Below are positions 1 through 64,000 of a stretch of 64,000 bases of DNA, piece by piece. The position numbers were made by a program, and so were the translations under genes. Position 1 is the first letter of the stretch. Every line of letters starts with the position of its first letter. Source of the stretch: Diacronema lutheri (lineage: Eukaryota; Haptophyta; Pavlovophyceae; Pavlovales; Pavlovaceae); the NCBI GenBank assembly GCA_019448385.1, contig JAGTXO010000003.1, positions 806,001 through 870,000 of the forward strand, in the 5' to 3' direction. Under the pieces are notes generated by a model. It was not told the origin of the DNA. It searched no databases and was given only the letters and a program-made list of their open reading frames with translations.

Positions 1-1
1 G

Positions 2-1132
2 ACGCTCGGCCGCGCGACGGCGGCCGACAGCGCGCGAGCCGGCGCACCGCCCGTTACGCTCGCGTACGCACAATGGGTGGCGCGCGCTCTCTGCCGGTGC
101 GTGCGAGCGGTCGAGTCGGCGAACGAGTCAGGCCTCGCCGTGGCACTCTTCGCCGGTCGGCGCAGCGGCGGGCTTGCGTGGCTGCTGCTGCAGAACGCAT
201 ATTGCGCATCGGCGCTCGCGCGCCCGCTCGGCAGCGCGTCTGCACTCGCCGCGCAGACGCTGCGCGAGCGGCGCGTGGCAGCGATGGCGCCGTTCGGCAC
301 GCACGCGCACGAGCTTTCGATGGTGCTTGGCGCGTGCTACCCTGAGCTGGACGAGCTCGCCAGCGGGACGGTCGCAAGCCACTGCCTTGGCCACACGCTC
401 TATTTGGCGCTCGGCCCGCCGGCGGGCGACGCGACGCGCCCGGAGCGCGCGAGACTCTTGCCGATGCTCCCGGACACACTCGGCACGCGCGCCTTCCTCC
501 GCACGGCGGCCATGCTGCGCGTGCCGCCGCTCGACGCGCTGCACGCCGCGCACCATGGCCGTCCGTTACTCGAGCTTTTCGGTGGCGCGCGGCACGACTC
601 AGGCTCGGCCGCCGAGTTCGCCGCGCTCGTGCGCGAGGCGTGCGTGAGCGCCGAGCAGCGCGACGCGATGCTTCTGATGGAATCCGAGGTGGCCTCCGAG
701 GCCGAGCTCGCGCGCGCGCGCTCGCTCGGCTATGCGTCGATTGGCGCGGGCGGCTTTTTCGGCGACTCGGAGGGCAAGTGGCCGGATTCGAGCGGCGCAG
801 CGCGCCACCCGACCGAGGTGGCGGAGCTCGTCGGCCTGGCCGACGCGTCGATGGCCGTCAAGCCTGTCGCTGTGTACACGCGCGGCGTGCGCACGCGCGT
901 CCATCCAATCAAATTGGGCGATCCGTCAGCTGAGCGCTCGGCGGCGGGCGAGGTCGCAGGCGGGAGCAAGTTCCAGCTCGACACGGCGCTCTCAACCGAG
1001 GCGCGCGCCGAGTGCCGCGCGCGCGCCGAGTGGCTCGCGCGCTGCGCGGTCCGTGAGCGGCCGAGTGCGCCTGAGGCCGCTGTGCTCAATGCGGCGTTCG
1101 ACGCGCTGCTCTCGCGCCTTCTCGCGCCCTAG
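2..1132 (+). CDS. Nicotinate phosphoribosyltransferase, 5' end missing
   Basis: The reading frame is open from the left edge to the TAG at 1130-1132, so the start lies outside the window. The enzyme family joins nicotinate to PRPP with ATP, the first step of the Preiss-Handler route to NAD. I see the family's GTxAHE motif at about 296-313 (GTHAHE; as I recall, the phosphorylated histidine of the family lies here), LPDTLGT at about 465, a RHDSG motif (family RQDSG) at about 590, and a C-terminal block ending IKLGD that resembles the substrate-barrel end. No intron is needed. The region between about 660 and 800 is less conserved. The next gene follows on the same strand after 247 bp in which I see nothing. 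The family call is fairly sure; whether it is plastid, mitochondrial or cytosolic cannot be judged without the N terminus. Confidence 0.8.
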   Translation, partial: TLGRATAADSARAGAPPVTLAYAQWVARALCRCVRAVESANESGLAVALFAGRRSGGLAWLLLQNAYCASALARPLGSASALAAQTLRERRVAAMAPFGTHAHELSMVLGACYPELDELASGTVASHCLGHTLYLALGPPAGDATRPERARLLPMLPDTLGTRAFLRTAAMLRVPPLDALHAAHHGRPLLELFGGARHDSGSAAEFAALVREACVSAEQRDAMLLMESEVASEAELARARSLGYASIGAGGFFGDSEGKWPDSSGAARHPTEVAELVGLADASMAVKPVAVYTRGVRTRVHPIKLGDPSAERSAAGEVAGGSKFQLDTALSTEARAECRARAEWLARCAVRERPSAPEAAVLNAAFDALLSRLLAP

Positions 1133-1379
1133 CCGTGCTGACTGCTGAGCCTTCTCTGGTCCTACGTCTTCCTCTCAGACCCCTCTCCGCCTCCGTGAGC
1201 GCGGTCCTGCACGATTTTGCACGGGCCCTCCGCACCCACCTTCCCCCCTCACAGGGACGGTCCCAGTAGTCCAGGACTTTGCCAGAGGAGCTGTTGGAGA
1301 GAAGGCCCGTGACCTGGTGGCGAGAGCTTTTTGAGAGAGTCTCGGCTGCTGGCGCCTCCTCGGCATTCGACCTCTCGCA

Positions 1380-3135
1380 ATGAGCGCTCGCCGCCTTATC
1401 CCGCTGCGACGGCCGGGCGTGCTGCGCGAGGCGACGCGCGCGCACCATCCGAACCCGCTCATGCCAACGACGCGCGGCTGGAAGGCCGCGCTCAAGGAGG
1501 CGGAGATCCCGACAACGCGGCACGACGCGGCGCTCAAGCGCAACCTCGAGCTCGGCCTGCCCGGCGCGAAATGCCTCGACGACCGAACGATCCCAACGTT
1601 CAGCCGCGGCGAGCTGCCGCACTTTGCCGGGATCAACACCTTCATGAAGGCTCCGTACGGTCCGCGCCTCGCGTGCGGCTTCGCGGCTGCGCGGCACGCC
1701 CGGCCGCGTGCGCGCGACCGTGCTGCTCGCTCACGCCGCGCCACGCGACGCGCGCGCGCAGCCGAGGACATCCGCGAGGTGGCGAAGTACGACGCGACGG
1801 TGGTTGGCGTGCCGTTTGATGGCGGCGCAACCTACCGCGCGGGCACACGCTTCGGGCCGCAGGGCATCCGGCGCATCTCGTCGCTCTACACGCCGTACAA
1901 CTTTGGTGAGCCCTGCGCAGCGGCACGCCCTGCCGTGCGTGCCGCTGTGCCGCGTTTCCGTGCGCCGCGTGCGTGTAGAGGGCGAGCATTCTTGCAAGCG
2001 CCTGCTCGACCTGGGGCTTCGCGGCGCCAGACGGCTCGCCGAGCGCGCGGCACACAAGCGCGTCTACTCGCGCTTGGCCGAACGCCGCGCGCCGCCGCCC
2101 CGCGCCCGCCCGCGCCCGCGCCCGGCGGTACGCAGAGCTGGGCGTCGACCTGCGCGAGCAGATGACGCTGTGCGACGCAGGCGACGTCTTTACGATCCCG
2201 GCCAATCTCGAGAAGTCGTTCGATCAGATCTCGAACGCCGTCGCGTACATTGCGGCAACAGGTTCAATGCCCTTCATTATGGTGAGAGAGAGCTCCCGGC
2301 ATGGCGCGAGTGTGGAACGCGCGGCTTGGATTTGGCGCGCGCGCATACGCGAGGCGCGCGTGCGCTGCGTTTCGCGCCGTCGGTCACGCCGCCGCGCACG
2401 CCGCTGCACACGCCACGCTCCGCTCTGAACGCGCGCGCGCGCGCGCACCTGCACTCGCCCCCCCCCCCCCCCCCCCCCCCCATCCGCGCGCGCGCGCCCC
2501 AGGGCGGCGACCACTCGATCGGCTTCCCGACGGTGCGCGGGATCGCGTCGGTCACGTCGAAAAAGATCGGGATCATCCACATCGACCGCCACGCCGACAT
2601 CCAGGAGAAGGACATGGACGAGCGGATGCACACGACGCCCTATTTCCACGCGACAAACCTGCCAAATGTGCGGCCTGAGAACCTCGTGCAGATTGGGATC
2701 GGCGGCTGGCAGGTGCCGCGCGTCGCGGTGAGCGAGATGGTCAAGCGCAAGACGAACATCTTCACGATGCAGGATCTCGAGGAGCTCGGCATCGACAAGG
2801 TGGCCGAGATGGCGCTGGAGCAGGCGTGGTGCGGCACGGACGCCGTCTACCTTTCCTACGACATCGACTCAATCGAGGCGGCGTTCGTGCCCGGCACGGG
2901 CTGGCCCGAGCCGGGCGGGCTGCTGCCGCGCGAGGCGCTCAAGCTGGTCGGCCTCGTCGCAAAGGAGGGCCTGTGCGGTATGGAGATTGTCGAAGTGAGC
3001 CCTCCGTACGACGTGTCCGACATCACGAGCCTGATGGCGCTCCGACTGATGGTCGACACGATGGGCGCGCTCGTCGCGCACGGCAAGATGGGCGCGCACA
3101 AGCGCATCATCGACAAGCCCTTTGTGCCATTCTGA
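1380..3135 (+). CDS. Ureohydrolase of the guanidine hydrolase/agmatinase type, four exons
   Basis: Exons are 1380-1659, 1762-1905, 2136-2281 and 2503-3135, giving 400 residues. The three GT-AG introns are 102, 230 and 221 nt; the first is a multiple of three without a stop, so unspliced reading adds 34 spurious residues. Removing the introns restores the continuous family blocks GVPFDGG, RFGPQGIRRIS, YTPYNF/ELGVDLREQ, GGDHSIGFP, DRHADIQEKD, GIGGWQVPR, SYDIDS and VPGTGWPEPGG. The metal-binding Asp and His residues of arginase-fold enzymes are present. Agmatinases normally carry DAHxD; here it is DRHAD. From memory, that variant together with the GLCGMEIVEVSPPYD block is typical of the cyanobacterial Sll1077 (GdmH) clade, shown to be a nickel-dependent guanidine hydrolase. 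That clade assignment is inference. No targeting peptide is obvious. Confidence 0.88.
2458..2481 (+). repeat. 24-nt poly-C tract in a 3' splice region
   Basis: An uninterrupted run of 24 C lies about 20 nt before the AG acceptor at 2501-2502 of the third ureohydrolase intron. It sits where a polypyrimidine tract is expected. Homopolymer length may be inexact in the assembly. Confidence 0.85.
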
Positions 3136-3185
3136 GCGCGGCGCGGCGCGTGCGCTCTTCGGCCGCCGGGCGGGTGCAGAGCGGC

Positions 3186-3974
3186 TCACAAAAAGAAGAG
3201 GCTGACGACGGCGCCCATCCCGAGCGTGCCGAGCACTAGCCGGAGCCCGTCTCGCGCACGGCGCTTGCCGCGGATCTCGTCGATCACGCGGTCCGTCTTG
3301 GATGCCATGTGGCCAAAGCAGTGGCCGGCATGCTCGACGAACGCGTCGATAAAGATGAGCTGTCCCGCGTGTGGCCGCGCGCGCCACGCCTCGAGCGTGA
3401 GCGGCGCGCCGCGCGCGCCGCCCGAGGCCGGCTCGTCGAGCATGCCGCGCGCGAGCCCGTCGGTCCACCGCTCGCAAAAGGCGGCGAGGTTGGCGGCGGC
3501 CTCCTTGTCGAGGTGAAGCGCGTCATATCCGTCGAAATAGAGGGTGTTGAACGAGCGCAGGTACTTGCGCAACTCGTCCTCGCCGATGACGCCGTCGCCG
3601 TCCGCGTCGAGCGCGCGGAAGCCCAGCGCGGCGCGCGCCGCGCCACCGTCGAGCAGCGCGCGCACGCCCGCGTCAAACTGATCGGGCGTGACGACGGCCG
3701 CGCCATCAGAGAAGGCGACGAACCAGCGGTCCGTCACATACGTCGCCCGGCGGCAGGCCGCCTCAGCGAGCGTGTGGCTCGCGTCGTCGCGCTCGGCACC
3801 CGGCCCGGCGCGCGCCGCGCTGAGCACGCCGCAGCAGACAAGCTCAAACGGCGCGGCAAAAGCGGCGCGCTCGAGTGGTACGGCCAGCCGCGGCACGCGC
3901 GCCGGCACGGCGGGCGCTCCCACGGGCGTGCTCAAGGCGCGCCGCCAGACCGGTTGCGCGAAGACGCGCGCCAT
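3186..3974 (-). CDS. EF-hand protein, mitochondrial leader, C-terminal membrane anchor
   Basis: The 262-residue product starts at the ATG at 3974, chosen because upstream codons in this frame belong to the antisense of the neighbouring aspartoacylase gene. The N terminus (MARVFAQPVWRRALSTP) is basic and looks like a mitochondrial presequence. One clear EF hand reads FRALDADGDGVIGEDEL in the middle of the protein, with acidic residues at calcium-ligand positions. The last 20 residues are hydrophobic (LVLGTLGMGAVVSLFFL) and end at the stop, which fits a tail anchor. It probably faces calcium signals at an organelle membrane, but I do not recognise a named family. It is head-to-head with aspartoacylase, 66 bp between start codons, and convergent with the ureohydrolase, 50 bp apart. 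Confidence 0.75.
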   Translation of the reverse strand: MARVFAQPVWRRALSTPVGAPAVPARVPRLAVPLERAAFAAPFELVCCGVLSAARAGPGAERDDASHTLAEAACRRATYVTDRWFVAFSDGAAVVTPDQFDAGVRALLDGGAARAALGFRALDADGDGVIGEDELRKYLRSFNTLYFDGYDALHLDKEAAANLAAFCERWTDGLARGMLDEPASGGARGAPLTLEAWRARPHAGQLIFIDAFVEHAGHCFGHMASKTDRVIDEIRGKRRARDGLRLVLGTLGMGAVVSLFFL

Positions 3975-4040
3975 CGTGGAGGAAGCCCGGAAGGGCCCGC
4001 ACGAACGAAAAGTTGAATTGCTGCAGACTGCACAGTGTGG

Positions 4041-5102
4041 ATGCACGTCGGGTCGGCGATCGTGGTGATGACAACATCTCTGGTCATGAGCACGGCGCGC
4101 CTGCAGGAAGAGCGGCGCACCAACCACAAGCAGCCAATTGGGCACGTCGCCGTCGTCGGCGCGACGCACGGTAACGAGCGGATGGGCTTGGTCATCGTCG
4201 ACGAGCTGCGGCGTGCGCCGCCGACGTGCGCGTTCGAGCTGAGCGTCCTCGTCGGTAACGAGGCAGCGGTCGTCGCGACGGGGACGGGTGCCGGGCTGCG
4301 ATACGTGGACACGGACCTCAACCGCTGCTTCGCGCTCGACGACCTTGCGCGCGAGGGCGTGCCTGATGCAAGCGAGGAGCGGCGTGCGCGCGAGCTCGAC
4401 CGGCTGCTCGGCCCCAAGCGCTCGGCGCAGCCGCGGTGCGACCTCATCCTCGACCTGCACAGCACGACGTCAAACACGGGCGTGCTGCTCTGCCTCCATC
4501 CGCGCGACACCTTTGCCCTTGAGCTCGCCGCGCACCTCACATCGCTCGATCCGACGATCCGCGTCGCGCTCTGGCCGGACACGGACGACGTCGCGCTTCT
4601 CCCGACGATTGCGCGCTCGGGGCTGACGATCGAGGTGGGCGCGTGCGCGCACTCGACGGTAGTATACTCGCTGCTCGTGCGCATGCGCCAGGTCGTCCTC
4701 GACGCGCTCGCGTACGTCGAGCTGCACAACGCGTGCTTGCGAGCAGGCGGCAGCGGCGGCGCAGGCGGCGACGCAGGCGAGCGGCGGCAGAGCGAGCTTT
4801 CGCTCTACAAGCGCGCATACACGCTCGACTACCCGCGGACGGACGGGCGCGTCAGCGCATTCATCCACCCTATGCTGCAGGGCGTGCGCGAGCTCGTCGA
4901 GCCACTGCAGCTCTCGGCGCCCATATTCGCCAGCCTCGACGGCTCCGTGGCGCGGCTCTCGGCGGTGCTGCCCGCGCTGGAGGAGGGCGAGGAGCTCTTC
5001 CCCATGTTCGTCAACGAGGCCGCATACGTCGAGAAAGACGTCGCGCTCATTCTCGCGAGCCGCGAACGGCGCGAGGTCGCGTTCTGGGCCCGGGGGGAGT
5101 AG
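4041..5102 (+). CDS. ASPA: Aspartoacylase (zinc carboxypeptidase-type deacylase)
   Basis: The intronless 353-residue protein hydrolyses N-acetyl-aspartate or related N-acyl amino acids in characterised members. Family landmarks appear in order: GATHGNE (zinc ligands H and E), RYVDTDLNR, a GPK block, DLILDLHSTTSN (third zinc ligand), IEVG, and the C-terminal DYPR, IHPMLQ and FVNEAAYYEK-like (FVNEAAYVEKD) blocks of the animal enzymes. Length equals that of the animal enzyme plus about 40 residues. The ATG at 4041 is used; in-frame ATGs at 4068 and 4086 are equally possible and would put HVAVVGATHGNE nearer the N terminus. No signal peptide is visible, suggesting a cytosolic enzyme. A G-rich stretch after residue 230 (GGSGGAGGDAGE) is a lineage-specific insertion. 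Confidence 0.9.
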   Translation: MHVGSAIVVMTTSLVMSTARLQEERRTNHKQPIGHVAVVGATHGNERMGLVIVDELRRAPPTCAFELSVLVGNEAAVVATGTGAGLRYVDTDLNRCFALDDLAREGVPDASEERRARELDRLLGPKRSAQPRCDLILDLHSTTSNTGVLLCLHPRDTFALELAAHLTSLDPTIRVALWPDTDDVALLPTIARSGLTIEVGACAHSTVVYSLLVRMRQVVLDALAYVELHNACLRAGGSGGAGGDAGERRQSELSLYKRAYTLDYPRTDGRVSAFIHPMLQGVRELVEPLQLSAPIFASLDGSVARLSAVLPALEEGEELFPMFVNEAAYVEKDVALILASRERREVAFWARGE

Positions 5103-5505
5103 AGGCTCGGCCAATCGGGAGGAAGAGGGAATCCCGGAAAAGTGAAAACGGGAAAAGGCTCATCTCGTTGAGCACCTACTTTCATTTTTGGAAGTCGCTC
5201 GTCCTCATCAGGAGAAAAAAGGCGGCAAACCTTCTTCTCTTCCCGCCGAGAGTGTTCCCGAAGACTGGCGGGTGCCGCACGCGTGCGCGTGGGGCGCGGC
5301 GGAGGCGAAGGTGCGGGCTCGCCGCGGGTATGCACGTGCTGATTGGCGACCACGCCCCTGAGCGGCCCCGCGACGCAGCTCTCTCAGCGCCCAGCAACGC
5401 CCGCTTGAGCGCCTTGAAGAGTGTGGAAGAAGGCACCTTTCAGAGGGTGGGGTTTTCGCGCGAGAGGGCGGACACATCCCGCTGGTTAGAACACCCGCCC
5501 GCGCG
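5103..5505. other. Intergenic region, 403 bp
   Basis: This lies between the aspartoacylase stop and the next start on the same strand. It is less GC-rich than its neighbours, has short A- and T-rich runs, and contains a CCAAT-like motif near 5110 and its inverse (ATTGG) near 5341. No coding or structural RNA signal was recognised. Confidence 0.5.
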
Positions 5506-6465
5506 ATGGAGGGCGAGAGCGCAGCGGCGGCGCCGGCCGAGCGGGCTGAGCAGCACGCCTCCGATTGCACAGCACCGTCGGACGGCAAGGTGGAGCAGCC
5601 CGCCTCCGGCTTCATCACGCCGATCGACTCCAAGAAGCGCAAGCCGGTGGACGTGCCCGACGGCCTTGTGCTCGCAGGTGAGCGCGTCGTCATGTGGAAC
5701 GTGCGCGAGCAGCGAAAGGTGTCGGGCAACGCGGCGCCGATGATCAAGAACCTCAAGTCTTACTTGAAACGCCACCCCGACCGCGAGATCTACGCAGGCC
5801 AGGACGAGTCCATCGACCGCGTCGCGCGCGCGCAGTCGCGCGCGCTCGCGATGCTTGCAAAGGCCGTCGGCGCGGACCCGCCGGCGGCGGCGCCGTCGAG
5901 CTCGGCTGCGGTGGCAGCAGCGGTGGGCGCAGTGGGTGCGGCGGTGGACGACGCGGACGAGATGTCCGCCGACCCGCAGCCGATGGACGACGACGACGAC
6001 GACGCGGACGAAAACGAGGTGTCGCTCCTGCTGCGCCACCGCGCCGCGCGCTGCGCGCCCTCGTTCCCGTTTATCCGCACCAACTCGCCTTCGCCCGAGC
6101 TGCTGCCCCGCGCGCCCTTCTACCCTCTCGGTTTCGGCGGCCGCTGCGCTGTCGGCGACGGCGCGCACGCCGACTGCGATGACGACGACGCCGTCTCGCT
6201 CGAACCGGACACGTCCGAACCGTCGGCGCCGCTCTCGCCACCTGGCTCGCCGTCGCTCTTTCTCGCGGAGTGGGCGGACGAGCCGCCTGAGCCGGAGGCG
6301 AGCGTGGAGGACAAGCAGGACTCGCACGGCTCGACGATGGACACGCACGGGGACGAGCACGAGTGCAGCGCGATCTGGGCGGAGGACGAGAACGACAAGC
6401 CGGGCGCCATCTCGCCGTGCTGCGTCTCGAGCGTCGACGACCTCTTCGTCGCGGCGAGGGCCTGA
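5506..6465 (+). CDS. Acidic protein with a short conserved-looking block, function unknown
   Basis: The single-exon product has 319 residues. Residues about 45-105 form the only ordered-looking segment ([16 protein letters not shown], then [26 protein letters not shown]), basic and tryptophan-containing. The remainder is low-complexity: alanine-rich 120-150, aspartate runs near 162-172, and several Asp/Glu- and Pro/Ser-rich patches. A basic KKRK stretch at about 43-46 could be a nuclear localisation signal. This layout, a small basic module followed by an acidic tail, is common in nuclear regulatory proteins, but I do not recognise the family and assign no function. It is convergent with the b561 gene. 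Confidence 0.65.
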
Positions 6466-6652
6466 GCGGTGGCCAGCTGCGCAGCGCCGGCGCGCGTGTG
6501 GTGCGCTCGGCGTGGCGCGGCGTGCACCGCAGCCGGGCGCCGAAAATACCTAACAACATGAGGGCCGACGCGCGCGCTTCGGCGCCGCGTCGTGTACAGA
6601 TCGCAGGACTCCAGGAAATTTTGCCGCGCCCATACGCCATGAAAGTTCATTT

Positions 6653-6678
6653 GGGGGGGGGGTGGGGGGGGGGCGGGG
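6653..6678. repeat. G-run (C-run on the coding strand of the b561 gene)
   Basis: Three near-pure G blocks (about 10, 10 and 4 bases) broken by single T and C lie directly after the stop codon of the minus-strand b561 gene, so its mRNA would have a C-rich start of the 3' UTR. The run separates two convergent genes. Confidence 0.8.
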
Positions 6679-7764
6679 TCAAAGCGCGAGGCGGTCGACT
6701 GTAATGGCAATGCCGAGCGCAACATTCACGAGCCCGACGACAAGCACCAACTTGCCACCGTTCTTGTGCAGCAGCTCCCACGCGCGACGCGCGTCGCCCT
6801 TGAGCACCTGCGCAGAAAAGTGTTGCTCGTGCGGGTGTGGCTCGCCGGCACCGCTGGCCGCGCTGGCGGTGGAGGGCGTTGCGCGAGGCTCGGCGTCTTC
6901 AACGCTCCTTGTCTTCGCGCCAGCGCTCCCTTCGTAGGGCGCGGGCACTTTGTGAGCAGCGCCGCCCGTCGAGCCCGCGTGCGCACGCGGCCGCAGAAAG
7001 CCGCTGACGGCCTGCACGACGAGCAGGCCGGTGAGCACGAGCCCAATGAGTGAGTGCGCCGACGCTCCGTGCGACTGTATCGACGAGATGGCGACGAGAC
7101 TCCCGGCCACCGCCAAAAGCGAGGTCGCAGCCATGGCACGCTGGTGGTGCTGAAACCATGCGTCGCCCACGCGTGCGCGCAGCACGGCGACGCCGACGCC
7201 CACGGGTGCGAGCAGCAGCCACGCGATGCCCATGAAGACGCTGTGCACGATCAGCCACGGCGGCACGAGCGGGACCATGGCGGCCGTGGTAGAGCCGGTG
7301 CTTGTGCTGCTGGCCTCCGTAGCGGTGCCTTTGCTCTTATCGTCGGCGCTCGTGCTGCTGCTGCTCGAGCCGCTGTCAGAATCGCTAGAGTCGTCCGCGG
7401 GCGCGGGCGACGCGGACGGGGTCGCCGAATCGGCCACGCCCGGGTGCGTGATGCCCGTCGTCGACGCCGGCGTGGCGCCTACCGTCCAGACGCACGAAGG
7501 ATCGCCCAGCTCAGCGCCGTTGGACAGCCCGTCTCCGTCCGAGTCCATGCCACACAGTTGCGTTGTCCACTTGCGGCCTTGAGCATCAAAATCCTGCCCA
7601 AACGGGTTGCGTGCGCCTCCATTGGAGCTGAAATGGCCGATCGCGGGAGAACCGGGTACGTTGTTGCCGTTGGGCACTCGGGCCACGTACGAGCTATGCC
7701 CCCTCGCGCGCGTCGCCGCGAGGAGGAGCGCCAGCGCCGTCGAGATGCGGGTGAGGGAGAACAT
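6679..7764 (-). CDS. Temptin-cytochrome b561 fusion protein
   Basis: The 361-residue intronless protein starts with a cleavable-looking signal peptide (about 1-22, ending TRARG). Residues 23-95 match the temptin fold, a small secreted domain first known from mollusc pheromone complexes: PNGNNVPGSPAIGH, NPFGQDFDAQGRKWT, then CGMDSDGDGLSNGAELGDPSC with its two cysteines. A Ser/Asp/Thr-rich linker (about 105-165) follows. Residues about 165-265 form four helices with histidines placed as in eukaryotic cytochrome b561 domains (IVHSVFMG, FQHHQRAM, SAHSLIG), and a last helix lies near 335-357 after HKNGG. Such proteins usually carry electrons across a membrane, often with ascorbate as donor and a bound ligand or metal on the lumenal domain. 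That role is inferred. The pairing resembles DOMON-b561 proteins with temptin in place of DOMON. Confidence 0.82.
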   Translation of the reverse strand: MFSLTRISTALALLLAATRARGHSSYVARVPNGNNVPGSPAIGHFSSNGGARNPFGQDFDAQGRKWTTQLCGMDSDGDGLSNGAELGDPSCVWTVGATPASTTGITHPGVADSATPSASPAPADDSSDSDSGSSSSSTSADDKSKGTATEASSTSTGSTTAAMVPLVPPWLIVHSVFMGIAWLLLAPVGVGVAVLRARVGDAWFQHHQRAMAATSLLAVAGSLVAISSIQSHGASAHSLIGLVLTGLLVVQAVSGFLRPRAHAGSTGGAAHKVPAPYEGSAGAKTRSVEDAEPRATPSTASAASGAGEPHPHEQHFSAQVLKGDARRAWELLHKNGGKLVLVVGLVNVALGIAITVDRLAL

Positions 7765-7934
7765 GTTCTATTTCGTTCCCTTTGTTCTTCGGTTTTGTTC
7801 GATGCACACGCTGCTTTTGAAAATCGCGGAGGCCTGCCTGCAGCTGACGAAAAGGCCCCGGCAAAGAAATGCTGCCAGTTTTGGTGCGCGGCGTGCAGCG
7901 GCCACGCGTCGGCCCCTCTGCATGCCCACGCTGA

Positions 7935-9092
7935 ATGTGCGCCGCGCGCCCGTGCGCCACCGCTGCTCGCCACCTTGCTGCGACGCAGCGTCGCGCTTCG
8001 CACCGTGTCGCCTCGCGCTCGCTCGCGACGCTCGTGCTCGCTGAGCACTCGGGCGGCGCGCTCAACGACGCGACGTTGAGCGCGGTCGCCGCGGCTTCCA
8101 AGCTGAGCGGCGATACGCACGTGCTCGTTGTTGGCGCTCAGGCGAGCGTTGTCGCCACTGCCGCCGCCGCGGTGGAGGGGGTGAAGGCCGTCGTGACCAT
8201 GGCGGGCGACGACAAGCCGGTCGCAGAGTCGGTGACGACCGCGGTGCTCGCAGCGCACAAGGCGGGCGGCTACACGCACATCCTTTCGGCCTCGACGTCG
8301 GTGGGCAAGAGCGTGATGCCACGCGTCGCCGCGCTCCTCGACGTCGCCGCCTTGACGGAGGTGGTGGCCGTCGAGTCGGACGACACGTTCAAGCGGCCCA
8401 TCTACGCGGGTAACGCGATCTCGACTGTGCAGGCGCTCGACGCGGTGAAGGTGCTCACGATCAGGCCGACGTCGTTCGAAAAGGCCGGCCTCGCTGCCGC
8501 GCCTGCACCAATTACATCGCTCGACGCGCCCACGCCGCCCGCCGAGCCGGCGTCATGGTTTGTATCTGAGGAGCTCTCCAAGTCGGAGCGGCCCGAGCTC
8601 GCGTCGGCGTCGACCATCATCTCGGGCGGGCGCGGGCTCAAGTCGGCGGACAACTTCAAGCTGCTCGACGGACTCGCCGACCAGCTCAACGCCGCGCTCG
8701 GCGCGTCACGCGCCGCCGTCGACGCGGGCTTCTGCCCGAACGACTGGCAGGTTGGCCAGACGGGCAAGGTCGTTGCACCGGACCTCTACCTAGCGGTTGG
8801 CATCTCGGGCGCGATCCAGCACCTGGCTGGGATGAAGGACAGCAAGACCATTGTTGCCATCAACACCGACCCCGACGCGCCCATCTTCCAGGCGCGCGCG
8901 GCGCACGGGCATACCTGCGCGCGCGCGTTCGCACAGCCCGCTGCGCTCGCGCCGTATTTTGACGTGTGTCTCCCGGCCGTGTCCTGCATCGTTCGCACCC
9001 CGCGCTGGCAGGTGGCAGACTATGGCCTGGTCGAGGACCTCTTCAAGGCGTGTCCTGATCTCGAGGCCAAGCTCAAGGCCGCCGCCAAGTGA
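7935..9092 (+). CDS. ETFA: Electron transfer flavoprotein alpha subunit, mitochondrial
   Basis: Exons 7935-8891 and 9012-9092 give 345 residues. ETF alpha with ETF beta binds FAD and AMP and passes electrons from acyl-CoA and other dehydrogenases to ETF-quinone oxidoreductase in mitochondria. The N terminus is Ala/Arg-rich without acids (about 1-30), as expected for a mitochondrial presequence. The FAD domain is clear: [12 protein letters not shown], the DAGF...[15 protein letters not shown] block, [12 protein letters not shown] and [10 protein letters not shown]. The C-terminal [11 protein letters not shown] follows directly only if 8892-9011 is removed. This 120-nt intron begins GC and ends AG, is a multiple of three and has no stop, so an unspliced model would contain 40 extra residues. 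It is divergent from the b561 gene, 170 bp apart. Confidence 0.92.
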
Positions 9093-9243
9093 GCGCGTTG
9101 GTCGTGCTCTCGCCTGCTGCGAGTGCGACAATCGTGAGCGAGCCGGAGGCAAGGCAAAAATTGAGGAAGGCCTTCTCAGCGTCAATGCCAGTTTCAACTG
9201 ACGACTTCCGCATTCGAGCCCTTGTGCTGCTGAGCGCGACGGC

Positions 9244-10461
9244 TCATCTGCTCAGCGCGCGTGCCGCGCGGCCGCCCCTCCACGGCGCGACGTCAAAATT
9301 GGTGCGCTCGGCGACGCGCAGCTTGGCGCTGCGCGCGCGCCCGTTGAGCGCAACCTCAGCGTCTGTTGCCGTCACAGGCTTGCGCGTGAGCGGTCGCCAG
9401 TGCGAGAGGGCATTGCCCATCTCGTCCTGGTCGAGTCGGCCGTCGAGGTGGCCCGAGCGCATCACGTTTTTGGCGCGCCGGTCCTCGAGCGAGTGGTACG
9501 AGAGGATTGCGAGGCGGCCGCCCGGACGGACGAGGTCCGCAGCGGCGAGGAGGATGGCCTCGAGCTCGCCGAGCTCGTCGTTGACGAGGATGCGCAGCGC
9601 CTGGAAGACGCGCGCCAGCGTCTTCGTCCGCTTCGGCTCAGGTGTGACGCTCTCGACCGCGTGCACCAGCTGTGCAGTGCTCTCGAGCGGGCGAGCGGCC
9701 AGGATCGCGCGCGCGATCGGCCGCGCGTATTTCTCCTCGCCGTAGTCCTGTAGGGCGCGGACGAGCTCAGCGGGCTCGCACGCGTTCAGGAAGTCCTTGG
9801 CCGACGGCCCGGGCGACGTTTGGTCCATCCGCATGTCGAGCGCGCCGTCGCGCCGAAACGAGAAGCCGCGGTAGTCGGCGTCGATCTGGTGCGACGAGAC
9901 GCCGAGATCGAGCATCAGGCCGCTCAGTCCGCGCTGCGCGCTGAGTGCGGGAAGCTCGAGGCCAGCGAGCGCGGAGGGCAGGTATCGAAAGGACGTGTGC
10001 AGCGGGCGCAGGCTCTGCGCATCGACGTGCGCGCGCAGCCGGTCGCACGCTTGCGCAAGCGCCTCCTCGTCGCGGTCGACGCCGACGACCACACCACCTG
10101 CGGGCGCGACCACGTCGAGGAGCGCGGATGTGTGGCCACCGCCACCGAGCGTGCCGTCAGCGTATACGCCCGACGGATCGGTCACGAGCCAATCGACCGT
10201 CTCCCGCAGCATCACGGGCACGTGGTAGGCTTCGCTCTCATCGCTCTCATCGCGCTCGCACGGGCTCTCCGCGCCGCGGTCTTCGTCGGCGGCGGCGCGG
10301 CGCGCATCGACGCGCGGCCGCTGGCACGGCGCGCTCGGCCGGAGCACGCGGAGTGCGCGGCAGCCGCTCCGGCCGTGCAGCCAAGGCATCCCGGTCGCTC
10401 GCGCCGTGAACCCGAGAACTAACCACCCTACGCCGGCCGCCGCCATCGCGGTTCTTGGCAC
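9244..10461 (-). CDS. rsmH: Organellar 16S rRNA (cytosine-N4)-methyltransferase RsmH/METTL15 type
   Basis: The intronless 405-residue protein belongs to the MraW/RsmH family, which methylates N4 of the cytosine at position 1402 (E. coli numbering) in the small-subunit rRNA decoding centre. Blocks seen: YHVPVMLRE, the SAM-binding YADGTLGGGGHTSALLD, VDRDEEAL, LMLDLGVSSHQID, GFSFRRDGALDMRMD and LSYHSLEDRRAKN. The bacterial-type protein in a eukaryotic genome implies an organellar target. Residues 1-80 precede the catalytic core, are rich in Arg and Ala, and include a hydrophobic patch (GVGWLVLGF), compatible with a transit sequence for mitochondrion or plastid; which one cannot be decided. The TrmB gene lies upstream on the same strand, 159 bp away, so two organellar RNA methyltransferases are neighbours. 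Confidence 0.92.
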   Translation of the reverse strand: MPRTAMAAAGVGWLVLGFTARATGMPWLHGRSGCRALRVLRPSAPCQRPRVDARRAAADEDRGAESPCERDESDESEAYHVPVMLRETVDWLVTDPSGVYADGTLGGGGHTSALLDVVAPAGGVVVGVDRDEEALAQACDRLRAHVDAQSLRPLHTSFRYLPSALAGLELPALSAQRGLSGLMLDLGVSSHQIDADYRGFSFRRDGALDMRMDQTSPGPSAKDFLNACEPAELVRALQDYGEEKYARPIARAILAARPLESTAQLVHAVESVTPEPKRTKTLARVFQALRILVNDELGELEAILLAAADLVRPGGRLAILSYHSLEDRRAKNVMRSGHLDGRLDQDEMGNALSHWRPLTRKPVTATDAEVALNGRARSAKLRVAERTNFDVAPWRGGRAARALSR

Positions 10462-10620
10462 GCGCCCGAAAGCGTGGCTGCACGGCGGGGTCAGCGGGGG
10501 CGGGCGTGCACGACTGATGAGAGGCGTGACGAGTGCACGCAGCGCCGGTCCGAAGTCAGGGCGACGACCCCGTGCACGGCGGCAGCGGGGACGGCTGGGA
10601 CGGCAAGGAAAGGCGGTTGG

Positions 10621-11472
10621 CTACAGGCGCGTGTAGAGCGCGCGCCAGACGTTGCCGCCCTTCCGCGCCGTCGCGATCTCGCGCTCGGTCGCGATCCCGA
10701 TCGGGTTGTGGTCGAGCCACCCGTCGCTCGCTGGGCCGGGCGCCGGCGCGAGCCGGTCGCCCGTCGTTTGCTCGATCTGCTCGCGCATCGCCTCGGCGAG
10801 CTCGCGTACGTCGGACTGGACAAAGAGCGTGCCGCCGGGTGGCAGTCGCGCCGCGATGTGCTCGACGAGCTCCGGCTGCACCACGCGCCGCTTGTGGTGC
10901 CGCTTTTTGAACCACGGGTCGGGGAACTGAATCGACACGGACGCGAGTGGCGAGCGGCACGCGCTCGCGATCGCCGGCAGGTCGACGTTGGCGTTGCACT
11001 GGAGGAAGCGAAGGTTGCCGATCGCACGCACGTCGGCCCAGCCGTTCGCGCGCTCGACCAGCGACTCGCGGATCTCGAGGCCGAGCACGTTTGTCCCGGG
11101 CCGCGCGTCGGCGAGATGCACGCAGAAGTGGCCAGCCGCGCAGCCAATGTCGATGTGGAGCGGGCGCGGCTGGTCAAAGGCCCGCGCGTCCCAATCGGTG
11201 GCGAGCTTGAGCGGGCGCTGGTGGTGCGACGCTAGCGGATTCACGTGTTGCCGGGGGCGCTTCCACCGCGCGGATGAGCTGGGGCTCTCGCCGCCATCCA
11301 CGGTGGCGGCGCGCGGCGGCGCGCCGGGCGGCGCGGGCGCGACGGCGTATATGCGCGCGCATGACACGCGCTGAATTGCGCGCGGCAGCGCCGCGCCGCG
11401 CTGCATCGCGTCGACGCGCACCGAGCTGGCGGAGAAGGCGATCAACAGCACGACGTCCACGCGCCGCAGCAT
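10621..11472 (-). CDS. trmB: tRNA (guanine-N7)-methyltransferase, probably plastid-targeted
   Basis: The ATG at 11472 is chosen over an upstream one because upstream codons overlap the start of the opposite gene and are Arg/Pro-rich. The 283-residue product begins with a signal-peptide-like stretch (MLRRVDVVLLIAFSASSVRVDA) followed by an Arg/Ala-rich segment. In algae with secondary plastids this bipartite leader sends proteins to the plastid; this destination is inferred. The catalytic core is typical of TrmB, which makes m7G46 in the tRNA variable loop: LHIDIGCAAGHF (SAM motif I), NVLGLEIRESLVERA, SIQFPDPWFKKRHHKRR and FVQSDVRELAEAM, ending in the GGNVWRALYTR block. It uses the single-chain bacterial form and not the two-subunit eukaryotic cytosolic form. 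Confidence 0.9.
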   Translation of the reverse strand: MLRRVDVVLLIAFSASSVRVDAMQRGAALPRAIQRVSCARIYAVAPAPPGAPPRAATVDGGESPSSSARWKRPRQHVNPLASHHQRPLKLATDWDARAFDQPRPLHIDIGCAAGHFCVHLADARPGTNVLGLEIRESLVERANGWADVRAIGNLRFLQCNANVDLPAIASACRSPLASVSIQFPDPWFKKRHHKRRVVQPELVEHIAARLPPGGTLFVQSDVRELAEAMREQIEQTTGDRLAPAPGPASDGWLDHNPIGIATEREIATARKGGNVWRALYTRL

Positions 11473-11513
11473 GGAAAAGCGCTCGTTACGCTTTTGTGCG
11501 AGCGGCCAAAACG
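11473..11513. promoter_or_regulatory. 41-bp divergent spacer
   Basis: Only 41 bp separate the ATG of TrmB (minus strand) from the ATG of the coiled-coil gene (plus strand). Promoters for both must overlap or lie inside the neighbouring 5' ends. No TATA-like motif was seen. Confidence 0.45.
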
Positions 11514-14500
11514 ATGGTCGGGGAGCTGGACGAGAGCGCTGGCGAGGGCTTCGGCGAGGAGGAGCGCGCATCGCCCGCGGCGGCGGTGGGCGTGGTGATG
11601 CCTGAAGCACCGCTCCCACCGCCGCCCTTGTCGCCCGCGGAGCGCAAGACGCGCGAAGAATGGAGCGTGGCGACGATCGCATGGGCGTGGAAGGGGACGC
11701 GCATGCGCATACAGCGTGATGTCGCGAAAGCATCGGTGCGCGAGGCGGTGGCGGCGCAGGAGGCGCTGCAGCGCGACATCAACAAGTTGCTCAAGCTGCG
11801 CGACAAGGACGCCAAGGTCGCGCAGGGCCTACGCGAGCGCATCGAGGCCGAAGAGGCAAATTCGCGCGAGCTGCAGTTCACGCTCGCCGTCAAGAGCTCG
11901 CTCGTCGAGAAGACCAAAGAGGACGCTCTTGCGCAGGTGGCGGTCGCGGTCGAAGTGGCGACACACCGCGAGCGCGCCGCCGCAGCGACCGCCCTGCGCC
12001 ACGAGAAAGTTGCCCGCTTCTTCGCGCGCGCCGCGCACACGAAAGCGACGCAACGCGCGCGCCTCGAGAGCGCGCGCGCGCTCATGGCGTGGCGGATCGC
12101 GCAGAGGACGGACGCGGCCGTTCTTGGCAGGGCACTCAAAGACATGGAGATGGACGTGCAGCGCGCGCGTCTCGAGTGGCGGCTTGTCACGCACGCCGCC
12201 GACGCGGACCTCGACGACGCGCGCCGCGAGGGGCACGCGCGCGGCCGCGCCGAGCGCGCGGCCGAGGCTGCGCACGAGCTCGCGGCCACGCGCGCCGAGC
12301 ACGCGGAGGCGACGGCGAAGGTGCAGCAGTCGCACGTGGCCGAGCTCGCGTTGCGGCAGAAGCAGGCCGAGGCGTACCTCAAGGAGATGCGCGAGCGCTG
12401 GCGCGACGAATGGGGGCGCGAGTGGGCAAGGCGCGCCGAGGAGAAGGTCTTGCGCGCTGCATCGTCGGTCGCAATCCGCTGCATGCGCGCGATGGCCGCC
12501 GAGTTGGACGACGAGCGGATGGACCTGGAGCGAGCGCAATCGCTGCACGCGCACATGCTGCGCGAGCAGCTCGACGACGAGCTCGACGCTGCGCGCGCGC
12601 AGCATGCGCAGGAGGCGGCGACGTGGGAGGAGGAGAAGCGCGCGCTCGTTGCGAGCGCGCGCGACGCCGGCCACACCGCAACGGCCGGCGCGGCGCTGCT
12701 CGTGTCCGAGCTCGCGCTATCTGAGGCGGAGACGGAGGCGCTCGGCGACCATGCTGATGGCCTCGCTGCCACCATCGACCAGCTACAAGGCGACGTTGGC
12801 GCGCTCGAGGATGAGACGCGCGCGCTCGAGGCGGAGAGAGAGCAGTTGCTCGAGCAGATCGCCGAGCTCGAGCGCGCGCCCGCATTCCCGCGCGGGCGCG
12901 CGTCGAGCCGGGGCAACCGCGTCGCGGCCTTGCCGTCCTCGTCGTCTCCGCGCGCCGCGCCGGGCTCAGGCGCTGACGGCTCTGCCAGCCCAGCGGCCGG
13001 CCGGCCGGCGGCGCGCACGTCGAGGCCGGGGAGCGAGGGATCGCCGCTGGGCGCGTGCGACGAGCGTCGCGTGGGTGCAGACGCGAGCGCACACGGCGCC
13101 TGGGCCGGCGGGCGCGCGAGCGGCAGCGATGGCGGCGCCAGCGCGGACGCAGCGGGTGGCGGCGCGGTCGTAAGCGGTTCGATCCGTAACCGACGCGGCA
13201 GCGGTGGTGGCGAGGGCACTCCCGGCGCGCGGTCGACTGCCAATGGCGATCGACCGGCGAGTGGCGCGCGCGTGATGGGCGCGACGATGCGCCGACGCGC
13301 GGCGACAACGGCGGAGAAGGGCGTGGGCACGGGCGCGAGTGAGCTCGCGAGCGCTGACGAGGCGCAGAAGTATGTCGAGGCTGCGCGCGAGGCGGAGGCT
13401 TTGGAGGCGGGGATGACGGGCGGCGCGGCCGTGCTCGCCAACCTGCTCTCGTCTAGCGATAGCGAGCGTCTCGTGCTGCAGGTGAGCGCCGCGCTCAACG
13501 TCGACATGAGCGCGCTCACGCACTTGCGCGAGTTCGAGGAGCAGGCTGACACGCGCGAGGGCGAACACGACGCCGCGCGCGCGAGCAGGCAGGCGGCGCG
13601 CGAGGAGCGCGCGCGCGCGACGAAGCTGGCCGCGGCGGGCGCGGCCGACGCACTGCTCGCGGCGGCGCGCAACGCGGCGACGGCCGAGGCGCGCGTGCGC
13701 CGCTCGCACGCCGAGGCGCGCAGATGCGCGCAGTTGCTTGCGGGTGAGGCGGAGGTCGCGCAACGGCGCGGCGACCTGCTCGTGCACGCCGAGGCGCGCC
13801 GCACGGCCGAGGCGCGCGTGTGGCATGGCTCAGTCGACGAGGCGGAGGGCGAGGCGCGCGCGGCGAGTGGCGCGTTCTCGCGCGCGCGCTCGGAGGCGTA
13901 CGCCGCCGAGGAGGCGCTCGCCAGCACGCGGCGCGCGCTTGCGTTGGAGCAAAATGAGCGCGCGCGCGTCGACGTTGAGCTGCTCGGCTCGCGCACGGAG
14001 GCGGCGGAGGTGCGCGCGGAGGCAGACGAGCTGCGCGCGACGATGCGCGCGCGCGACGTGGGGTACACGCGCGCGTTCGCCGACCTCAACGCCGAGCTGC
14101 AGACCGTGAAGGTCGAGTCGGCGGACGACCGCGAGGAGGCGGCTGCCGCGCTCGCGCAGTCGGAGGAGCGCGCCGAGAATTTGCGAGAGAGCGCGCACTT
14201 TGCGAGCGCCGAGCTCGAGCGGCTGACGCGCGCGCTCTCGGCGATGCAGCTGCACGCGCACCAACAGGAGAAATCGCAATGGCAGTTTTTGCTGGACCAT
14301 CGCGTCGCTGGCGGAACTGCGCCCGGCCTCGCGCCACTGGCCGCGAGGCCCGTTGGCGTGTCCGTGTACCACCTGCAGGCCGCGGGCGGTTCGCTCTCGC
14401 GCCCGGCATCGAGGGAGAGCCGTGCGAGCGGCGCGGCGCGGTCGGCGCTCGGCTCGAGCACGTCGCTCAGCCACCTGCCCGGGCTTAGCCGGCCCGTCTC

Positions 14501-14657
14501 CGCGGCGTCGCGCGGCGCGCTGGGCGGGGGCGGCGCCAGGCAACTCAGCATGGCCAGCGCGTACGAGCCACTCGGCGCGAGCATCGCGAGCCTCGCGCCG
14601 ATGCGCCCGGCGCTTCCGGTCGGGCACGGCGAGGTTGAAGGCGCGTGGGAGCGGTGA
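11514..14657 (+). CDS. Long coiled-coil protein, function unknown
   Basis: The single exon encodes 1,047 residues from ATG 11514; upstream in-frame codons are Arg-rich and overlap the opposite gene, so they were left out. A non-repetitive N terminus with Pro-rich stretch (LPPPPLSPAERKTREEW) leads into near-continuous Ala/Glu/Arg-rich helix from about residue 60 to 470 and again from about 610 to 930, typical of coiled coils (EELEAERE-type heptads). A Gly/Ser/Arg-rich disordered insert separates the two rods at about 470-600. The C-terminal 120 residues are Ser/Gly/Ala-rich and probably disordered. Centrosomal, basal-body and Golgi scaffold proteins have this shape, but I see no signature for any of them. 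Composition alone could give weak false homology, so no name is offered. Confidence 0.72.
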   Translation: MVGELDESAGEGFGEEERASPAAAVGVVMPEAPLPPPPLSPAERKTREEWSVATIAWAWKGTRMRIQRDVAKASVREAVAAQEALQRDINKLLKLRDKDAKVAQGLRERIEAEEANSRELQFTLAVKSSLVEKTKEDALAQVAVAVEVATHRERAAAATALRHEKVARFFARAAHTKATQRARLESARALMAWRIAQRTDAAVLGRALKDMEMDVQRARLEWRLVTHAADADLDDARREGHARGRAERAAEAAHELAATRAEHAEATAKVQQSHVAELALRQKQAEAYLKEMRERWRDEWGREWARRAEEKVLRAASSVAIRCMRAMAAELDDERMDLERAQSLHAHMLREQLDDELDAARAQHAQEAATWEEEKRALVASARDAGHTATAGAALLVSELALSEAETEALGDHADGLAATIDQLQGDVGALEDETRALEAEREQLLEQIAELERAPAFPRGRASSRGNRVAALPSSSSPRAAPGSGADGSASPAAGRPAARTSRPGSEGSPLGACDERRVGADASAHGAWAGGRASGSDGGASADAAGGGAVVSGSIRNRRGSGGGEGTPGARSTANGDRPASGARVMGATMRRRAATTAEKGVGTGASELASADEAQKYVEAAREAEALEAGMTGGAAVLANLLSSSDSERLVLQVSAALNVDMSALTHLREFEEQADTREGEHDAARASRQAAREERARATKLAAAGAADALLAAARNAATAEARVRRSHAEARRCAQLLAGEAEVAQRRGDLLVHAEARRTAEARVWHGSVDEAEGEARAASGAFSRARSEAYAAEEALASTRRALALEQNERARVDVELLGSRTEAAEVRAEADELRATMRARDVGYTRAFADLNAELQTVKVESADDREEAAAALAQSEERAENLRESAHFASAELERLTRALSAMQLHAHQQEKSQWQFLLDHRVAGGTAPGLAPLAARPVGVSVYHLQAAGGSLSRPASRESRASGAARSALGSSTSLSHLPGLSRPVSAASRGALGGGGARQLSMASAYEPLGASIASLAPMRPALPVGHGEVEGAWER

Positions 14658-14854
14658 CGGGTGAGCCGTCGCGATTGCAAAATCTCCAATCCTCGGGGGA
14701 TCCACCTATGCTCGCAGCATTGATTTGAAGCTCGGCGGTGGGCCGGGCCCCTTGCGTCGCAGCCCCCGCCTGGCTGGAGCCACATTCACATCCACAAAAG
14801 CCACAAGTCGTCAGTCGAGTCATTCGCACCCGTCTGCCCTGCGCGGGCGCCAGC

Positions 14855-17800
14855 ATGGAGTCCGAGATTGGGCCGGGCGAGCACGCCGAGGTGGCGGACT
14901 GGCTCGAGTTCCACTCGCGGCTGGCCGAGGTGAGCACGCTCGGCAAGCTTGAAAGCCGCGTGCAGCAGGCGCTCGACGACGAGCGCCAGAGCGCCGTGCG
15001 CGCGCTGCACGACGCGGCGCGGAGCGCGTCGCACGAGTGGCGGCGCGCGATGGCCGTCGCCGGCGGCGGCGAGGCGGCGACGCGCGGGAACGACTGGGGC
15101 CGGCCGCCGCGGCCATTCCAGCAGCACCGACCGGTGCACGCCTGCCTGCTGCAATACATGCGCAGCGCGCCACGGCTGCTCGCGGACTCCCTCGAGCGCG
15201 CGGGCGTTCTGCACTCGCGCTCTGCAGCGCACACCGCCGCCGCCGACGGCTCGGCCAGCGCGATGGGCGACGAGCTGGTGCCCGCGCTCCTCGCGCTCTT
15301 CGGCAGCCTGCACAACGTGCTCGAAGAGCTCCGCTGGCTCGCCTTTGCAGATGCTGTCTGTACGCGCAGGCTCGCGCGCTGCGACATGCGGTGCGTGGGC
15401 GCGGCGCGCGTGGCGGGCGGTGCGTCAGAGCCTCCAGCGGCCGCGCCGGCAGGCGCCGAGCCGGCGAGCAGCGAGCGTTTCGCCGAGCGCGGCTCATTCG
15501 TGATCCAGCTGCTCGCCGAGTACTTTCGCGTCGCGCCGGGCGCCGCGCGCTTTCTCACGCTCGTGGCCGGGCCGCCGCTCGACGACGCGATCCGCGCGGC
15601 GAGCGCCGGGTGGCGCGCGTCCACCCCGACCGCGCACGCGCCGCGCGCATCCGACGCGGGGCGCGACGGTGAGGGCGGGTCAGACGCGCGCGCGCGCGCG
15701 CCGCTCGAGCGCGCCGCGCCGCGCGCGCTCGCGCGCGAGACGGCGTGCACGCTGCTCCGCTCGATGCGCGCACACGCGCCGCTTGCGCCCGTCGGCGTGC
15801 GGCACGTGCTCGCGGCCATCCGGCGCGGCGCGCGCGCGCGCGGCGCGAGCTCGGCGCTGGCAGACGCGCTCGTCGCCGACACGCTCGTGCAGGCGTGGCT
15901 CTCGCCCGCCCTCGACGCGCCCGCCGCGTACGCGCTGCGGCTCGAGACATTGCTAGCGGAGGGGTGCGCGCAGGCGGACATGCCGCGCGTCAGCGGCGCA
16001 TTCGACGGCGCCGGCCGCACGGAAAGTTCCGATGGCTCGGGCTGCTCAGACGAAGACAGCGAAGCGGAGGAGCGCGTGCCGCTCGACGAGCCGCGCGAGC
16101 CTCTGCTCGCCGCCATCGCCTTTGAGTTACGCGCGCTCATCCCGGCGCTCGCCCACGCTGCGCAGAATGAAGACGGCGGCCCGCGCGGCGCGCTGCCACG
16201 GCCGGTGCCGGGCGCGTCGCCGCTCTCGAAGCGCGCGAAGCTGCTGCAGCACGTTGTGCGCGCAATCTCGTGGCCTCGACCAATCACGCGCGCGCTCCCC
16301 CCGCCCGCGGAACTTAACCGCGCCGTGCCGCCCGTGACGATCGAGGTGACGTTGCGTCACGTGAGCCTTCTTCGCGCGATCTTCGGCGCAGACCGGCGCG
16401 CGCTCGCCGCCGCGCTCGGCGGCGACGGCTCGGCGCTGCTCAGCTGCCTCGCAAACGTGGACAAGTGCGCGGACACAGTGCTGCACGCCTCCGCCGACGT
16501 CACCGTTAGCTTCTCGGTCAGCGCGGGCAGCGAGGCCGATCTCGCCGCGCCGCCCGCGCCGGCTGTCGCCGCGCCAGCGGCCGAGCGCGACGCGCAGCCA
16601 GCCGACGAGCTACTCGACGCGGAGAAGCTCTGCCACGTGCTCTCGCGGCTGCACCTCAGCTCGGCCGAGCTCGCGCCGCCCGCCGCGCCGGGCGCGGGCG
16701 GCGGCGCGGGCGCGCCCTTTCTCGAGCTGTTGGACGAGGTGCAAGCACAGCAGGCGTGCGCGCACTCGGCTGGCGTCCTGGCGCTCACCACGCAGCTGCA
16801 GCAGGTGTCAAACCTGCTGCGTGCCGCGCCGCCGCTCCCCGCGCCCGTCGCGCCGATGCCGGGCGGCGCTGCGGAGCACGCAGACGCGGACGCGCGCAGG
16901 CGCGCGCCGCTCTGGCGTTCGCTGCGCGCCGCGCTGCGCGCGCGCGAGCGCGCGCTCGGCCGCGCGGCGCTCGCGTGCCGGCACGCGGCGCGCTCGGTCA
17001 CGTTGCTCGAGGACGCGGCCGCTGTGGCGCGCGCCGACGCGGCGCACGCGAGCGAGTGCGCGCTCGCGTATGCCGTCGCGCGCGCACTCCGTTCGCGCGG
17101 GCCGGCGGCCGCGCTGCGCGCGTGGGCACGAGAGCTCGCGCGCGGCGCAGCCGACGGCTCGACCGCGCCGGCACGCGGCGCGGCGGTCGCTGAGCCCGTC
17201 GAGCGGATGACACGCCGCCTCGCGGACGGCCTACTGCGCGGCCGTGCGCACGAGTGGCGTCACGGCCTTGCGCTCCGCGCGCCGTTACCTACCGTAACCG
17301 CCACCGTAACCGCCACTTTCGCGTCCGCGCTTGAGTCTTCGCGCGGCGGCGGCGGCGCAAGCGCGGCCGGCGGCGCCGAGCGCGAAGTGCGCTGGCGCGC
17401 GCGCGTGATTGGCCGCCTGCACGAAGCGGTGAGCGCGCGCGCATACGAGTTTGCGCTCGAGGCGATGCCCGACGACGAGGCGTTTGCGGCGCTCGTCGCC
17501 GCCGAGCGCGCGCGCGGAGGCGCCGCTGCGGAGTTGGGCGTGTCGGGCGCGCAGGTTGCGGCCGCGGCGGTGCTGCAGCCACTCGTGAGCCTCGAGCTCG
17601 CGCGCATGTCACGCCACCACTCGGCGCAGGCCAAGGTCGCGTGCGTTGTGCGCGTATGGGCAGCTGTGCTTCGTCATTGCCCAGGCGAGGAACGCATGGA
17701 CGGCGCGGACGCGCCCGGCGGCGGCGGTGGCGACGGTGGCGGCGGCGGGCACGCGGCGGCGCGCGCGATCGTCGGCAGCGGAGGCGCGTGGCCCGCGCCC

Positions 17801-20800
17801 GCGCCCCTCAATTTGGCGCAGGACGCCGCGCACTCCGACGCCGACGAGGAGGAGGAGGCGCTCGCCGTCGTCTCGGCGCCGGACGCGGAGGCAGCGATGG
17901 CAGACCGGATCGGGGTGCTTGCGTTCTTGGTCGTGCGCGCGGCGCCCACGTCGGCGCTGGCTGACGCGCTGTACACACTCACGGCGCACCCGGCGCCGCC
18001 CACCCCAGCGCTGCCGTTTTTCATAACGGCACTCTTCCGCGCGCGCAACCTGAGCCTGGGAGGTGCGGCCGTGGCGGCGGAGGCGGCGCAGGCGGCGACG
18101 GCGGGCGTGGCGACGGTGGTGGGCGCGGCGGCGGAGGCAGGCGCAGCGGCGACGGGCGCACTGCGCGGGAATGGCGACAGCCACACGATGGCTGCGCACG
18201 GCGCGCCATGCGGCGGCGTCGATGCGTGGATCGCTGCGGGTGGGATGCGCGCAGATGACGACGGCGGCGGTGGCGATGGCGTGGCTGCGAGCGCGCCGGC
18301 CGGAAGCGGGTCGCACGTTGATCCCGACACAGAGTCCGACGCAGAGTCCGGCGCCGAGTCCGACGCCGAGTCCGACGCCGAGTCCGACGCGGGCGCCAAG
18401 CCGGACGGCGGCGCTCCCGGCGCCAGCGGTCGCGGCGCTGGCCGCGGCGGCGGCCGCGACGGCGGCGATGGCGCGTGCTCCCTCCTCGCCGAGCTGCGCG
18501 CGGCGGTGTGCGCGGAGCGGCGCATCGGTCGGTTGCTGAGTGCAACGCTCACCGAGTCGCACAGCCGGCTCTCGGAGGCGTGCCTGCAGGCGTACGCGCT
18601 CCGACGCGAGGAGGCGGCGATCGCCGCGCTCATCGAGCGCTGGCCCGCCGGGGCCGCGTCCGACGTTCCGCCCGACCCCGCGGAGTCGAGCGTCGCGGCA
18701 GAGCAGGACGCGAGCGCGCTGACGCGGCTGGGCGCGCGCGCGCCTCACACGCGCCTCGTCCGCCTGCTGCGCGAGCACCCGCAGCTCCTCTGCGCCGCGT
18801 TCGACGCGCGCGGCTGGCTCCGCCCCGACGCGCCGCCGTCGACTGCGCCGAATGTGATGGTTCGAATCCTCATTGTCGCGCTGCACGGCGCTCAGCCCGA
18901 GCGCTGCTCGCGCCTCGCCGCCGACGCCGTGTGCGTCGCGCTGAGCAACGCGCTCGGCGCGCGCGAGCCGACGCCGCCGCTCCCGCACGCCCCGCCTGGC
19001 GCGCTCGGCCCACCGGCCGCGCCGCCGGCCGCACCGGGTGCGATGGGGCTGCCGCCCGTGGATCGGCTTGCGCGGCTTGCGTTGCCCGAGCACGGTTTCG
19101 CATCACAGCTGCTCGCATCGCACTTTCGCGTCCTCCCGTGCGCGCGCCGCTTCCTCCAGTGCTCGCTCGCGCACGTGCTCGAGACGATCCTCGCCTCATC
19201 CGCCGAGCTCGAGCTGAGCGTCCGCCCGCACGACGTTGTGCGTGCGCTCGCGCCCGCGGACGCGCTCGCCGTTGTGGCGGACGCGCTCGGCTTCGCAGGC
19301 GGCAACACCGCCGTACCGCGTGACGGCGGCACGGTCGTTACCGCCGGCGCCGACGCCGGCGCGACGCCCGGCCAAATCGCCGAGCAGCATGCGGGCGCAC
19401 ACAGCGCCGGCGTCGGCGCGCGCGCGGTGGAATCGTCCAAAGGCCATCAGGCCGACGCGGCTACGTGGGCGGCCGTGTCGCGCGCGCGCGGCGCGCTCGA
19501 AGCGGCATTGGGTGGGCCGGCGGGCGATGCGATCTGGCGGCATGCGCTCGTGCGCGCCAAGGCGGCCGAGCGGGCCGCCGCGCTCGACTCGGCGTGTGAG
19601 CTCGTGCTCCACGCGCTCGCGGCCGCGGCGGGCGCGCGCGGCGCGCACGGCTCGCCGTTGGGCGCGTGCCGGCTGCTTGCGGCGATTCGAAACCATGCGG
19701 CGCGGCGGACGCCGCTCGGTGGTGGCGCCGCCGACGCGCTCGCCGCGCAGCTCGTCGTGCGATGCTGGCTCGGCCCCGCGCTGCGCGCGCCGCACGCATA
19801 CAGCATCGCCCTGCGCTGCGCCATTGGTGCCGCCGCCACGCGCAATTTGCGCGCGCTCGCCGACGCGCTCGGTCGCGCGGCGTGCGCAAAGGACGCGGCA
19901 GCAGCCGCGCTCGGTGGGCGCACGGCACAGCAGCTCGCGACCCTCGTCAACCGCCTCCTCCAAGCGGGCGACTTGGCACCGCTGGCGCGAGCGGCCGTGG
20001 ATGCGACCGCCGCGCCCGCCGCGCCCGCCTCGCCCGCCGCGCCCATTGCGCCGAGCAGAGCGCTCGCGCCCGTGCAGCCGGCCGCGCCGCCCGTCGTGCT
20101 CACGCGCCGCGCCTTCTCGTCCCTGTGGGCCCTCTTAATCCGCGCGCGCGCAACTGAGTCGGCCGCGCTCGCCGCGCCGCCGCCCGGGCCGCTCGACGGG
20201 GCGACTGGCCCACTCGCGCGGCGCAGCATGGAGGCGGAGCGGATCGCGGCCGCGGCCGAGGCAGCGGCCGACCCGGTCGCGCAGCTCGATGCGCTGCTCG
20301 CGCTCACGCGCGCCGACGCGGAGGAGTGGCATTCGCACGGCGGCTATGCAACGAGCGCGCGCGTGCCCGACGGCGGCGTGCGCAGCGGCGGGCGCCATGC
20401 GCCCGCCGCCGTGCCGAGCGCCGCGCAGCCGCCGCAGCCGCGCATGCTGCTGCTCGACGGTGCGGATGACGGCGCGTTCGACGGCGCGTGCGCCGACGGC
20501 GCTGGTGGCGCGCGCGCGGCGGAGACGCACGACGAGGCGCTGCTCGCCGCGCTCGCGGGCAGCCCGCGCTTCGCCGCCGCGCTCGCCGCCGCGACCGTGC
20601 GGCCGGCGTGCGCACGCGCGCGAGCGCACGCGCTCGAGTCCGCGTCGCGCCGCGCCGGCCGGCGCGGCGCGAGCGCGCGCGAGCCGGCACCAGGCCACGT
20701 CGATGCGCCTGCGCGACGCGACGCGGAGCGGCGCGCGCGCGCGCTGCGCGCCGCCGCGAGCGCGTGCGCGCTCGCGGGCGACGTGGACGGCGCGGTCGCA

Positions 20801-23056
20801 ATCACCGCGCTCGCGCGGTCGGCGCCGTCCGCCGCCGAGCTGCGCGCGTGGCTCGTGCACTCGCGCGCGCGCACGCTCGACGCGCGCGCGCTCGCGCAGC
20901 GCGCGCATCTCCGCCTGTCCGAGGCGCAGAGCGACGTGAGCGACCTCGCGCAGGCGCTGCCTCCCAAGCGGCGCGCGGCGCACACGGTTGCGTGGGAATG
21001 CCTCGCGCGCCTGCCGCCGTTCGCCAACGCGCTCATCACCTTGCGCGACGAGCTCGCGCGCGAGCTGCCGCCTACGCCGCCTGCTCAGTGTCGGTGCTTC
21101 CCGCCGCATCAGCAGATGTGCGCGTACGAGGCGCGCAAGCAGCGCGTGCTCGACGCCCGGCTCGCGCCCGTCGCGGCGCAGCTGCGCGCGCTCGTCGGCG
21201 GCTTCGAGCACGCCGGCGCCGACGGCGCGGTCGCCGCGTTCGGCGCGCCAGCGCCGCAGCCGCATGCGCCGCCATTGTGGGGCCAGCGCGCGCCCGAGCC
21301 CGTCGCCGCACCTTTGCCGCCCACCCTCTTCGAGCTCGGCGTCGCGGAAGAGCTGCGCCGCGCGATGCTTCAAGAGCTCGCGCCGCGCCTGTGGGTGGCG
21401 CTGCCATACGCCGCCGCCTTTGACGCGCATGTGCGTCGGCTGCGCGCATGCGCGGCGCCGACGCAACTCGGCGTCCGCCCGCCACTCGCGCTGCCCTCCC
21501 TGTGGGCGCCGGCGATCTCTGAGCTCGTCACGCTCTCCGCCGCGCAGTCGGCGCCGGACGCGCTCGCGGTGATCGTGCGCACGTGGGACTGCACGCTTGG
21601 CGTGCTCGGCGTCACCGAGCTGCATGCAAGCGCGGACGACTTCCTTCCGCTCATGGCCTTCATCGTGATCCGCGCCGCGGTGCCCCAGCTCCTCAGCACG
21701 GTGCACATGGCGTGGCTGTACACGCAGCGCAACGAATCGCAGGACATGTGGCTCTGCCATTTCATGGCGGCCGTCGGTTTCGTCGCGCAGCTGCACGACC
21801 CGCCGCAGCCGGCGCTCCGAGCCGACGCTGTCGACGCCGTCGGCGCCGTCGGCGCGCCGTCGGCCGAGGCAACGGCACGCGCCGCGCTGAGCGCGCCTGC
21901 CGTGCTGCGCGGCGGGCGCGAACCGTCACTCTGGCCGCCGCCGGCAGACGAGGCATCGATCGGGACAGGCGCGGTTTCGTCAATTGCCACTTCCGCCGAC
22001 GCAGCCGCCAGCTCCGTACCAACGGTCGCCTCGCCGCACGCGGGCGCTCCGCCGCACGCACACGGCGCCGGCTGGCTGGACGCTGCGCGCCGGCGTGCCC
22101 CGTTGCACCTCCCGAGGCGCCATTCGACATCGTTGCTCGGCCTCGGCCTCGGCAGCCGCGCGCCAGGCGCGGCCGCTGCCGGCGGCACGGACGGCGCGGC
22201 CGACGTGCAGTCCGCCGCCTCGCCGTCCGTGCCCGGACAAAGATATGCGCAGTCCGGCGTTGCGTCTGCAGGCGCGGATGTGGGTATGGCGGCAGTCGGC
22301 TCGCCGGCGCCGATCGGCGTCGAGCACGTCGAGCTCACGATGCCGTCGCCGTCGCCCGCGAGCGCGGCGTGGAGCATCGAGCTACGCGACAAGATGGTCG
22401 CGATGGGTGTGCGGCACGAGGCCGTCGACGCGGCGGCCGACGTGCTGCGCGCAGCGGCGGACGACGACGGGCGCGCGGCGGACGGCGCGCTCGCTGCGGA
22501 GATGCTCTTTGAGTCGGGCCTCACGCGAGCGCAGGTGGAGGCGCAGCTGCTGCGCGGCCTGCTCGAGGTGTGCGCACGCGCCTCTCACGCCTCCCCACGC
22601 CTCGCCTCGCCTCGCGACGCGCCGCGCCTGCGACGCCGCGCCTGCCCTTGCGCACCGTGCGCCCGGCACCCGGCCGGCCCAGAGCCCAACTTGCGCGCGC
22701 TCCCATTCATTGCTGGCGCTCGCCGTCAACGCTTGGGGCATGACCGCGCGTGCGCCACCCAGGAGCATGACTGTGTGCAGCTGCTCGAACTCTTCGACTG
22801 TGCAGACCTCCTCTGCCACATTCGAGCGTCCGCCGGCCGAGTCGACCCGGCAGCCATCGTTACATTCTGCACCGGACTGCAGGAGCTGCGCGAGATGGGC
22901 TTCGCGCAGGCGGACGACATCCGCGCCGCGCTGCTGCGCAGCAACGGTCGGCATGAGCTCGCGCTCCAACTGCTGCTCGACAGTCAACAGGCGCCTCTCC
23001 TGACGCCCCCCGCAGTCACGGCAGAAGAGAGCGCGCGCGACGATCGCGTTCGCTGA
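14855..23056 (+). CDS. Giant protein with duplicated RasGAP-like/VPS9-like module and C-terminal UBA
   Basis: Exons 14855-22567 and 22763-23056 give about 2,668 residues; the 195-nt GT-AG intron is stopless and in frame. The protein appears to contain one ~1,200-residue module twice. Copy A has FVIQLLAEYFRVAPGAARFL near residue 210, ADTLVQAWLSPALDAPAAY near 340 and a VPS9-like helix pair with ADRIGVLAFLVVRAAP near 1,015. Copy B has FASQLLASHFRVLPCARRFL near 1,410, AAQLVVRCWLGPALRAPHAY near 1,625 and ADDFLPLMAFIVIRAAVP near 2,280. The PALxAPxAY block resembles the end of RasGAP domains; the ADDxLPxxxFxxxRA block is characteristic of VPS9 Rab5-family exchange factors. A UBA domain (LQELREMGFAQADDIRAAL) ends the protein. 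Together this recalls GAPVD1/RME-6 endocytic regulators with everything doubled. The VPS9 and UBA calls are reasonable; RasGAP is weaker. Long Ala/Gly-rich linkers are present. Confidence 0.68.
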   Translation: MESEIGPGEHAEVADWLEFHSRLAEVSTLGKLESRVQQALDDERQSAVRALHDAARSASHEWRRAMAVAGGGEAATRGNDWGRPPRPFQQHRPVHACLLQYMRSAPRLLADSLERAGVLHSRSAAHTAAADGSASAMGDELVPALLALFGSLHNVLEELRWLAFADAVCTRRLARCDMRCVGAARVAGGASEPPAAAPAGAEPASSERFAERGSFVIQLLAEYFRVAPGAARFLTLVAGPPLDDAIRAASAGWRASTPTAHAPRASDAGRDGEGGSDARARAPLERAAPRALARETACTLLRSMRAHAPLAPVGVRHVLAAIRRGARARGASSALADALVADTLVQAWLSPALDAPAAYALRLETLLAEGCAQADMPRVSGAFDGAGRTESSDGSGCSDEDSEAEERVPLDEPREPLLAAIAFELRALIPALAHAAQNEDGGPRGALPRPVPGASPLSKRAKLLQHVVRAISWPRPITRALPPPAELNRAVPPVTIEVTLRHVSLLRAIFGADRRALAAALGGDGSALLSCLANVDKCADTVLHASADVTVSFSVSAGSEADLAAPPAPAVAAPAAERDAQPADELLDAEKLCHVLSRLHLSSAELAPPAAPGAGGGAGAPFLELLDEVQAQQACAHSAGVLALTTQLQQVSNLLRAAPPLPAPVAPMPGGAAEHADADARRRAPLWRSLRAALRARERALGRAALACRHAARSVTLLEDAAAVARADAAHASECALAYAVARALRSRGPAAALRAWARELARGAADGSTAPARGAAVAEPVERMTRRLADGLLRGRAHEWRHGLALRAPLPTVTATVTATFASALESSRGGGGASAAGGAEREVRWRARVIGRLHEAVSARAYEFALEAMPDDEAFAALVAAERARGGAAAELGVSGAQVAAAAVLQPLVSLELARMSRHHSAQAKVACVVRVWAAVLRHCPGEERMDGADAPGGGGGDGGGGGHAAARAIVGSGGAWPAPAPLNLAQDAAHSDADEEEEALAVVSAPDAEAAMADRIGVLAFLVVRAAPTSALADALYTLTAHPAPPTPALPFFITALFRARNLSLGGAAVAAEAAQAATAGVATVVGAAAEAGAAATGALRGNGDSHTMAAHGAPCGGVDAWIAAGGMRADDDGGGGDGVAASAPAGSGSHVDPDTESDAESGAESDAESDAESDAGAKPDGGAPGASGRGAGRGGGRDGGDGACSLLAELRAAVCAERRIGRLLSATLTESHSRLSEACLQAYALRREEAAIAALIERWPAGAASDVPPDPAESSVAAEQDASALTRLGARAPHTRLVRLLREHPQLLCAAFDARGWLRPDAPPSTAPNVMVRILIVALHGAQPERCSRLAADAVCVALSNALGAREPTPPLPHAPPGALGPPAAPPAAPGAMGLPPVDRLARLALPEHGFASQLLASHFRVLPCARRFLQCSLAHVLETILASSAELELSVRPHDVVRALAPADALAVVADALGFAGGNTAVPRDGGTVVTAGADAGATPGQIAEQHAGAHSAGVGARAVESSKGHQADAATWAAVSRARGALEAALGGPAGDAIWRHALVRAKAAERAAALDSACELVLHALAAAAGARGAHGSPLGACRLLAAIRNHAARRTPLGGGAADALAAQLVVRCWLGPALRAPHAYSIALRCAIGAAATRNLRALADALGRAACAKDAAAAALGGRTAQQLATLVNRLLQAGDLAPLARAAVDATAAPAAPASPAAPIAPSRALAPVQPAAPPVVLTRRAFSSLWALLIRARATESAALAAPPPGPLDGATGPLARRSMEAERIAAAAEAAADPVAQLDALLALTRADAEEWHSHGGYATSARVPDGGVRSGGRHAPAAVPSAAQPPQPRMLLLDGADDGAFDGACADGAGGARAAETHDEALLAALAGSPRFAAALAAATVRPACARARAHALESASRRAGRRGASAREPAPGHVDAPARRDAERRARALRAAASACALAGDVDGAVAITALARSAPSAAELRAWLVHSRARTLDARALAQRAHLRLSEAQSDVSDLAQALPPKRRAAHTVAWECLARLPPFANALITLRDELARELPPTPPAQCRCFPPHQQMCAYEARKQRVLDARLAPVAAQLRALVGGFEHAGADGAVAAFGAPAPQPHAPPLWGQRAPEPVAAPLPPTLFELGVAEELRRAMLQELAPRLWVALPYAAAFDAHVRRLRACAAPTQLGVRPPLALPSLWAPAISELVTLSAAQSAPDALAVIVRTWDCTLGVLGVTELHASADDFLPLMAFIVIRAAVPQLLSTVHMAWLYTQRNESQDMWLCHFMAAVGFVAQLHDPPQPALRADAVDAVGAVGAPSAEATARAALSAPAVLRGGREPSLWPPPADEASIGTGAVSSIATSADAAASSVPTVASPHAGAPPHAHGAGWLDAARRRAPLHLPRRHSTSLLGLGLGSRAPGAAAAGGTDGAADVQSAASPSVPGQRYAQSGVASAGADVGMAAVGSPAPIGVEHVELTMPSPSPASAAWSIELRDKMVAMGVRHEAVDAAADVLRAAADDDGRAADGALAAEMLFESGLTRAQVEAQLLRGLLEVCARASHASPRLASPRDAPRLRRRACPCAPCARHPAGPEPNLRALPFIAGARRQRLGHDRACATQEHDCVQLLELFDCADLLCHIRASAGRVDPAAIVTFCTGLQELREMGFAQADDIRAALLRSNGRHELALQLLLDSQQAPLLTPPAVTAEESARDDRVR
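18330..18390 (+). repeat. 12-bp coding repeat, acidic (ESDA)n
   Basis: About five units close to GAGTCCGACGCC encode ESDA/ESGA repeats in the linker after the first VPS9-like region of the giant protein. Slippage-prone low-complexity sequence. Confidence 0.8.
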
Positions 23057-23109
23057 GCGAACGAGGGAACTGGGTGGGTGCACTGCGATGATTGTGGCCA
23101 CGCCAAGTT

Positions 23110-24057
23110 TCATGCGCTCCCCCCATCCATCACACCGTACACATTGACGCCTGACCCGTCTGTGCAAGCCATCCATTCACCCGCGGAGGGTGCGCGGCCG
23201 GGCGACGGGTCGCCCGGCGACTGGACGCGAGCGGCAAGTGGGCGCGGTTTCGCGGTCCGCGAGGAGTCTGCGCTCGCCACGCTCGCCGCACTCGCCCATG
23301 GGCGGGGGCCCACGCAACGCTCGTAGCTGGCCGGTGGGCTGCGCGATGGCTGCCGGGGCGGCCGTTCGGCGTGCAGCGGCATCGTCCACAGCGGGTGGTC
23401 CATTGCGCGCCGTGACTTGGCGGAAACATCGCCCGTGCTGCGGTGCGCCTTGCTCACGTGCAGCGTGCGCTGTACCGCCGCAGTAGGCATCGGTAATCGG
23501 TGCACGCCGGCCGCCGGCGCAAACCGACGGGCGAAGAGCGCCTCATCGACGCCGAGCGGCCGGCGGAGCTGCGGCCGCATGTCGGGTGCGCTCGCGTTGC
23601 GTGGCGAAGCGGAGAGGTCGGGCGCGCGAGCGGTGATCCGCGTGCCGATCGGCCACGCTGGAACGCTGACGCTCCCCCGATCCAAAGCGCTTGGTGGCCG
23701 CGCCTTGCGCATTGCAGCTGTCGCGTGCCGCGGCGACGTTGAGCTGAATAGCGGCCGCTCGTTGCGCACAAGCTGGCCTGCTGGAGTAGGCCTGGGCGCG
23801 GGCGCAGCGACGCTGAGCGCCATCTCGGCGCGCGCGCGCGGCGCTGGCATTGCCACGCTCCCGTCGCTGTGAATGTTTGCGTGCATCAGCATGACGGCCT
23901 CGAGAAGAGCGCGCTCCGCCTGCGCGTCTGCGTCCTCAAGCGTTGGCAGCGGCGCGCGCACGGCCGAGGAGAGGCGCGCGAGGATCGCTTGATCCACCAG
24001 CTCAGACACCTCGGCGACCTGGGCGAGCATACTCATGATCCGCCGTTTCAATTTCAA
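23110..24057 (-). CDS. Hypothetical basic protein
   Basis: The frame encodes 315 residues with a start at 24057; a second ATG lies eight codons later. The first 65 residues look like amphipathic helices (MLAQVAEVSELVDQAILARL, then EDADAQAERALLEAVMLMHANI). The rest is Pro/Ser/Arg/Ala-rich and probably disordered, with no recognised domain. It is head-to-head with the kinase gene, 56 bp apart, and convergent with the giant gene, 53 bp apart. The compact fit between neighbours and the organised N terminus favour a real gene. The disordered part could be chance reading in GC-rich DNA. Confidence 0.5.
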   Translation of the reverse strand: MKLKRRIMSMLAQVAEVSELVDQAILARLSSAVRAPLPTLEDADAQAERALLEAVMLMHANIHSDGSVAMPAPRARAEMALSVAAPAPRPTPAGQLVRNERPLFSSTSPRHATAAMRKARPPSALDRGSVSVPAWPIGTRITARAPDLSASPRNASAPDMRPQLRRPLGVDEALFARRFAPAAGVHRLPMPTAAVQRTLHVSKAHRSTGDVSAKSRRAMDHPLWTMPLHAERPPRQPSRSPPASYERCVGPRPWASAASVASADSSRTAKPRPLAARVQSPGDPSPGRAPSAGEWMACTDGSGVNVYGVMDGGSA

Positions 24058-24113
24058 GAAACGGTCTATGTAACGGTCTCAAGTCTTTTCCTTCCAAAGT
24101 GAAGACGTTTGTG

Positions 24114-25966
24114 ATGATGGCCGAGCGGCACGGCTCCGTGGGTCGGCAGCAGAAAATCAGAACTCCCGGCGCGCGACGAAGCGACGAGGATGTGTACCGG
24201 CAGATCACGAACCGGTCGGTGGACGATGACATGGCGCTGCGCGCACGCCGACACAGCACACTGCCTGCGGGCGGCGCCAATCTGCAGCGTTCGCAGTCTG
24301 GGGCGGCGGGATTCACGGTGCTCACGATCAACCTGGCCGACATCAAATGGATACGGCGCATCGGCAAGGGCGATTATGGCGAGGTCTGGCTCGCTCGCCA
24401 CGAGGGCGCGAATCGCACGATGGCGGTGCGCGCAGGCCGCGGCGCGCGGCATGCGGTGCGCTGGCGCGCGCGTGCATCACGCGCGCCTCGGGCGCACTCG
24501 ATCTGGTCCGCTTGTCACGAGGGCGCGAATTGCACGCTGGCGCTGCGCACACGCCGCGGCGCGCAGCGCGCTGCGCGCTCACGTGCGCGTGCATCATGCG
24601 CGCCCGTGCGCGCTCCCGCTCGCACTGCAGGTGAAGAGGATCAACAAGGGCCTCATCACCGACGAGTCGCGTATCGCCTTCCTGCAGGAGATCCGGCTGC
24701 TTTCGTCACTACGACACGCGAACCTCGTCAAGGCGCGGGCAGCGCATCGCGCGCTTTTCCGCACACGCCGCCTGGCCCGCCGTCAAAGGCGCCATGGAGT
24801 TTCCCCCGTCCCACGCCACGTGCCCGCCGGCCATCCCACGCTTCGTCTCACCCCGCCGCCTCGCCGCCCACGCCCCTGCGAAGGTGTACGGCGCGTGCGA
24901 TTCGCCGAGCAGAGGCCTCTTCCTCTTTGTCGAGCTGTGCGCCGGCTCGTGGCGCGAGCGGCTCGACGACGCCGAGCCGATCCCGCCCAGAGTGCTCGTG
25001 AGCGTGCTGCGCGGTGTGGCCGCTGGCATGGCTTACCTACACGACAAGGGCGTCGTGCACCGCGACCTCAAAGCTGCGAACGTGCTGCTGCGCGCCGCAA
25101 AGGACGAGCTCGACGATGCCTACCCGGTCGTCTCAGACATGGGCCTCGCGCGGCACGTGGCGATGGATGGTAAGATGACGGTGCGCGGCACGACGTGGGT
25201 GATGGCGCCCGAGATGCTCCGCCACGGCACCTACGACGCTGCAGTCGACATCTTCTCGTACGGCATCCTGATTGGAGAATCTGTGACTCGGCTCGACGCA
25301 GAGGACGTTCCGCGCACTAAGCGGTTTCTCGTGGACTGGGACGAACTGCGCACCGAGGGCGCGATCGCGCTGGCTGCAGGCGCGCGCGGCCGGTGCTATG
25401 AGCGCCTTCTTTCCCTCGCCGCCGACTGCAGCGTTGACGAACCGTCCGCTCGTCCGCGCTTTGGCGTGGTCGTCGACCGGCTGCGTGCGCACGCGGCCGA
25501 GCTCGCGGCCGAGCCGGCCGACGACGAAACGACGAGCGGCGCACCGGGCAGCAGGGCTGTGGCCGCTGTGGCGGCGACGGTGTCTGCCGTGACGCTTGAG
25601 GTGGACGCTGACGCGCTTGACGCGCCGGTGGCGGCTGACCTCAGCGCGGCCGTGCCGCCGGATCGCGCGCCGGGCGTGCTCACGAGGTTGGCGTGGCTCG
25701 CGCGCTCATGTTGTCTCTGCTTTTGGCGGGAACGACCGCAGCTGGCGTCCGACGCATCGGCGGCGCCGCCGCCGTCGCCGCTCAAGCCGGCCGCGCCGAC
25801 CGACAAGAGCGGCGCGCCCACCGCATCGGACGCGCACCTCGCGCGCATCTCGTCGTTTCAAAAGTCGGCGCTCGACCAGGGCGACACTTTTCAGATGACG
25901 CTCTCCGTTCCCGCAATGCGCTCGTCGAGGGCAGGCGAGCCCGAGTCATCTGAATCGGACGCGTGA
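24114..25966 (+). CDS. Protein kinase, TKL-like, three exons
   Basis: Exons 24114-24425, 24631-24732 and 24884-25966 give 498 residues. The kinase domain is interrupted unless both introns are removed: exon 1 ends just after the glycine loop (IGKGDYGEVWLARHEGANRTMA), exon 2 starts with the ATP-binding lysine (VKRINKGL) and carries helix C (EIRLLSSLRHANLVK), and exon 3 continues VYGACDS. HRDLKAAN, the APE block (WVMAPEMLRHGTYDAAVDIFSYG) and the final CW(T/S)-like (CSVDEPSARP) block follow. The metal-binding DFG triplet reads DMG (SDMGLARH), tolerated in some active kinases. Hinge and loop sequences look tyrosine-kinase-like in the mixed-lineage sense. Residues 1-80 and about 330-498 are low-complexity. 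Intron 1 (205 nt, GT-AG) is not a multiple of three; intron 2 (151 nt) is apparently GC-AG. Confidence 0.88.
24393..24610 (+). repeat. Degenerate tandem duplication spanning an exon-intron border
   Basis: Two copies of about 100-115 bp start at 24393 and 24508 (both ...CACGAGGGCGCGAAT...). The first contains the end of kinase exon 1 and its splice donor (GCG|GTGCGC). The second lies wholly inside intron 1; at the matching point it reads GCGCTGCGC, so the donor GT is lost. Confidence 0.75.
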
Positions 25967-26600
25967 CTAGCGCGACGGAGGGAGACTAGCGCGACGCGGC
26001 CGCGGAAGCGGCTCGGCGACGTGTGAGGCCGCAAGCGCGACGTTCGTGCTCGTGTCCACCGCCGTGGCCGGGCCCGCACGCGTGACGCGGCGCTGCCGCA
26101 CGATGACCGGCACGACGAGCGCGATGCCAGCAAGAAAGGGCGCGCGCCACAGGCCGGCGAAGAGCCACTCGTCGCTGAAGCTCAGGCGCATCGTCGCGCT
26201 GACGGCCGACCCGAGCATGAGCCCGACGGTGGACGTGGCCAAGATGCTTGCGCCATAAAAAGTGGCGCTGCGCGACGGGTACGGCCTCGCCGACGACGGT
26301 GAGCGAGCCGACGAGCAGCCCGCCCACCGCGACGCTCTGCAGAAGGCGGAAGGTGGCAAACAGCAGCGGCGCAAGTGCGCCGATGGACGCGCACCCCGGC
26401 TGAAGGCCGATGCCGAGCGTGGAAAGCGCGATGAACACAAGAGCAGCCTTGAGCGCGCGCCCGCGCCCGCACTCGCGGTCGCCGTCGTAAATTTGCTGCC
26501 GAGCGACGCGGAATACACGAGCCAGAAGAAGGTCTCGGGGTTCGCGCTCTTTTTAAGCCACGGTCTGTCCGGATCCTCGTCGTCGCTCCGGAGTGCGCGC
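25967..26600 (-). pseudogene. Decayed MFS transporter fragment
   Basis: Pieces of one major-facilitator-type protein appear in two frames. A segment near 26480-26530 (FFWLVYSASLG) is in one frame. The next part (DGDRECGRGRALK, helices with FIALSTLGIGLQPG and LLFATFRLLQSVAVGGLLVG) is in a second. The part after about 26262 (TFYGASILATSTVGLMLGSAV, FSDEWLFAGLWRAPFLAGIAL) is back in the first. This order matches helices 2-6 of the metabolite:H+ symporter branch. The frame changes occur at overlapping codons, leaving no room for introns. Helix 1 and the whole C-terminal half are missing. I read it as a pseudogene; two assembly errors plus a truncation is the less likely alternative. It ends one base after the kinase stop and its 5' side runs into the U2AF65-like gene's promoter. 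Confidence 0.7.
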
Positions 26601-26604
26601 GGCG

Positions 26605-28679
26605 ATGGCAGAGCAAGAGGGCGACGGGGGGAACGGCGCGCTGTCGGACGCGCCGCTGCCGGACGCGCCGATGGACGAGCGACCGATGGCTGCCGCGCAG
26701 GAGGCGGAGACAGAGCGCGAGCGCGCGCGCGCCGATTCGCGCGAGACACGCGAGGCCGAGGACGCGAACGGCGGCGACAGTGTCGGCGCAGTGCACGACG
26801 CGACCAGCGGCGCGGACGGCGCGCCTGCGAGCGCCGAGGACACAGCGGCGGAGGAGCGGCGGAAGCGGCGCGAGCGCCGTCGTGGGCTGGCATGGGACAA
26901 GGACGCGCAGGGCAACGCCGTCGCGCCCGCGCCCCTCCTTGCCGTCGCGAGCGCGCACGTGCCTGGCGCGGCGCTCGGCGCGCTCGCGCCGCTCGCCGTA
27001 CCGGCGCCGGCGCCGAGTCCACTGCAGCAGCAGGCGACCCTGACGCGGCGCGCGCGCCGGCTGCACGTTGGCTCGCTTCCGCCCGGCATCAGCATCCAGC
27101 TGCTGCGCGACCTCTTTAACTCGTCGCTGCTGAGCGCCGGCCTGACGATCGGCGGCGCGCCCGACGTGATCAACGACGTGCAGATGGGCGGCGAGGGCAA
27201 GTTCGCGTTCATCGAGTTCCGCTCGGTGCGCGAGGCAACGTCGGCGCTTGCGCTCGACGGCCTCGACCTCCTCGGCCGCAAAATCCGCGTGCAGCGACCC
27301 AATGACTTCGTCGTACCCCCCCTCGAGCTGCACGCTGTGATCATACCGGCCGGCATGAGCGCGCGCGAGCCTCAGGCCGCGCACGCGCCGCTCGGCGTGC
27401 TGCCGGGCGCCTTTCCCGGCGTCGTCCCCGGCGCGATGCCCGGCGGGATCCACGCCGCAATGGCCGGCTTTGGCGTCGGCGTGCCGGCCTATGCGCTGGG
27501 TGGCGCGCTGCACCCACCCCTTCCCCCGCTCCCGCCCGCGAGCGTGGCGAGCGCGCTCAACGCACAGGCGCTCGCGCACGCGGCCACGAACAACCCGATG
27601 CAGGCGCAGCTGACGGCGCACCAGATCTCGCGCAAAGCGCGTCGACTCCACGTCGGCAACCTGCCGCAGGGTATGGGCATCACGCCCGCCATGCTGAAGC
27701 AATTCTTCAACGCGACGCTCATGGCGACCGGCCTTGTCGACCCGTCCAAGCCGGGCGAGCCAGTCATCGACGTGACGATCAACACGGCGGGCAAGTTTGC
27801 GTTTGCCGAATTTCGATGCATTGCCGAGGCTACTTCCGCGCTCACGCTGAACAACGTCGAGCTGGCAGGCCGGCAGCTCCGCGTCGAACGGCCGCGGGAT
27901 TACACGCCCGTCGCAACAAGCGTCCTGCCCGACCTCGAGCGCGCGGGCGTCGTCGGCGAGACGCCCATTTGCAATATGCAGCAGATCGCGGAGCACTGCG
28001 CATCCGGCGGGGGTGCGTGCGTCCGTCCGTCCATCCGCGCGCGCGGCCTCGCGCGGATACCACCCCCCCGTTTGGCGACGGCGGTCGGCCGCGCGCCCGG
28101 CCCGGCCGGCGCGCGCGCCGGCGGTGCGCCCACGGCTCACTCGCGCGCGTCGCTCGCCCCCATGCCATGCCTCTCGTGCGCGCTCGCTACCTGCGCGCCG
28201 CGCGCCGCGACGCAGTCCCCGTGCCGCTTGCCCCCACCGCCTTGCCCGGCGCGCCCTACGCCGCCCCATCGACGGCACTCTCGCCCGGCTTCCCGGCGGC
28301 GTCGTCGGTGCCCGCCGCGCCCGCGCTCGTCGTCGACGCGAGCAAGCGCGTGCTCGGCCTCTCGTCGATGGTGACGGACGTCGAGCTCAACGACGAGGAG
28401 GAGGTACGCGACATCCTCGACGACGCGCGCACCGAGTGCGCCAAGCACGGCCCCGTCGAGAGCCTGCTCCTCCTTCAGCGCGGCGTCGAGGTCGATTTGG
28501 CCGCTGGCCTGCCGGCCGCCGACAAGGTCATCTTCGTCAAGTTCGGCTCGGCGGACGCGGCGGCGGGCGCGGCGCGCGTGCTCCACGGCAAGAAGTTTGA
28601 CGGCAGGCTCGTCGCCGCCTCGTTCCACTCAGACGAGCAGTTTGACGCGCTCGGCGCGCTCCCGCACCACGCGGCGTGA
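26605..28679 (+). CDS. U2AF2: U2AF large subunit (U2AF65-like) splicing factor
   Basis: Exons 26605-28012 and 28216-28679 (203-nt GT-AG intron, not a multiple of three) give 623 residues. U2AF65 binds the pyrimidine tract upstream of the 3' splice site and recruits U2 snRNP. Two RNA-recognition motifs start with nearly identical ARRLHVGSLPPG (about 150) and ARRLHVGNLPQG (about 345), with RNP1-like KFAFIEFRSV and KFAFAEFRCI. The C-terminal third RRM (about 512-615; LNDEEEVRDILDDARTE, VESLLLLQRGVEV) is of the U2AF homology type, which binds proteins. The N-terminal RRRGLAWDKD, with its single tryptophan after basic residues, resembles the ligand motif through which U2AF65 holds the small subunit. 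There is no long RS domain; the N terminus is Glu/Arg/Ala-rich. The RRM1-RRM2 linker (about 235-340) is longer than in animals. Confidence 0.88.
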
Positions 28680-29300
28680 ACGCGCGCGTCCAGGGCGGGC
28701 GCCGCGCTGCGTGGCGAGGGGCGGGAGGAGGGAGAGGGGGGCGGATCGGTGGACTGTGCAAGGCGAACGAAGATGGCGGCAGAGCGCGCGGCGCCGCCGT
28801 GCTTCGCGCGCCGCTCCTCCGCGCGAGCTGAGCAGCCGGCTCTCTCCCTCCCTTCCCGCCCTTTCCCCGCCCATCCCCCATCCTGGTCGTTGGTTGGCCC
28901 GCGTGCCCCGCCCCGCTCCTTTCCCGCCCTTTCCCCGCCTTGTCCCCTTCAGCCGCCGCCCGCCGAGCCCAAGCCGCACGCACCCTCCAGTGTCAGCGAG
29001 AGCTGTGCGCATTGCGCAGCTCCCCTGCGCGCCCGACGGTCAACGGACGACGGGACGAGGCGGTGGCCGATGGGCCCAGACTGTGCGTTTCATCGCCGTT
29101 TTCAAGGTAAACGCCGCGGCGCCGGACACGCGCGGCTCTGCAATGTGCCATCCATGTCGTCCGCCGTTTTGCTGCTCAGCCCCTCAGCCTCGGCGGGCGC
29201 TCGTGACTGCGGGAGAGGGGTGAGAATGAGCTCTTTGAAGACACGGACAGTGAATGTGACTGTGTGAGTGCGTCGAGTGAACGGCCGTGCTGGTGCCGAC
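28680..29300. other. Intergenic region, 621 bp
   Basis: This lies between U2AF65-like and the PDI-like gene. The plus strand is pyrimidine-rich from about 28840 to 28960. A motif close to TTCCCGCCCTTTCCCCGCC occurs twice, near 28854 and 28921. Frames here are Arg/Pro/Ala-rich without domains, and I call none of them a gene. It probably holds the 3' UTR and the next promoter. Confidence 0.5.
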
Positions 29301-31862
29301 ATGGCGGCGCGGACGCGCGGCGCGCGCGCAGTGTTCTTCGTCCTCCTCCTCACAGCGTCCTCCTCCTCACCGCGACAAGCCGGGGGCGAATCGTCGGTCG
29401 AAGATCTCGACGAGGCCCTCGCCGCGCAAGGCCACGCGCTCGTCATGCTCGTCGCACCGTGGTGCGGCCACAGCAAGCAGCTTCTACCCTCATTCCAACT
29501 TGCGGCTAAGAGGCTCGGCTCCGGCTCGGCGGGTCGGCCGGTGCCATTGCTGGTCGTGGACGCGACGCGAGAGAAGCCACTCGCGGCGGCACTCAACGTG
29601 ACGCGGTACCCAAAGCTCGTCTGGCTTGAACGCAGCAGCCGTGCGCTTGGCGACGCGGAATTGGCGGACGCGCCGAGCCGCTCGCTGGCGGGCGTCGCGC
29701 CGGAGACGGGCGCGGGCGCGCTCGCGGACAGCGTCGTGGTACGCGTGCCTGCTGACTTCCATGCCTTCTCCGTGCCGCTCATCGCCACCACCCTTGTGCA
29801 ATGGGTCGACCGGCGGCTGAACGGGGACGCGGCCGAACTCGCCCCCGTCAACGGGGCCGCGCGGCACGCTGGCGCGCTCGGACTCGACGCGCTGCTTGAG
29901 CTCGCGGCAGCAGAAGCGGAGGGCGCGCGCGTCTCGCTCGCCGTCGTTGCACGCATGCATCCGCAGCTGCGCGGCTCTGCCCTCCACCGCGGCGTCGAGC
30001 GCCTCGCGCGCGCATATGCTGAATCGCGCCGCGCAATTCCCGCTCGGTTCGCGATCGCGTTTGAACACGGCGGTGCCGATGCGCGGGAGGGCGGCTGCGG
30101 CGGCGGGCTCGAGCGTGCAGCGGCCACGGGTGAGAATGTTGACGGGCGTGACGGCACGTGCCGCCGTGCCGCCGAGGCTTCGCTCGACGCGGCGCGCCCC
30201 GACGACGCAAGCAGCGCGCGCAGGGCCGGCACTCTCACGCTGCGCGCCGGCGGCGAGGAAGGCGAGCAGGGCGAGCAGGGCGAGGGCGCGGGCGCGAGTC
30301 GTGCAGCAAGCGGCGAAGGTTGCGCCACCGCCGCCCCGCCGGCCGAGCAGGCCGTGAGCGTCGATCCGGCGGCGGCGGCGCTGCGCGACGCTGCGCGCGA
30401 GGCCATGCCGCGGTGGGCATGCACCGCCATCGGCGCATGGGACGTGCAGCTGCATCGCTTCGAGCCGACCGGCGCGAGCGACATGCTGAGCGCTCGCGCG
30501 TGGCTCGATCGCGGGCCGCCGAGACTGCCGCACATCCTCGCGTCCGTGCGCGCGCCGTACAGCGCGCATTCCTCGCCTGACCCGCTCGACGTGCGCGCGT
30601 CGCGCGCCGCGGAGCGCGCGCCGCCGGCGGGCGCCGGGCGCGCGGGCGGCGCGGACGGCGCCTTTGACGGCGCGGACGCTGATTCGACGGTGGCGGCGGA
30701 GGTGGAGGCGGTGATCGGTGCGTTTGTGCGCTCGCACTCCCGCGAGGCCGTTGTCAGTTACTCTGAGCTCACCGCACGCTCGCTTTTCGAGGATGAGACG
30801 AGTCGAATTCATCTCGTCGCGCTCATGCCCGGCGCGTGGGCACAGCCCGGCGGTCGCGCGAGTGCGTTCGCCGAGGCGGAGGCGGAGCGCGTTGAAGCGG
30901 CGGCGGCAGCGGCGGCGCTGGCCGAGGCTGGTGCACCGCCATCAATAGGCGCCTCGCCACGGCCAACTTTGCCCGAGCACGCCGACGGCGCGCGCGCGCA
31001 GTTGCAGGCGGCCGCCCGAGCGCTTCTCGCGCGCGCGGCGGCCGAGCTCGCGGGCGAGGCCGTGTGCGTCGAGGTGGACGCATCGTCGCACCCGTCCGTC
31101 CTGGCGCTTTACGCCGTGCACCGCGCCGCGCTGCCCGCCTTCGCGCTTCTCGCCATGAATCGCACCAGGGCGATTCAGCTGCTTCCCGCGCCCGGCGGCA
31201 TAGACGCGCTGCCGACCGCGCCTGCGCTCGTTGGCGCCACGCGCCGTTTCGCGTCGGGCGAGCTGCGCGCCGCCGTCAAATCCGAGTCGGCGCCCGACGA
31301 GCGTGCGGACGCGCGCTCGGCCGTGCGCACGCTCGTCGGCTCCACCTTCCGCGCGGCCGTGCACGAGCCCGGCCGCGACGTGGCGGTGCTCTTTCACGCG
31401 CCGTGGTGCGCTCACTGCAGGCCGCTGCGCGAGCGCTGGGCGCAGCTTGCGGCCGCGCACGCGCGTGCGCGCGACGACGGCGTGCGTCTCTGCGAGATGC
31501 GCATGCCGGGCAACGAGGCGGAAGGCATCGTGGTCTATGCTTTTCCTACAATCATGCTCTTCCCAGCACAGACTGCATCTCCGCTGGCCCCTCATCAGCC
31601 TGTCCACCATGCTGAGCCAGCTGGGAGCGCACAGGGCGATGGCGATGGGCACGCGGCTCGTCCTGGCGCGCTGGCAGCGGTGGCGGAGACTGCGCCGGGC
31701 GCGTCGGACGCGGCCGGCCGTGCGGCGGCGCGCCCTCCGGCGAAGGAGCCCATCGTCTTTGCCGGCGCGGACCGCAGCGTGCCCGCCCTCGCGGCCTTCA
31801 TCGCGATGCACCGCGTGACTTCGCCGCCTGCTTCCGATTGGCAGAACGTGAGGAGCGTGTGA
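29301..31862 (+). CDS. Protein disulfide isomerase-like protein, two thioredoxin sites
   Basis: The single-exon 853-residue protein has a signal peptide (about 1-25, FFVLLLTASSSS) and so enters the secretory pathway. A first thioredoxin domain follows at about 30-130 with the active site APWCGHSKQ: the second cysteine of the usual CGHC is serine. A second thioredoxin domain near 680-760 has a complete site, HAPWCAHCRPL, with the typical downstream VYAFPTIMLF. Between them are about 550 residues, Ala/Arg/Gly-rich, including a region (about 550-640) that may be a degenerate thioredoxin fold with the TAL(Y/L)AV-like block. The C terminus ends QNVRSV without a KDEL-type signal, so ER retention is not obvious; it may act later in secretion or have a 3' exon I did not find. 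A folding-related oxidoreductase role is inferred. Confidence 0.78.
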   Translation: MAARTRGARAVFFVLLLTASSSSPRQAGGESSVEDLDEALAAQGHALVMLVAPWCGHSKQLLPSFQLAAKRLGSGSAGRPVPLLVVDATREKPLAAALNVTRYPKLVWLERSSRALGDAELADAPSRSLAGVAPETGAGALADSVVVRVPADFHAFSVPLIATTLVQWVDRRLNGDAAELAPVNGAARHAGALGLDALLELAAAEAEGARVSLAVVARMHPQLRGSALHRGVERLARAYAESRRAIPARFAIAFEHGGADAREGGCGGGLERAAATGENVDGRDGTCRRAAEASLDAARPDDASSARRAGTLTLRAGGEEGEQGEQGEGAGASRAASGEGCATAAPPAEQAVSVDPAAAALRDAAREAMPRWACTAIGAWDVQLHRFEPTGASDMLSARAWLDRGPPRLPHILASVRAPYSAHSSPDPLDVRASRAAERAPPAGAGRAGGADGAFDGADADSTVAAEVEAVIGAFVRSHSREAVVSYSELTARSLFEDETSRIHLVALMPGAWAQPGGRASAFAEAEAERVEAAAAAAALAEAGAPPSIGASPRPTLPEHADGARAQLQAAARALLARAAAELAGEAVCVEVDASSHPSVLALYAVHRAALPAFALLAMNRTRAIQLLPAPGGIDALPTAPALVGATRRFASGELRAAVKSESAPDERADARSAVRTLVGSTFRAAVHEPGRDVAVLFHAPWCAHCRPLRERWAQLAAAHARARDDGVRLCEMRMPGNEAEGIVVYAFPTIMLFPAQTASPLAPHQPVHHAEPAGSAQGDGDGHAARPGALAAVAETAPGASDAAGRAAARPPAKEPIVFAGADRSVPALAAFIAMHRVTSPPASDWQNVRSV

Positions 31863-32005
31863 TCCTGGGTCCCTCGTCACTGTCCGTCCAGAGTGACGAA
31901 CGACACGTACACCGGACGCAGAGTGTGTGCACGGACGGCCGCACAGCCCCGGACGCACACCAATCGCTCAGCCGCGGACTCTCACCGGCCCAAGTCCCGA
32001 CCCGC

Positions 32006-34054
32006 TCAGCGCGCGAGCAGCAGGGCGAGGGCGAGAAATTGCGCACATGCCATTGGTGCGCACGCGAGCGCAAGGGTGCTGGCCGAGAGCGCGTCGCCTG
32101 CGCCGGCGCGGCCCGGCAGCGCGGTAAGCATTGCCGCGTGCCACAGCACGCCGCCGACGCCCGCGAGCGCAAGCCACGCCACCACCGCCGCGCGCGCAGC
32201 GGCGGCCGGCGGGGCGGCGTCCGCTGGATTTGGCGCGGTCGCCCCGTCGTCTGTCGACGCGACGGGCGCCGCGGAGCTCTCCCACGGCAGCGAGAGCGTG
32301 CGTGCGCGCGCGCGCGCGCCCGCTCGCGACGCGCCGCCCGCCGGCCCGTCGTCGCCGCCGTCCGCGCCGCCCGCACGCCGCGCGGGCGCCCCGCTGGCGT
32401 CGAGCTCGATCGCCGGCAGCTGCGCAGTGGCGACCAGCGCGTCGATCTGCTCGGTGAACCAGCCATGCGGGGCGCGCGGCAGCTCGCGCGCGAGCGCGGG
32501 GCGCAGGGCCGCGTTTCGTCGCGCGAGCGCCGCCATGCGCACGGCGCACGATGCCTGCGCGCGCGCGGCCTCTACGCAAACGAACGCCGGCGGGCTGCCC
32601 GTCAAGTCAAGGTCGAGCGCGTATGCCAGCTGCACGCCGCCTCCGTCGCGCGCGGGCGTGATGAGCCAGCCGCCGACGTGCAGCTCGCCCTCGACCGCGC
32701 CCGCGCGCACCAGCGCGCCCAGCGCGCGCGCCGCCGGCCCGTCCGCGCGCCGCAGCACCGGCGAAACGCTCGTCGCGAACGCGAGCACGCCGACTAGTTT
32801 TCCCTGCTGGCGCGTGCCACCACTCGTCTCAAAGCGCGCGTCGCCGCTCGAGCGGTCAGTTGGCGCGCCGGCGCGCAGCTCGCGCACCGCCGTGACGACG
32901 GCGAATGCGCGCGCCGAGAGAAGCAGCGGCACGCGCTTGTATGAGCAGACGGTGACGATGCCGGGCGTGGAGTCGCAGGCGGCACGCGCCGCGCCGCACC
33001 GCACCGCCGCGACCGGCCGTGCGTCGTCGAGGTGCTCGTCGTACGCAGCCCAGTGCGCGGGATCGGCGGCGTACGCCGCGCACTCCCACATGCCGTCCTC
33101 GATAGCATCTGAACCGCGCTCGCCCGACGTGCCGACGGCGAGCAGCCGGGAGGCGCAGCCGTGAGCGCGCACGACGGCCAGGCGGCGCGGGCCGTCCGCC
33201 GGCGCGCCCGCGTGGTCGAGGCTCTGCCACTCAGCGCGGCGGGCGGCCGAGACGGCGGCGCCGATGGGCCTTGGCCCGTCCGAGCAGCACATTTGCGCAT
33301 CGCCCTCTGCTAGCGCGCGCGGCAGCTGCCCGGATCCCTCGATCAGCGCGAGCAGCAGCATGGCCGCCCGGTCAAGCGCCGCCGAGTGCGCGCGCGCGTC
33401 CGACGCGGCGGGCGCGGGCGACGCGCCGGGCGGAGCGGGCGTGTGCACAGGCAAGCGCTCCTCCCCCTGCGAGGCCGGCGACGGCACAGGCAGGGCCGAG
33501 CCGGCGTGCGCGCGCAGATGCGGCGATGTCGAAGGCGGCGCGGCCGGGCTGCCGAGGGAGGGTGCGGGCGCGCCGGCAGGCGTCTCGACGCCCACCTCGA
33601 TCTCCTCCTCGTCTGCCAGGTCGGACGCGCCCGCGAGCGCCCGCAGCCACCGACGGCGATCCTCGCACGACGACGCGGCCAGCCGCCAAGGCCCGACCGT
33701 GAACGGCCAGAGCTCGAGCCCGCCCGCGGCCATGAGGACGGGCTCAAAAAGCTCGGCGGGGCGCGCAAGGCGAGCGAGCTCAAGCCGACCGCGCGCAAGC
33801 GCGCCCGGCCGCTGCGCGACGAGCCCGTAGTAAAGCAGCCGGCTCGGCGCGTCGAGATAAAAGTGTCGCGGACGCCAACCGGCCTCGAGCGACAGCGCGA
33901 GGTCGCGCTGCTTGAAGAGGACGCCCGCGACGGAGAGCGGTGGGGCCGCACCGTGCGACGGGCTCGCCCCCGTCACGAACGCGGGCGTCGTGAGTGACGC
34001 CGCCGACGAGCTCGACGGAGACGGCGTGCATGGCGTCAGTCGCGCGGCCGCCAT
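32006..34054 (-). CDS. PH-START lipid-binding protein with C-terminal membrane helices
   Basis: The ATG at 34054 gives 682 residues; the frame extends upstream to 34231 but would then overlap the stop of the upstream gene on the same strand. Residues about 41-141 form a PH domain (SVAGVLFKQRD, WRPRHFYLD, and a final helix EDRRRWLRAL). A Pro/Ala-rich linker follows. Residues about 240-525 resemble a START lipid-transfer domain: IEDGMWECAAYAADP, ...VTVCSYKRVPLLLSAR, and ...GWLITPARDGGGVQLAYALDLDLTG, ending in a long helix. Two hydrophobic helices (about 620-645 and 655-682) close the protein. The order recalls plant EDR2-type and CERT-type proteins that move or sense lipids at membrane contacts. 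The PH call is good, START moderate. Confidence 0.72.
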   Translation of the reverse strand: MAAARLTPCTPSPSSSSAASLTTPAFVTGASPSHGAAPPLSVAGVLFKQRDLALSLEAGWRPRHFYLDAPSRLLYYGLVAQRPGALARGRLELARLARPAELFEPVLMAAGGLELWPFTVGPWRLAASSCEDRRRWLRALAGASDLADEEEIEVGVETPAGAPAPSLGSPAAPPSTSPHLRAHAGSALPVPSPASQGEERLPVHTPAPPGASPAPAASDARAHSAALDRAAMLLLALIEGSGQLPRALAEGDAQMCCSDGPRPIGAAVSAARRAEWQSLDHAGAPADGPRRLAVVRAHGCASRLLAVGTSGERGSDAIEDGMWECAAYAADPAHWAAYDEHLDDARPVAAVRCGAARAACDSTPGIVTVCSYKRVPLLLSARAFAVVTAVRELRAGAPTDRSSGDARFETSGGTRQQGKLVGVLAFATSVSPVLRRADGPAARALGALVRAGAVEGELHVGGWLITPARDGGGVQLAYALDLDLTGSPPAFVCVEAARAQASCAVRMAALARRNAALRPALARELPRAPHGWFTEQIDALVATAQLPAIELDASGAPARRAGGADGGDDGPAGGASRAGARARARTLSLPWESSAAPVASTDDGATAPNPADAAPPAAAARAAVVAWLALAGVGGVLWHAAMLTALPGRAGAGDALSASTLALACAPMACAQFLALALLLAR

Positions 34055-34187
34055 CAATGAGGACGCCAAAGTACTGCCAAAGTACTGTAGTCCCGTTGTT
34101 GGCACTGGGCGCGCTGGCGCGCTGTGCCCAGCAGCTGGAGAAAACCACACGCCTCGCGCAGGCGCGGACAGGCTAGGGTCAGATCCG

Positions 34188-37100
34188 TCACTCAGTGCGG
34201 CCGCGCGAGCTTGGCGAAGCTCCCATGGCAAAGAATGGATGTGAGCGCACGGTCTGCGCGCTGGCGCCGACGCCGAGCCGCTCGTTGGGCGTGATCACGA
34301 GCAGCGACGCCACGAAGAGCTTACAGTCCGTCGAGACGTGCGGCATCTGCATCACGCTCGCCGAACGGTCCGGGTCGCACCGAATACTCTCGAGAATGCC
34401 CTCCGCCGTGCGCGCGTCAAAGAGCCGCTGGCCGCATGTAGCCTCGTACAGCACGCAGCCGAGCGCCCAGAAGTCCGATGCCGTCGTGTAGTGCTGCGCG
34501 CGCACCACCTCGGGCGCCAAGTAGGCCGGGCACACGAGCCGTGCCGGCCGCGACGCGCCGGCCGGCGCGCACACTTCGCCGCAGTGCGTCGCCGGCGGCG
34601 GCGGCGCGCCCGCGTGCCTGCGGCCGCGCGCACGGCGGCTTGGCGTGCTAGACGTCGGGCTCAGCAGCAGCAGGTGCACGAGCGCCTCGGACGGCGCGGG
34701 CGCGCGCGCCACCCGCTGGACGGCCGCGCGGTCGCACGCGGCGCAAAGCCACGCCTCCAAGCCCAATTCGCCGTCGGCCAAAAGGATGGCGGGAGCGGGC
34801 GCCATGCCGCCAGCGCCGACGGTGGTGCGCTCGCCGTTCGCGCCGAGGGCGCGACGGAGCCCATCGGCGGCGTGCGGCGCGACCGCCGGCGCGAACGCCC
34901 AGTCATCCACGCGCCCCGTTCGGATGAGCTTGAGCAGCACGTGTCGCTCGCGCGCCGTCAGCCATGCCTGCGCGTCACGCGCGTCACGCGCGTCACGCGC
35001 GTCCGGCAGCGCGAGCGCGAGGACGGGGATGCCGTGCTCGCGCGCTTCGCGCTCGAGCGCGATGAAGCCGAGCGTTGCGGCGTCGCCCTTCGCGTCCGGG
35101 CCATCGCACGAACTAGCCGCAACGAGCGCCGCCAGCGGCACGAGAAGTGCATCCGCGCGCGCGAGCGCGCCGTCGCGCGCCGACGCGCTCGTGTGCGCGC
35201 GGCACGCGCCACCAACGGCCGCCGGCGAGGCGGACACGTCCGCGCGCGACTCGGCTGCCGGAGCCGCGTCGATGGCGGCGTTCGCACCCGCGTGCGCGCT
35301 TTGCGTGGCGCGCGCGTCGATGCCGCCGGCGCCATCGTGTTGAATGGCGTGGGCGGTGGCAGCGGGTGCGTGCCCGTCGAGCGAGCCGAGCGGCAGTGCC
35401 TCCAGCTCGCTCCAGCGCGAGCAGAGGGCGGCGAGCGTGCCGTCGTCGCCGGTCGGCTCGCCTTCTAGCACGCCACCAGCCCTCGCGCCGTCGCTGGCGG
35501 CCGCCGACCCGCCGCCGGCCGCCGGCGCGCATCTCTGCGACCCGCTATCGGCATCGCGCGGCGCAGCATCACCCGGCAGCCCGACGACGGCGACGACGCG
35601 CTTGCGCGCGCGCGCGCCGTCGGCACCACGCTGCTCCTCGCCGCGCGGGCCGGCCGGCGCTGCCGTGTCAGAGCGCGCGCTCTGGTCCGCGCTTTCCGCG
35701 CCGTCGAGCGCAGCGCGCACGGCGGTGATCGCCTTGCGCCCCGCGTCCGCCCGCGAGTGCGGCGTGCTCTGCGCGACGAGCAGGTGGTGCAGGCCGACGA
35801 GCGTGGCGCGCACTTCCGACGGCCTGTCAGGCGCGCACACGATCACGCTGCTCGGCGCGAGGTCGCACACGACGAAACCGGCGCCATGGAGTGCACTCAA
35901 CGCACCGATGAGCTGCGCTGCGACCGCACGGAGCGATGCTTCGCGCAGCGGCGGCGAGCCGACTGGCGCGCGCCGGATCAGCTCGCTCAGCGCCTCGCCA
36001 GGCGCGTGCGCCAGGACGAGGTGCATGCCGCCGGCCCACGCGCCACCGTCGGCCGCCGCGCCCGCGCCGTCCCCGCCCTCCGCGCCAATCAGGCGCGCGA
36101 GCGGCGCGCGCCCGCGCAGCGCGGCAAGGGCGCGCAGCTCGGCGACAACGAGCGCTGAGCGCAGCTCGCGCGCAGTGAGCGAGCGCACGACGACGAGCTC
36201 GCCCGTCGCACGCTCGATCGCGACATGCGTGCGCGCAAACGCGCAGCGCGAGAGACGTGCGCCCAGCGCGTAGCGCGCGCGCAGCGCGCGGCCGGCGCGC
36301 GGTGGTGCGTCGTCGTCGGCGCGCGCGAGCGGGTCGGGCGCGTCGAGCCCGTGCGGCTGCAGCTCGAGCTGAACAAACTCGAGCCGGATAGTCCGGAGGT
36401 GTTCGCTCTGCGCGTAGCACGCGGGCGTGCCGTGCCCGCTCGCGGAGCTCATCGCCGTGGGACCGATCGACGTGCCGCGCTCGGCGTCGGCGCGCGCGAC
36501 CGCGCCGCGGCGGCGAGCGGCGCTCGCGTTGGCGCCGTCCGACGAGACGATCGAACCGTCCTCGTCCCACACGGAGCGCTGCGCGAAGCCACGCGCCACG
36601 CGCGGCGAGTCGGACGGCGCGCTGCGTTGCGCGCACTCCGTTCGCTGGCAGCTTGCAAGCGTGCTGTGCGAGCCCGGTGCTGTCGAGCTGGCGGCGGCCG
36701 AGCGCGCGCTTCCGCACAAGCCGCTGCGCGCGTCCGCGCAAGAGCGCGTGGCGGAGTGCCGCTCCTGTTGCTTGTGCTCCTGCCGCGCGCTCGCCGCCGC
36801 GCGCAGCGCGCAGCTCGCGCCCGTGGCGTCGCGCGGGTGGCGCGCATGCCCGCGCTCCGCGTCGCGCTCGTCGCGCGCGCCGTGGGCGCGGCCGTGCCCG
36901 CCCATCCGCTCCACCACAGCCGCGCGCACTGACGCGAACGCCGAAAGCAGCGCGCGCGCCGCGCGCGAGCGCCCGTCGGCGCGGCACGACGCGGCAGCCA
37001 TCGTGCCGACGGTCAGGCGGGCGCGCGAATGCTCAGAGTGAGATTCCGAGGTGGAGAGGGCACACGCCGATGCCCCGTCGCGCGCGCTGCCATCGGCATC

Positions 37101-39606
37101 GTCGTCGCGCGGCTGGTGCGCGTCCACGCCGTCCACGCCGTCCACGCCGTCGGCGCCGTCGGCGCCGTGCGCGTCATGCCCGTCGACAGCGGCGACGGCC
37201 ATGTGCAGCGCGACGATGGCGCCGGTCGGCCGCGCGAGCGCCTTGAGCGCGGGCCCGAGCTGCGCCACCTGCGCCGCGCTCAGCTCGAGCAGCACGGCGG
37301 GCTCGCGCTCAGCCGGCCGCGCAACGAAGCGCTCTGCGAGCTCGACGGGCAGGCCCCAGCTGGCGCAGACGAGCCGGTCGCCGACGTGCAGCACGCCGCG
37401 GCTCACACGGCCGTACGCAACGTGCACGCGCGCGTGCGCGCACGGCACGCGCTCGCGCAGCGCGCGCGACACGCGGCCGAGCGCGGCGACGAGGCGCAGC
37501 GCCTCGCCGAGCGCGCGCTCGAGCTCGCTCGAGACGCCACCGGACTCGGCGCGCGCGGCGCGGCGCGGGGCACCGACAGTGAACGAGAGGTGGAGTCTAC
37601 CCGCAGCACAAAAGGGCGCGGCGCGGTCGGCCGTCGCAAAGTCGCGCAGCTCGTCGTCGAGCGCGGCGAAGAGGGAGCCGAACGCCTCGCGCAGCTGCGC
37701 GGCCGTCATCAGCGCGTGCATCTCCATCTGCGCGCCGAGGGGCGTGACGAGCGTGACGAGCGCGACGTGCTGCGTGAGCAGCTCAGCGCTCGCGAGCTGC
37801 GCGACGGTGATCGTGAGCGGCGGCCGCCCGCTCGTCACGAAGGCGAAGGCGCGCAGCAGCTCGGTGCGCTCGTGCTCGGCCACGCGCCGATCGGCGGCCA
37901 GCGCGTCGACCATCTCCGCCTCGCAGATGCACAGCATGGCCGCGCAGTGCGCGTCGTTGCGCGCGCCGCCGCACGCGATCATCGCAAGCATCGTCAAGAT
38001 GACCACGCGCGCGAGCGTGAGCGCGGCGATCGCGCGGTCCTCCGGCACGAGCATGAGCACGCACAGCGCGGACGTGGCCACCTGTGTGCCCACAATCGTC
38101 ACGACCGCTTGCCAGTGCGCCCTCGGCTCGGCGAGCGGAATGAGCTGACTCGCGAAGCACGCGCTGACGAGCATGCGGCCACTGAGCGGGTCGAGCAGCT
38201 GCGCCGGCCAGCGCGCGCCCGGCCAGCCCGTGGCGTGCTCGCGGTGGGCCGCGACGATCGCGACGCACAGCCGCACGCAGGCGAAAGCCGCCCACGCGAG
38301 GCACACCCACGCGGCCGCCCAGTGCATCTGGAGCGACGCGGGCTGCGCGCCGGCGCGCGCGCGCGGGAGCGTGCGCTCGGGCGCGCCCAGCTCGGCGCCG
38401 ACCGCCGTAACGTCCTCGCCGTCATCATCGCCGTCGTCCACGCTCGCACGCGCGTCCACCACGACCACCTTGGCCGCCGCGCGCGCCTGCGCCGTGGCCG
38501 GGTGCTGCTCGCCGTCGAGCACGTCGCGCACTCCTCCAAGCGACGAGCGCGCGCGCGTGGTCGCGCGCGCGCCCGTCCATCGGCCGAGCGCGCCGAGCAG
38601 CGCCAAGCGCAGCAGCAGCGCTACGAGCACAGCGATGGCGAGGATGCACACGCACGCGTCGACGAGCGTCGCCGCGCGCCGAAAGGCGAAGAGCGCGCCC
38701 GTCGAGAGCTGCGCGCACTGCGTCGATGGCGGCAGGAGCGCGAGGAGCACCCAACGCTCCTCGAGCGCGGCAAAGTGCGCGCCCGCCTCGCCACGCAACA
38801 CCTCGCTCTCAGTGATCGGCGCGTGCGGCGGCACGACCACGGCGCCGCCGCGCGCGACGGCGCCGGCCGCGCCGATGAGCGAGCTGCCAGCCACGCCGCA
38901 CTCGTCGAGCGAGTCGGGCGCGCGCGCCATCGCGGTGAGGAGCACGAAGAGCGCGACGCGCACGACGAGCTGCCCGGCGCTCAGCCCGGCCGCGAAGGCG
39001 CCCAGTCGCGCGCGCAGCCGCGCCTGCAGCGTGCCGTCCACAAAGCGCGCACCCCACACGCGGCTGCCGAGCGGGCCGGCGCGCAGCACGAACGCAGCGC
39101 GCACGCCTTCCTCGATCCGCCAGCGTGCCGCGCGCGCGCGCTCGGCCCAGCCTCCGTCCGCGCCCGCGGCGATCGCGCCCGCCGCGGCGCGCTCGCCTCC
39201 GAGCCCGACCTCGACGTCGAGCGGCACGGCCGACGGGCCGACCAGGTCGAGCACGTGCCGCGCGCCGCGCACGCCGCGCGCCACGTCGCGCGAGCTGCTC
39301 GTGCGCGCGCTCGGCGACAAGGCACGCCGCGCCGCCGCCGCGCTGACGGCGGGCGCCGCCGGCGCGCGCGCGCGCGGCGCGACGAGCGCGGCGATCAGCG
39401 CGGCGAGCGCGTCGTCGGCCGCGCGCGCGCCGTCGTCGGCGGGCGGCGGGTGCATCGGCGCCGCGCGCATCTGCATCCGACGGAGGAAGCGCATGCGAGT
39501 GCCCTCGCCGTCGTCCGCGTCCTCGCCGTCGTACGCGCCGATTGGCGCGACACCCACGAAGCCCGCGCTTTCGCCCGGGCCGCTCCCGTACGGGTCCGCC
39601 GCGAGC

Positions 39607-39644
<38 letters not shown>

Positions 39645-42600
39645 CAACGCGCGCTCGTCGAGCGTCGCAAGGAAGAGCGGCTGCGCGCCCTCGGACGTCG
39701 CCTCAAGCGTCTCCGCCAGGTGGCGGCGCACCCACGGCGAGATCAAAAGCTGGCTGAGGCTTGCGAGCGCCGGCATCGCGTGCGCGCTCTCGAGCCCGTA
39801 CCCGCGCGCCGGGCCGCCGAGCGCGCTCTCGGCCGCATGCGCGCCGCGCGCCGTCCACGAGGCATGCCCGTCCGCGTACGCGGAGGGCAACGTGCTGGAC
39901 GGGTCCGCCACCCATCGGCCCGTCGTCGCCGGCGGCAGAGGGCCAACCGCTGACGCCGGCGCGCCGCCGGCAGCAACGGCCGCAAATGCCGCCGGCCGCC
40001 GGCCGCGCCTAGCCGAGCGTGCGCCGCGAAGCATGCGCGCCCAGGACGCGGTCGACCGCGGCCGCACCCATCCTGAGAGCAGCGCCGTGTATGCGCGCGT
40101 GCGCGGATTGTGCGTCGATCGCGTGCGCGACGGGCTCGGCTGCGAGCTGCGCGGCGTCAAACCGTCCGCCGTGCTCATGTCGACCGCCGGCGTCTGCCTG
40201 CCTCCTCGCACGTCGTCCGCGCCGACACTGCGCGGGAGCACGCGCGCGAACAGCGCGGGCGTGGCGACGACGCGCGCGGGCGGCGGCGCGCATTGCGCGC
40301 CGCCGCCCTCGGTGCCGCCATACGTCGATGTGCTGCCCGACCCGCCCGAGCCGCGCCGCGACACGACGTCGGGCGTCACCGCAGCGCCTGTGCGGCAACC
40401 GCCGCTGGTCAGCTGCTGCCACGTCGACGCGAATGCCTCGCCGGACGAACGCGCCGAGCATGCCCAGTCGCCGCGATCCTCGCCCAAGCCGCGTGGCGAG
40501 CCGTTGGCGGCGCGCGCGTCCCGTGCGGCCGCGCCCGACTCGCTCAGCGAGCGGGAAGTGGCAGAGCGGTCCGCGATGCGCGCGCGGAAGGGCGAGGCGC
40601 GCGGCGAGCCGTCGGCGGCGCGTGCGTCGCCGTCGGCGAGGAGGCCACGCCGTCGGAGCGACGCGCTCAGCAGCGACGACATCTCGACATGCACCATGCC
40701 CATCTGCGGCTCCGCCCGGCTCACCTGCGAGTCCAACCGCCCGCCGCTCGTCCGACCGTGCGACGGCGCGACCTGCGCATAGAAGGACCCGCCGCCACCG
40801 CCGCGCAGCTCTGCCCTGCCGCACCACGCACCGCCATGCGCGCCGCACGCGCATCCCGCGCGCGCGCTCTGCAGCAGCAACGAGCTGCGCGGCGGCAGCG
40901 GCAGCTCGGCGCCGACGGCACCTGCGCGCGCGCACCCGCTGCGCGTCGAAGAAGACCTCCACGTCTCCTCCTCGTCGCGCGCCACGCGCCGGCTCGCCGC
41001 AGCCACGGCGATCGCCGCCGCGGACGCGAGCGTGGGGTTCGCACCGCCAGAGGCACGCGCAAAGGGCAGAGCGGGCGCGCCGCCAGCCACACTCGGCCGG
41101 CGACTGTCTGCGCGCCAGCATCCCGAATCGGAGTGCGCGGACGCGCGCGCCGCACGCCACGGGCTCGGGAGCGGCCGCTGCCGCGAAATCACGCCCGCAT
41201 CCGTCGCGGCGCCCGACACGCGCGGGCGCGCGGCGGGCGCGGCGTACGCGCGCAGGCACGCGCCATTGCCGCGCGCGGCGTGCAGCGGCGACGCCGTGCC
41301 GCTCGCGCGCGCGACGAACGGCGCGCGAAACGAGTGCTGTTGCGTGATGGGGCGAAGGCGGAGGCCGGCTGATGTGCGCGCCGTCGCAACGGCCTCGCCC
41401 TCACCGCCGAGCGAATGGACGAGGTGCGCGGTCATCAGCACACCCGAGTGGTGCGCGTGGCCGCACAGCGGCGCGCAGCCGAGCGCCGTGCGCGAGAGCG
41501 GCGCGACGCGCGCCGACAGCTCGGCCGCGAGCGTCACCGCGTCGCCGCACGCGACAAACGAGGTCGACGGTCGCACCGTGCCGCGTGCGCGCGTCTCGCC
41601 CGCGCCCGCACCCGCGCCCGGCGGCGCTTCGCGCGCGGGCGGCGCGGGCTCGGACGCGCCCGCGCGCCCAGCAGCGCCGCGCTCGCCGGCGGCGTCGGCG
41701 CCGGCGCCGGCGCTGCAGTCGTCGGCGGGCGCGGCGAACCCGACGGACACATGGCCGCACGAGATGCCGATGCCGAGGTGCGAGTCATACTCGCTGCCGT
41801 CGCGCTGGAACTGCGACGCATGCGCGGCGAGCAGGTCCGCCGCCACGCACAGCGCAGCCTGCGCGCGCGCCGCAAGCAGCCGCCCGTCGCGCAGCTCGTG
41901 CGCGCGTTCGCCCAAGCCGCCGGCCGCGCCGTGCCATCCCGTGCCCGCAACGGGCGGTGGTGCGCCCCACTCGCAGCTGTACGCGCTCGAGAGGCCGAGC
42001 GGGCCGATCGCGAGCAGCTCCGTCGCGCCGAGCGCGACGAGCTGGTGCCCGCGCGCGGAGAGCGCGCGGTCGGCCGCGTCGAAGAAGCGCGAGAGACGAA
42101 GAAGCGCGTCGCGCCGGCGGCCGGGCGAGGCGGAGCCGACCACCTCGTGAAAGCCACTGACACGCACATGGATCACGATCGATGTGGTGTGCACAGGCGA
42201 CGTGAGCGAGCACTGCAGCGCCGAAGCGCGCCGCGGCGGTCCGCGCTCGCCGCCGCCATTGCTACCTTCGTGAGCAGCGGGCGGCGGCGCAAGTGCGGGC
42301 GGCGCGGCGGGCGCGCGCGGCGGGCCGCGAAGCGCGCAGCGCGGAAGCAGGCACGCGCGGATCTGCTGCGTGTCGAGCGTCACAAGCCGCAGCTCGCGCA
42401 ACGCCGCGTCGCGCCGCATGCACAGCTGCGAAGCGCGCGGATTGGCGGGGCGCGCGTCACCGGTCGGGTGCGCGTGAGCGCGCGCGAGCGCGCGCATCTG
42501 CGAGGGTGCTCCGCGGCGCGCGGCCCGGGTTGGCGCAACGCGGGCGAGACGGCGCGCGTGCAAGCGCGCGTGCGCGCGCGCGCGCACCGCGAAGAGTCTG

Positions 42601-43268
42601 CGCTGCGCGCCCTCGCGCGCGTGCAGGACCGCGAGCGCGCCGACGCCACCCGCGATGAGCACAAGCGCGAGTTCGACGTTCCCCGCGCCCAGCTGCCGCG
42701 CCTCCCAGTCGGCCGGCGCACGCGACGCGCCGCCGACGCGCTGGAGCACCACGAGCGCTGCGATGCGCACGAGCCACAGCGCGAGCACGACCGGCAGCGC
42801 CTGCGCAAGCACGAGCGGCGACGGCTCCTGCAGCGGGCGAGCCGCGACGAGAGCGCTCGTCAGGAGAAACCGGCGCTGGCCAGGCGTAGGCGCGGCGAGC
42901 TCCTCGATCAGAACAATCGCGGCGAGGCGCACGGCCGTAAGCGCCACGTGCACCGCGGGTGCGTGCCGCCGAAGGAACGAGCCCTCGCGCGCCCACGCCG
43001 CCGGCAGGCCGACCAGCCGCTCGACGAGCAGCAGAGCAAACAGCCAGCCCGAGACGCGCTGCCGAAGCGCCGAGAAGGCGACGAGTAGCACGACGGGCAG
43101 CAAAGCGAGCGCCGTGTCCGCGCGCCAGCGCCCGGCGAGAGCCGAGCGCTTGTGGCGGCGGAACGCCGCCTCATCAACCAGCATCCGCCCTGAGAAGCGA
43201 CGCCACCCTCCCCCCACTTTGGCGACTAGAGTTTCCCCTACCCGTCTCCGAACCGCGTATATGGTCAT
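34188..43268 (-). CDS. Transmembrane adenylyl-cyclase-like protein with C-terminal kinase-like domain
   Basis: One uninterrupted frame of 3,026 residues; a second in-frame ATG lies at 43184. Residues 52-216 hold about six membrane helices. Residues about 358-640 look like a class III cyclase domain (IHVRVSGF, GIGISCGHVSVGF, VACGDAVTLAAELSARV). After a long disordered linker, about 1,428-1,775 holds roughly six more helices, and about 1,834-2,030 a second cyclase-like domain (VHVAYGRVSRGVLHVGDRLV, WGLPVELAERF). This is the two-by-six-helix layout of animal adenylyl cyclases. A kinase-like domain follows from about 2,333 to 3,010, split by about 415 inserted residues; its end (YLAPEVVRAQHYTTASDFWALGCVLYEATCG) is AGC-like. 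The metal aspartates expected in the first cyclase block are not there (R in place of the first D). In the kinase the lysine is Arg (VVVRSL), HRD is VCD, and DFG is unrecognisable. Both parts may be regulatory only. Confidence 0.72.
34971..35006. repeat. 9-bp tandem repeat, four units
   Basis: CGCGTCACG is repeated about four times and encodes a (DAR)n stretch in the kinase-like part of the giant cyclase-like protein. Confidence 0.85.
39607..39645. repeat. GGC/GCC triplet run coding poly-alanine
   Basis: About 12 consecutive GCC codons on the minus strand give a poly-Ala run in the linker between the two halves of the cyclase-like protein. Confidence 0.85.
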
Positions 43269-43383
43269 ACCGCCTCGTTTTACTCAGGATATCCAAAAGG
43301 GAAGGTGATGCCTTGGCTGGGCGGGAGCTGGAACTAGATTTTTTCTTATTAGGGTAGGGCGACCGGGCAACGAGGCCGCCATC

Positions 43384-43989
43384 ATGAATCTCGCCGCGGT
43401 CGGCGCCGGGCTTGCGCGCGGCGGCGGTGGGGCGGCGCGCGCGCTGAGCACGGCGTCGGCGGCGCCAGCGGTCACCGTATCGCGCGTGCGCCGCGCGCTC
43501 AAGATCAAGCCCGATCGCCTCGTCGACCCGGCGCACGCCGACCCACAGGTCTCGCGCCTGCACCGCGAGATGACGAGCCGGCACAAGTGGGCTGTGCGAA
43601 ACCACGCGAAGACGGCGGCAGCTAAGGGGGCGGCCGGTGCGGAAGCCGAGCTGGACGCCGAATCCGCCGACGCGCCCGTCGACGAGCCGCGCCGTCTGCA
43701 CGTCGACCGCCTCCAGATCTCGCGCGCGGGCGACCACGTCGAGGTCGAGCTGCTGCTTACGGGCGTCGTCGAGCCGCCCGAACGCGCGGACGCGGGCGAG
43801 CGCACGTTTAAGAAGCGCACGTATCCCGATGTGGGCTACTCGCCGGCGGCCCTCGGCGACACCCGCGCCTTCGAGTCGGATGGCTTTCTCGACGCCGTGC
43901 GAGCGTCGATGCACGCCAGGCTCCCGCCGCTGCCCGGCACGCGCGCATTCGCGCCGCGCGCGGGCGGCCGCCGCACGCAGGAGCAGTGA
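43384..43989 (+). CDS. Small protein with mitochondrial-type leader, function unknown
   Basis: The 201-residue product begins with a leader free of acids (MNLAAVGAGLARGGGGAARALST), like a mitochondrial presequence. Then come a basic segment with organised sequence (RVRRALKIKPDRLVDPAHADPQ, then SRLHREMTSRHKWAVRNHAK), an Ala-rich hinge, and a second ordered segment of alternating hydrophobic residues (RRLHVDRLQIS, HVEVELLLTGVV) ending in Lys/Arg-rich FKKRTYPDVGY. A small basic mitochondrial protein of this kind could be ribosome-associated, but I cannot name it. It is head-to-head with the cyclase-like gene, 115 bp between starts. Confidence 0.65.
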   Translation: MNLAAVGAGLARGGGGAARALSTASAAPAVTVSRVRRALKIKPDRLVDPAHADPQVSRLHREMTSRHKWAVRNHAKTAAAKGAAGAEAELDAESADAPVDEPRRLHVDRLQISRAGDHVEVELLLTGVVEPPERADAGERTFKKRTYPDVGYSPAALGDTRAFESDGFLDAVRASMHARLPPLPGTRAFAPRAGGRRTQEQ

Positions 43990-44238
43990 GCCGCGGTGGC
44001 GGTGGGCGGAGCGCCGAAACGCCGCGCCCTGGCGGCGCGGCGCCGGCCGCCGCCCACAAGCAACATGCTTCGCGTTCCTTTCGCGCAATGATTGACGCCC
44101 AAGCCGCCGTCGTCGTTCGGCGTCGTCGCACAGGCGCACCCAGTCGCGAGCACGCGAATGAACCTTTGGCTAAAAGGTATACCCCCAATACCGGGTCTTG
44201 GCAGGCGGTGCACCTGAGTCGCGAGGTTCATCGAAACA

Positions 44239-45648
44239 TCAGAAGAAGCGCGCCGCGCGCCTCTTGTAGCCACCAAAGAGCGACGGCAGGTTGCAGCCAT
44301 CCGAGGCGATAGGGTAGCCGCGCGAGGCCTTCACCTTCTTGGCCGCAAGCTCCGCGTCCACGGCCTGCGGTGCGGCATGCGCGGCGCGCGCGCAGGAGCC
44401 GGCGCGCGCACACACAGCCGGGCGAGCGGGCGGACGTGTGGGCGCTGCAGCAGGCAGGCGGGCATGCGCGCAGGCGCGCGCGCGCCTTCCACTGCTGCTG
44501 GAACGTGGAGTATGACTCGGCTTGCCGTCCTGGCCCCACGACGACGTCCACGCCGCCTGTCGACGCGGACTGCGAGATGACGTGAAAATCCTTGTGCCCG
44601 TACGCCTTTGCGACCGCAGCAGCAACATCCGGCCGCACGCGCATCTCGCTCGTCGGGATCACGCCCTGCCGCCGCGGCTGGTCCGGCGGGTGCTTTGCGT
44701 TGGCGAACACCTCCGCCGCCGCGATCCCGTGCACCGTGCGCGTGCGCGCGGCCTCGGGCGCGAGCACGCCGTACGAGCGCAGGTGGCCGGAGGAATTTTC
44801 CCAAGAAGCCTTTTCAGCGCGCGAGAGCGCGAGCTCGTGGCGCATCTGTGCGAGCGAGACGCGGAGCTGCGATTCGTGCGACGAGAACGATGCCGCGTCG
44901 AGTGCGCGCCAGAGCAGCGTGAGCGAGAGCGTCGGCGCGCCCGGCCCGCCCGTCAGCTTGAGCACGCGCGTCTCGTTCGTGGCGGCGCGCAGCTCGCCGA
45001 CGCGAAGCGACGCCCTGCCCTGCAGCTGTGAGTACGCGGGTGACTTGACCTTGCGCATCGAGTCGTCGTCGTACACCTCGACGTGCAGCGTATCGCCGCG
45101 CGCGCAGCTGAGCTGCAGCTGCTCGTTCCAGAGCGGCTCGAGCGACTTGATTGTCGATGAGCGCTTGGGCTCGCCGTCGTTGATGCGCAGCGACACGTAC
45201 GAGTCAGCGAGGCCTGCGGCTCGTCGAGGAGTGTGACGCGGACAGGATCTTGAGCATGCGTGGTGAGCGGATTCAGATGGCCAATGCGCCGGCGGCACGC
45301 ATCCGCGTGCGCCGAGCGGTGCGCGCGCGCGCGCGCGCGCGGGCGCACCGTCGTCGTCGAGCGGGTAAAAGTTGCGACCACGCTGGACTTCGATGAATAG
45401 GCGGCCTGGCTTCTTGTCCGGGTCCATCGATGCACCAGTCGGCGGACCGTATTTGTATTCCCACGTGACCAGCGCCCTGCGATGGCGTCGCCATGCGCGC
45501 GAGCGCGCAGGCCGTGCGCGTCACACGGCGGAACGCGGCGCGCGCGGATCGACCGGCGCGGTGCGCATCAGGCGACGCACTTCTTCTCGCGCTCCATCGC
45601 CTCCTTGAAGATCGCAGTGCCAATCGTGTCGGTCGTCGGGACGTTCAT
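44239..45648 (-). CDS. C2-domain protein, four exons
   Basis: Exons in coding order are 45581-45648, 45349-45476, 44486-45213 and 44239-44364, giving 349 residues (MNVPTTDTIGT to YKRRAARFF). Phases fit at each join: EREKK/ALVTWEYKYGPP, YPLDDDG/LADSYVSL and QQQWK/AVDAELAA. The C2 fold, a calcium- or lipid-binding beta sandwich, starts at RLFIEVQRGRNF and runs through DSYVSLRIND, LEPLWNEQLQLS and LHVEVYDDD; acidic residues sit at the usual calcium loops. C-terminal sequence has a helical segment (SLAQMRHELALSRAEKASWE) and an ordered tail I do not recognise (VRPDVAAAVAKAYGHKDFHV). Introns 45477-45580 (104 nt) and 45214-45348 (135 nt, stopless) are GT-AG; 44365-44485 (121 nt) appears GC-AG. It shares a 169-bp divergent spacer with the potassium channel gene. 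Exon 1 could begin further upstream. Confidence 0.8.
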
Positions 45649-45817
45649 TGTCGAAAAGACAGGCAATCAGCGCCCCCCTTGGCGCGGCGCGCGCGTGCCG
45701 GCCTCGGCCGTCACGAGCGACGTAACGTTCGATGTTCGCCCCCAGGCGACACACTATGGAAATATACAATTATGGGGATAATATTTGAAAGTTGAGAAAG
45801 CCACCGGCCTCCTATTC

Positions 45818-47691
45818 ATGACGACGGCCTGCGACCTCGGTCCGCGAGAGCTGGAGCGCGGCACGACCATCCGACTCGTCGAGCACGCGTGGGACAGCCA
45901 CCTGGTGGCCACTTCAATTGCGGCGCTTCTACTCAATTCAGTGCTCGCTTATGACGTCGAGCGCGTGCCGCTCAGCGTCGGCGAGCCGACGTTTGCCGCG
46001 CTTGCGAACGGATCAGTGCATGCCGACGTGGAGACGTGGCCCGATACTCACGCGATGGTTTTCCGGCGGCACGTGCGTGTGCGGCAGGATGTGGTCTCGC
46101 TTGGCACCGTCGGGTACGGCGGCCAGAGCGGATTGTACGCCACACCGTCGCTCCTCGATCCGGCGGCGTCTTGGCGCGCTCTCCGGCTGAACGACACGAT
46201 GTCTCGCGCGCCGACGAGCGCCGAGCTCGGGCGGAGCGCGTCGGACGTGCACGTGGGCGCCGAGGCGCTGTGTGCGCCCGAGCCCGCGCGCTGTCCGCTC
46301 GTCATCCACCCATCGCGTGAGTACGAGGAGGGCATCGTCGAGGGGCTCGTCGATGGGCTCGGCTTGGACGCCGCGGTGTGGTACGCGCAGAGCGAGGGCG
46401 CTTTCAACCGGCTCGTGCGCGAGCGCGTGGAGGCGGGCGAGCCGACATTAGCATACGCGTGGCGACCGAGCCGTCTCATCGCGGGCCTCGCCTCTGAGCA
46501 GTTTTCGCGCGTCTTCCTGCCCGAGCATGGCCGTGGGTGCACGCACAACTTGACGGCGAACGACCGCCGCGTCGAGTGCGATTTCCCGACGCAGACGCTC
46601 GTCAAGCTGAGCGCGTCCAACCTGGCGCGGCGGCAGCCGACGGCCGCGCGCCTGCTCTCCGTGTTCACCATCCCGCCGAGCGTGCTCGATGAGATGATCG
46701 ACCGACTCGCGCGCACGCGCGGCGCGGACGACACAACGAAGGACGGCGTGCGCCGCGCTGCGGACGACGTCGCGTGCGCGTGGCTGCAGGAGAACCGCGA
46801 GCTGTGGGCGCCGTGGATCACGTCGGCACGCGCGAGCAGCGCGCCCCAGTCCGCCGCCCTCGCCGGCGGTCTCCTCGTCGGCGTCAGCCTTGCTCTGTGT
46901 CTCCTCACGTGCTGTTGCGAGCGCCTCCGCCAATCAGCGCTCATCGCGCGTCGCGCGGCCGTGGCTCGCGGCGAGGCGCCGGGCGCGCTGGGCGGCCGGC
47001 TCCACGCGGCGAGTCACGGGCTGCCGCGGCCGATCGCGCGCGTCGTGCGCGCCATCTCGCGCGTCCATAACACGGCTGCGCGTCGGCTCGGCTTCGCGCC
47101 GAGCGCGGCGTGCGCCGCGCGTGCGGTCGCGGTGGCGCGTGACGAGCAGGGCGGGGCCGGCGCGCCGTCCGCTGGCGCACCCGCCGTCGCACCCGCCGTC
47201 GCCGCCGTGACCTCTCCCGAGCCGCCACCGCGCACCGTCGGCGACGCTCCGGCAGCGCGCGCGGCGCCCTCGCAGTCGTGCGTCTCGGGCAGGACGTGCC
47301 GGCAGCTCGCCGTCTCGATCGGGCTGATCCTCGCCTCGCTCGCGCTCTCGGCGGCATTCTACGGCGTCGTCGAGGGCTTCTCGCTCGTCGAGAGCTGCTA
47401 CTTTGCCGTGCGCGCCGCGCCGCGCGCGCGCCGCCCTCCCCGCCCCAAGCCCCCCCCCCCCCCCCCCTTCCCCTGGGCGCATGCACACCGACCCTCCCAC
47501 GTACCACGCCGCCCTCCCCGCCCCAAGCCCCCCCCCCCCCCCCCCCCCCCCCCCCCCTGGGCGCATGCACACCGACCCTCCCACGCACCACGCCGCCCTC
47601 CCCGCCCCAAGCCCCCCCCCCCCCCCCCCCCCCCCCCTGGGCGCATGCACACCGACCCTCCCACGCACCACGCCGCCCTCCCCGCCCCAAG

Positions 47692-47722
<31 letters not shown>

Positions 47723-49312
47723 TGGGCGCATGCACACCGACCCTCCCACGTACCACGCCGCCCTCCCCGCCCCAAGCCCCCCCCCCCCCCCCCCCTGGGC
47801 GCATGCACACCGACCCTCCCACGCACCACGCCGCCCTCCCCGCCCCAAGCCCCCCCCCCCCCCCCCCCCCCCCCCCCCCTGGGCGCATGCACACCGACCC
47901 TCCCACGCACCACGCCGCCCTCCCCGCCCCAAGCCCCCCCCCCCCCCCCCCCCCCCCCCCTGGGCGCATGCACACCGACCCTCCCACGCACCGCGGCTCC
48001 TTGCCGCCCGAGCGCGCAGGTGGTCACGTTCACGACGGTGGGGTACGGCGACGTGACGCCCAAGACGGTGAAAGGGCGTGGCTTCACGATCCTCTTCGCC
48101 CTCCTCTCCATGGGCGTTCTCGGCATCGCGCTCGTCACCTTCGTCTCCGCGCTGCTCGAGGCGGAGGCGCGTGCGCGCAAGCGTCTCCTCGACGCGTCGC
48201 TCCGTTCGCTCGACCGGATGCGCAGCCGCTCTCGCGCGCGCCTGCCCAAGCACTCGCCGCTCGGCGGCCGGCTCGGCCATCGCGCGCCACGAGCGGGCGG
48301 CCATGCTGCCGCGCTCGCTGGCGCGGCATCGCTCGACACGCCGGCAGCGGTCGCTGCCGCGCAGCTGCACGCACCCGTCGCGCCGTCCGGCCGCGCGGAC
48401 GGCGACGCGCATTCGAACGAGGAGGAGATTGCGCACGTGATCGAGGAGCAGGTCCAAACGCCGCTGCAATTTGCGCTGACGGCGTTTCGCCTTGCGCAGC
48501 CCATCCTCCTGTGCATCTGCCTGCTCGTCGCGCTCGGCTGCGGCCTCGAGGGCTACAGCCTCGTCGACGGCATCTATTACGCGGTGATCAGCGTCACGAC
48601 CATCGGCTTCGGCGACCTCTCGCCGCAAACGGCGAGCGGGCGCGCCTTCGCGTGTGTGCTCCTCCCCTTCTCCGTCGCGTCCACCGCCAAAGCGGTTTCT
48701 GCGCTCGTGCAGCACACGCAATTCCAACTGCTCCTCTCAAAGACCAAGGACGTCACCAAGCTCCTGCAAAGCTCGGGCGCCGCGTCGCTCACGGAGGTCG
48801 AGTTTGTGCTGCACGTGCTCGTTGTCCTGTACGACGTCGACGACAAGGTCGCCGACGCGCTGCACGCCCAGTTCCGCGCGCTCGACCGTGATCGGAACGG
48901 CGTGCTCGACCTGGCGGACCTCATCGAGTGCAGGCGGCGCGAGGAACCCCTTCTGTCCGTGCGCCAGCAACTCGCGCGCAGGCGAGCGCCGCCTGCCGGC
49001 GCCGTCTCCGTGCTCGCGCAGCTGCGCGCCCGGGCACGCGGGCACGCGCGCAAGGCGCCGGAGCACGCCCCGATGCCCGCGCACAGCGCAGACTCCGAAT
49101 CCGTCGAGCACGCGCGAGCCGGCGCGTCCGACGAGGTGGACGTGCGAGTGAGCCGCTCGCCTGCAATGGACGGCGTGGACACGACGGCGGACACGGCCGC
49201 GCCGTCGGCTGGGGGCGGCGTGGCCGACGTCGAGCGCGCAGACGGCGCGGCGGATGACCGCATAGCTGACGGGACGTGCGAGGGGCAAAATTCAGCGGCG
49301 GATCGCGTGTGA
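45818..49312 (+). CDS. Betaine-binding-protein/two-pore K+ channel/EF-hand fusion
   Basis: Exons 45818-47407 and 48020-49312 give 960 residues. Residues about 17-300 match the ProX/OpuAC family of periplasmic glycine-betaine binders: RLVEHAWDSHL, ADVETWPDTH (ProX NWTPLH), GEPTLAYAWRPSRL (ProX YYTWTPYW), RRQPTAARLLSVF and the end LWAPWI. Two of the three tryptophans of the ProX ligand box appear kept; the third (GWGCEG in ProX) aligns with SREYEEG. A helix at about 344-368 follows. Then come two pore units: M1 near 494-517, filter TTVGYGD (535-541), M2; and M3 near 691-709, filter TTIGFGD (about 724-730), M4. Both filters are potassium-selective. An EF hand (FRALDRDRNGVLDLADLIE) lies near 814-838. 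Predicted topology: binding domain outside or lumenal, EF hand cytosolic. No signal peptide is visible; AG acceptors at 45787-45800 leave room for an upstream exon. Confidence 0.85.
47431..47990 (+). repeat. Minisatellite, seven units with poly-C tracts, inside a channel intron
   Basis: Seven copies of TGGGCGCATGCACACCGACC-type sequence start at 47474, 47558, 47638, 47723, 47796, 47880 and 47961, giving spacings of 84, 80, 85, 73, 84 and 81 bp. Each unit continues through a CCCTCCCACG(C/T)ACCACG part and GCCCTCCCCGCCCCAAG into a C run of roughly 17-30 bases. Length differences are almost entirely in the C runs. The array fills the 612-nt intron 47408-48019. Run lengths may be uncertain in the assembly. 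Confidence 0.95.
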
Positions 49313-49400
49313 CCTGTGACTGTGTACCCCCGCAAACCCTTGTTTGCAAATCGCGCGTGCCGGTGCCCGCGCACAGCGCGACCGCCAAAACCGTGTCCGC

Positions 49401-50546
49401 TCACGAACAGGACGCGTTCTCCGACACACTCCGACGGCCGCAATTTGCGCCCGTGCCGGCGCGTCCGGCGATCGGTGGCGGCTCGGTTGCAAGGCATCCA
49501 ACCAAGTCGCTCGACACTGCGCCCGGCACCACGCGCGACGCCGCCAACCCAGCGGCGAGCTCAACGCCGCTGGCCGCGAGTGGCGGCAGGCCGGGGGGTG
49601 GCCGGGGCGCGGGCAAGCGGAAGCAGTGCGTGAACCAATCAGCGCGCTTGTCGACGAAGATACGCTCGCCCGCGCCGCGCCACGGCGCAACGAACGCGGC
49701 GGAGACGGAGAGCATAACGGCCAGCACGATCGGCTCCGCCGCCGTCGATCCCGGCAACGCCGCCGGCGCCGGCGTGGTGGGCACGAAGCGGGCGAAGACG
49801 GCTCGGGTCGCGCGCGACTCGGCGAGCGCGAACGCGCCGGGCGTGGCGAGCCACGCGCGGTTGGCGCGGGCAAAGCGCGCGGCCGTGCCCTGCCCGCTCG
49901 AGAAGCAGATTCGCCGCACCGTCGGGTGCGCGCGCACAAACGCGTCGACGTCGTTCGCGTGCTCGCTCGACCGGCAAATCTTGGGGTCCGTCGAGCCCTC
50001 GCGCTCCGCCTCGCAAAGCACGTCCCAGACGGCGTAGCCGGCGGAGGTGAGGCGGTGTACGGCCTCGGCGTACGGCAGCTCGGGCCCCGCGTGCAGCAAG
50101 TGCCGCGTGATGAAGCCGGGCACCGTCGTCGCGCGGCCTCGCGCGTCGGCCCAGCCGCCGGTCGGCGGCGCGCGCCGGTGGCCGAGCGCGTCGCCGACGA
50201 TCCACCAGAAGGCGTTCGACGGGGTGGCGTAGTATTCGCAGCGGTCGAGCGAGTTGACGCTCGGCAGCGTGCCAAGGATAAGCGTGTGCGGCGGCACACT
50301 CGCGTGCACGAGCGGCGGGAACGAGCGGCACAGGTCGACAGTCGACCTGCTCCTGCGCGACGCTGACGCGCGCAGCGGCACGCGGTTGGGTCCTGGCGGC
50401 GGAGACGAGACGCGCGAGTCAAGCAGCGTGCAGGATGGTGCCGCCTCCGCCGCCGGCCGCGCCGAGTAGGGGCGCACGTGCCACGCCTTGCCCACGAGCG
50501 CCGCAGCCGGATCAAGGTGTCCCGCCATCGCGGCGAGCAGCAGCAT
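49401..50546 (-). CDS. Hypoxanthine-DNA glycosylase-like (uracil-DNA glycosylase superfamily)
   Basis: The frame gives 381 residues from ATG 50546; a second ATG is six codons on. Sequence from about residue 90 matches the mug/HDG branch of the uracil-DNA glycosylase fold: TLILGTLPSVNSLDRCEYYATPSNAFWWIVG (motif 1, in the GTLPS...YYxxPxNxFW form typical of bacterial deoxyinosine glycosylases), YAVWDVLCEAEREGSTD, ANDVDAFVRAHPTVRRICFSSG, and a final FVPTTPAPA, matching the LPSTSPA block. These enzymes excise deaminated bases, mainly hypoxanthine, in repair. A putative leader of about 60 residues has no clear targeting signal. The C-terminal 110 residues are low-complexity apart from GERIFVDKRADWFTHCF. 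A 24-residue insert separates SNAFW and the next helix. It is divergent from the TrmA-like fusion, start codons 32 bp apart. Confidence 0.8.
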   Translation of the reverse strand: MLLLAAMAGHLDPAAALVGKAWHVRPYSARPAAEAAPSCTLLDSRVSSPPPGPNRVPLRASASRRSRSTVDLCRSFPPLVHASVPPHTLILGTLPSVNSLDRCEYYATPSNAFWWIVGDALGHRRAPPTGGWADARGRATTVPGFITRHLLHAGPELPYAEAVHRLTSAGYAVWDVLCEAEREGSTDPKICRSSEHANDVDAFVRAHPTVRRICFSSGQGTAARFARANRAWLATPGAFALAESRATRAVFARFVPTTPAPAALPGSTAAEPIVLAVMLSVSAAFVAPWRGAGERIFVDKRADWFTHCFRLPAPRPPPGLPPLAASGVELAAGLAASRVVPGAVSSDLVGCLATEPPPIAGRAGTGANCGRRSVSENASCS

Positions 50547-50578
50547 GGGCGCCTTGTCAGAGCTCGGAAGCCCAATCG
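50547..50578. promoter_or_regulatory. 32-bp divergent spacer
   Basis: Only 32 bp lie between the glycosylase ATG (minus) and the TrmA-like fusion ATG (plus). Any promoter must be shared or overlap coding sequence. Confidence 0.4.
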
Positions 50579-53179
50579 ATGAGCTCGGGCGCGGCGGCGG
50601 CCGCGGCGCTGCACGCGCTGCACGGCTGCGCGATCGAGCGGTCTGACCTCGGCGCGAGCTGCCGCAACAAGCTCGCCTTTGACCTGACGCCGCGCGCGTG
50701 CGCGTCGGATGCGAGCCTCGCGAGCGCCGAGCCCGCCGTGCGCGAGCTCGCGGCGCTGACGCTCGGCGCGGCGCGCGCGACGGGCCGACCAGAGCTGTGG
50801 CGCGAGGCGACGGTGCGCGCGTCGAGCGCCGGCGAGCTCCATCTCCGCCTGCTCGTCCGCCTGCCGTGCGCGAGCACGAGCCTCGATCCGTCCGACGCGG
50901 CCGGGGGGCGCTGGGCGGCCGAGCTCGATCAGCTCGTCGGCGTGGTGCGCAGTGCGCTCGGCACGCGTCTGGTGGCAATCAGCGTGCAGAGCGACGAGCA
51001 GCGGCTCTCGCGCCCGGCCAAGGGCGCGCCCGAGCTCTCGCTGCGCGCGCCCGCCGGTGCGTCGAGCGCGTGCCTACTCGAGCGCTCTCCGCTGAGCGGC
51101 GTCCGCCACCAACTTTCGCTCGATTCGATGGCGATGGTGCACAGCGCGCTCGGCACGTCGCTCAGCGCGGCAGTTGCCGAGCACGTGGCGCGCGCGGTTA
51201 CCGCCCTTCCCGCCGCCGAGCTCGTCGTCGTCGGGCGTGACGCGCTGCGCTTCGCATTCGGGCTCGCCCACCTCTGCTGCTCGTGCGCGCGGCGCAGCGC
51301 GGAGCACGCGCGCGGCAGCGACTGCGCGCGTGCGGCTGCCGGCGCGCCGGCGGCGCGCCGGTTCGTCGCAGTGCACGTCCTCACGCACTGCACGTCGGTC
51401 GCCGCCGACTTTGCGCGGACCGAGCGACGCCATCGCTCGCTCGCCGTGGCCGGCCGCGCGGCGCGCGCGTGCGCGCCAGGCCGAGCAGGCGGTGGCGGCT
51501 GGCGATCGCCGGGCGCGCCGGCGGCCGAGCCGAGCGCGTGCGAGGAGGAGTTCGAGGTGGTGCCGTGCGCGCGGCCGCGCGTGCAGCTTGTCAGCCGTCG
51601 GTGTGCCGACGACGCGCGCACGCCCGACACGCACACGCGTGGCGAGCCGCGCAACGTCGGCGTCGGCGTCGGCGCGCGCGCCGGTCGCGCGGTGGGCGCC
51701 CGCGGCGCGCACGCGACCGACGCCGCGCGCGAGGGCGCGCGCGACGATTATGCGCGCGCGCTCGCGCGGATCGCGGCGTGCGCGCGCGCCGCCGGGCGGT
51801 GCGTCGTCGTCGTCGCGACCGCCGGCCGGCAAGGCCTGGGCGGCGACACGTGCGCGACGCTCGCGAGCGCGCGCGCTGTGCGCGCCGTCGCGCACGTCAG
51901 CTGCTGCGAGCGGAGCGCCGCGTCCGACCTGGGTGCGCTCGTCGGCGCCGGCATGCGCCGCTTTGTGTGCGCGGCGAGTCGCCGGTACGACGCGCTGCCG
52001 GGCACGGGCTTTGTGAGCACCTTCGCGTGGCTCGAGCGTGCGTCTCTGCCGTCACTGCTCGTGTGCTGCGGCCCGCCCGCGACGGGCAAGTCGTCCGTCG
52101 CGCGCGTGCTCGGCGCGCTCATCGGCGCGCCGGGCGCGTCGCGTGCCGCGCAGCTGCTCGCGCTCGGCGCGGCCGGCCGCACGCGCAAGCCGTCGCCCGC
52201 GCTGAGCCTCGTCGCGCGCGCGTGCCGCGCCGCGCCGCGCGCTGCGTCGGCGCCAGCGCGCGCCGGCGCGCTCATCACCGACCGGCGCGTCGACGGGCGC
52301 GCGCCGCGCGCGAGCGCCGCGGCGGCGTGCGCGCCTGCGCCGCGCGCGCCGCGCACCTGCGCAAGCAACGTGTCGCCGCCCGCCGCGTTGCTGCTCGAGC
52401 GCGACGCGCTCTTTGTCGAGGAGCGGGCGCGGGCCGCGCCCGGCGGGTCGCGCGTGCCGCTGCGCGTGGCCAAGGCGCGCACGCACGCGCTGCTCGACGG
52501 CGCCGTTTCGGCGCGCGCGCTCGCCGCCGGTCGGTGTACGCTCATCGTTGATTCATGCCTCCTCACGCGCGCCGCGCGCCGGCACGTGTGGGCGGCGCGC
52601 GCGCCCGACGTGCTCGGCAGGCGCTGGCACCGCGCGGTGTGCGTTTCGTTCGGCCCGGGCGGCGACGGGCTCGCGCTCTCCGACCCATCGCGGCACGGCG
52701 CGCTGCTCGCACGGTGGGCGGCGGCGCGCGGGCGCGAGCACTCGACCTTCCCGGCGGGAGAGGAGCGCGCAGGCGCGCTCCTGCGTGCGTGCCTCGCCGC
52801 GTGGGAGGCGCCGCACGCCGCACGCCGCGCGTGCGGCGGCGTCGCCGCCTCCGAGCTTCACGATGGGGGCGACGGCGCGTTCGACGCCGTGCTCGTTGCC
52901 GACCCCGCTGCGCTGCGCCGGGTGCGCGCGGCCGCCGAGCCGCTCAACAGCCCCCGAGGGCACGCGCGCGGTGCGGCGGCACATGCCGACGCGCATCCGA
53001 TGGGCGACGGCGCGAGCCCGTGGGGCGCGTCGGCCGCCGCGCGGCGCGGCGCGCGCTCACCGCGCGCGGACGGCGTCGACTTGCGCGAGCGCGGCGCGGA
53101 GCCGGACGACGAGCAGCTCGACGCCGAGGCGCTCGCGCGCGTCACGGCGCGCGTGTGGCGCGCGCTCTACTGGGCCTAG
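50579..53179 (+). CDS. Degenerate TrmA-like methyltransferase fused to a P-loop kinase-like domain
   Basis: The single-exon product has 866 residues from ATG 50579. Residues about 25-210 follow the RNA m5U methyltransferase (TrmA/TRMT2) order: CRNKLAFDLTP (family YRNKxxF), and LLERSPLSGVRHQLSLDSMAMV (family GLRFRISPxxFFQVN). Residues about 420-470 resemble the catalytic part: VVVVATAGRQGLGGD, where DPPRxGL is expected, then AVAHVSCCERSAASDLGALV, keeping the catalytic-position cysteine. The SAM motif I is not recognisable (VVVGRDALRFAFGLA), so methylation is doubtful. Residues about 494-505 are a Walker A motif (CCGPPATGKSSVARV), and IVDSCLLTRAARRHVW and later blocks look like a small P-loop kinase of the KTI12/PSTK type. 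Function of the second half is inferred only. Long Ala/Arg-rich inserts occur at about 290-400 and 530-640. Confidence 0.6.
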   Translation: MSSGAAAAAALHALHGCAIERSDLGASCRNKLAFDLTPRACASDASLASAEPAVRELAALTLGAARATGRPELWREATVRASSAGELHLRLLVRLPCASTSLDPSDAAGGRWAAELDQLVGVVRSALGTRLVAISVQSDEQRLSRPAKGAPELSLRAPAGASSACLLERSPLSGVRHQLSLDSMAMVHSALGTSLSAAVAEHVARAVTALPAAELVVVGRDALRFAFGLAHLCCSCARRSAEHARGSDCARAAAGAPAARRFVAVHVLTHCTSVAADFARTERRHRSLAVAGRAARACAPGRAGGGGWRSPGAPAAEPSACEEEFEVVPCARPRVQLVSRRCADDARTPDTHTRGEPRNVGVGVGARAGRAVGARGAHATDAAREGARDDYARALARIAACARAAGRCVVVVATAGRQGLGGDTCATLASARAVRAVAHVSCCERSAASDLGALVGAGMRRFVCAASRRYDALPGTGFVSTFAWLERASLPSLLVCCGPPATGKSSVARVLGALIGAPGASRAAQLLALGAAGRTRKPSPALSLVARACRAAPRAASAPARAGALITDRRVDGRAPRASAAAACAPAPRAPRTCASNVSPPAALLLERDALFVEERARAAPGGSRVPLRVAKARTHALLDGAVSARALAAGRCTLIVDSCLLTRAARRHVWAARAPDVLGRRWHRAVCVSFGPGGDGLALSDPSRHGALLARWAAARGREHSTFPAGEERAGALLRACLAAWEAPHAARRACGGVAASELHDGGDGAFDAVLVADPAALRRVRAAAEPLNSPRGHARGAAAHADAHPMGDGASPWGASAAARRGARSPRADGVDLRERGAEPDDEQLDAEALARVTARVWRALYWA

Positions 53180-53473
53180 GTAGAAAGAATGGAAAAAAAA
53201 ACGACGACTCTTCTTCTTGTATCGTCCGGGCGCCTTGGTCTTGCCCCCGTCGTGGGTGACCTTGATTCTCCTTGCCACCCCCAATCTCGCAGCCTGGGCG
53301 ACAGCGGCGAGCCCGTTGGGGTGAAGGGGACGCGCTTTCCCAGCGGGCTCGTTGGGATGCCTTGCATGTGCCAAACTCTTTTTTATTTCCCTCTCCTTTG
53401 AAACCTTGCTGCGAACGACTTACTTAGTTCATGTTGCCCTGTTCTGTTTGGTGAGGGGGGGTCAGTGGCGCGG
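53180..53473. other. Intergenic region with lower GC
   Basis: This 294-bp gap is distinctly richer in A and T than its surroundings, with an A9 run near 53195 and T-rich stretches near 53380-53450. It probably carries the 3' UTR of the fusion gene and the promoter of the next. No RNA gene was recognised. Confidence 0.45.
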
Positions 53474-56080
53474 ATGGCCGCAGGGCTGGACGTCGCTGGC
53501 GCGCCGGCGGTGCACAGCGAGCCAGCGAGCCAGCCGCCGACGCTCCGCGCGCGCAGCGTGGTATGGCCGACGGACTTGCCCGACCCGTTCGGGCACGGGC
53601 TGGGACCAAACGCCGAGCGGATCCGCGAGCGCATCGCGGCAGTGCGGCGCGAGGGGCACCGCCGGCGCCTGCGCGTGCAGCTGCCCGCGCTGTGCGTCGG
53701 CTGCGTGTGCGCGGTCGGCGCGGTGGTCATCGTCGTTACTCAGGCGCGGTGGTGGCTCTACGGCTTCACGAGCCTGCACATGGCGCCCTTCTTCGTGCTG
53801 CTCAGCCTGATGCCGACCGACATCACGGCGCTTCGGGCGTACCTCGCGTTCGCGGGCGCCGTGATCCTCTTTGCGCTGTGGTGGCTGTGCGTGAACGTCC
53901 TCCAGCCGTCGCGCGCGCGCCTCCTTGCCGCCGAAATGCGCTCGGGCAGTGGCGGCCGCGCGCTCGGCGCCTGCTCCCTGTTCGTCATCGCCGCCGCGAC
54001 AATGCTCGCGCTCGCGCGCGTCGCGATGCTCCTTGCCGACACGTTCGTGAGCAGGCGCTCGGCCGCGGTTGCGCTCGTCCGCGCGTGGCGTTTTGTAAGC
54101 ATTGTGCAGATTGTCTTTGGCATCGTTTACAGCCTCGTCTTCCTCGCGATCGCGCTCGACCATGAGGCGAACGCGTCCTTTTTTCGGCGGATGACGCTGC
54201 GACACATCTTCATCGCCGACGGGATGGTGGCATTGTGCACACTCACGCTCGGCCTGCTGGGCCTGTGGCCGCCGCTGCGCAGCAAGGTGCATGACCTGCT
54301 TTCGCGCACCGGCGAGGGCGTCTCAGCGGCCGCCGGCATCGCCGAGCTGCTCGGCGGCGGATCCGCCGACGAGCTGCTCGCGCACTCGCGCACGAGGTTC
54401 CGTGCTGTCCGCGCCGATCGCCTCCGACTCGAGCACATGGCGCTCGCGCCACACACGGCGCGGCGGGCGCAGCGCTCGTCGCCCATGTTTCGCGGCGCAA
54501 TACTGCAGACGGCGACGGCGCTCCTCAGCCCCAACAGGGGCCGCGCACACTTCGGCGGCCACGTCGCGCGCGAACGCCGCGCGACAGAGGGCGCTCGTGG
54601 GCGCCGATGGCCGCGCGAGCATCGTGCGGCCGAAGGCCTTCCGGAAGGTTGGTCGCCGCGCGAGCCTCCGACGCCTGAGAATGCTCGCGAACGACGCTTG
54701 AATCGGGCGCGCGTGCTGAGTGGGCCTGCCATGTTGCGCGCTGCGCCGTCGGTTTGGCCCGAGGCATCGGCCGAGGCGTGCGATGATCACGACGACGCGG
54801 CGGCGCGCCGGAGCGGCAAACGCGACGACGGTGGCGCGCAGCCGTCGGCTGGCTTGACCAACGCCGTCGACGAGGCGTACGCGCTCTCCGAACCGGCGAC
54901 GCTCGGCGAGGTCGACGCCTTCCTCAGTCACAGGTATCTTGCTGCGTGCTGCGCGCTCCTTCTTCCCCCTCCTTGCGCGCCCTCGCGCGCGCGCGGCGTG
55001 CGAGCGGCGCGCCGGCAGCGCGCCTGCATGCGCGCGCCGAGCGCCGCTGATATTCGTGCGCCGCCGCCGGTGACGCCGCGCCACGCGCGCAGCTGGCACG
55101 ATGCGGCCGCCGACAAGTTTGCGGCGCTTCAGGCATGGCGCGCGCTCTTCAAGGCGGAGAACGGCCGGGAGCCGCTCTGCTGGTGCGACACGCGCGCCGC
55201 GCACCGCGCGCGCGCACGCACCGCATCATGGTTCGGCGCACGCTCCGTGCGCGCGCGCGCTGTGCACGCATGCTCACCGCGCCACCTTCCGTGAACTTGT
55301 AGGTACGATCGGTGCTGCATCGACCAGACCGACATTGCTCAAGAGCTGACGTCGCTGCCCATATACCTGGGCGGGTGCAACACGCTCGTCGCGCTCGCCG
55401 GCCCGACATTTTTGCAGAGGTTATGGTGGTGCGCGCCTCGCTCGCGCGCGTGCGCGAGCCGTGTCGCGCGCAACGCGGCGCGACCCTCTGCTCACACACT
55501 TTGCAACGAGACTGCCCTGGGCCGGCCCGGGCGTCCTTTTGCGCGTGCTGCCGGCCACTGCCAGCGTGATCGAGCTGCACATCTTCTTCCAGATGCACGG
55601 CAGCCCGCACGCGGCCAACAGCATCCACATCCAGCCCGTCGGCGACGTGACCGCCGCCTTCGCCGCGAACGACTCGTTCGACGTCCGCACGGCGCATGCG
55701 AGTGACCCTCGCGACGCTGTCCGCCTTCTCAGCGTGATCGAGGGGCACCCTGGCGGCGCCGAGCCGTTCAATGAGTGGGTTCGCTCGGTGATGCGCCAGC
55801 CGCTTCGCGCGCCCGACCTGCGCTCCAACTTCAGCGTCCGTTCCTCGCGCGCCGTGCGCTCGCCGGTCGCCCCGTCACGCAGCTTGCCCGTGGACCCAAC
55901 TAGGAGGCACAGCTCGCGGGATGTGCTCGTGCACGCGGCCAAGAGGGCCCTCTCGGCGCGTTGGCAGATTGCTGGCAATCCCGCCGCAGACGCCTCAAAG
56001 CGCTCGATTGCGCAAACGTCCGGCTCTGAAGCCGGGGCCGAGCCGCCCATCGGAGCCGCCGTTACAAGGCGCTTCCCATT
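53474..56080 (+). CDS. Multi-spanning membrane protein with TIR/HET-like domain; 3' end uncertain
   Basis: Exons 53474-54933, 55093-55182, 55303-55428 and from 55565 on. GT-AG introns are 159, 120 and 136 nt and join FLSH/SWHD, LCW/YDRCCIDQ and LW/CVIEL in phase. The first 280 residues hold about six hydrophobic helices (ALCVGCVCAVGAVVIVV, AYLAFAGAVILFALWW, ACSLFVIAAATMLALA, IVFGIVYSLVFLAIAL, DGMVALCTLTLGLLGLW). A disordered basic region leads to the C-terminal domain VDAFLSHSWHD...LQAWRALF...REPLCWYD..CIDQTDIAQELTSLPIYLGGC..LVALAGPTFLQRLWCVIELHIFF. FLSHSxxD is a TIR-like opening, while W-D-x-CIDQ and RLWCV-EL recall HET and related protist effector domains. The last exon stays open past 56080 into the antisense of the next gene, so the true stop, possibly after another intron, was not found. 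Confidence 0.7.
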
Positions 56081-57718
56081 TCACCCGCCTGAATGCTCCG
56101 CGTCAGAGCCGGACGCAGAGCCGGACGCAGAGCCAGATGCAAAGCCGGACGCCGGCGAGCGCGAAGCGGGCAGTGCGCGGTCAAACCGCCGACGCACCGT
56201 CGCCGTCGGTCGGGCGGCGGTGCGCGCGCCTGTGGGCACTCGTTCACGCACCTTTTCACGGCCGCCGCGACCGGGCAGCGTGAAGTGCGGCTTCGCCGCC
56301 AGCTCGAGCGCCGAGCTGATGCCGTCGCGCAGCGCCGCGACGGCCGCCGCGGCGCGCGCAACGTCCGCGCGCTTCTCGAGCAGCGCTGCGCCCGCCGAGC
56401 CGAGGTCGTCGGCCGACGGCGCGCGTGCGGCGCCGGCCTCGCTGATGGCGCGCAGCCGGCGCTCCGCGCTCGTGAGCAGACGCGCGCACACCACCTCCTC
56501 CGCGTCGAGCGCGCGCGCGCGCGCAGCGGCTAGCGCCGGCGCGCGGAGCGCGCCGGCGTGCGCGTCGCACAGGGCGACGTACCGCTGCAACCTGCGCAGC
56601 TGCTGCTCCTCGCCGTGCGCCGCGACGCTCAGCTCCTGCAGCCGGCTCACCTCGGCGCGCAAGTCCGCGTCGACAAGCACCGCCTGCGCGCGCGCATCGA
56701 GCGCGCGCTCTGCGCCTGCGCCGCGCGCCGCGGCGGTCGGCCGCGCGCTCGCTGCGGCGAGCAGGGCGCGGCACTGTTCGGCGCGCGTCTGGAGCCGGCG
56801 GACGCGCCGCGCCTTGGCCGCATCGCGCAGCGCGCCTGCGCGCTCAATCGCCACCTGCGCCGCGACACGCAGCTCGTCCACCGAGCCGGCGGCCGCGCTG
56901 AGCAACGGGAGCGCAAGCTCGAGCAGCCGTACGGGCGCGGCCGCCTCCGCCGCCGACCGCTCGAGCGCCGCGGCGGCGAGCTCGCGCGCGGTGCGCAGCG
57001 CGGCGCGGTCCTCGGCCCACGCGCGCGCGCGCGCGCGCGCGACGCTGCGCTCGAGCCCGCCCACCTCGGCGCGCACCTCGGCCGCGCGCTCGCGCAGCGC
57101 GCCGAGCGCGTACGACGCGAAGTGCGCTCGGTGCACAAGGTCGGCGTCGCCCGCCGCGCGCGCGGGCTCGGCGGCGCGCGCGGGCACGGCGCGCGCGCGC
57201 GTCGGGCTGTCGATGCGTCCGCCGTCGCCCGCGCCCGCGCCCGCGCGCGCGGCGAGGTCGCGCACTGTGGCGAGCTGCGCGCGCAGGCCTCGCGTCGCGC
57301 GGCCGGCGCCGACCGCGACGAGGCTCTCCTCAAGCGCGACGTGGAGCGTGGCGATCTCGGCGGCGGCGCGGCGGCGCGTCTCGTGAAAGCATGCGCTCTC
57401 GTGCGCCAATCCGCGCGCCTCGATCTGCTTGAGCTCGAGCGCCTCGCGCAGCTCGGCGTGCTCGGCGCGCGCGCGCACGAGCGCCTCGTGCCGCGCGAGC
57501 AGCGCGTCCTCGAGGTCGCGCCTCGCGGCGGACGCATGCCCAGGCTCGTGGCTGTCAAGGCTGCGGAGTGCCGCGTCAAGCACGCGGTTCTCCGCCTCCC
57601 ACGTCGCCACCTCCTCCTCGAGGCGCCGGATCCAGCCGACGAGCTCGGTGGGCGGCTCCTCCGCCGGCATCGCTCCGCAGGAGCCAAACCCCCGGCCTGC
57701 CGGCTCCTCCGCCGGCAT
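56081..57718 (-). CDS. Coiled-coil protein, function unknown
   Basis: The frame from ATG 57718 gives 545 residues; an equivalent ATG 48 nt later (57670) results from a local duplication, so either could be used. From WIRRLEEEVATWEAENRVL onward almost the whole protein is Ala/Glu/Arg/Leu helix with heptad spacing, interrupted by a Gly-rich turn near residue 175. The last 60 residues are basic, then a repeated acidic/small stretch (SGSASGSASGSD). No enzymatic motif is present. Its 3' end meets the open end of the TIR/HET-like gene, and both strands are open across this interval, so part of the neighbour's 3' model is antisense to this gene. Confidence 0.65.
   Translation of the reverse strand: MPAEEPAGRGFGSCGAMPAEEPPTELVGWIRRLEEEVATWEAENRVLDAALRSLDSHEPGHASAARRDLEDALLARHEALVRARAEHAELREALELKQIEARGLAHESACFHETRRRAAAEIATLHVALEESLVAVGAGRATRGLRAQLATVRDLAARAGAGAGDGGRIDSPTRARAVPARAAEPARAAGDADLVHRAHFASYALGALRERAAEVRAEVGGLERSVARARARAWAEDRAALRTARELAAAALERSAAEAAAPVRLLELALPLLSAAAGSVDELRVAAQVAIERAGALRDAAKARRVRRLQTRAEQCRALLAAASARPTAAARGAGAERALDARAQAVLVDADLRAEVSRLQELSVAAHGEEQQLRRLQRYVALCDAHAGALRAPALAAARARALDAEEVVCARLLTSAERRLRAISEAGAARAPSADDLGSAGAALLEKRADVARAAAAVAALRDGISSALELAAKPHFTLPGRGGREKVRERVPTGARTAARPTATVRRRFDRALPASRSPASGFASGSASGSASGSDAEHSGG
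56100..56152. repeat. 12-bp repeat, four units
   Basis: Units near GAGCCGGACGCA repeat about four times. They code (GSAS)-type residues at the C terminus of the coiled-coil gene on the minus strand and an EPDA repeat on the plus strand. Confidence 0.75.
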
Positions 57719-57726
57719 CGCTCCGC
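57653..57726. repeat. 26-bp direct repeat, 48 bp apart
   Basis: The same 26 bases occur at 57653-57678 and 57701-57726. The distance is 48 bp, a multiple of three, so the duplication doubles the start region of the minus-strand coiled-coil gene (two MPAEEP peptides) without changing frame. Confidence 0.9.
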
Positions 57727-57776
57727 GAGCGCAGGAGCCCGTGTTCAAACCTGCGCATGGGCGGGAGGCTGGGGGC

Positions 57777-58679
57777 ATGGAACTGCTCGAGCTCGGCCTC
57801 GCTCGCGCGCGGGGCAAGCGGCCTCGCGACGGCGTTGACCAGCTCGGCAGGCTCGTGGCGCTGTGCGAGGCCACATTCGGTGAGCCTTCGCTCGAAGTCG
57901 TGGCCGCGCGCCACCACCTCGCGCTCGCGCACGTCTGGGCGGGCGACGCGGCGGCCGCGTCCGAGCTGCTGCAAGCCGCGATCAGCTCCTACTACCGGCA
58001 CGCGATGCAGCACGGCAGCCTGCTCGCCTCAATGCACGTCGCGCTTGGCGCTGCGCTGCACGCGCAGGGCCGCCTCGACGCCGCCGAGGAGAGCTACCTC
58101 CACGCGATCGACATCGTGCACGAGTACCTCGGGCGCGACGACCCCGCGGCGTCGAGCGCGCACGCAAACCTCGGCCTTCTCCGTCTCGACGCTGGTCGGC
58201 TCGACCAAGCTGAAATCGACTTCACACGCGCCCTCCGCCTCGCCCAGTGCGTGCTCGGCGTCCGCTCGCTCAAGCTCGCCAGCCTGCACCGCTGCCTCGG
58301 CGACTGCCACGCGCGACGCTCGAGGTGGGAGGACGCGCTCCGCTCGCGCGCGCAGGCGCTCGACATCTTCGAGCGGCAGTGCGGCAGCACGCACATGCAG
58401 ACTGTGCACGCCCGCCTTGACGTCGCGCACGCGCACATGCGCCTCAGCGACGCGGCGCGCGCGATCGGCCAGCTGCGCAAGGCGCGCGCCGCGGCTGCGG
58501 CCGACGACGGCGACTCGGACGTGCTCGTGCGCACGAGCCGGTTGCTCGCGTGCGCGCACGTGGCGCTCGGCCAGTACGCGGACGCGCGCGCCGAGCTGCG
58601 CTCGGCCGCAGCGGCCGACGCGGAGGCCGCGAGCATGCTCGAGGCGGTCGACGTGCTCGCCGCCGCCAGTAGATACTAA
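57777..58679 (+). CDS. TPR-repeat protein
   Basis: ATG 57777 gives 300 residues. The protein is a run of about six helical hairpins with TPR spacing (small residue-large residue pattern): GSLLASMHVALGAALHAQGRLDAAEESYLHAIDI, SSAHANLGLLRLDAGRLDQAEIDFTRAL and SLHRCLGDCHARRSRWEDALRSRAQAL are the clearest. The form with long helices and YLGRDDP-like turns is that of kinesin-light-chain/NPH-type TPR arrays. Such arrays bind protein partners; no partner or catalytic domain is present here. It is divergent from the coiled-coil gene, about 58 bp from the upstream ATG, and followed by a G15 run and the WD40-like gene. Confidence 0.82.
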   Translation: MELLELGLARARGKRPRDGVDQLGRLVALCEATFGEPSLEVVAARHHLALAHVWAGDAAAASELLQAAISSYYRHAMQHGSLLASMHVALGAALHAQGRLDAAEESYLHAIDIVHEYLGRDDPAASSAHANLGLLRLDAGRLDQAEIDFTRALRLAQCVLGVRSLKLASLHRCLGDCHARRSRWEDALRSRAQALDIFERQCGSTHMQTVHARLDVAHAHMRLSDAARAIGQLRKARAAAAADDGDSDVLVRTSRLLACAHVALGQYADARAELRSAAAADAEAASMLEAVDVLAAASRY

Positions 58680-58694
58680 CGAGGCTCACAGGGA

Positions 58695-58709
58695 GGGGGG
58701 GGGGGGGGG
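58695..58709. repeat. G15 homopolymer
   Basis: Fifteen G in a row lie 16 nt after the TPR stop codon, in the spacer before the WD40-like gene. Confidence 0.85.
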
Positions 58710-58917
58710 TCAGCAGGAGGGCCGTGCACGGGGCCGAGGCATGACGAACGGAGCGAGCGAAAGGGTGCATGTCAGGGCGTCGCGGCGCGCGCGCGCGGCG
58801 CCGCTGCGACGCGTGGACGCGCGCGGGGAAAAAGGAAAAAGAATAAAAGAATAAAAGATCAAAAGCACCACCGCAAGCTTGCTCATCACCAGAGGGGCAG
58901 TGGAAGGGAGGGGCCGG

Positions 58918-60381
58918 ATGGGGAACGCGTGCATTGCGCCGGCCGAGGAGCCTCGCGTGGTGACGGCGGTGCCGCGCTGGCGCGCGCACGGTGCCGTGCA
59001 GAAGCCCGCGTGCGTTAAGCGGCTGCTCGTCGACGAGGATGACTCGAACACGCTCTACGCGGGCTCGTGGGACGCGCTCGCGCGTCGGTACGACTTGCGC
59101 ACGGGTGAACTCACGCTGGTCTACACGGGCGCGATGGCGGACATCATCGACATGGCGCAGTGCACTACGGTTGACGGCCAGCGCCTGCTCTTCGCCGCGC
59201 CGTGCGGGCCGCCCGGCATCTGCTGCTGGCGGCGCGGCGACGCGCAGCTGGTCTGCGTCTTTGTGACCGACCCGGCGCACGCGTCGCCCAACGGCGCGTT
59301 CTCGGCGTACGGGCTCGCCGCGACGCCGACCAGGCTCTACTGCGGGCACGCCTTCCGCGGCGTCATGTCCTGGCCCGTGGCGGGCGCGCTGCCGCGCGAT
59401 GACGGGCAGGCGGCGATCGTCGCGCACCCGAAACTCTTCACCGCGTCCGGCCCGCTCGACTCGGAGCGCGGCCCGGCGACGCTGGTCTCGTCCAACGGCG
59501 CGATGGCGCTCGCGCTGAGTCCGAGCGGATCGCCCGGCCCGCGCCTCCTCGCTACGGGCCACATCGTCGAGCTCAACGTGCTTCTGACCATCCCCGGCTC
59601 GCAGGCGGCCGCGTTGCCTGCGGCGACGCTCGACGAGGCCGCCGACGCGAACTCACGGCAGCACTCGGGTGAGTTTGGGCTCTTCGTGTGGGACGCGGAG
59701 GCGGGGACGGCGCGCGCTCTCCTCGGCTTTAAGCACAACGCCGCCCTGCGCGCCGTTGAGTGGGCCGGCGCTGACTCGCTCATCTCGGGAGATTTGAACG
59801 GGCGTGTGCTTCACTGGCGCGTCTCGACACGCGAGGTGCTCAGGCAGTTGGCGCCGTGCTCGCAGGCGCGGTGCCGCGTGCTGCTCCTCGTCTCACCCGG
59901 CGCGCTGCCCTGGCCCGCCGGCGGGCGCGACCAGCGCGCCGCCGCCGCGACGCGGGTGCTCACCGGGTCGGACGACGGCCCGCCGCTCGTCGCGCATGCG
60001 CTCGTCCCGTCAGGCGCGCGCGCACCGCGCGGCGGCGGTGGTGCGGCGGCGGCCGACGGGACGCCGCCGCCGCTCGTGATGCTCTCGGCGGCGACACTGC
60101 CCGCCGCCGGTCGCAACTCGCTCTACTCGGTGGCGCAGACGCACGACTTCTTTGTGACTGGGCACAAGGCGGGCGAGATCTTCGTCTGGTCGCGCGAGAG
60201 CGGCAATCTGCTCAAAGCGATGGGCACGGCGGGGTCTGCGAATGACGCGCCCTTCGTGCGCGGCGCTGCGCCGGCGCATGACCCGTCCACGCTCGCAGTC
60301 GTCATGCCTGGCGCGGCGAACAGCTCGCAGGGCACACACCTCGCGAGAGAGCTCAATGTTTACAGGCCACTCAAGTTTTGA
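58918..60381 (+). CDS. WD40-like beta-propeller protein, probably N-myristoylated
   Basis: ATG 58918 gives 487 residues starting MGNACIAP, a strong myristoylation consensus (MGxxxS/A) with Cys5 available for palmitoylation. The ATG 39 nt upstream would bury it, so 58918 is preferred. The body shows propeller-type repeats: NTLYAGSWDALARRYDLRTGE, RLYCGHAFRGVMSWPV, SGEFGLFVWDAEAGTARALLGFKHNAALRAVEWAGADSLISGDLNGRVLHWRV and FFVTGHKAGEIFVWSRESGNLLKAM are the best, each ending in W-D/W-like turns. A membrane-tethered scaffold role is inferred; no family name is certain. An Ala/Gly insert lies near 340-385. Confidence 0.78.
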   Translation: MGNACIAPAEEPRVVTAVPRWRAHGAVQKPACVKRLLVDEDDSNTLYAGSWDALARRYDLRTGELTLVYTGAMADIIDMAQCTTVDGQRLLFAAPCGPPGICCWRRGDAQLVCVFVTDPAHASPNGAFSAYGLAATPTRLYCGHAFRGVMSWPVAGALPRDDGQAAIVAHPKLFTASGPLDSERGPATLVSSNGAMALALSPSGSPGPRLLATGHIVELNVLLTIPGSQAAALPAATLDEAADANSRQHSGEFGLFVWDAEAGTARALLGFKHNAALRAVEWAGADSLISGDLNGRVLHWRVSTREVLRQLAPCSQARCRVLLLVSPGALPWPAGGRDQRAAAATRVLTGSDDGPPLVAHALVPSGARAPRGGGGAAAADGTPPPLVMLSAATLPAAGRNSLYSVAQTHDFFVTGHKAGEIFVWSRESGNLLKAMGTAGSANDAPFVRGAAPAHDPSTLAVVMPGAANSSQGTHLARELNVYRPLKF

Positions 60382-60672
60382 AATTGCCGTGGTCAGAGCA
60401 CGTGCGCGGCCGCGCGGCTGGTCGCAGGCCGGTGGGCTTGTGCTCATTTGAACGTCAATTTCTTTCTGCCGACCCGACCCCGCGTGGCCGCACCGCCGCG
60501 TCGCCTCTTGAGGCAAGCCGCCCCGGTTCAGGTTGGCCGCAGCTTCGTCCACGCCGCGAGACAGCCGCTCGCGCGCGAGCCGAAGCGCGCCACGCGCCGC
60601 GAGCGAAACGCACCTCGCCCGCCCAAGGGGCGACTGCAGCCGCTCGCCGGCCCCAGAGCGCAAGCCGCAAGC
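60382..60672. other. Convergent intergenic region, 291 bp
   Basis: This separates the stops of the WD40-like gene and RPL17. It should hold both 3' UTRs. No RNA gene, repeat or coding signal was seen. Confidence 0.45.
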
Positions 60673-61239
60673 TCACGCCTTGACGACCGCCTTGCTGCGC
60701 TGCTTCGCGGCGCGGCGGTACGAGAGCTTGCCCGCCGTCTTATCCTCGTCGGGCCGAGCGACCTGGCGCTCCTTTTCGGAAAGGATCACCTCGATGTGGC
60801 ATGGCGAGCTCATGTACGGGTTGATGCGGCCGTGCGCGCGGTACGTGCGGCGGCGCTGCTGGCGGGCAGCGTTGACCTGAATGTGGCTGATCTGCAGCTG
60901 GTCGACGTCGAGTCCCTTGGTCTCGGCGTTGCTTTCGGCGTTGCGAAGCAGGTCGAGCATGAAGAGCACGCTCTTCTTCGGCCACCGCGCCTGCCCACCC
61001 GTCGAGAGCGCCAGGTTCTTGGCCTGCGCCGTGCGGCCCACGCCGCCGTTGAAGTGCGTGAACGGGATCGCCTGCTTGTGCTCGAGCACGTCCTCCAGGT
61101 ACTTCTTCGCCTTCTTGAGCTGCATCCCGCGGATTGCCTGCGCGGTCTGATGCGTGTTCTTGAAGTGCACGTGCAGATCCGACCCGCGCGCCTTGCACGA
61201 CTTGGCCGCGTTCTGCGGCTCGCGCGCGTACTTGCCCAT
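60673..61239 (-). CDS. RPL17: 60S ribosomal protein L17 (uL22)
   Basis: The intronless 188-residue protein is cytosolic uL22, which lines the nascent-peptide exit tunnel of the large subunit. Landmarks: MGKYAREP at the start, [65 protein letters not shown]-type ([23 protein letters not shown]), [38 protein letters not shown]. Length matches the family (about 184). The C-terminal tail is Lys/Arg-rich. It is the most conserved gene in the window and useful for placing the organism. It is divergent from the zinc-finger gene, 241 bp apart. Confidence 0.97.
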
Positions 61240-61480
61240 CCTGCGCGCCGGTGCACGGCCGCGAACCGCGAGCGGGGCACGCGCACGGGCGAGCCGGACA
61301 CAAAGAGCGGGTGAGCGTGGCAGATGCAAGTTGCAGCCCACCAGACGCGCGCGCCACGCGGACGTCCTGTCCATGCGCGCCGCGGAGCGCGCCCACGGCG
61401 CCACACGGGCGCCACACCTGCTCGAGGACCAGGCGCGTGGCTGCACTATCCGGATCGACAGCTGAGTCCGGACGCAAACG

Positions 61481-61882
61481 ATGGCGTCTCGGGGCAAGCG
61501 CACAAGGGCGGAAGGGGCCACGAGCGAGCAGCTGCACTGCGCGATCTGCCGCACGACGTGGCCGGCCAAGCTCGGCACGCTCGAGACGCACCGCCGTGGC
61601 CGCAAACACCGCGACAACGTACTTTCCGACGCGCTGTACGCCGAGCCGGGCCACCGGCTCGCCGAGCTGCGCTTTGACGGCGTCTCGCTGCCGCACGCGG
61701 CGCTGCCCGCGGCGCTCGCGCGGCGCGCGCGCGCCATCTGGGCCTTCCTGTCGTCCGACCCCGCCTCTCTCGTCGCGCTCGCTGGTGTCGACCGCTACCA
61801 GCGCGTCCTCGACCTCCTCATCCCCGAGCGGCTCGCCTGCGCCGGCGTGAGACTGCACCTCACGCCGCCGGAGCCGCTTGAC

Positions 61883-61913
<31 letters not shown>

Positions 61914-62770
61914 GCGCGGGCGTATGGCGCCTAGACCTGCGCTCCGCCGCGAGCATCGCGTACGCCTGCTCGGTCCTCGAGCACGGGCCCCATCCGGCCG
62001 AGCTAGCCGTGGCCCTCGCGCCGCGCGCGCACGACGACGGGAGCGCCGCGTCCACGCCGCGCGCACCGCTCGCGCTCGTCGAGCTGACGATCGGCGCTGC
62101 AGAGGCGCTGTCAAATGTCGAGCCGTGCCTCGCCATGGCGCACACGCTTCCGCTTCTCGGCCGCGCGATGCGTCACGGCTGCGCCACGCGCACGCTGCGT
62201 GTGCGCGTGCGCCACCCATCGCCGCCAGTCGAAGGCGCGGCCGACACGCGCGCCGTTGGCTCGCGCCTCGTCGCGCGGCTCGTCGCCGTCATTGGCGGTG
62301 CGCTCGGCGAGCCCGCTGGGTTGCGCCACACCCGTTGCATCGAGCTGCACATTCCGCCCGAGCTTGTACGCGCTGAGCACACGCGGCTGCTCGACGCGGC
62401 CGAGCGAGGCTCATGGCGCGGCCGGCTGCTCGCGCTGCTGCTCGGCACGCACGCGCGTGTAGGTGCGGGTAGCCTGCTGCGGCTGCTGCCAGCACAGGTG
62501 CTCGAGCTCATCGGCACGCACGCGAGCGAGGGCACGCGGACCACGGTGCTCGTCCAGCCATGGGAGGAGAGCACACCGACGGAGGCGGCCGACGGCGGCG
62601 GCAGCGCGCCCGAGGAGGCTGAGCCGCCGTTCCAAGTCAGCTTTGACAAGAGCAGCGGCGCGCTGCGCGTGCTTACCGCGCACGCGTCGCCTTCCGCGTC
62701 GGGCTTGACTCACGGCGCGGACGTGGATTGGCTGCTCGCCTCGGGAATACCCACCGCGCACTGCGAGTGA
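61481..62770 (+). CDS. Protein with N-terminal U1-type zinc finger
   Basis: ATG 61481 gives 429 residues. Residues about 20-43 ([24 protein letters not shown]) form one C2H2 finger with C-x2-C and H-x5-H spacing, the matrin/U1 type found in RNA-associated proteins. The rest is mostly alpha/beta-looking sequence with moderate conservation of Leu/Ala patterns ([55 protein letters not shown]) but no domain I recognise. A GA repeat ([10 protein letters not shown]) lies near 136-145. A role in RNA processing is suggested only by the finger. A C10 run follows directly after the stop. Confidence 0.72.
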
Positions 62771-62780
62771 CCCCCCCCCC
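62771..62780 (+). repeat. C10 run directly after a stop codon
   Basis: Ten C follow the TGA of the zinc-finger gene without a gap, then CTCCCCC. It sits in the 33-bp gap between two convergent genes. Confidence 0.85.
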
Positions 62781-62803
62781 CTCCCCCTACCTGCGAGTGA
62801 CTG

Positions 62804-63886
62804 CTACGCATCATTCGCCATGTCTGCAAGCCGCCTCGCCTGCCGCTGCGCGCGCGCGGTCAGCCGCAGCTTGAGCTCAAGGTGCCATCCAAAGACTGTG
62901 AAATCCGTCTCGCTTTGCCTTACTGAGCGCGGCACGCGCACGCGCCCGGCTGCCCACGAGACGAAGAGCACGTCGCGCGTGGGCGGCGGCGAGCCGGCCG
63001 CCAGCGCGCGCGTCGCCGGCCCGCGGTGCGCCTTGTTGGCGAAGAAGAAAGCCACGTCGCCCGGCTCGGTCCCGCCGCGCCCGGCCGGCGCTGCCTGCTC
63101 GGCAGGCTCGAGCTGCTCCGCCCAGTCCACCGTCAGCCGCCCGGACCCGTCCGGCGTTGCGAGCCCCGCGGCGGGAAGCACGCGCTGCCAGTGCGCGAGC
63201 TCGGCCTCTGAGCCGCTCCCGCCGCGGCTGTCGAGCCCTTTGTGGCCCCTCCACTCGAATGCCCACTCGCGGATCCGCTCGGGCGGCACGCCCTCCGACA
63301 GGTCGACGTATGGGCCGCGCGCAAAGTTGGTGAGCTCTTCGCCGCGCAGAAGGACGGCCGCGACCGGGAACTGCTCGATCGAGTCCAGGTGCCACTCCTG
63401 CGGGCGGAAGGCGTCCGGCTTGCACCCGTCGCACGTGCGCAGCACGTAGCAGTCCATCAGCGCAATCGGGCCGATGTCGGGCTTGGCGGCGCGCAGCGCG
63501 CGCTCGAGCTGCGCGACCACGCGCAGCAGGACAGGCGAGAGCGCGTTGCGCCGGAACACGAGCTGCAGCCGCGCCGACGTGATCACCTCAAAACCGCGCG
63601 TCTCGAGCGCCATGTCGCGCGCGAGCGCGTCGATCTCCTCACCCCATCCGCGGTCGTCGCCGTCAGCGGCGCCAGCGAGCGCGCCCATCTCGGCCCGCCG
63701 GACGATTGCGAAGCCGTGCTCGTCGAGCGCGCCGGGTGCCATGAGAGGGTCCCACCCCCCCTCACCCTCCCCGCCCCCGGCGCACCCACCGCAGGAGAGC
63801 TTGCCGTTGCGCACCGACTTCGCGCCCGCGGCGGTCGTAGGTTGTGATGAGAGATCAAAGTCCAAACGAGAGCGGCGTCTCGACAT
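62804..63886 (-). CDS. 2-oxoglutarate/Fe(II) oxygenase-like protein
   Basis: ATG 63886 gives 360 residues; upstream in-frame codons overlap the opposite gene and are excluded. The central part carries features of a double-stranded beta-helix oxygenase: an HxD pair in FRPQEWHLDSIEQFPVAAVLL, and a later PGDVAFFFANKAHRGPATR with a distal histidine and an arginine, where iron and 2-oxoglutarate ligands sit in phytanoyl-CoA-type enzymes. A helical N-terminal part (ALSPVLLRVVAQLERALRA) and YVLRTCDGC precede it. A C-terminal FTVFGWHLELKLRL may be another strand. Substrate unknown. An insertion rich in Gly/Ala separates the two ligand motifs. Fold call is moderate. Confidence 0.62.
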   Translation of the reverse strand: MSRRRSRLDFDLSSQPTTAAGAKSVRNGKLSCGGCAGGGEGEGGWDPLMAPGALDEHGFAIVRRAEMGALAGAADGDDRGWGEEIDALARDMALETRGFEVITSARLQLVFRRNALSPVLLRVVAQLERALRAAKPDIGPIALMDCYVLRTCDGCKPDAFRPQEWHLDSIEQFPVAAVLLRGEELTNFARGPYVDLSEGVPPERIREWAFEWRGHKGLDSRGGSGSEAELAHWQRVLPAAGLATPDGSGRLTVDWAEQLEPAEQAAPAGRGGTEPGDVAFFFANKAHRGPATRALAAGSPPPTRDVLFVSWAAGRVRVPRSVRQSETDFTVFGWHLELKLRLTARAQRQARRLADMANDA

Positions 63887-64000
63887 GCACACACCACCTC
63901 CCGTTGCGCAGGCGCTCGGGCCGCGCGGGCTGCCGGACACGGACCTGAAGAACGAGGTGATCTGCACGTCGCAGGAGGTGCACACGCAGCCGCTCGAGGT
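63885..64000 (+). CDS. Start of a gene running off the right edge
   Basis: From ATG 63885 the frame stays open to the edge (MHTPPPVAQALGPRGLPDTD...CTSQEV). The sequence DTDLKNEVICTSQEV is not Arg/Ala/Pro-biased as non-coding frames here usually are, which suggests a real exon. Its ATG overlaps the opposite gene's ATG by two bases. Too short to name. Confidence 0.5.
   Translation, partial: MHTPPPVAQALGPRGLPDTDLKNEVICTSQEVHTQPLE

Follow-up and report, generated by a model that had tools for sequence, protein, structure and literature searches.

A 64,000-nucleotide stretch of the Diacronema lutheri genome (assembly GCA_019448385.1, contig JAGTXO010000003.1, positions 806,001 to 870,000), hereafter the window, carries a gene that joins a bacterial-type domain of the betaine-binding kind to a K+ channel. 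The fusion, first proposed in a preliminary description of the window, is confirmed as a real feature of 45818–49312 on the plus strand. One gene with a single 612-bp intron encodes 960 residues, with the ATG exactly at 45818 and the stop codon ending exactly at 49312. Its features are as follows.

45753–45800, no strand: AT-rich island, 26% GC against 73% for the window (composition)
45818–47407, plus: exon 1, residues 1–530, comprising OpuAC, the extra helix TM0, the basic linker, M1 and the start of P1 (frame and translation)
45857–46825, plus: OpuAC (PF04069) substrate-binding domain, residues ~14–336, Pfam stretch 17–303 (56.1 bits, E 5.6e-15)
45890–45892, plus: W25, first Trp of the predicted aromatic prism (alignment)
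46037–46051, plus: W74-P-D-T-H78, second prism Trp and predicted carboxylate-binding His (alignment)
46454–46462, plus: Y213-A-W215, third prism Trp, with a Tyr in the position of DmpX Tyr200 (alignment)
46859–46915, plus: TM0, extra membrane helix, residues 348–366, followed by CERLRQ (hydropathy)
46916–47305, plus: basic TM0–M1 linker, residues 367–496 (~130), net charge +12, predicted cytosolic (charge)
47306–47362, plus: M1, outer helix of the first pore unit, residues 497–515 (hydropathy, Pfam)
47408–48019, plus: GT-AG intron, 612 bp, stop-free in all three frames
48020–49312, plus: exon 2, residues 531–960 and stop (splicing)
48032–48052, plus: selectivity filter 1, TTVGYGD, residues 535–541 (motif)
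48089–48145, plus: M2, residues 554–572 (hydropathy)
48491–48547, plus: M3, residues 688–706 (hydropathy)
48596–48616, plus: selectivity filter 2, TTIGFGD, residues 723–729 (motif)
48653–48709, plus: M4, residues 742–760 (hydropathy)
48884–48919, plus: EF-hand-like loop DRDRNGVLDLAD, residues 819–830 (canonical loop, sub-threshold in Pfam)

OpuAC, the extra helix, the linker and the first pore helix M1 all lie in one exon, with no stop codon over residues 1–530. The blocks EHAWDSHL, VETWPDTH, YAWRPSRL and QPTAARLL, previously read as ProX/OpuAC-like, share a single frame with both selectivity filters and the EF loop. This frame stays open through the intron, which contains an 84-bp × 7-copy poly-C minisatellite, and intron removal restores a normal pore helix (SCYFAVVTFTTVGYGD). 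Third-codon-position GC is 0.86 in exon 1 and exon 2 alike, which gives only mild coding support because intron GC is barely lower. As a Pfam control, none of six overlapping open frames (other frames or the other strand) matched a family at E ≤ 0.01. The frame is closed 36 nt 5' of the ATG, and no signal peptide was found upstream among the best first-exon splices per start codon (n = 14, viewed from 199 enumerated). Ranked by GC, the eight poorest 46-nt stretches anywhere in the window begin at 45748–45755, and the AT-rich island, directly upstream of the ATG, is probably a promoter between the fusion gene and a divergent, minus-strand gene with a C2 domain.

The N-terminal domain is OpuAC by Pfam, at 56.1 bits against a curated cut-off of 21.2; the absence of an above-threshold match, named beforehand as grounds for abandoning the idea, did not materialize. 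A tblastn search of 72,556 plasmid records yielded 13 that align with 98–99% of the OpuAC part (identity 21.5–24.1%, E 6e-11 to 2e-4). An hhalign comparison with four bacterial homologues gave a probability of 99.1 over 278 collinear columns, with both lobes present. NCBIfam equivalogs for ProX (33.8 bits, cut-off 215) and choline-binding protein (14 bits, cut-off 379) fall far below threshold. BLASTP identity to the bacterial homologues compared is 21–25%. Pocket residues were mapped onto E. coli ProX and an OpuAC-like protein of Listeria innocua through multiple and profile alignments, since the pairwise BLASTP matches are weak (E 8e-4) and non-significant (E 0.27), respectively. Among solved structures, the domain's own sequence matches OpuAC of Bacillus subtilis, a glycine-betaine protein, best (2b4l, E 1.7e-5) and the trimethylamine N-oxide (TMAO) protein 4xz6 less well (E 0.13), and 7yle is absent from the list; a mixed profile of seven rows, six of them bacterial, places 4xz6 and 7yle at the top. 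A 20-row OpuAC tree was discarded: three of its rows (G001_L121, L124 and L126) came from the wrong strand, and it left the domain on an end branch of 2.34 with a weak fork.

The only OpuAC match found in the D. lutheri genome is the fusion gene itself. The domain is a homologue rather than a transporter subunit, given its fusion to a channel and the failure to find a signal peptide. Its helix 1 has a 15-residue mean hydrophobicity of 2.1, against at most 0.38 in any of 24 bacterial homologues, a set taken from the best 80 of 573 relatives, those 80 being mostly Rhodobacteraceae. Cys241 and Cys254, apparently a pair as in exported proteins, are common to all 24 and to all six bacterial rows of the mixed profile; the pair is wholly or partly lost in three of eight relatives in a further alignment and is thus not universal. 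An inserted segment carries two additional cysteines, C152 and C159.

The residues that would line the ligand pocket are conserved, and by sequence a pocket is retained; its lack had been named beforehand among the grounds for refutation. Every one of the 24 homologues in the larger set has Trp at positions 25, 74 and 215, and the mixed-profile set has it in 6/6, 6/6 and 5/6. W25 corresponds to TmoX W55, DmpX W35 and Lactococcus lactis OpuAC W330, with no Trp at this place in E. coli ProX. In the profile alignment, W74 and W215 meet the Trp of the L. lactis WLPNTH motif and W484; in that protein, three Trp form the glycine-betaine prism (PMC2861598). The W74-x3-H78 spacing equals that of W65-T-P-L-H69 in E. 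coli ProX, where His69 is a carboxylate ligand (Table 2, PMC10087775). The OpuAC-type motif W-L-P-N-T-H is one residue longer. MAFFT places the Listeria His, spaced at W+5 rather than W+4, one column off. On numbering, the betaine His of L. lactis is printed as H392 in PMC2861598, and counting from row ends in chain 7ahc gives 382 for the His of WLPNTH and 377 for its Trp. Both the printed H392 and the W337 given in PMC10087775 thus seem to be misprinted or to follow a different numbering.

The Glu of TMAO and DMSP binders is replaced by Ser104. Removal of this Glu abolished TMAO binding in SAR11 TmoX (PMC8918994, as Glu131; printed E122 in PMC10087775), and TMAO was rejected as a ligand on this ground. 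The fourth Trp of TmoX and DmpX is also not kept, with R167 or E168 in its place depending on the loop alignment. The aromatic pocket would suit a quaternary-ammonium or sulfonium solute, as judged by residue conservation. The kept prism and H78, together with the change of Glu to Ser104, favour a glycine-betaine-like, carboxylated ligand. The ligand list proposed earlier (betaine, choline or DMSP) is thereby narrowed: H78 makes choline less likely, and DMSP stays a candidate, with Tyr213, present also in two other relatives (L023 and L027), matching DmpX Tyr200. A genome search for betaine aldehyde dehydrogenase gave 14 matches, the best at 530.2 bits below a cut-off of 668.6, and says nothing firm about betaine synthesis.

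The C-terminal part bears out the predicted order of a membrane helix followed by two K+ pore units. Pfam finds two Ion_trans_2 stretches (E 5.6e-27), in normal order, as well as Ion_trans; two filter-bearing pore units and four helices, M1–M4, give it the make-up of a tandem-pore K+ channel, and PDB sequence matches include KCNK2 and TOK1. M4 is the weakest of the four presumed pore-helix peaks, both in hydropathy and on a membrane-insertion scale. The EF hand is seen as a single canonical loop that stays below the Pfam cut-offs, with five EF-hand models at E 0.024–0.15, each below its own threshold.

By charge and helix parity, OpuAC would face the exterior of the cell or the vacuole lumen. 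With a normal pore orientation, the one extra helix before M1 puts the domain on the non-cytosolic side, and the linker after TM0 has a net charge of +12 against -7 in OpuAC. All three N-x-S/T sequons fall within residues 1–345, a distribution not rare in shuffles (P 0.08), and just 4 of 12 Asn lie outside this region.

Searches for relatives with the same fusion, suggested earlier as a guide to its age, found none in the protein database or in prokaryotic and viral genome collections. Protein-database searches with the fusion, region 15–340 or the domain alone (8000 candidates each) returned no homologue, and the domain alone nothing even at E ≤ 10. This null is weak evidence that the fusion is absent elsewhere, because the search needs shared five-residue words, missed the bacterial relatives found by tblastn and has uncertain eukaryotic coverage. 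Pattern scans with the OpuAC domain gave 21 stretches in genome_contigs and one match in viral_contigs, none confirmed; four viral scans with bacterial queries gave 0, 7, 94 and 2 pattern matches, again with none confirmed. In Pseudomonadota, 11 of 299 genomes had a match, the best at 24.1 bits. A search of the D. lutheri genome for SBP_bac_3 found no matches, with 12 of 14 controls positive; the corresponding Lig_chan search was positive in no control and is hence uninformative.

Taken together, the preliminary interpretation is partly supported, and we consider it modestly probable that the gene encodes a tandem-pore K+ channel gated by a substrate-binding protein within a single polypeptide. 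As known tandem-pore channels do, a pair of subunits would together build a single four-fold K+ pore. The dimer would bear two OpuAC domains, outside the cell or in the vacuole lumen, each anchored by its extra helix. A glycine-betaine-like zwitterion may sit in the W25/W74/W215 prism with its carboxylate held by H78, and closure of the two lobes could pull or twist the extra helix and, via the cytosolic linker, shift the pore towards its open or closed state. The EF-hand loop may let calcium in the cytosol modulate the channel.

A location in the vacuole or endomembranes is rather unlikely, yet deserves the most weight among the alternatives. There, a lumenal OpuAC would read stored betaine or DMSP, and K+ exit would follow the solute content of the organelle. 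Helix parity suits a lumenal domain equally well, the sequence gives no pointer to the plasma membrane, and in Arabidopsis TPK2 and KCO3 reside in the tonoplast (PMC7757853).

Less probable still is an OpuAC ectodomain that is a relic or structural element, one that has lost solute binding and only helps a constitutive K+ leak channel to assemble or anchor. Such decay would fit the low BLASTP identity, the lost Glu and fourth Trp, and the inserted segment with its extra cysteines. However, both lobes are present, and despite the low identity the domain retains the side chains of an OpuAC-type betaine site, which is unexpected for a relic. These are three Trp and a His, the His having the ProX spacing and lying closer by one residue than in OpuAC.

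Two adjacent genes, for an OpuAC protein and a channel, read as one would be consistent with the missing full-length relative in the protein-database searches and with weak codon periodicity in parts of the linker, where first-position GC is at least as high as third-position GC. The single stop-free exon makes this, a ground for refutation named at the outset, very improbable; moreover, third-position GC is 0.80–0.95 in linker windows, and the GC minima of the window are found 5' of the gene rather than within it. Bacterial contamination or very recent transfer, suggested by the otherwise bacterial and archaeal occurrence of OpuAC as a transporter part, is scarcely credible for a gene with an intron and a C2-domain neighbour, set in a 43.5-Mb assembly and with no close prokaryotic relative in the genome_contigs scan or in the 299 Pseudomonadota genomes.

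The substrate-binding-protein-gated channel carries a narrower proposal, which we advance tentatively: in this eukaryotic K+ channel, glycine betaine or a similar zwitterion, for instance DMSP, would itself act as the gating ligand, and compatible-solute concentration would be converted directly into K+ flux and membrane voltage. That such a channel also marks a second, independent invention of the pairing of binding protein and K+ pore, apart from glutamate receptors, is, for the two together, likewise a possibility short of probable. The fusion nonetheless suggests, from its domain make-up, a channel responding directly to a salt-stress solute. To our knowledge, no algal sensor that detects compatible solutes directly has been described. 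If the proposal is correct, osmotic and solute sensing could be tested with one gene, and the recipe of the ionotropic glutamate receptors, a bacterial binding protein plus a K+ pore, would have arisen repeatedly from distinct components. An electrical response triggered directly by betaine or DMSP would also be of ecological importance, since both solutes are major currencies in exchanges of marine algae with bacteria.

No substrate-binding-protein-gated tandem-pore K+ channel was found described in the open-access literature searched, and the closest known systems each share part of the architecture. The glycine-betaine proteins of L. lactis, B. subtilis (OpuAC) and E. coli (ProX) are 15–29% identical to the algal domain in MAFFT alignments and resemble it in both lobes, with the three-Trp prism of L. 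lactis OpuAC and the carboxylate-His spacing of ProX, which lacks the first Trp. These proteins serve ABC transporters, whereas the algal domain is fused to a channel, is encoded by a eukaryotic gene and has a hydrophobic helix 1. TmoX (4xz6) and DmpX (7yle) share Trp 25, 74 and 215, and DmpX Tyr200 finds its match in Tyr213, but their ligand Glu (DmpX Glu113) is Ser104 in the alga and their fourth Trp is replaced. Class C GPCR-like proteins of anaerobic fungi are likewise eukaryotic membrane receptors with a bacterial-type, type II periplasmic-binding-protein domain, and a canonical signal peptide was identified in just ~30% of them; they are GPCR-like receptors rather than channels, and the part of PMC5168858 consulted does not mention betaine or OpuAC.

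Plant TPK, animal K2P/KCNK and fungal TOK channels share with the algal protein a pair of Ion_trans_2 units whose filters read GYGD and GFGD. Plant TPK channels carry a C-terminal EF-hand tail, and the EF-hand-like loop lies at a similar place. The algal protein differs from all of these by its large N-terminal binding domain, extra membrane helix and long basic linkers.

GluR0 and the ionotropic glutamate receptors also couple a substrate-binding-protein fold to a K+-type pore. The likeness to GluR0 may extend to a plausible osmotic role, as GluR0 shapes cell volume under KCl upshock (PMC13099474). As previously argued, the binding-protein family is a different one: OpuAC is matched rather than PF00497 or PF00060, and the SBP_bac_3/Lig_chan ligand core is absent from the fusion protein, in which Pfam finds only OpuAC, Ion_trans_2, Ion_trans and weak EF-hand models. 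In those receptors the pore lies within the ligand domain and is inverted, the opposite topology being reported for GluR0, whereas the algal OpuAC is whole and N-terminal to both pores, which follow in normal order, presumably in the usual orientation, with two pore units per chain.

The gene at 45818-49312 on the forward strand is predicted to encode a 960-residue protein in which an OpuAC domain precedes a tandem-pore K+ channel. The preliminary description had proposed a K+ channel fused to a betaine-binding domain, with an EF hand. A Pfam-A domain search of the spliced protein upheld the fusion; the EF-hand models and Ion_trans fell below their cut-offs. None of six overlapping open frames has a Pfam match. 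The features of the locus are as follows.

Residues 17-303: OpuAC, Pfam-A 56.1 bits (cut-off 21.2)
Two stretches of the same protein: Ion_trans_2, Pfam-A 93.9 bits
47408-48019, forward strand: predicted GT-AG intron of 612 bp, read from genomic sequence, splitting the first pore loop
44231-45520, reverse strand: C2-domain frame (C2 37.6 bits) on the far side of the upstream region

The open frame runs from 45782 to 49312 on the forward strand (1176 codons), with its earliest ATG at 45818. Excision of the predicted intron, which is mostly an 84-bp, seven-copy, poly-C minisatellite, joins SCYFA to VVTFTTVGYGD, giving a normal K+ channel pore. The intron is a multiple of three in length and has no stop codon in any of the three frames, which is why a single frame was seen initially; if retained, it would lengthen the first pore loop by 204 proline-rich residues. 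An exon of 530 codons holds OpuAC, an extra membrane helix (TM0, residues 348-366), a linker (residues 367-496) and the first pore helix, M1, together, and as read from genomic sequence the OpuAC domain and the channel are one gene, not two. Third-position GC of 0.75-0.97 (windows starting 45848-47288) lends this mild support, because the intron is likewise GC-rich and parts of the linker have an equally high first-position GC.

The window has a GC content of 73.3%, and the D. lutheri genome paper gives 73.25% over 43,502,671 bp in 103 contigs (PMC8379373). Of all 46-nt stretches in the 64 kb, the eight with the lowest GC begin at 45748-45755, just upstream of the ATG, and none lies inside the gene. 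Positions 45753-45800 form an island of 26% GC, against 73% for the window, between the two divergent genes; this island is probably a bidirectional promoter. The C2-domain frame contains a long GC dinucleotide run.

Across the D. lutheri assembly (43,492,796 bases, 103 contigs), this gene is the sole PF04069 match found (two pieces, and one place by protein search). The other genome and contig collections searched were prokaryotic, viral or plasmid; among 72,556 plasmid records, 13 align with the OpuAC part over 98-99% of its length at 21.5-24.1% identity. The D. lutheri genome also contains at least 19 Ion_trans_2 stretches. BLASTP was run against two channel paralogues. The nearer, at C75:238773-239781 (locus C75:236000-242500), is 33% identical over 176 columns covering the second pore and tail; the other's matches are shorter and confined to the pore. 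No OpuAC domain is matched in this nearer paralogue, whose M1 exon, judged by eye, starts close upstream. Two further tandem-pore channels, L109:2022-3791 (reverse strand) and L110:2602-4374 (forward strand), have their EF-hand motifs between the pore units, not in the tail; several EF-hand models exceed their cut-offs in L110 and all fall below them in L109.

In published structures, the L. lactis OpuAC site is a prism of three tryptophans with a histidine on the carboxylate (PMC2861598), E. coli ProX uses W65, H69, W140 and W188 (PMC10087775, Table 2), TmoX has four tryptophans and a glutamate (PMC8918994), and DmpX has four tryptophans, Glu113 and Tyr200 (PMC10030565). W25, W74 and W215 of the window protein align with the OpuAC prism positions. 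H78 follows W74 by four residues, as H69 follows W65 in ProX, whereas the spacing in OpuAC-type proteins is five. S104 stands where TmoX and DmpX have the glutamate, and R167 or E168 where they have the fourth tryptophan. Histidine at place 78 occurs in none of the 24 bacterial homologues of alignment A3 and, among the six bacterial rows of the seven-row mixed profile A1, only in that of Nonomuraea, next to a gap. The Nonomuraea locus encodes a second such binding protein, followed by a choline-dehydrogenase-like oxidoreductase frame (names assigned by eye). Among solved structures, B. subtilis OpuAC (2b4l, E 1.7e-5) scores highest when the window sequence alone is the query, followed by TmoX (E 0.13); TmoX and DmpX rank first when the query is A1, whose rows are mostly bacterial. 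In our reading, the predicted ligand is a carboxylated onium zwitterion, with glycine betaine as the leading candidate; DMSP or proline betaine is possible, and TMAO is unlikely.

A normally oriented tandem pore places the chain in the cytosol before M1, and with one extra helix ahead of M1, OpuAC would therefore lie outside or in a lumen. The charges agree with this placement: net +1 in the 15 residues before TM0, +3 in the 15 after, +12 in the linker and -7 in OpuAC. Cys241 and Cys254, common to the 24 rows of A3 and six of A1 but not to ProX or the Listeria protein, fit a non-cytosolic OpuAC, as do three sequons in the OpuAC stretch, although shuffled sequences reach that number fairly often (P 0.08). 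The lack of a convincing signal peptide counts against this placement: 199 candidate first-exon splices from 14 start codons were scored, and the best for each start was viewed. TM0 could be a reverse signal anchor. The hydrophobicity of OpuAC helix 1 (residues 27-47, 45896-45958) comes close to that of a signal or membrane segment, with a 15-residue mean of 2.1, against 0.38 or less for the corresponding helix of the 24 bacterial homologues; this helix, too, could take part in targeting.

We infer a mechanism in which ligand would shut the two OpuAC lobes and move TM0, and this movement would pass through the cytosolic linker to the pore, opening or closing it. An EF-hand-like tail loop may provide a calcium input of the kind found in plant TPK channels.

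Among the matches listed from 5.39 million open-access papers, titles and abstract openings describe no OpuAC-channel protein, and there is a real chance that this fusion opens a class of its own. Fusions of a binding protein to a K+ pore are known as a kind from GluR0 and iGluR; the window protein departs from these in the family of its binding protein, the order of its domains, the number of its pores and, probably, its orientation.
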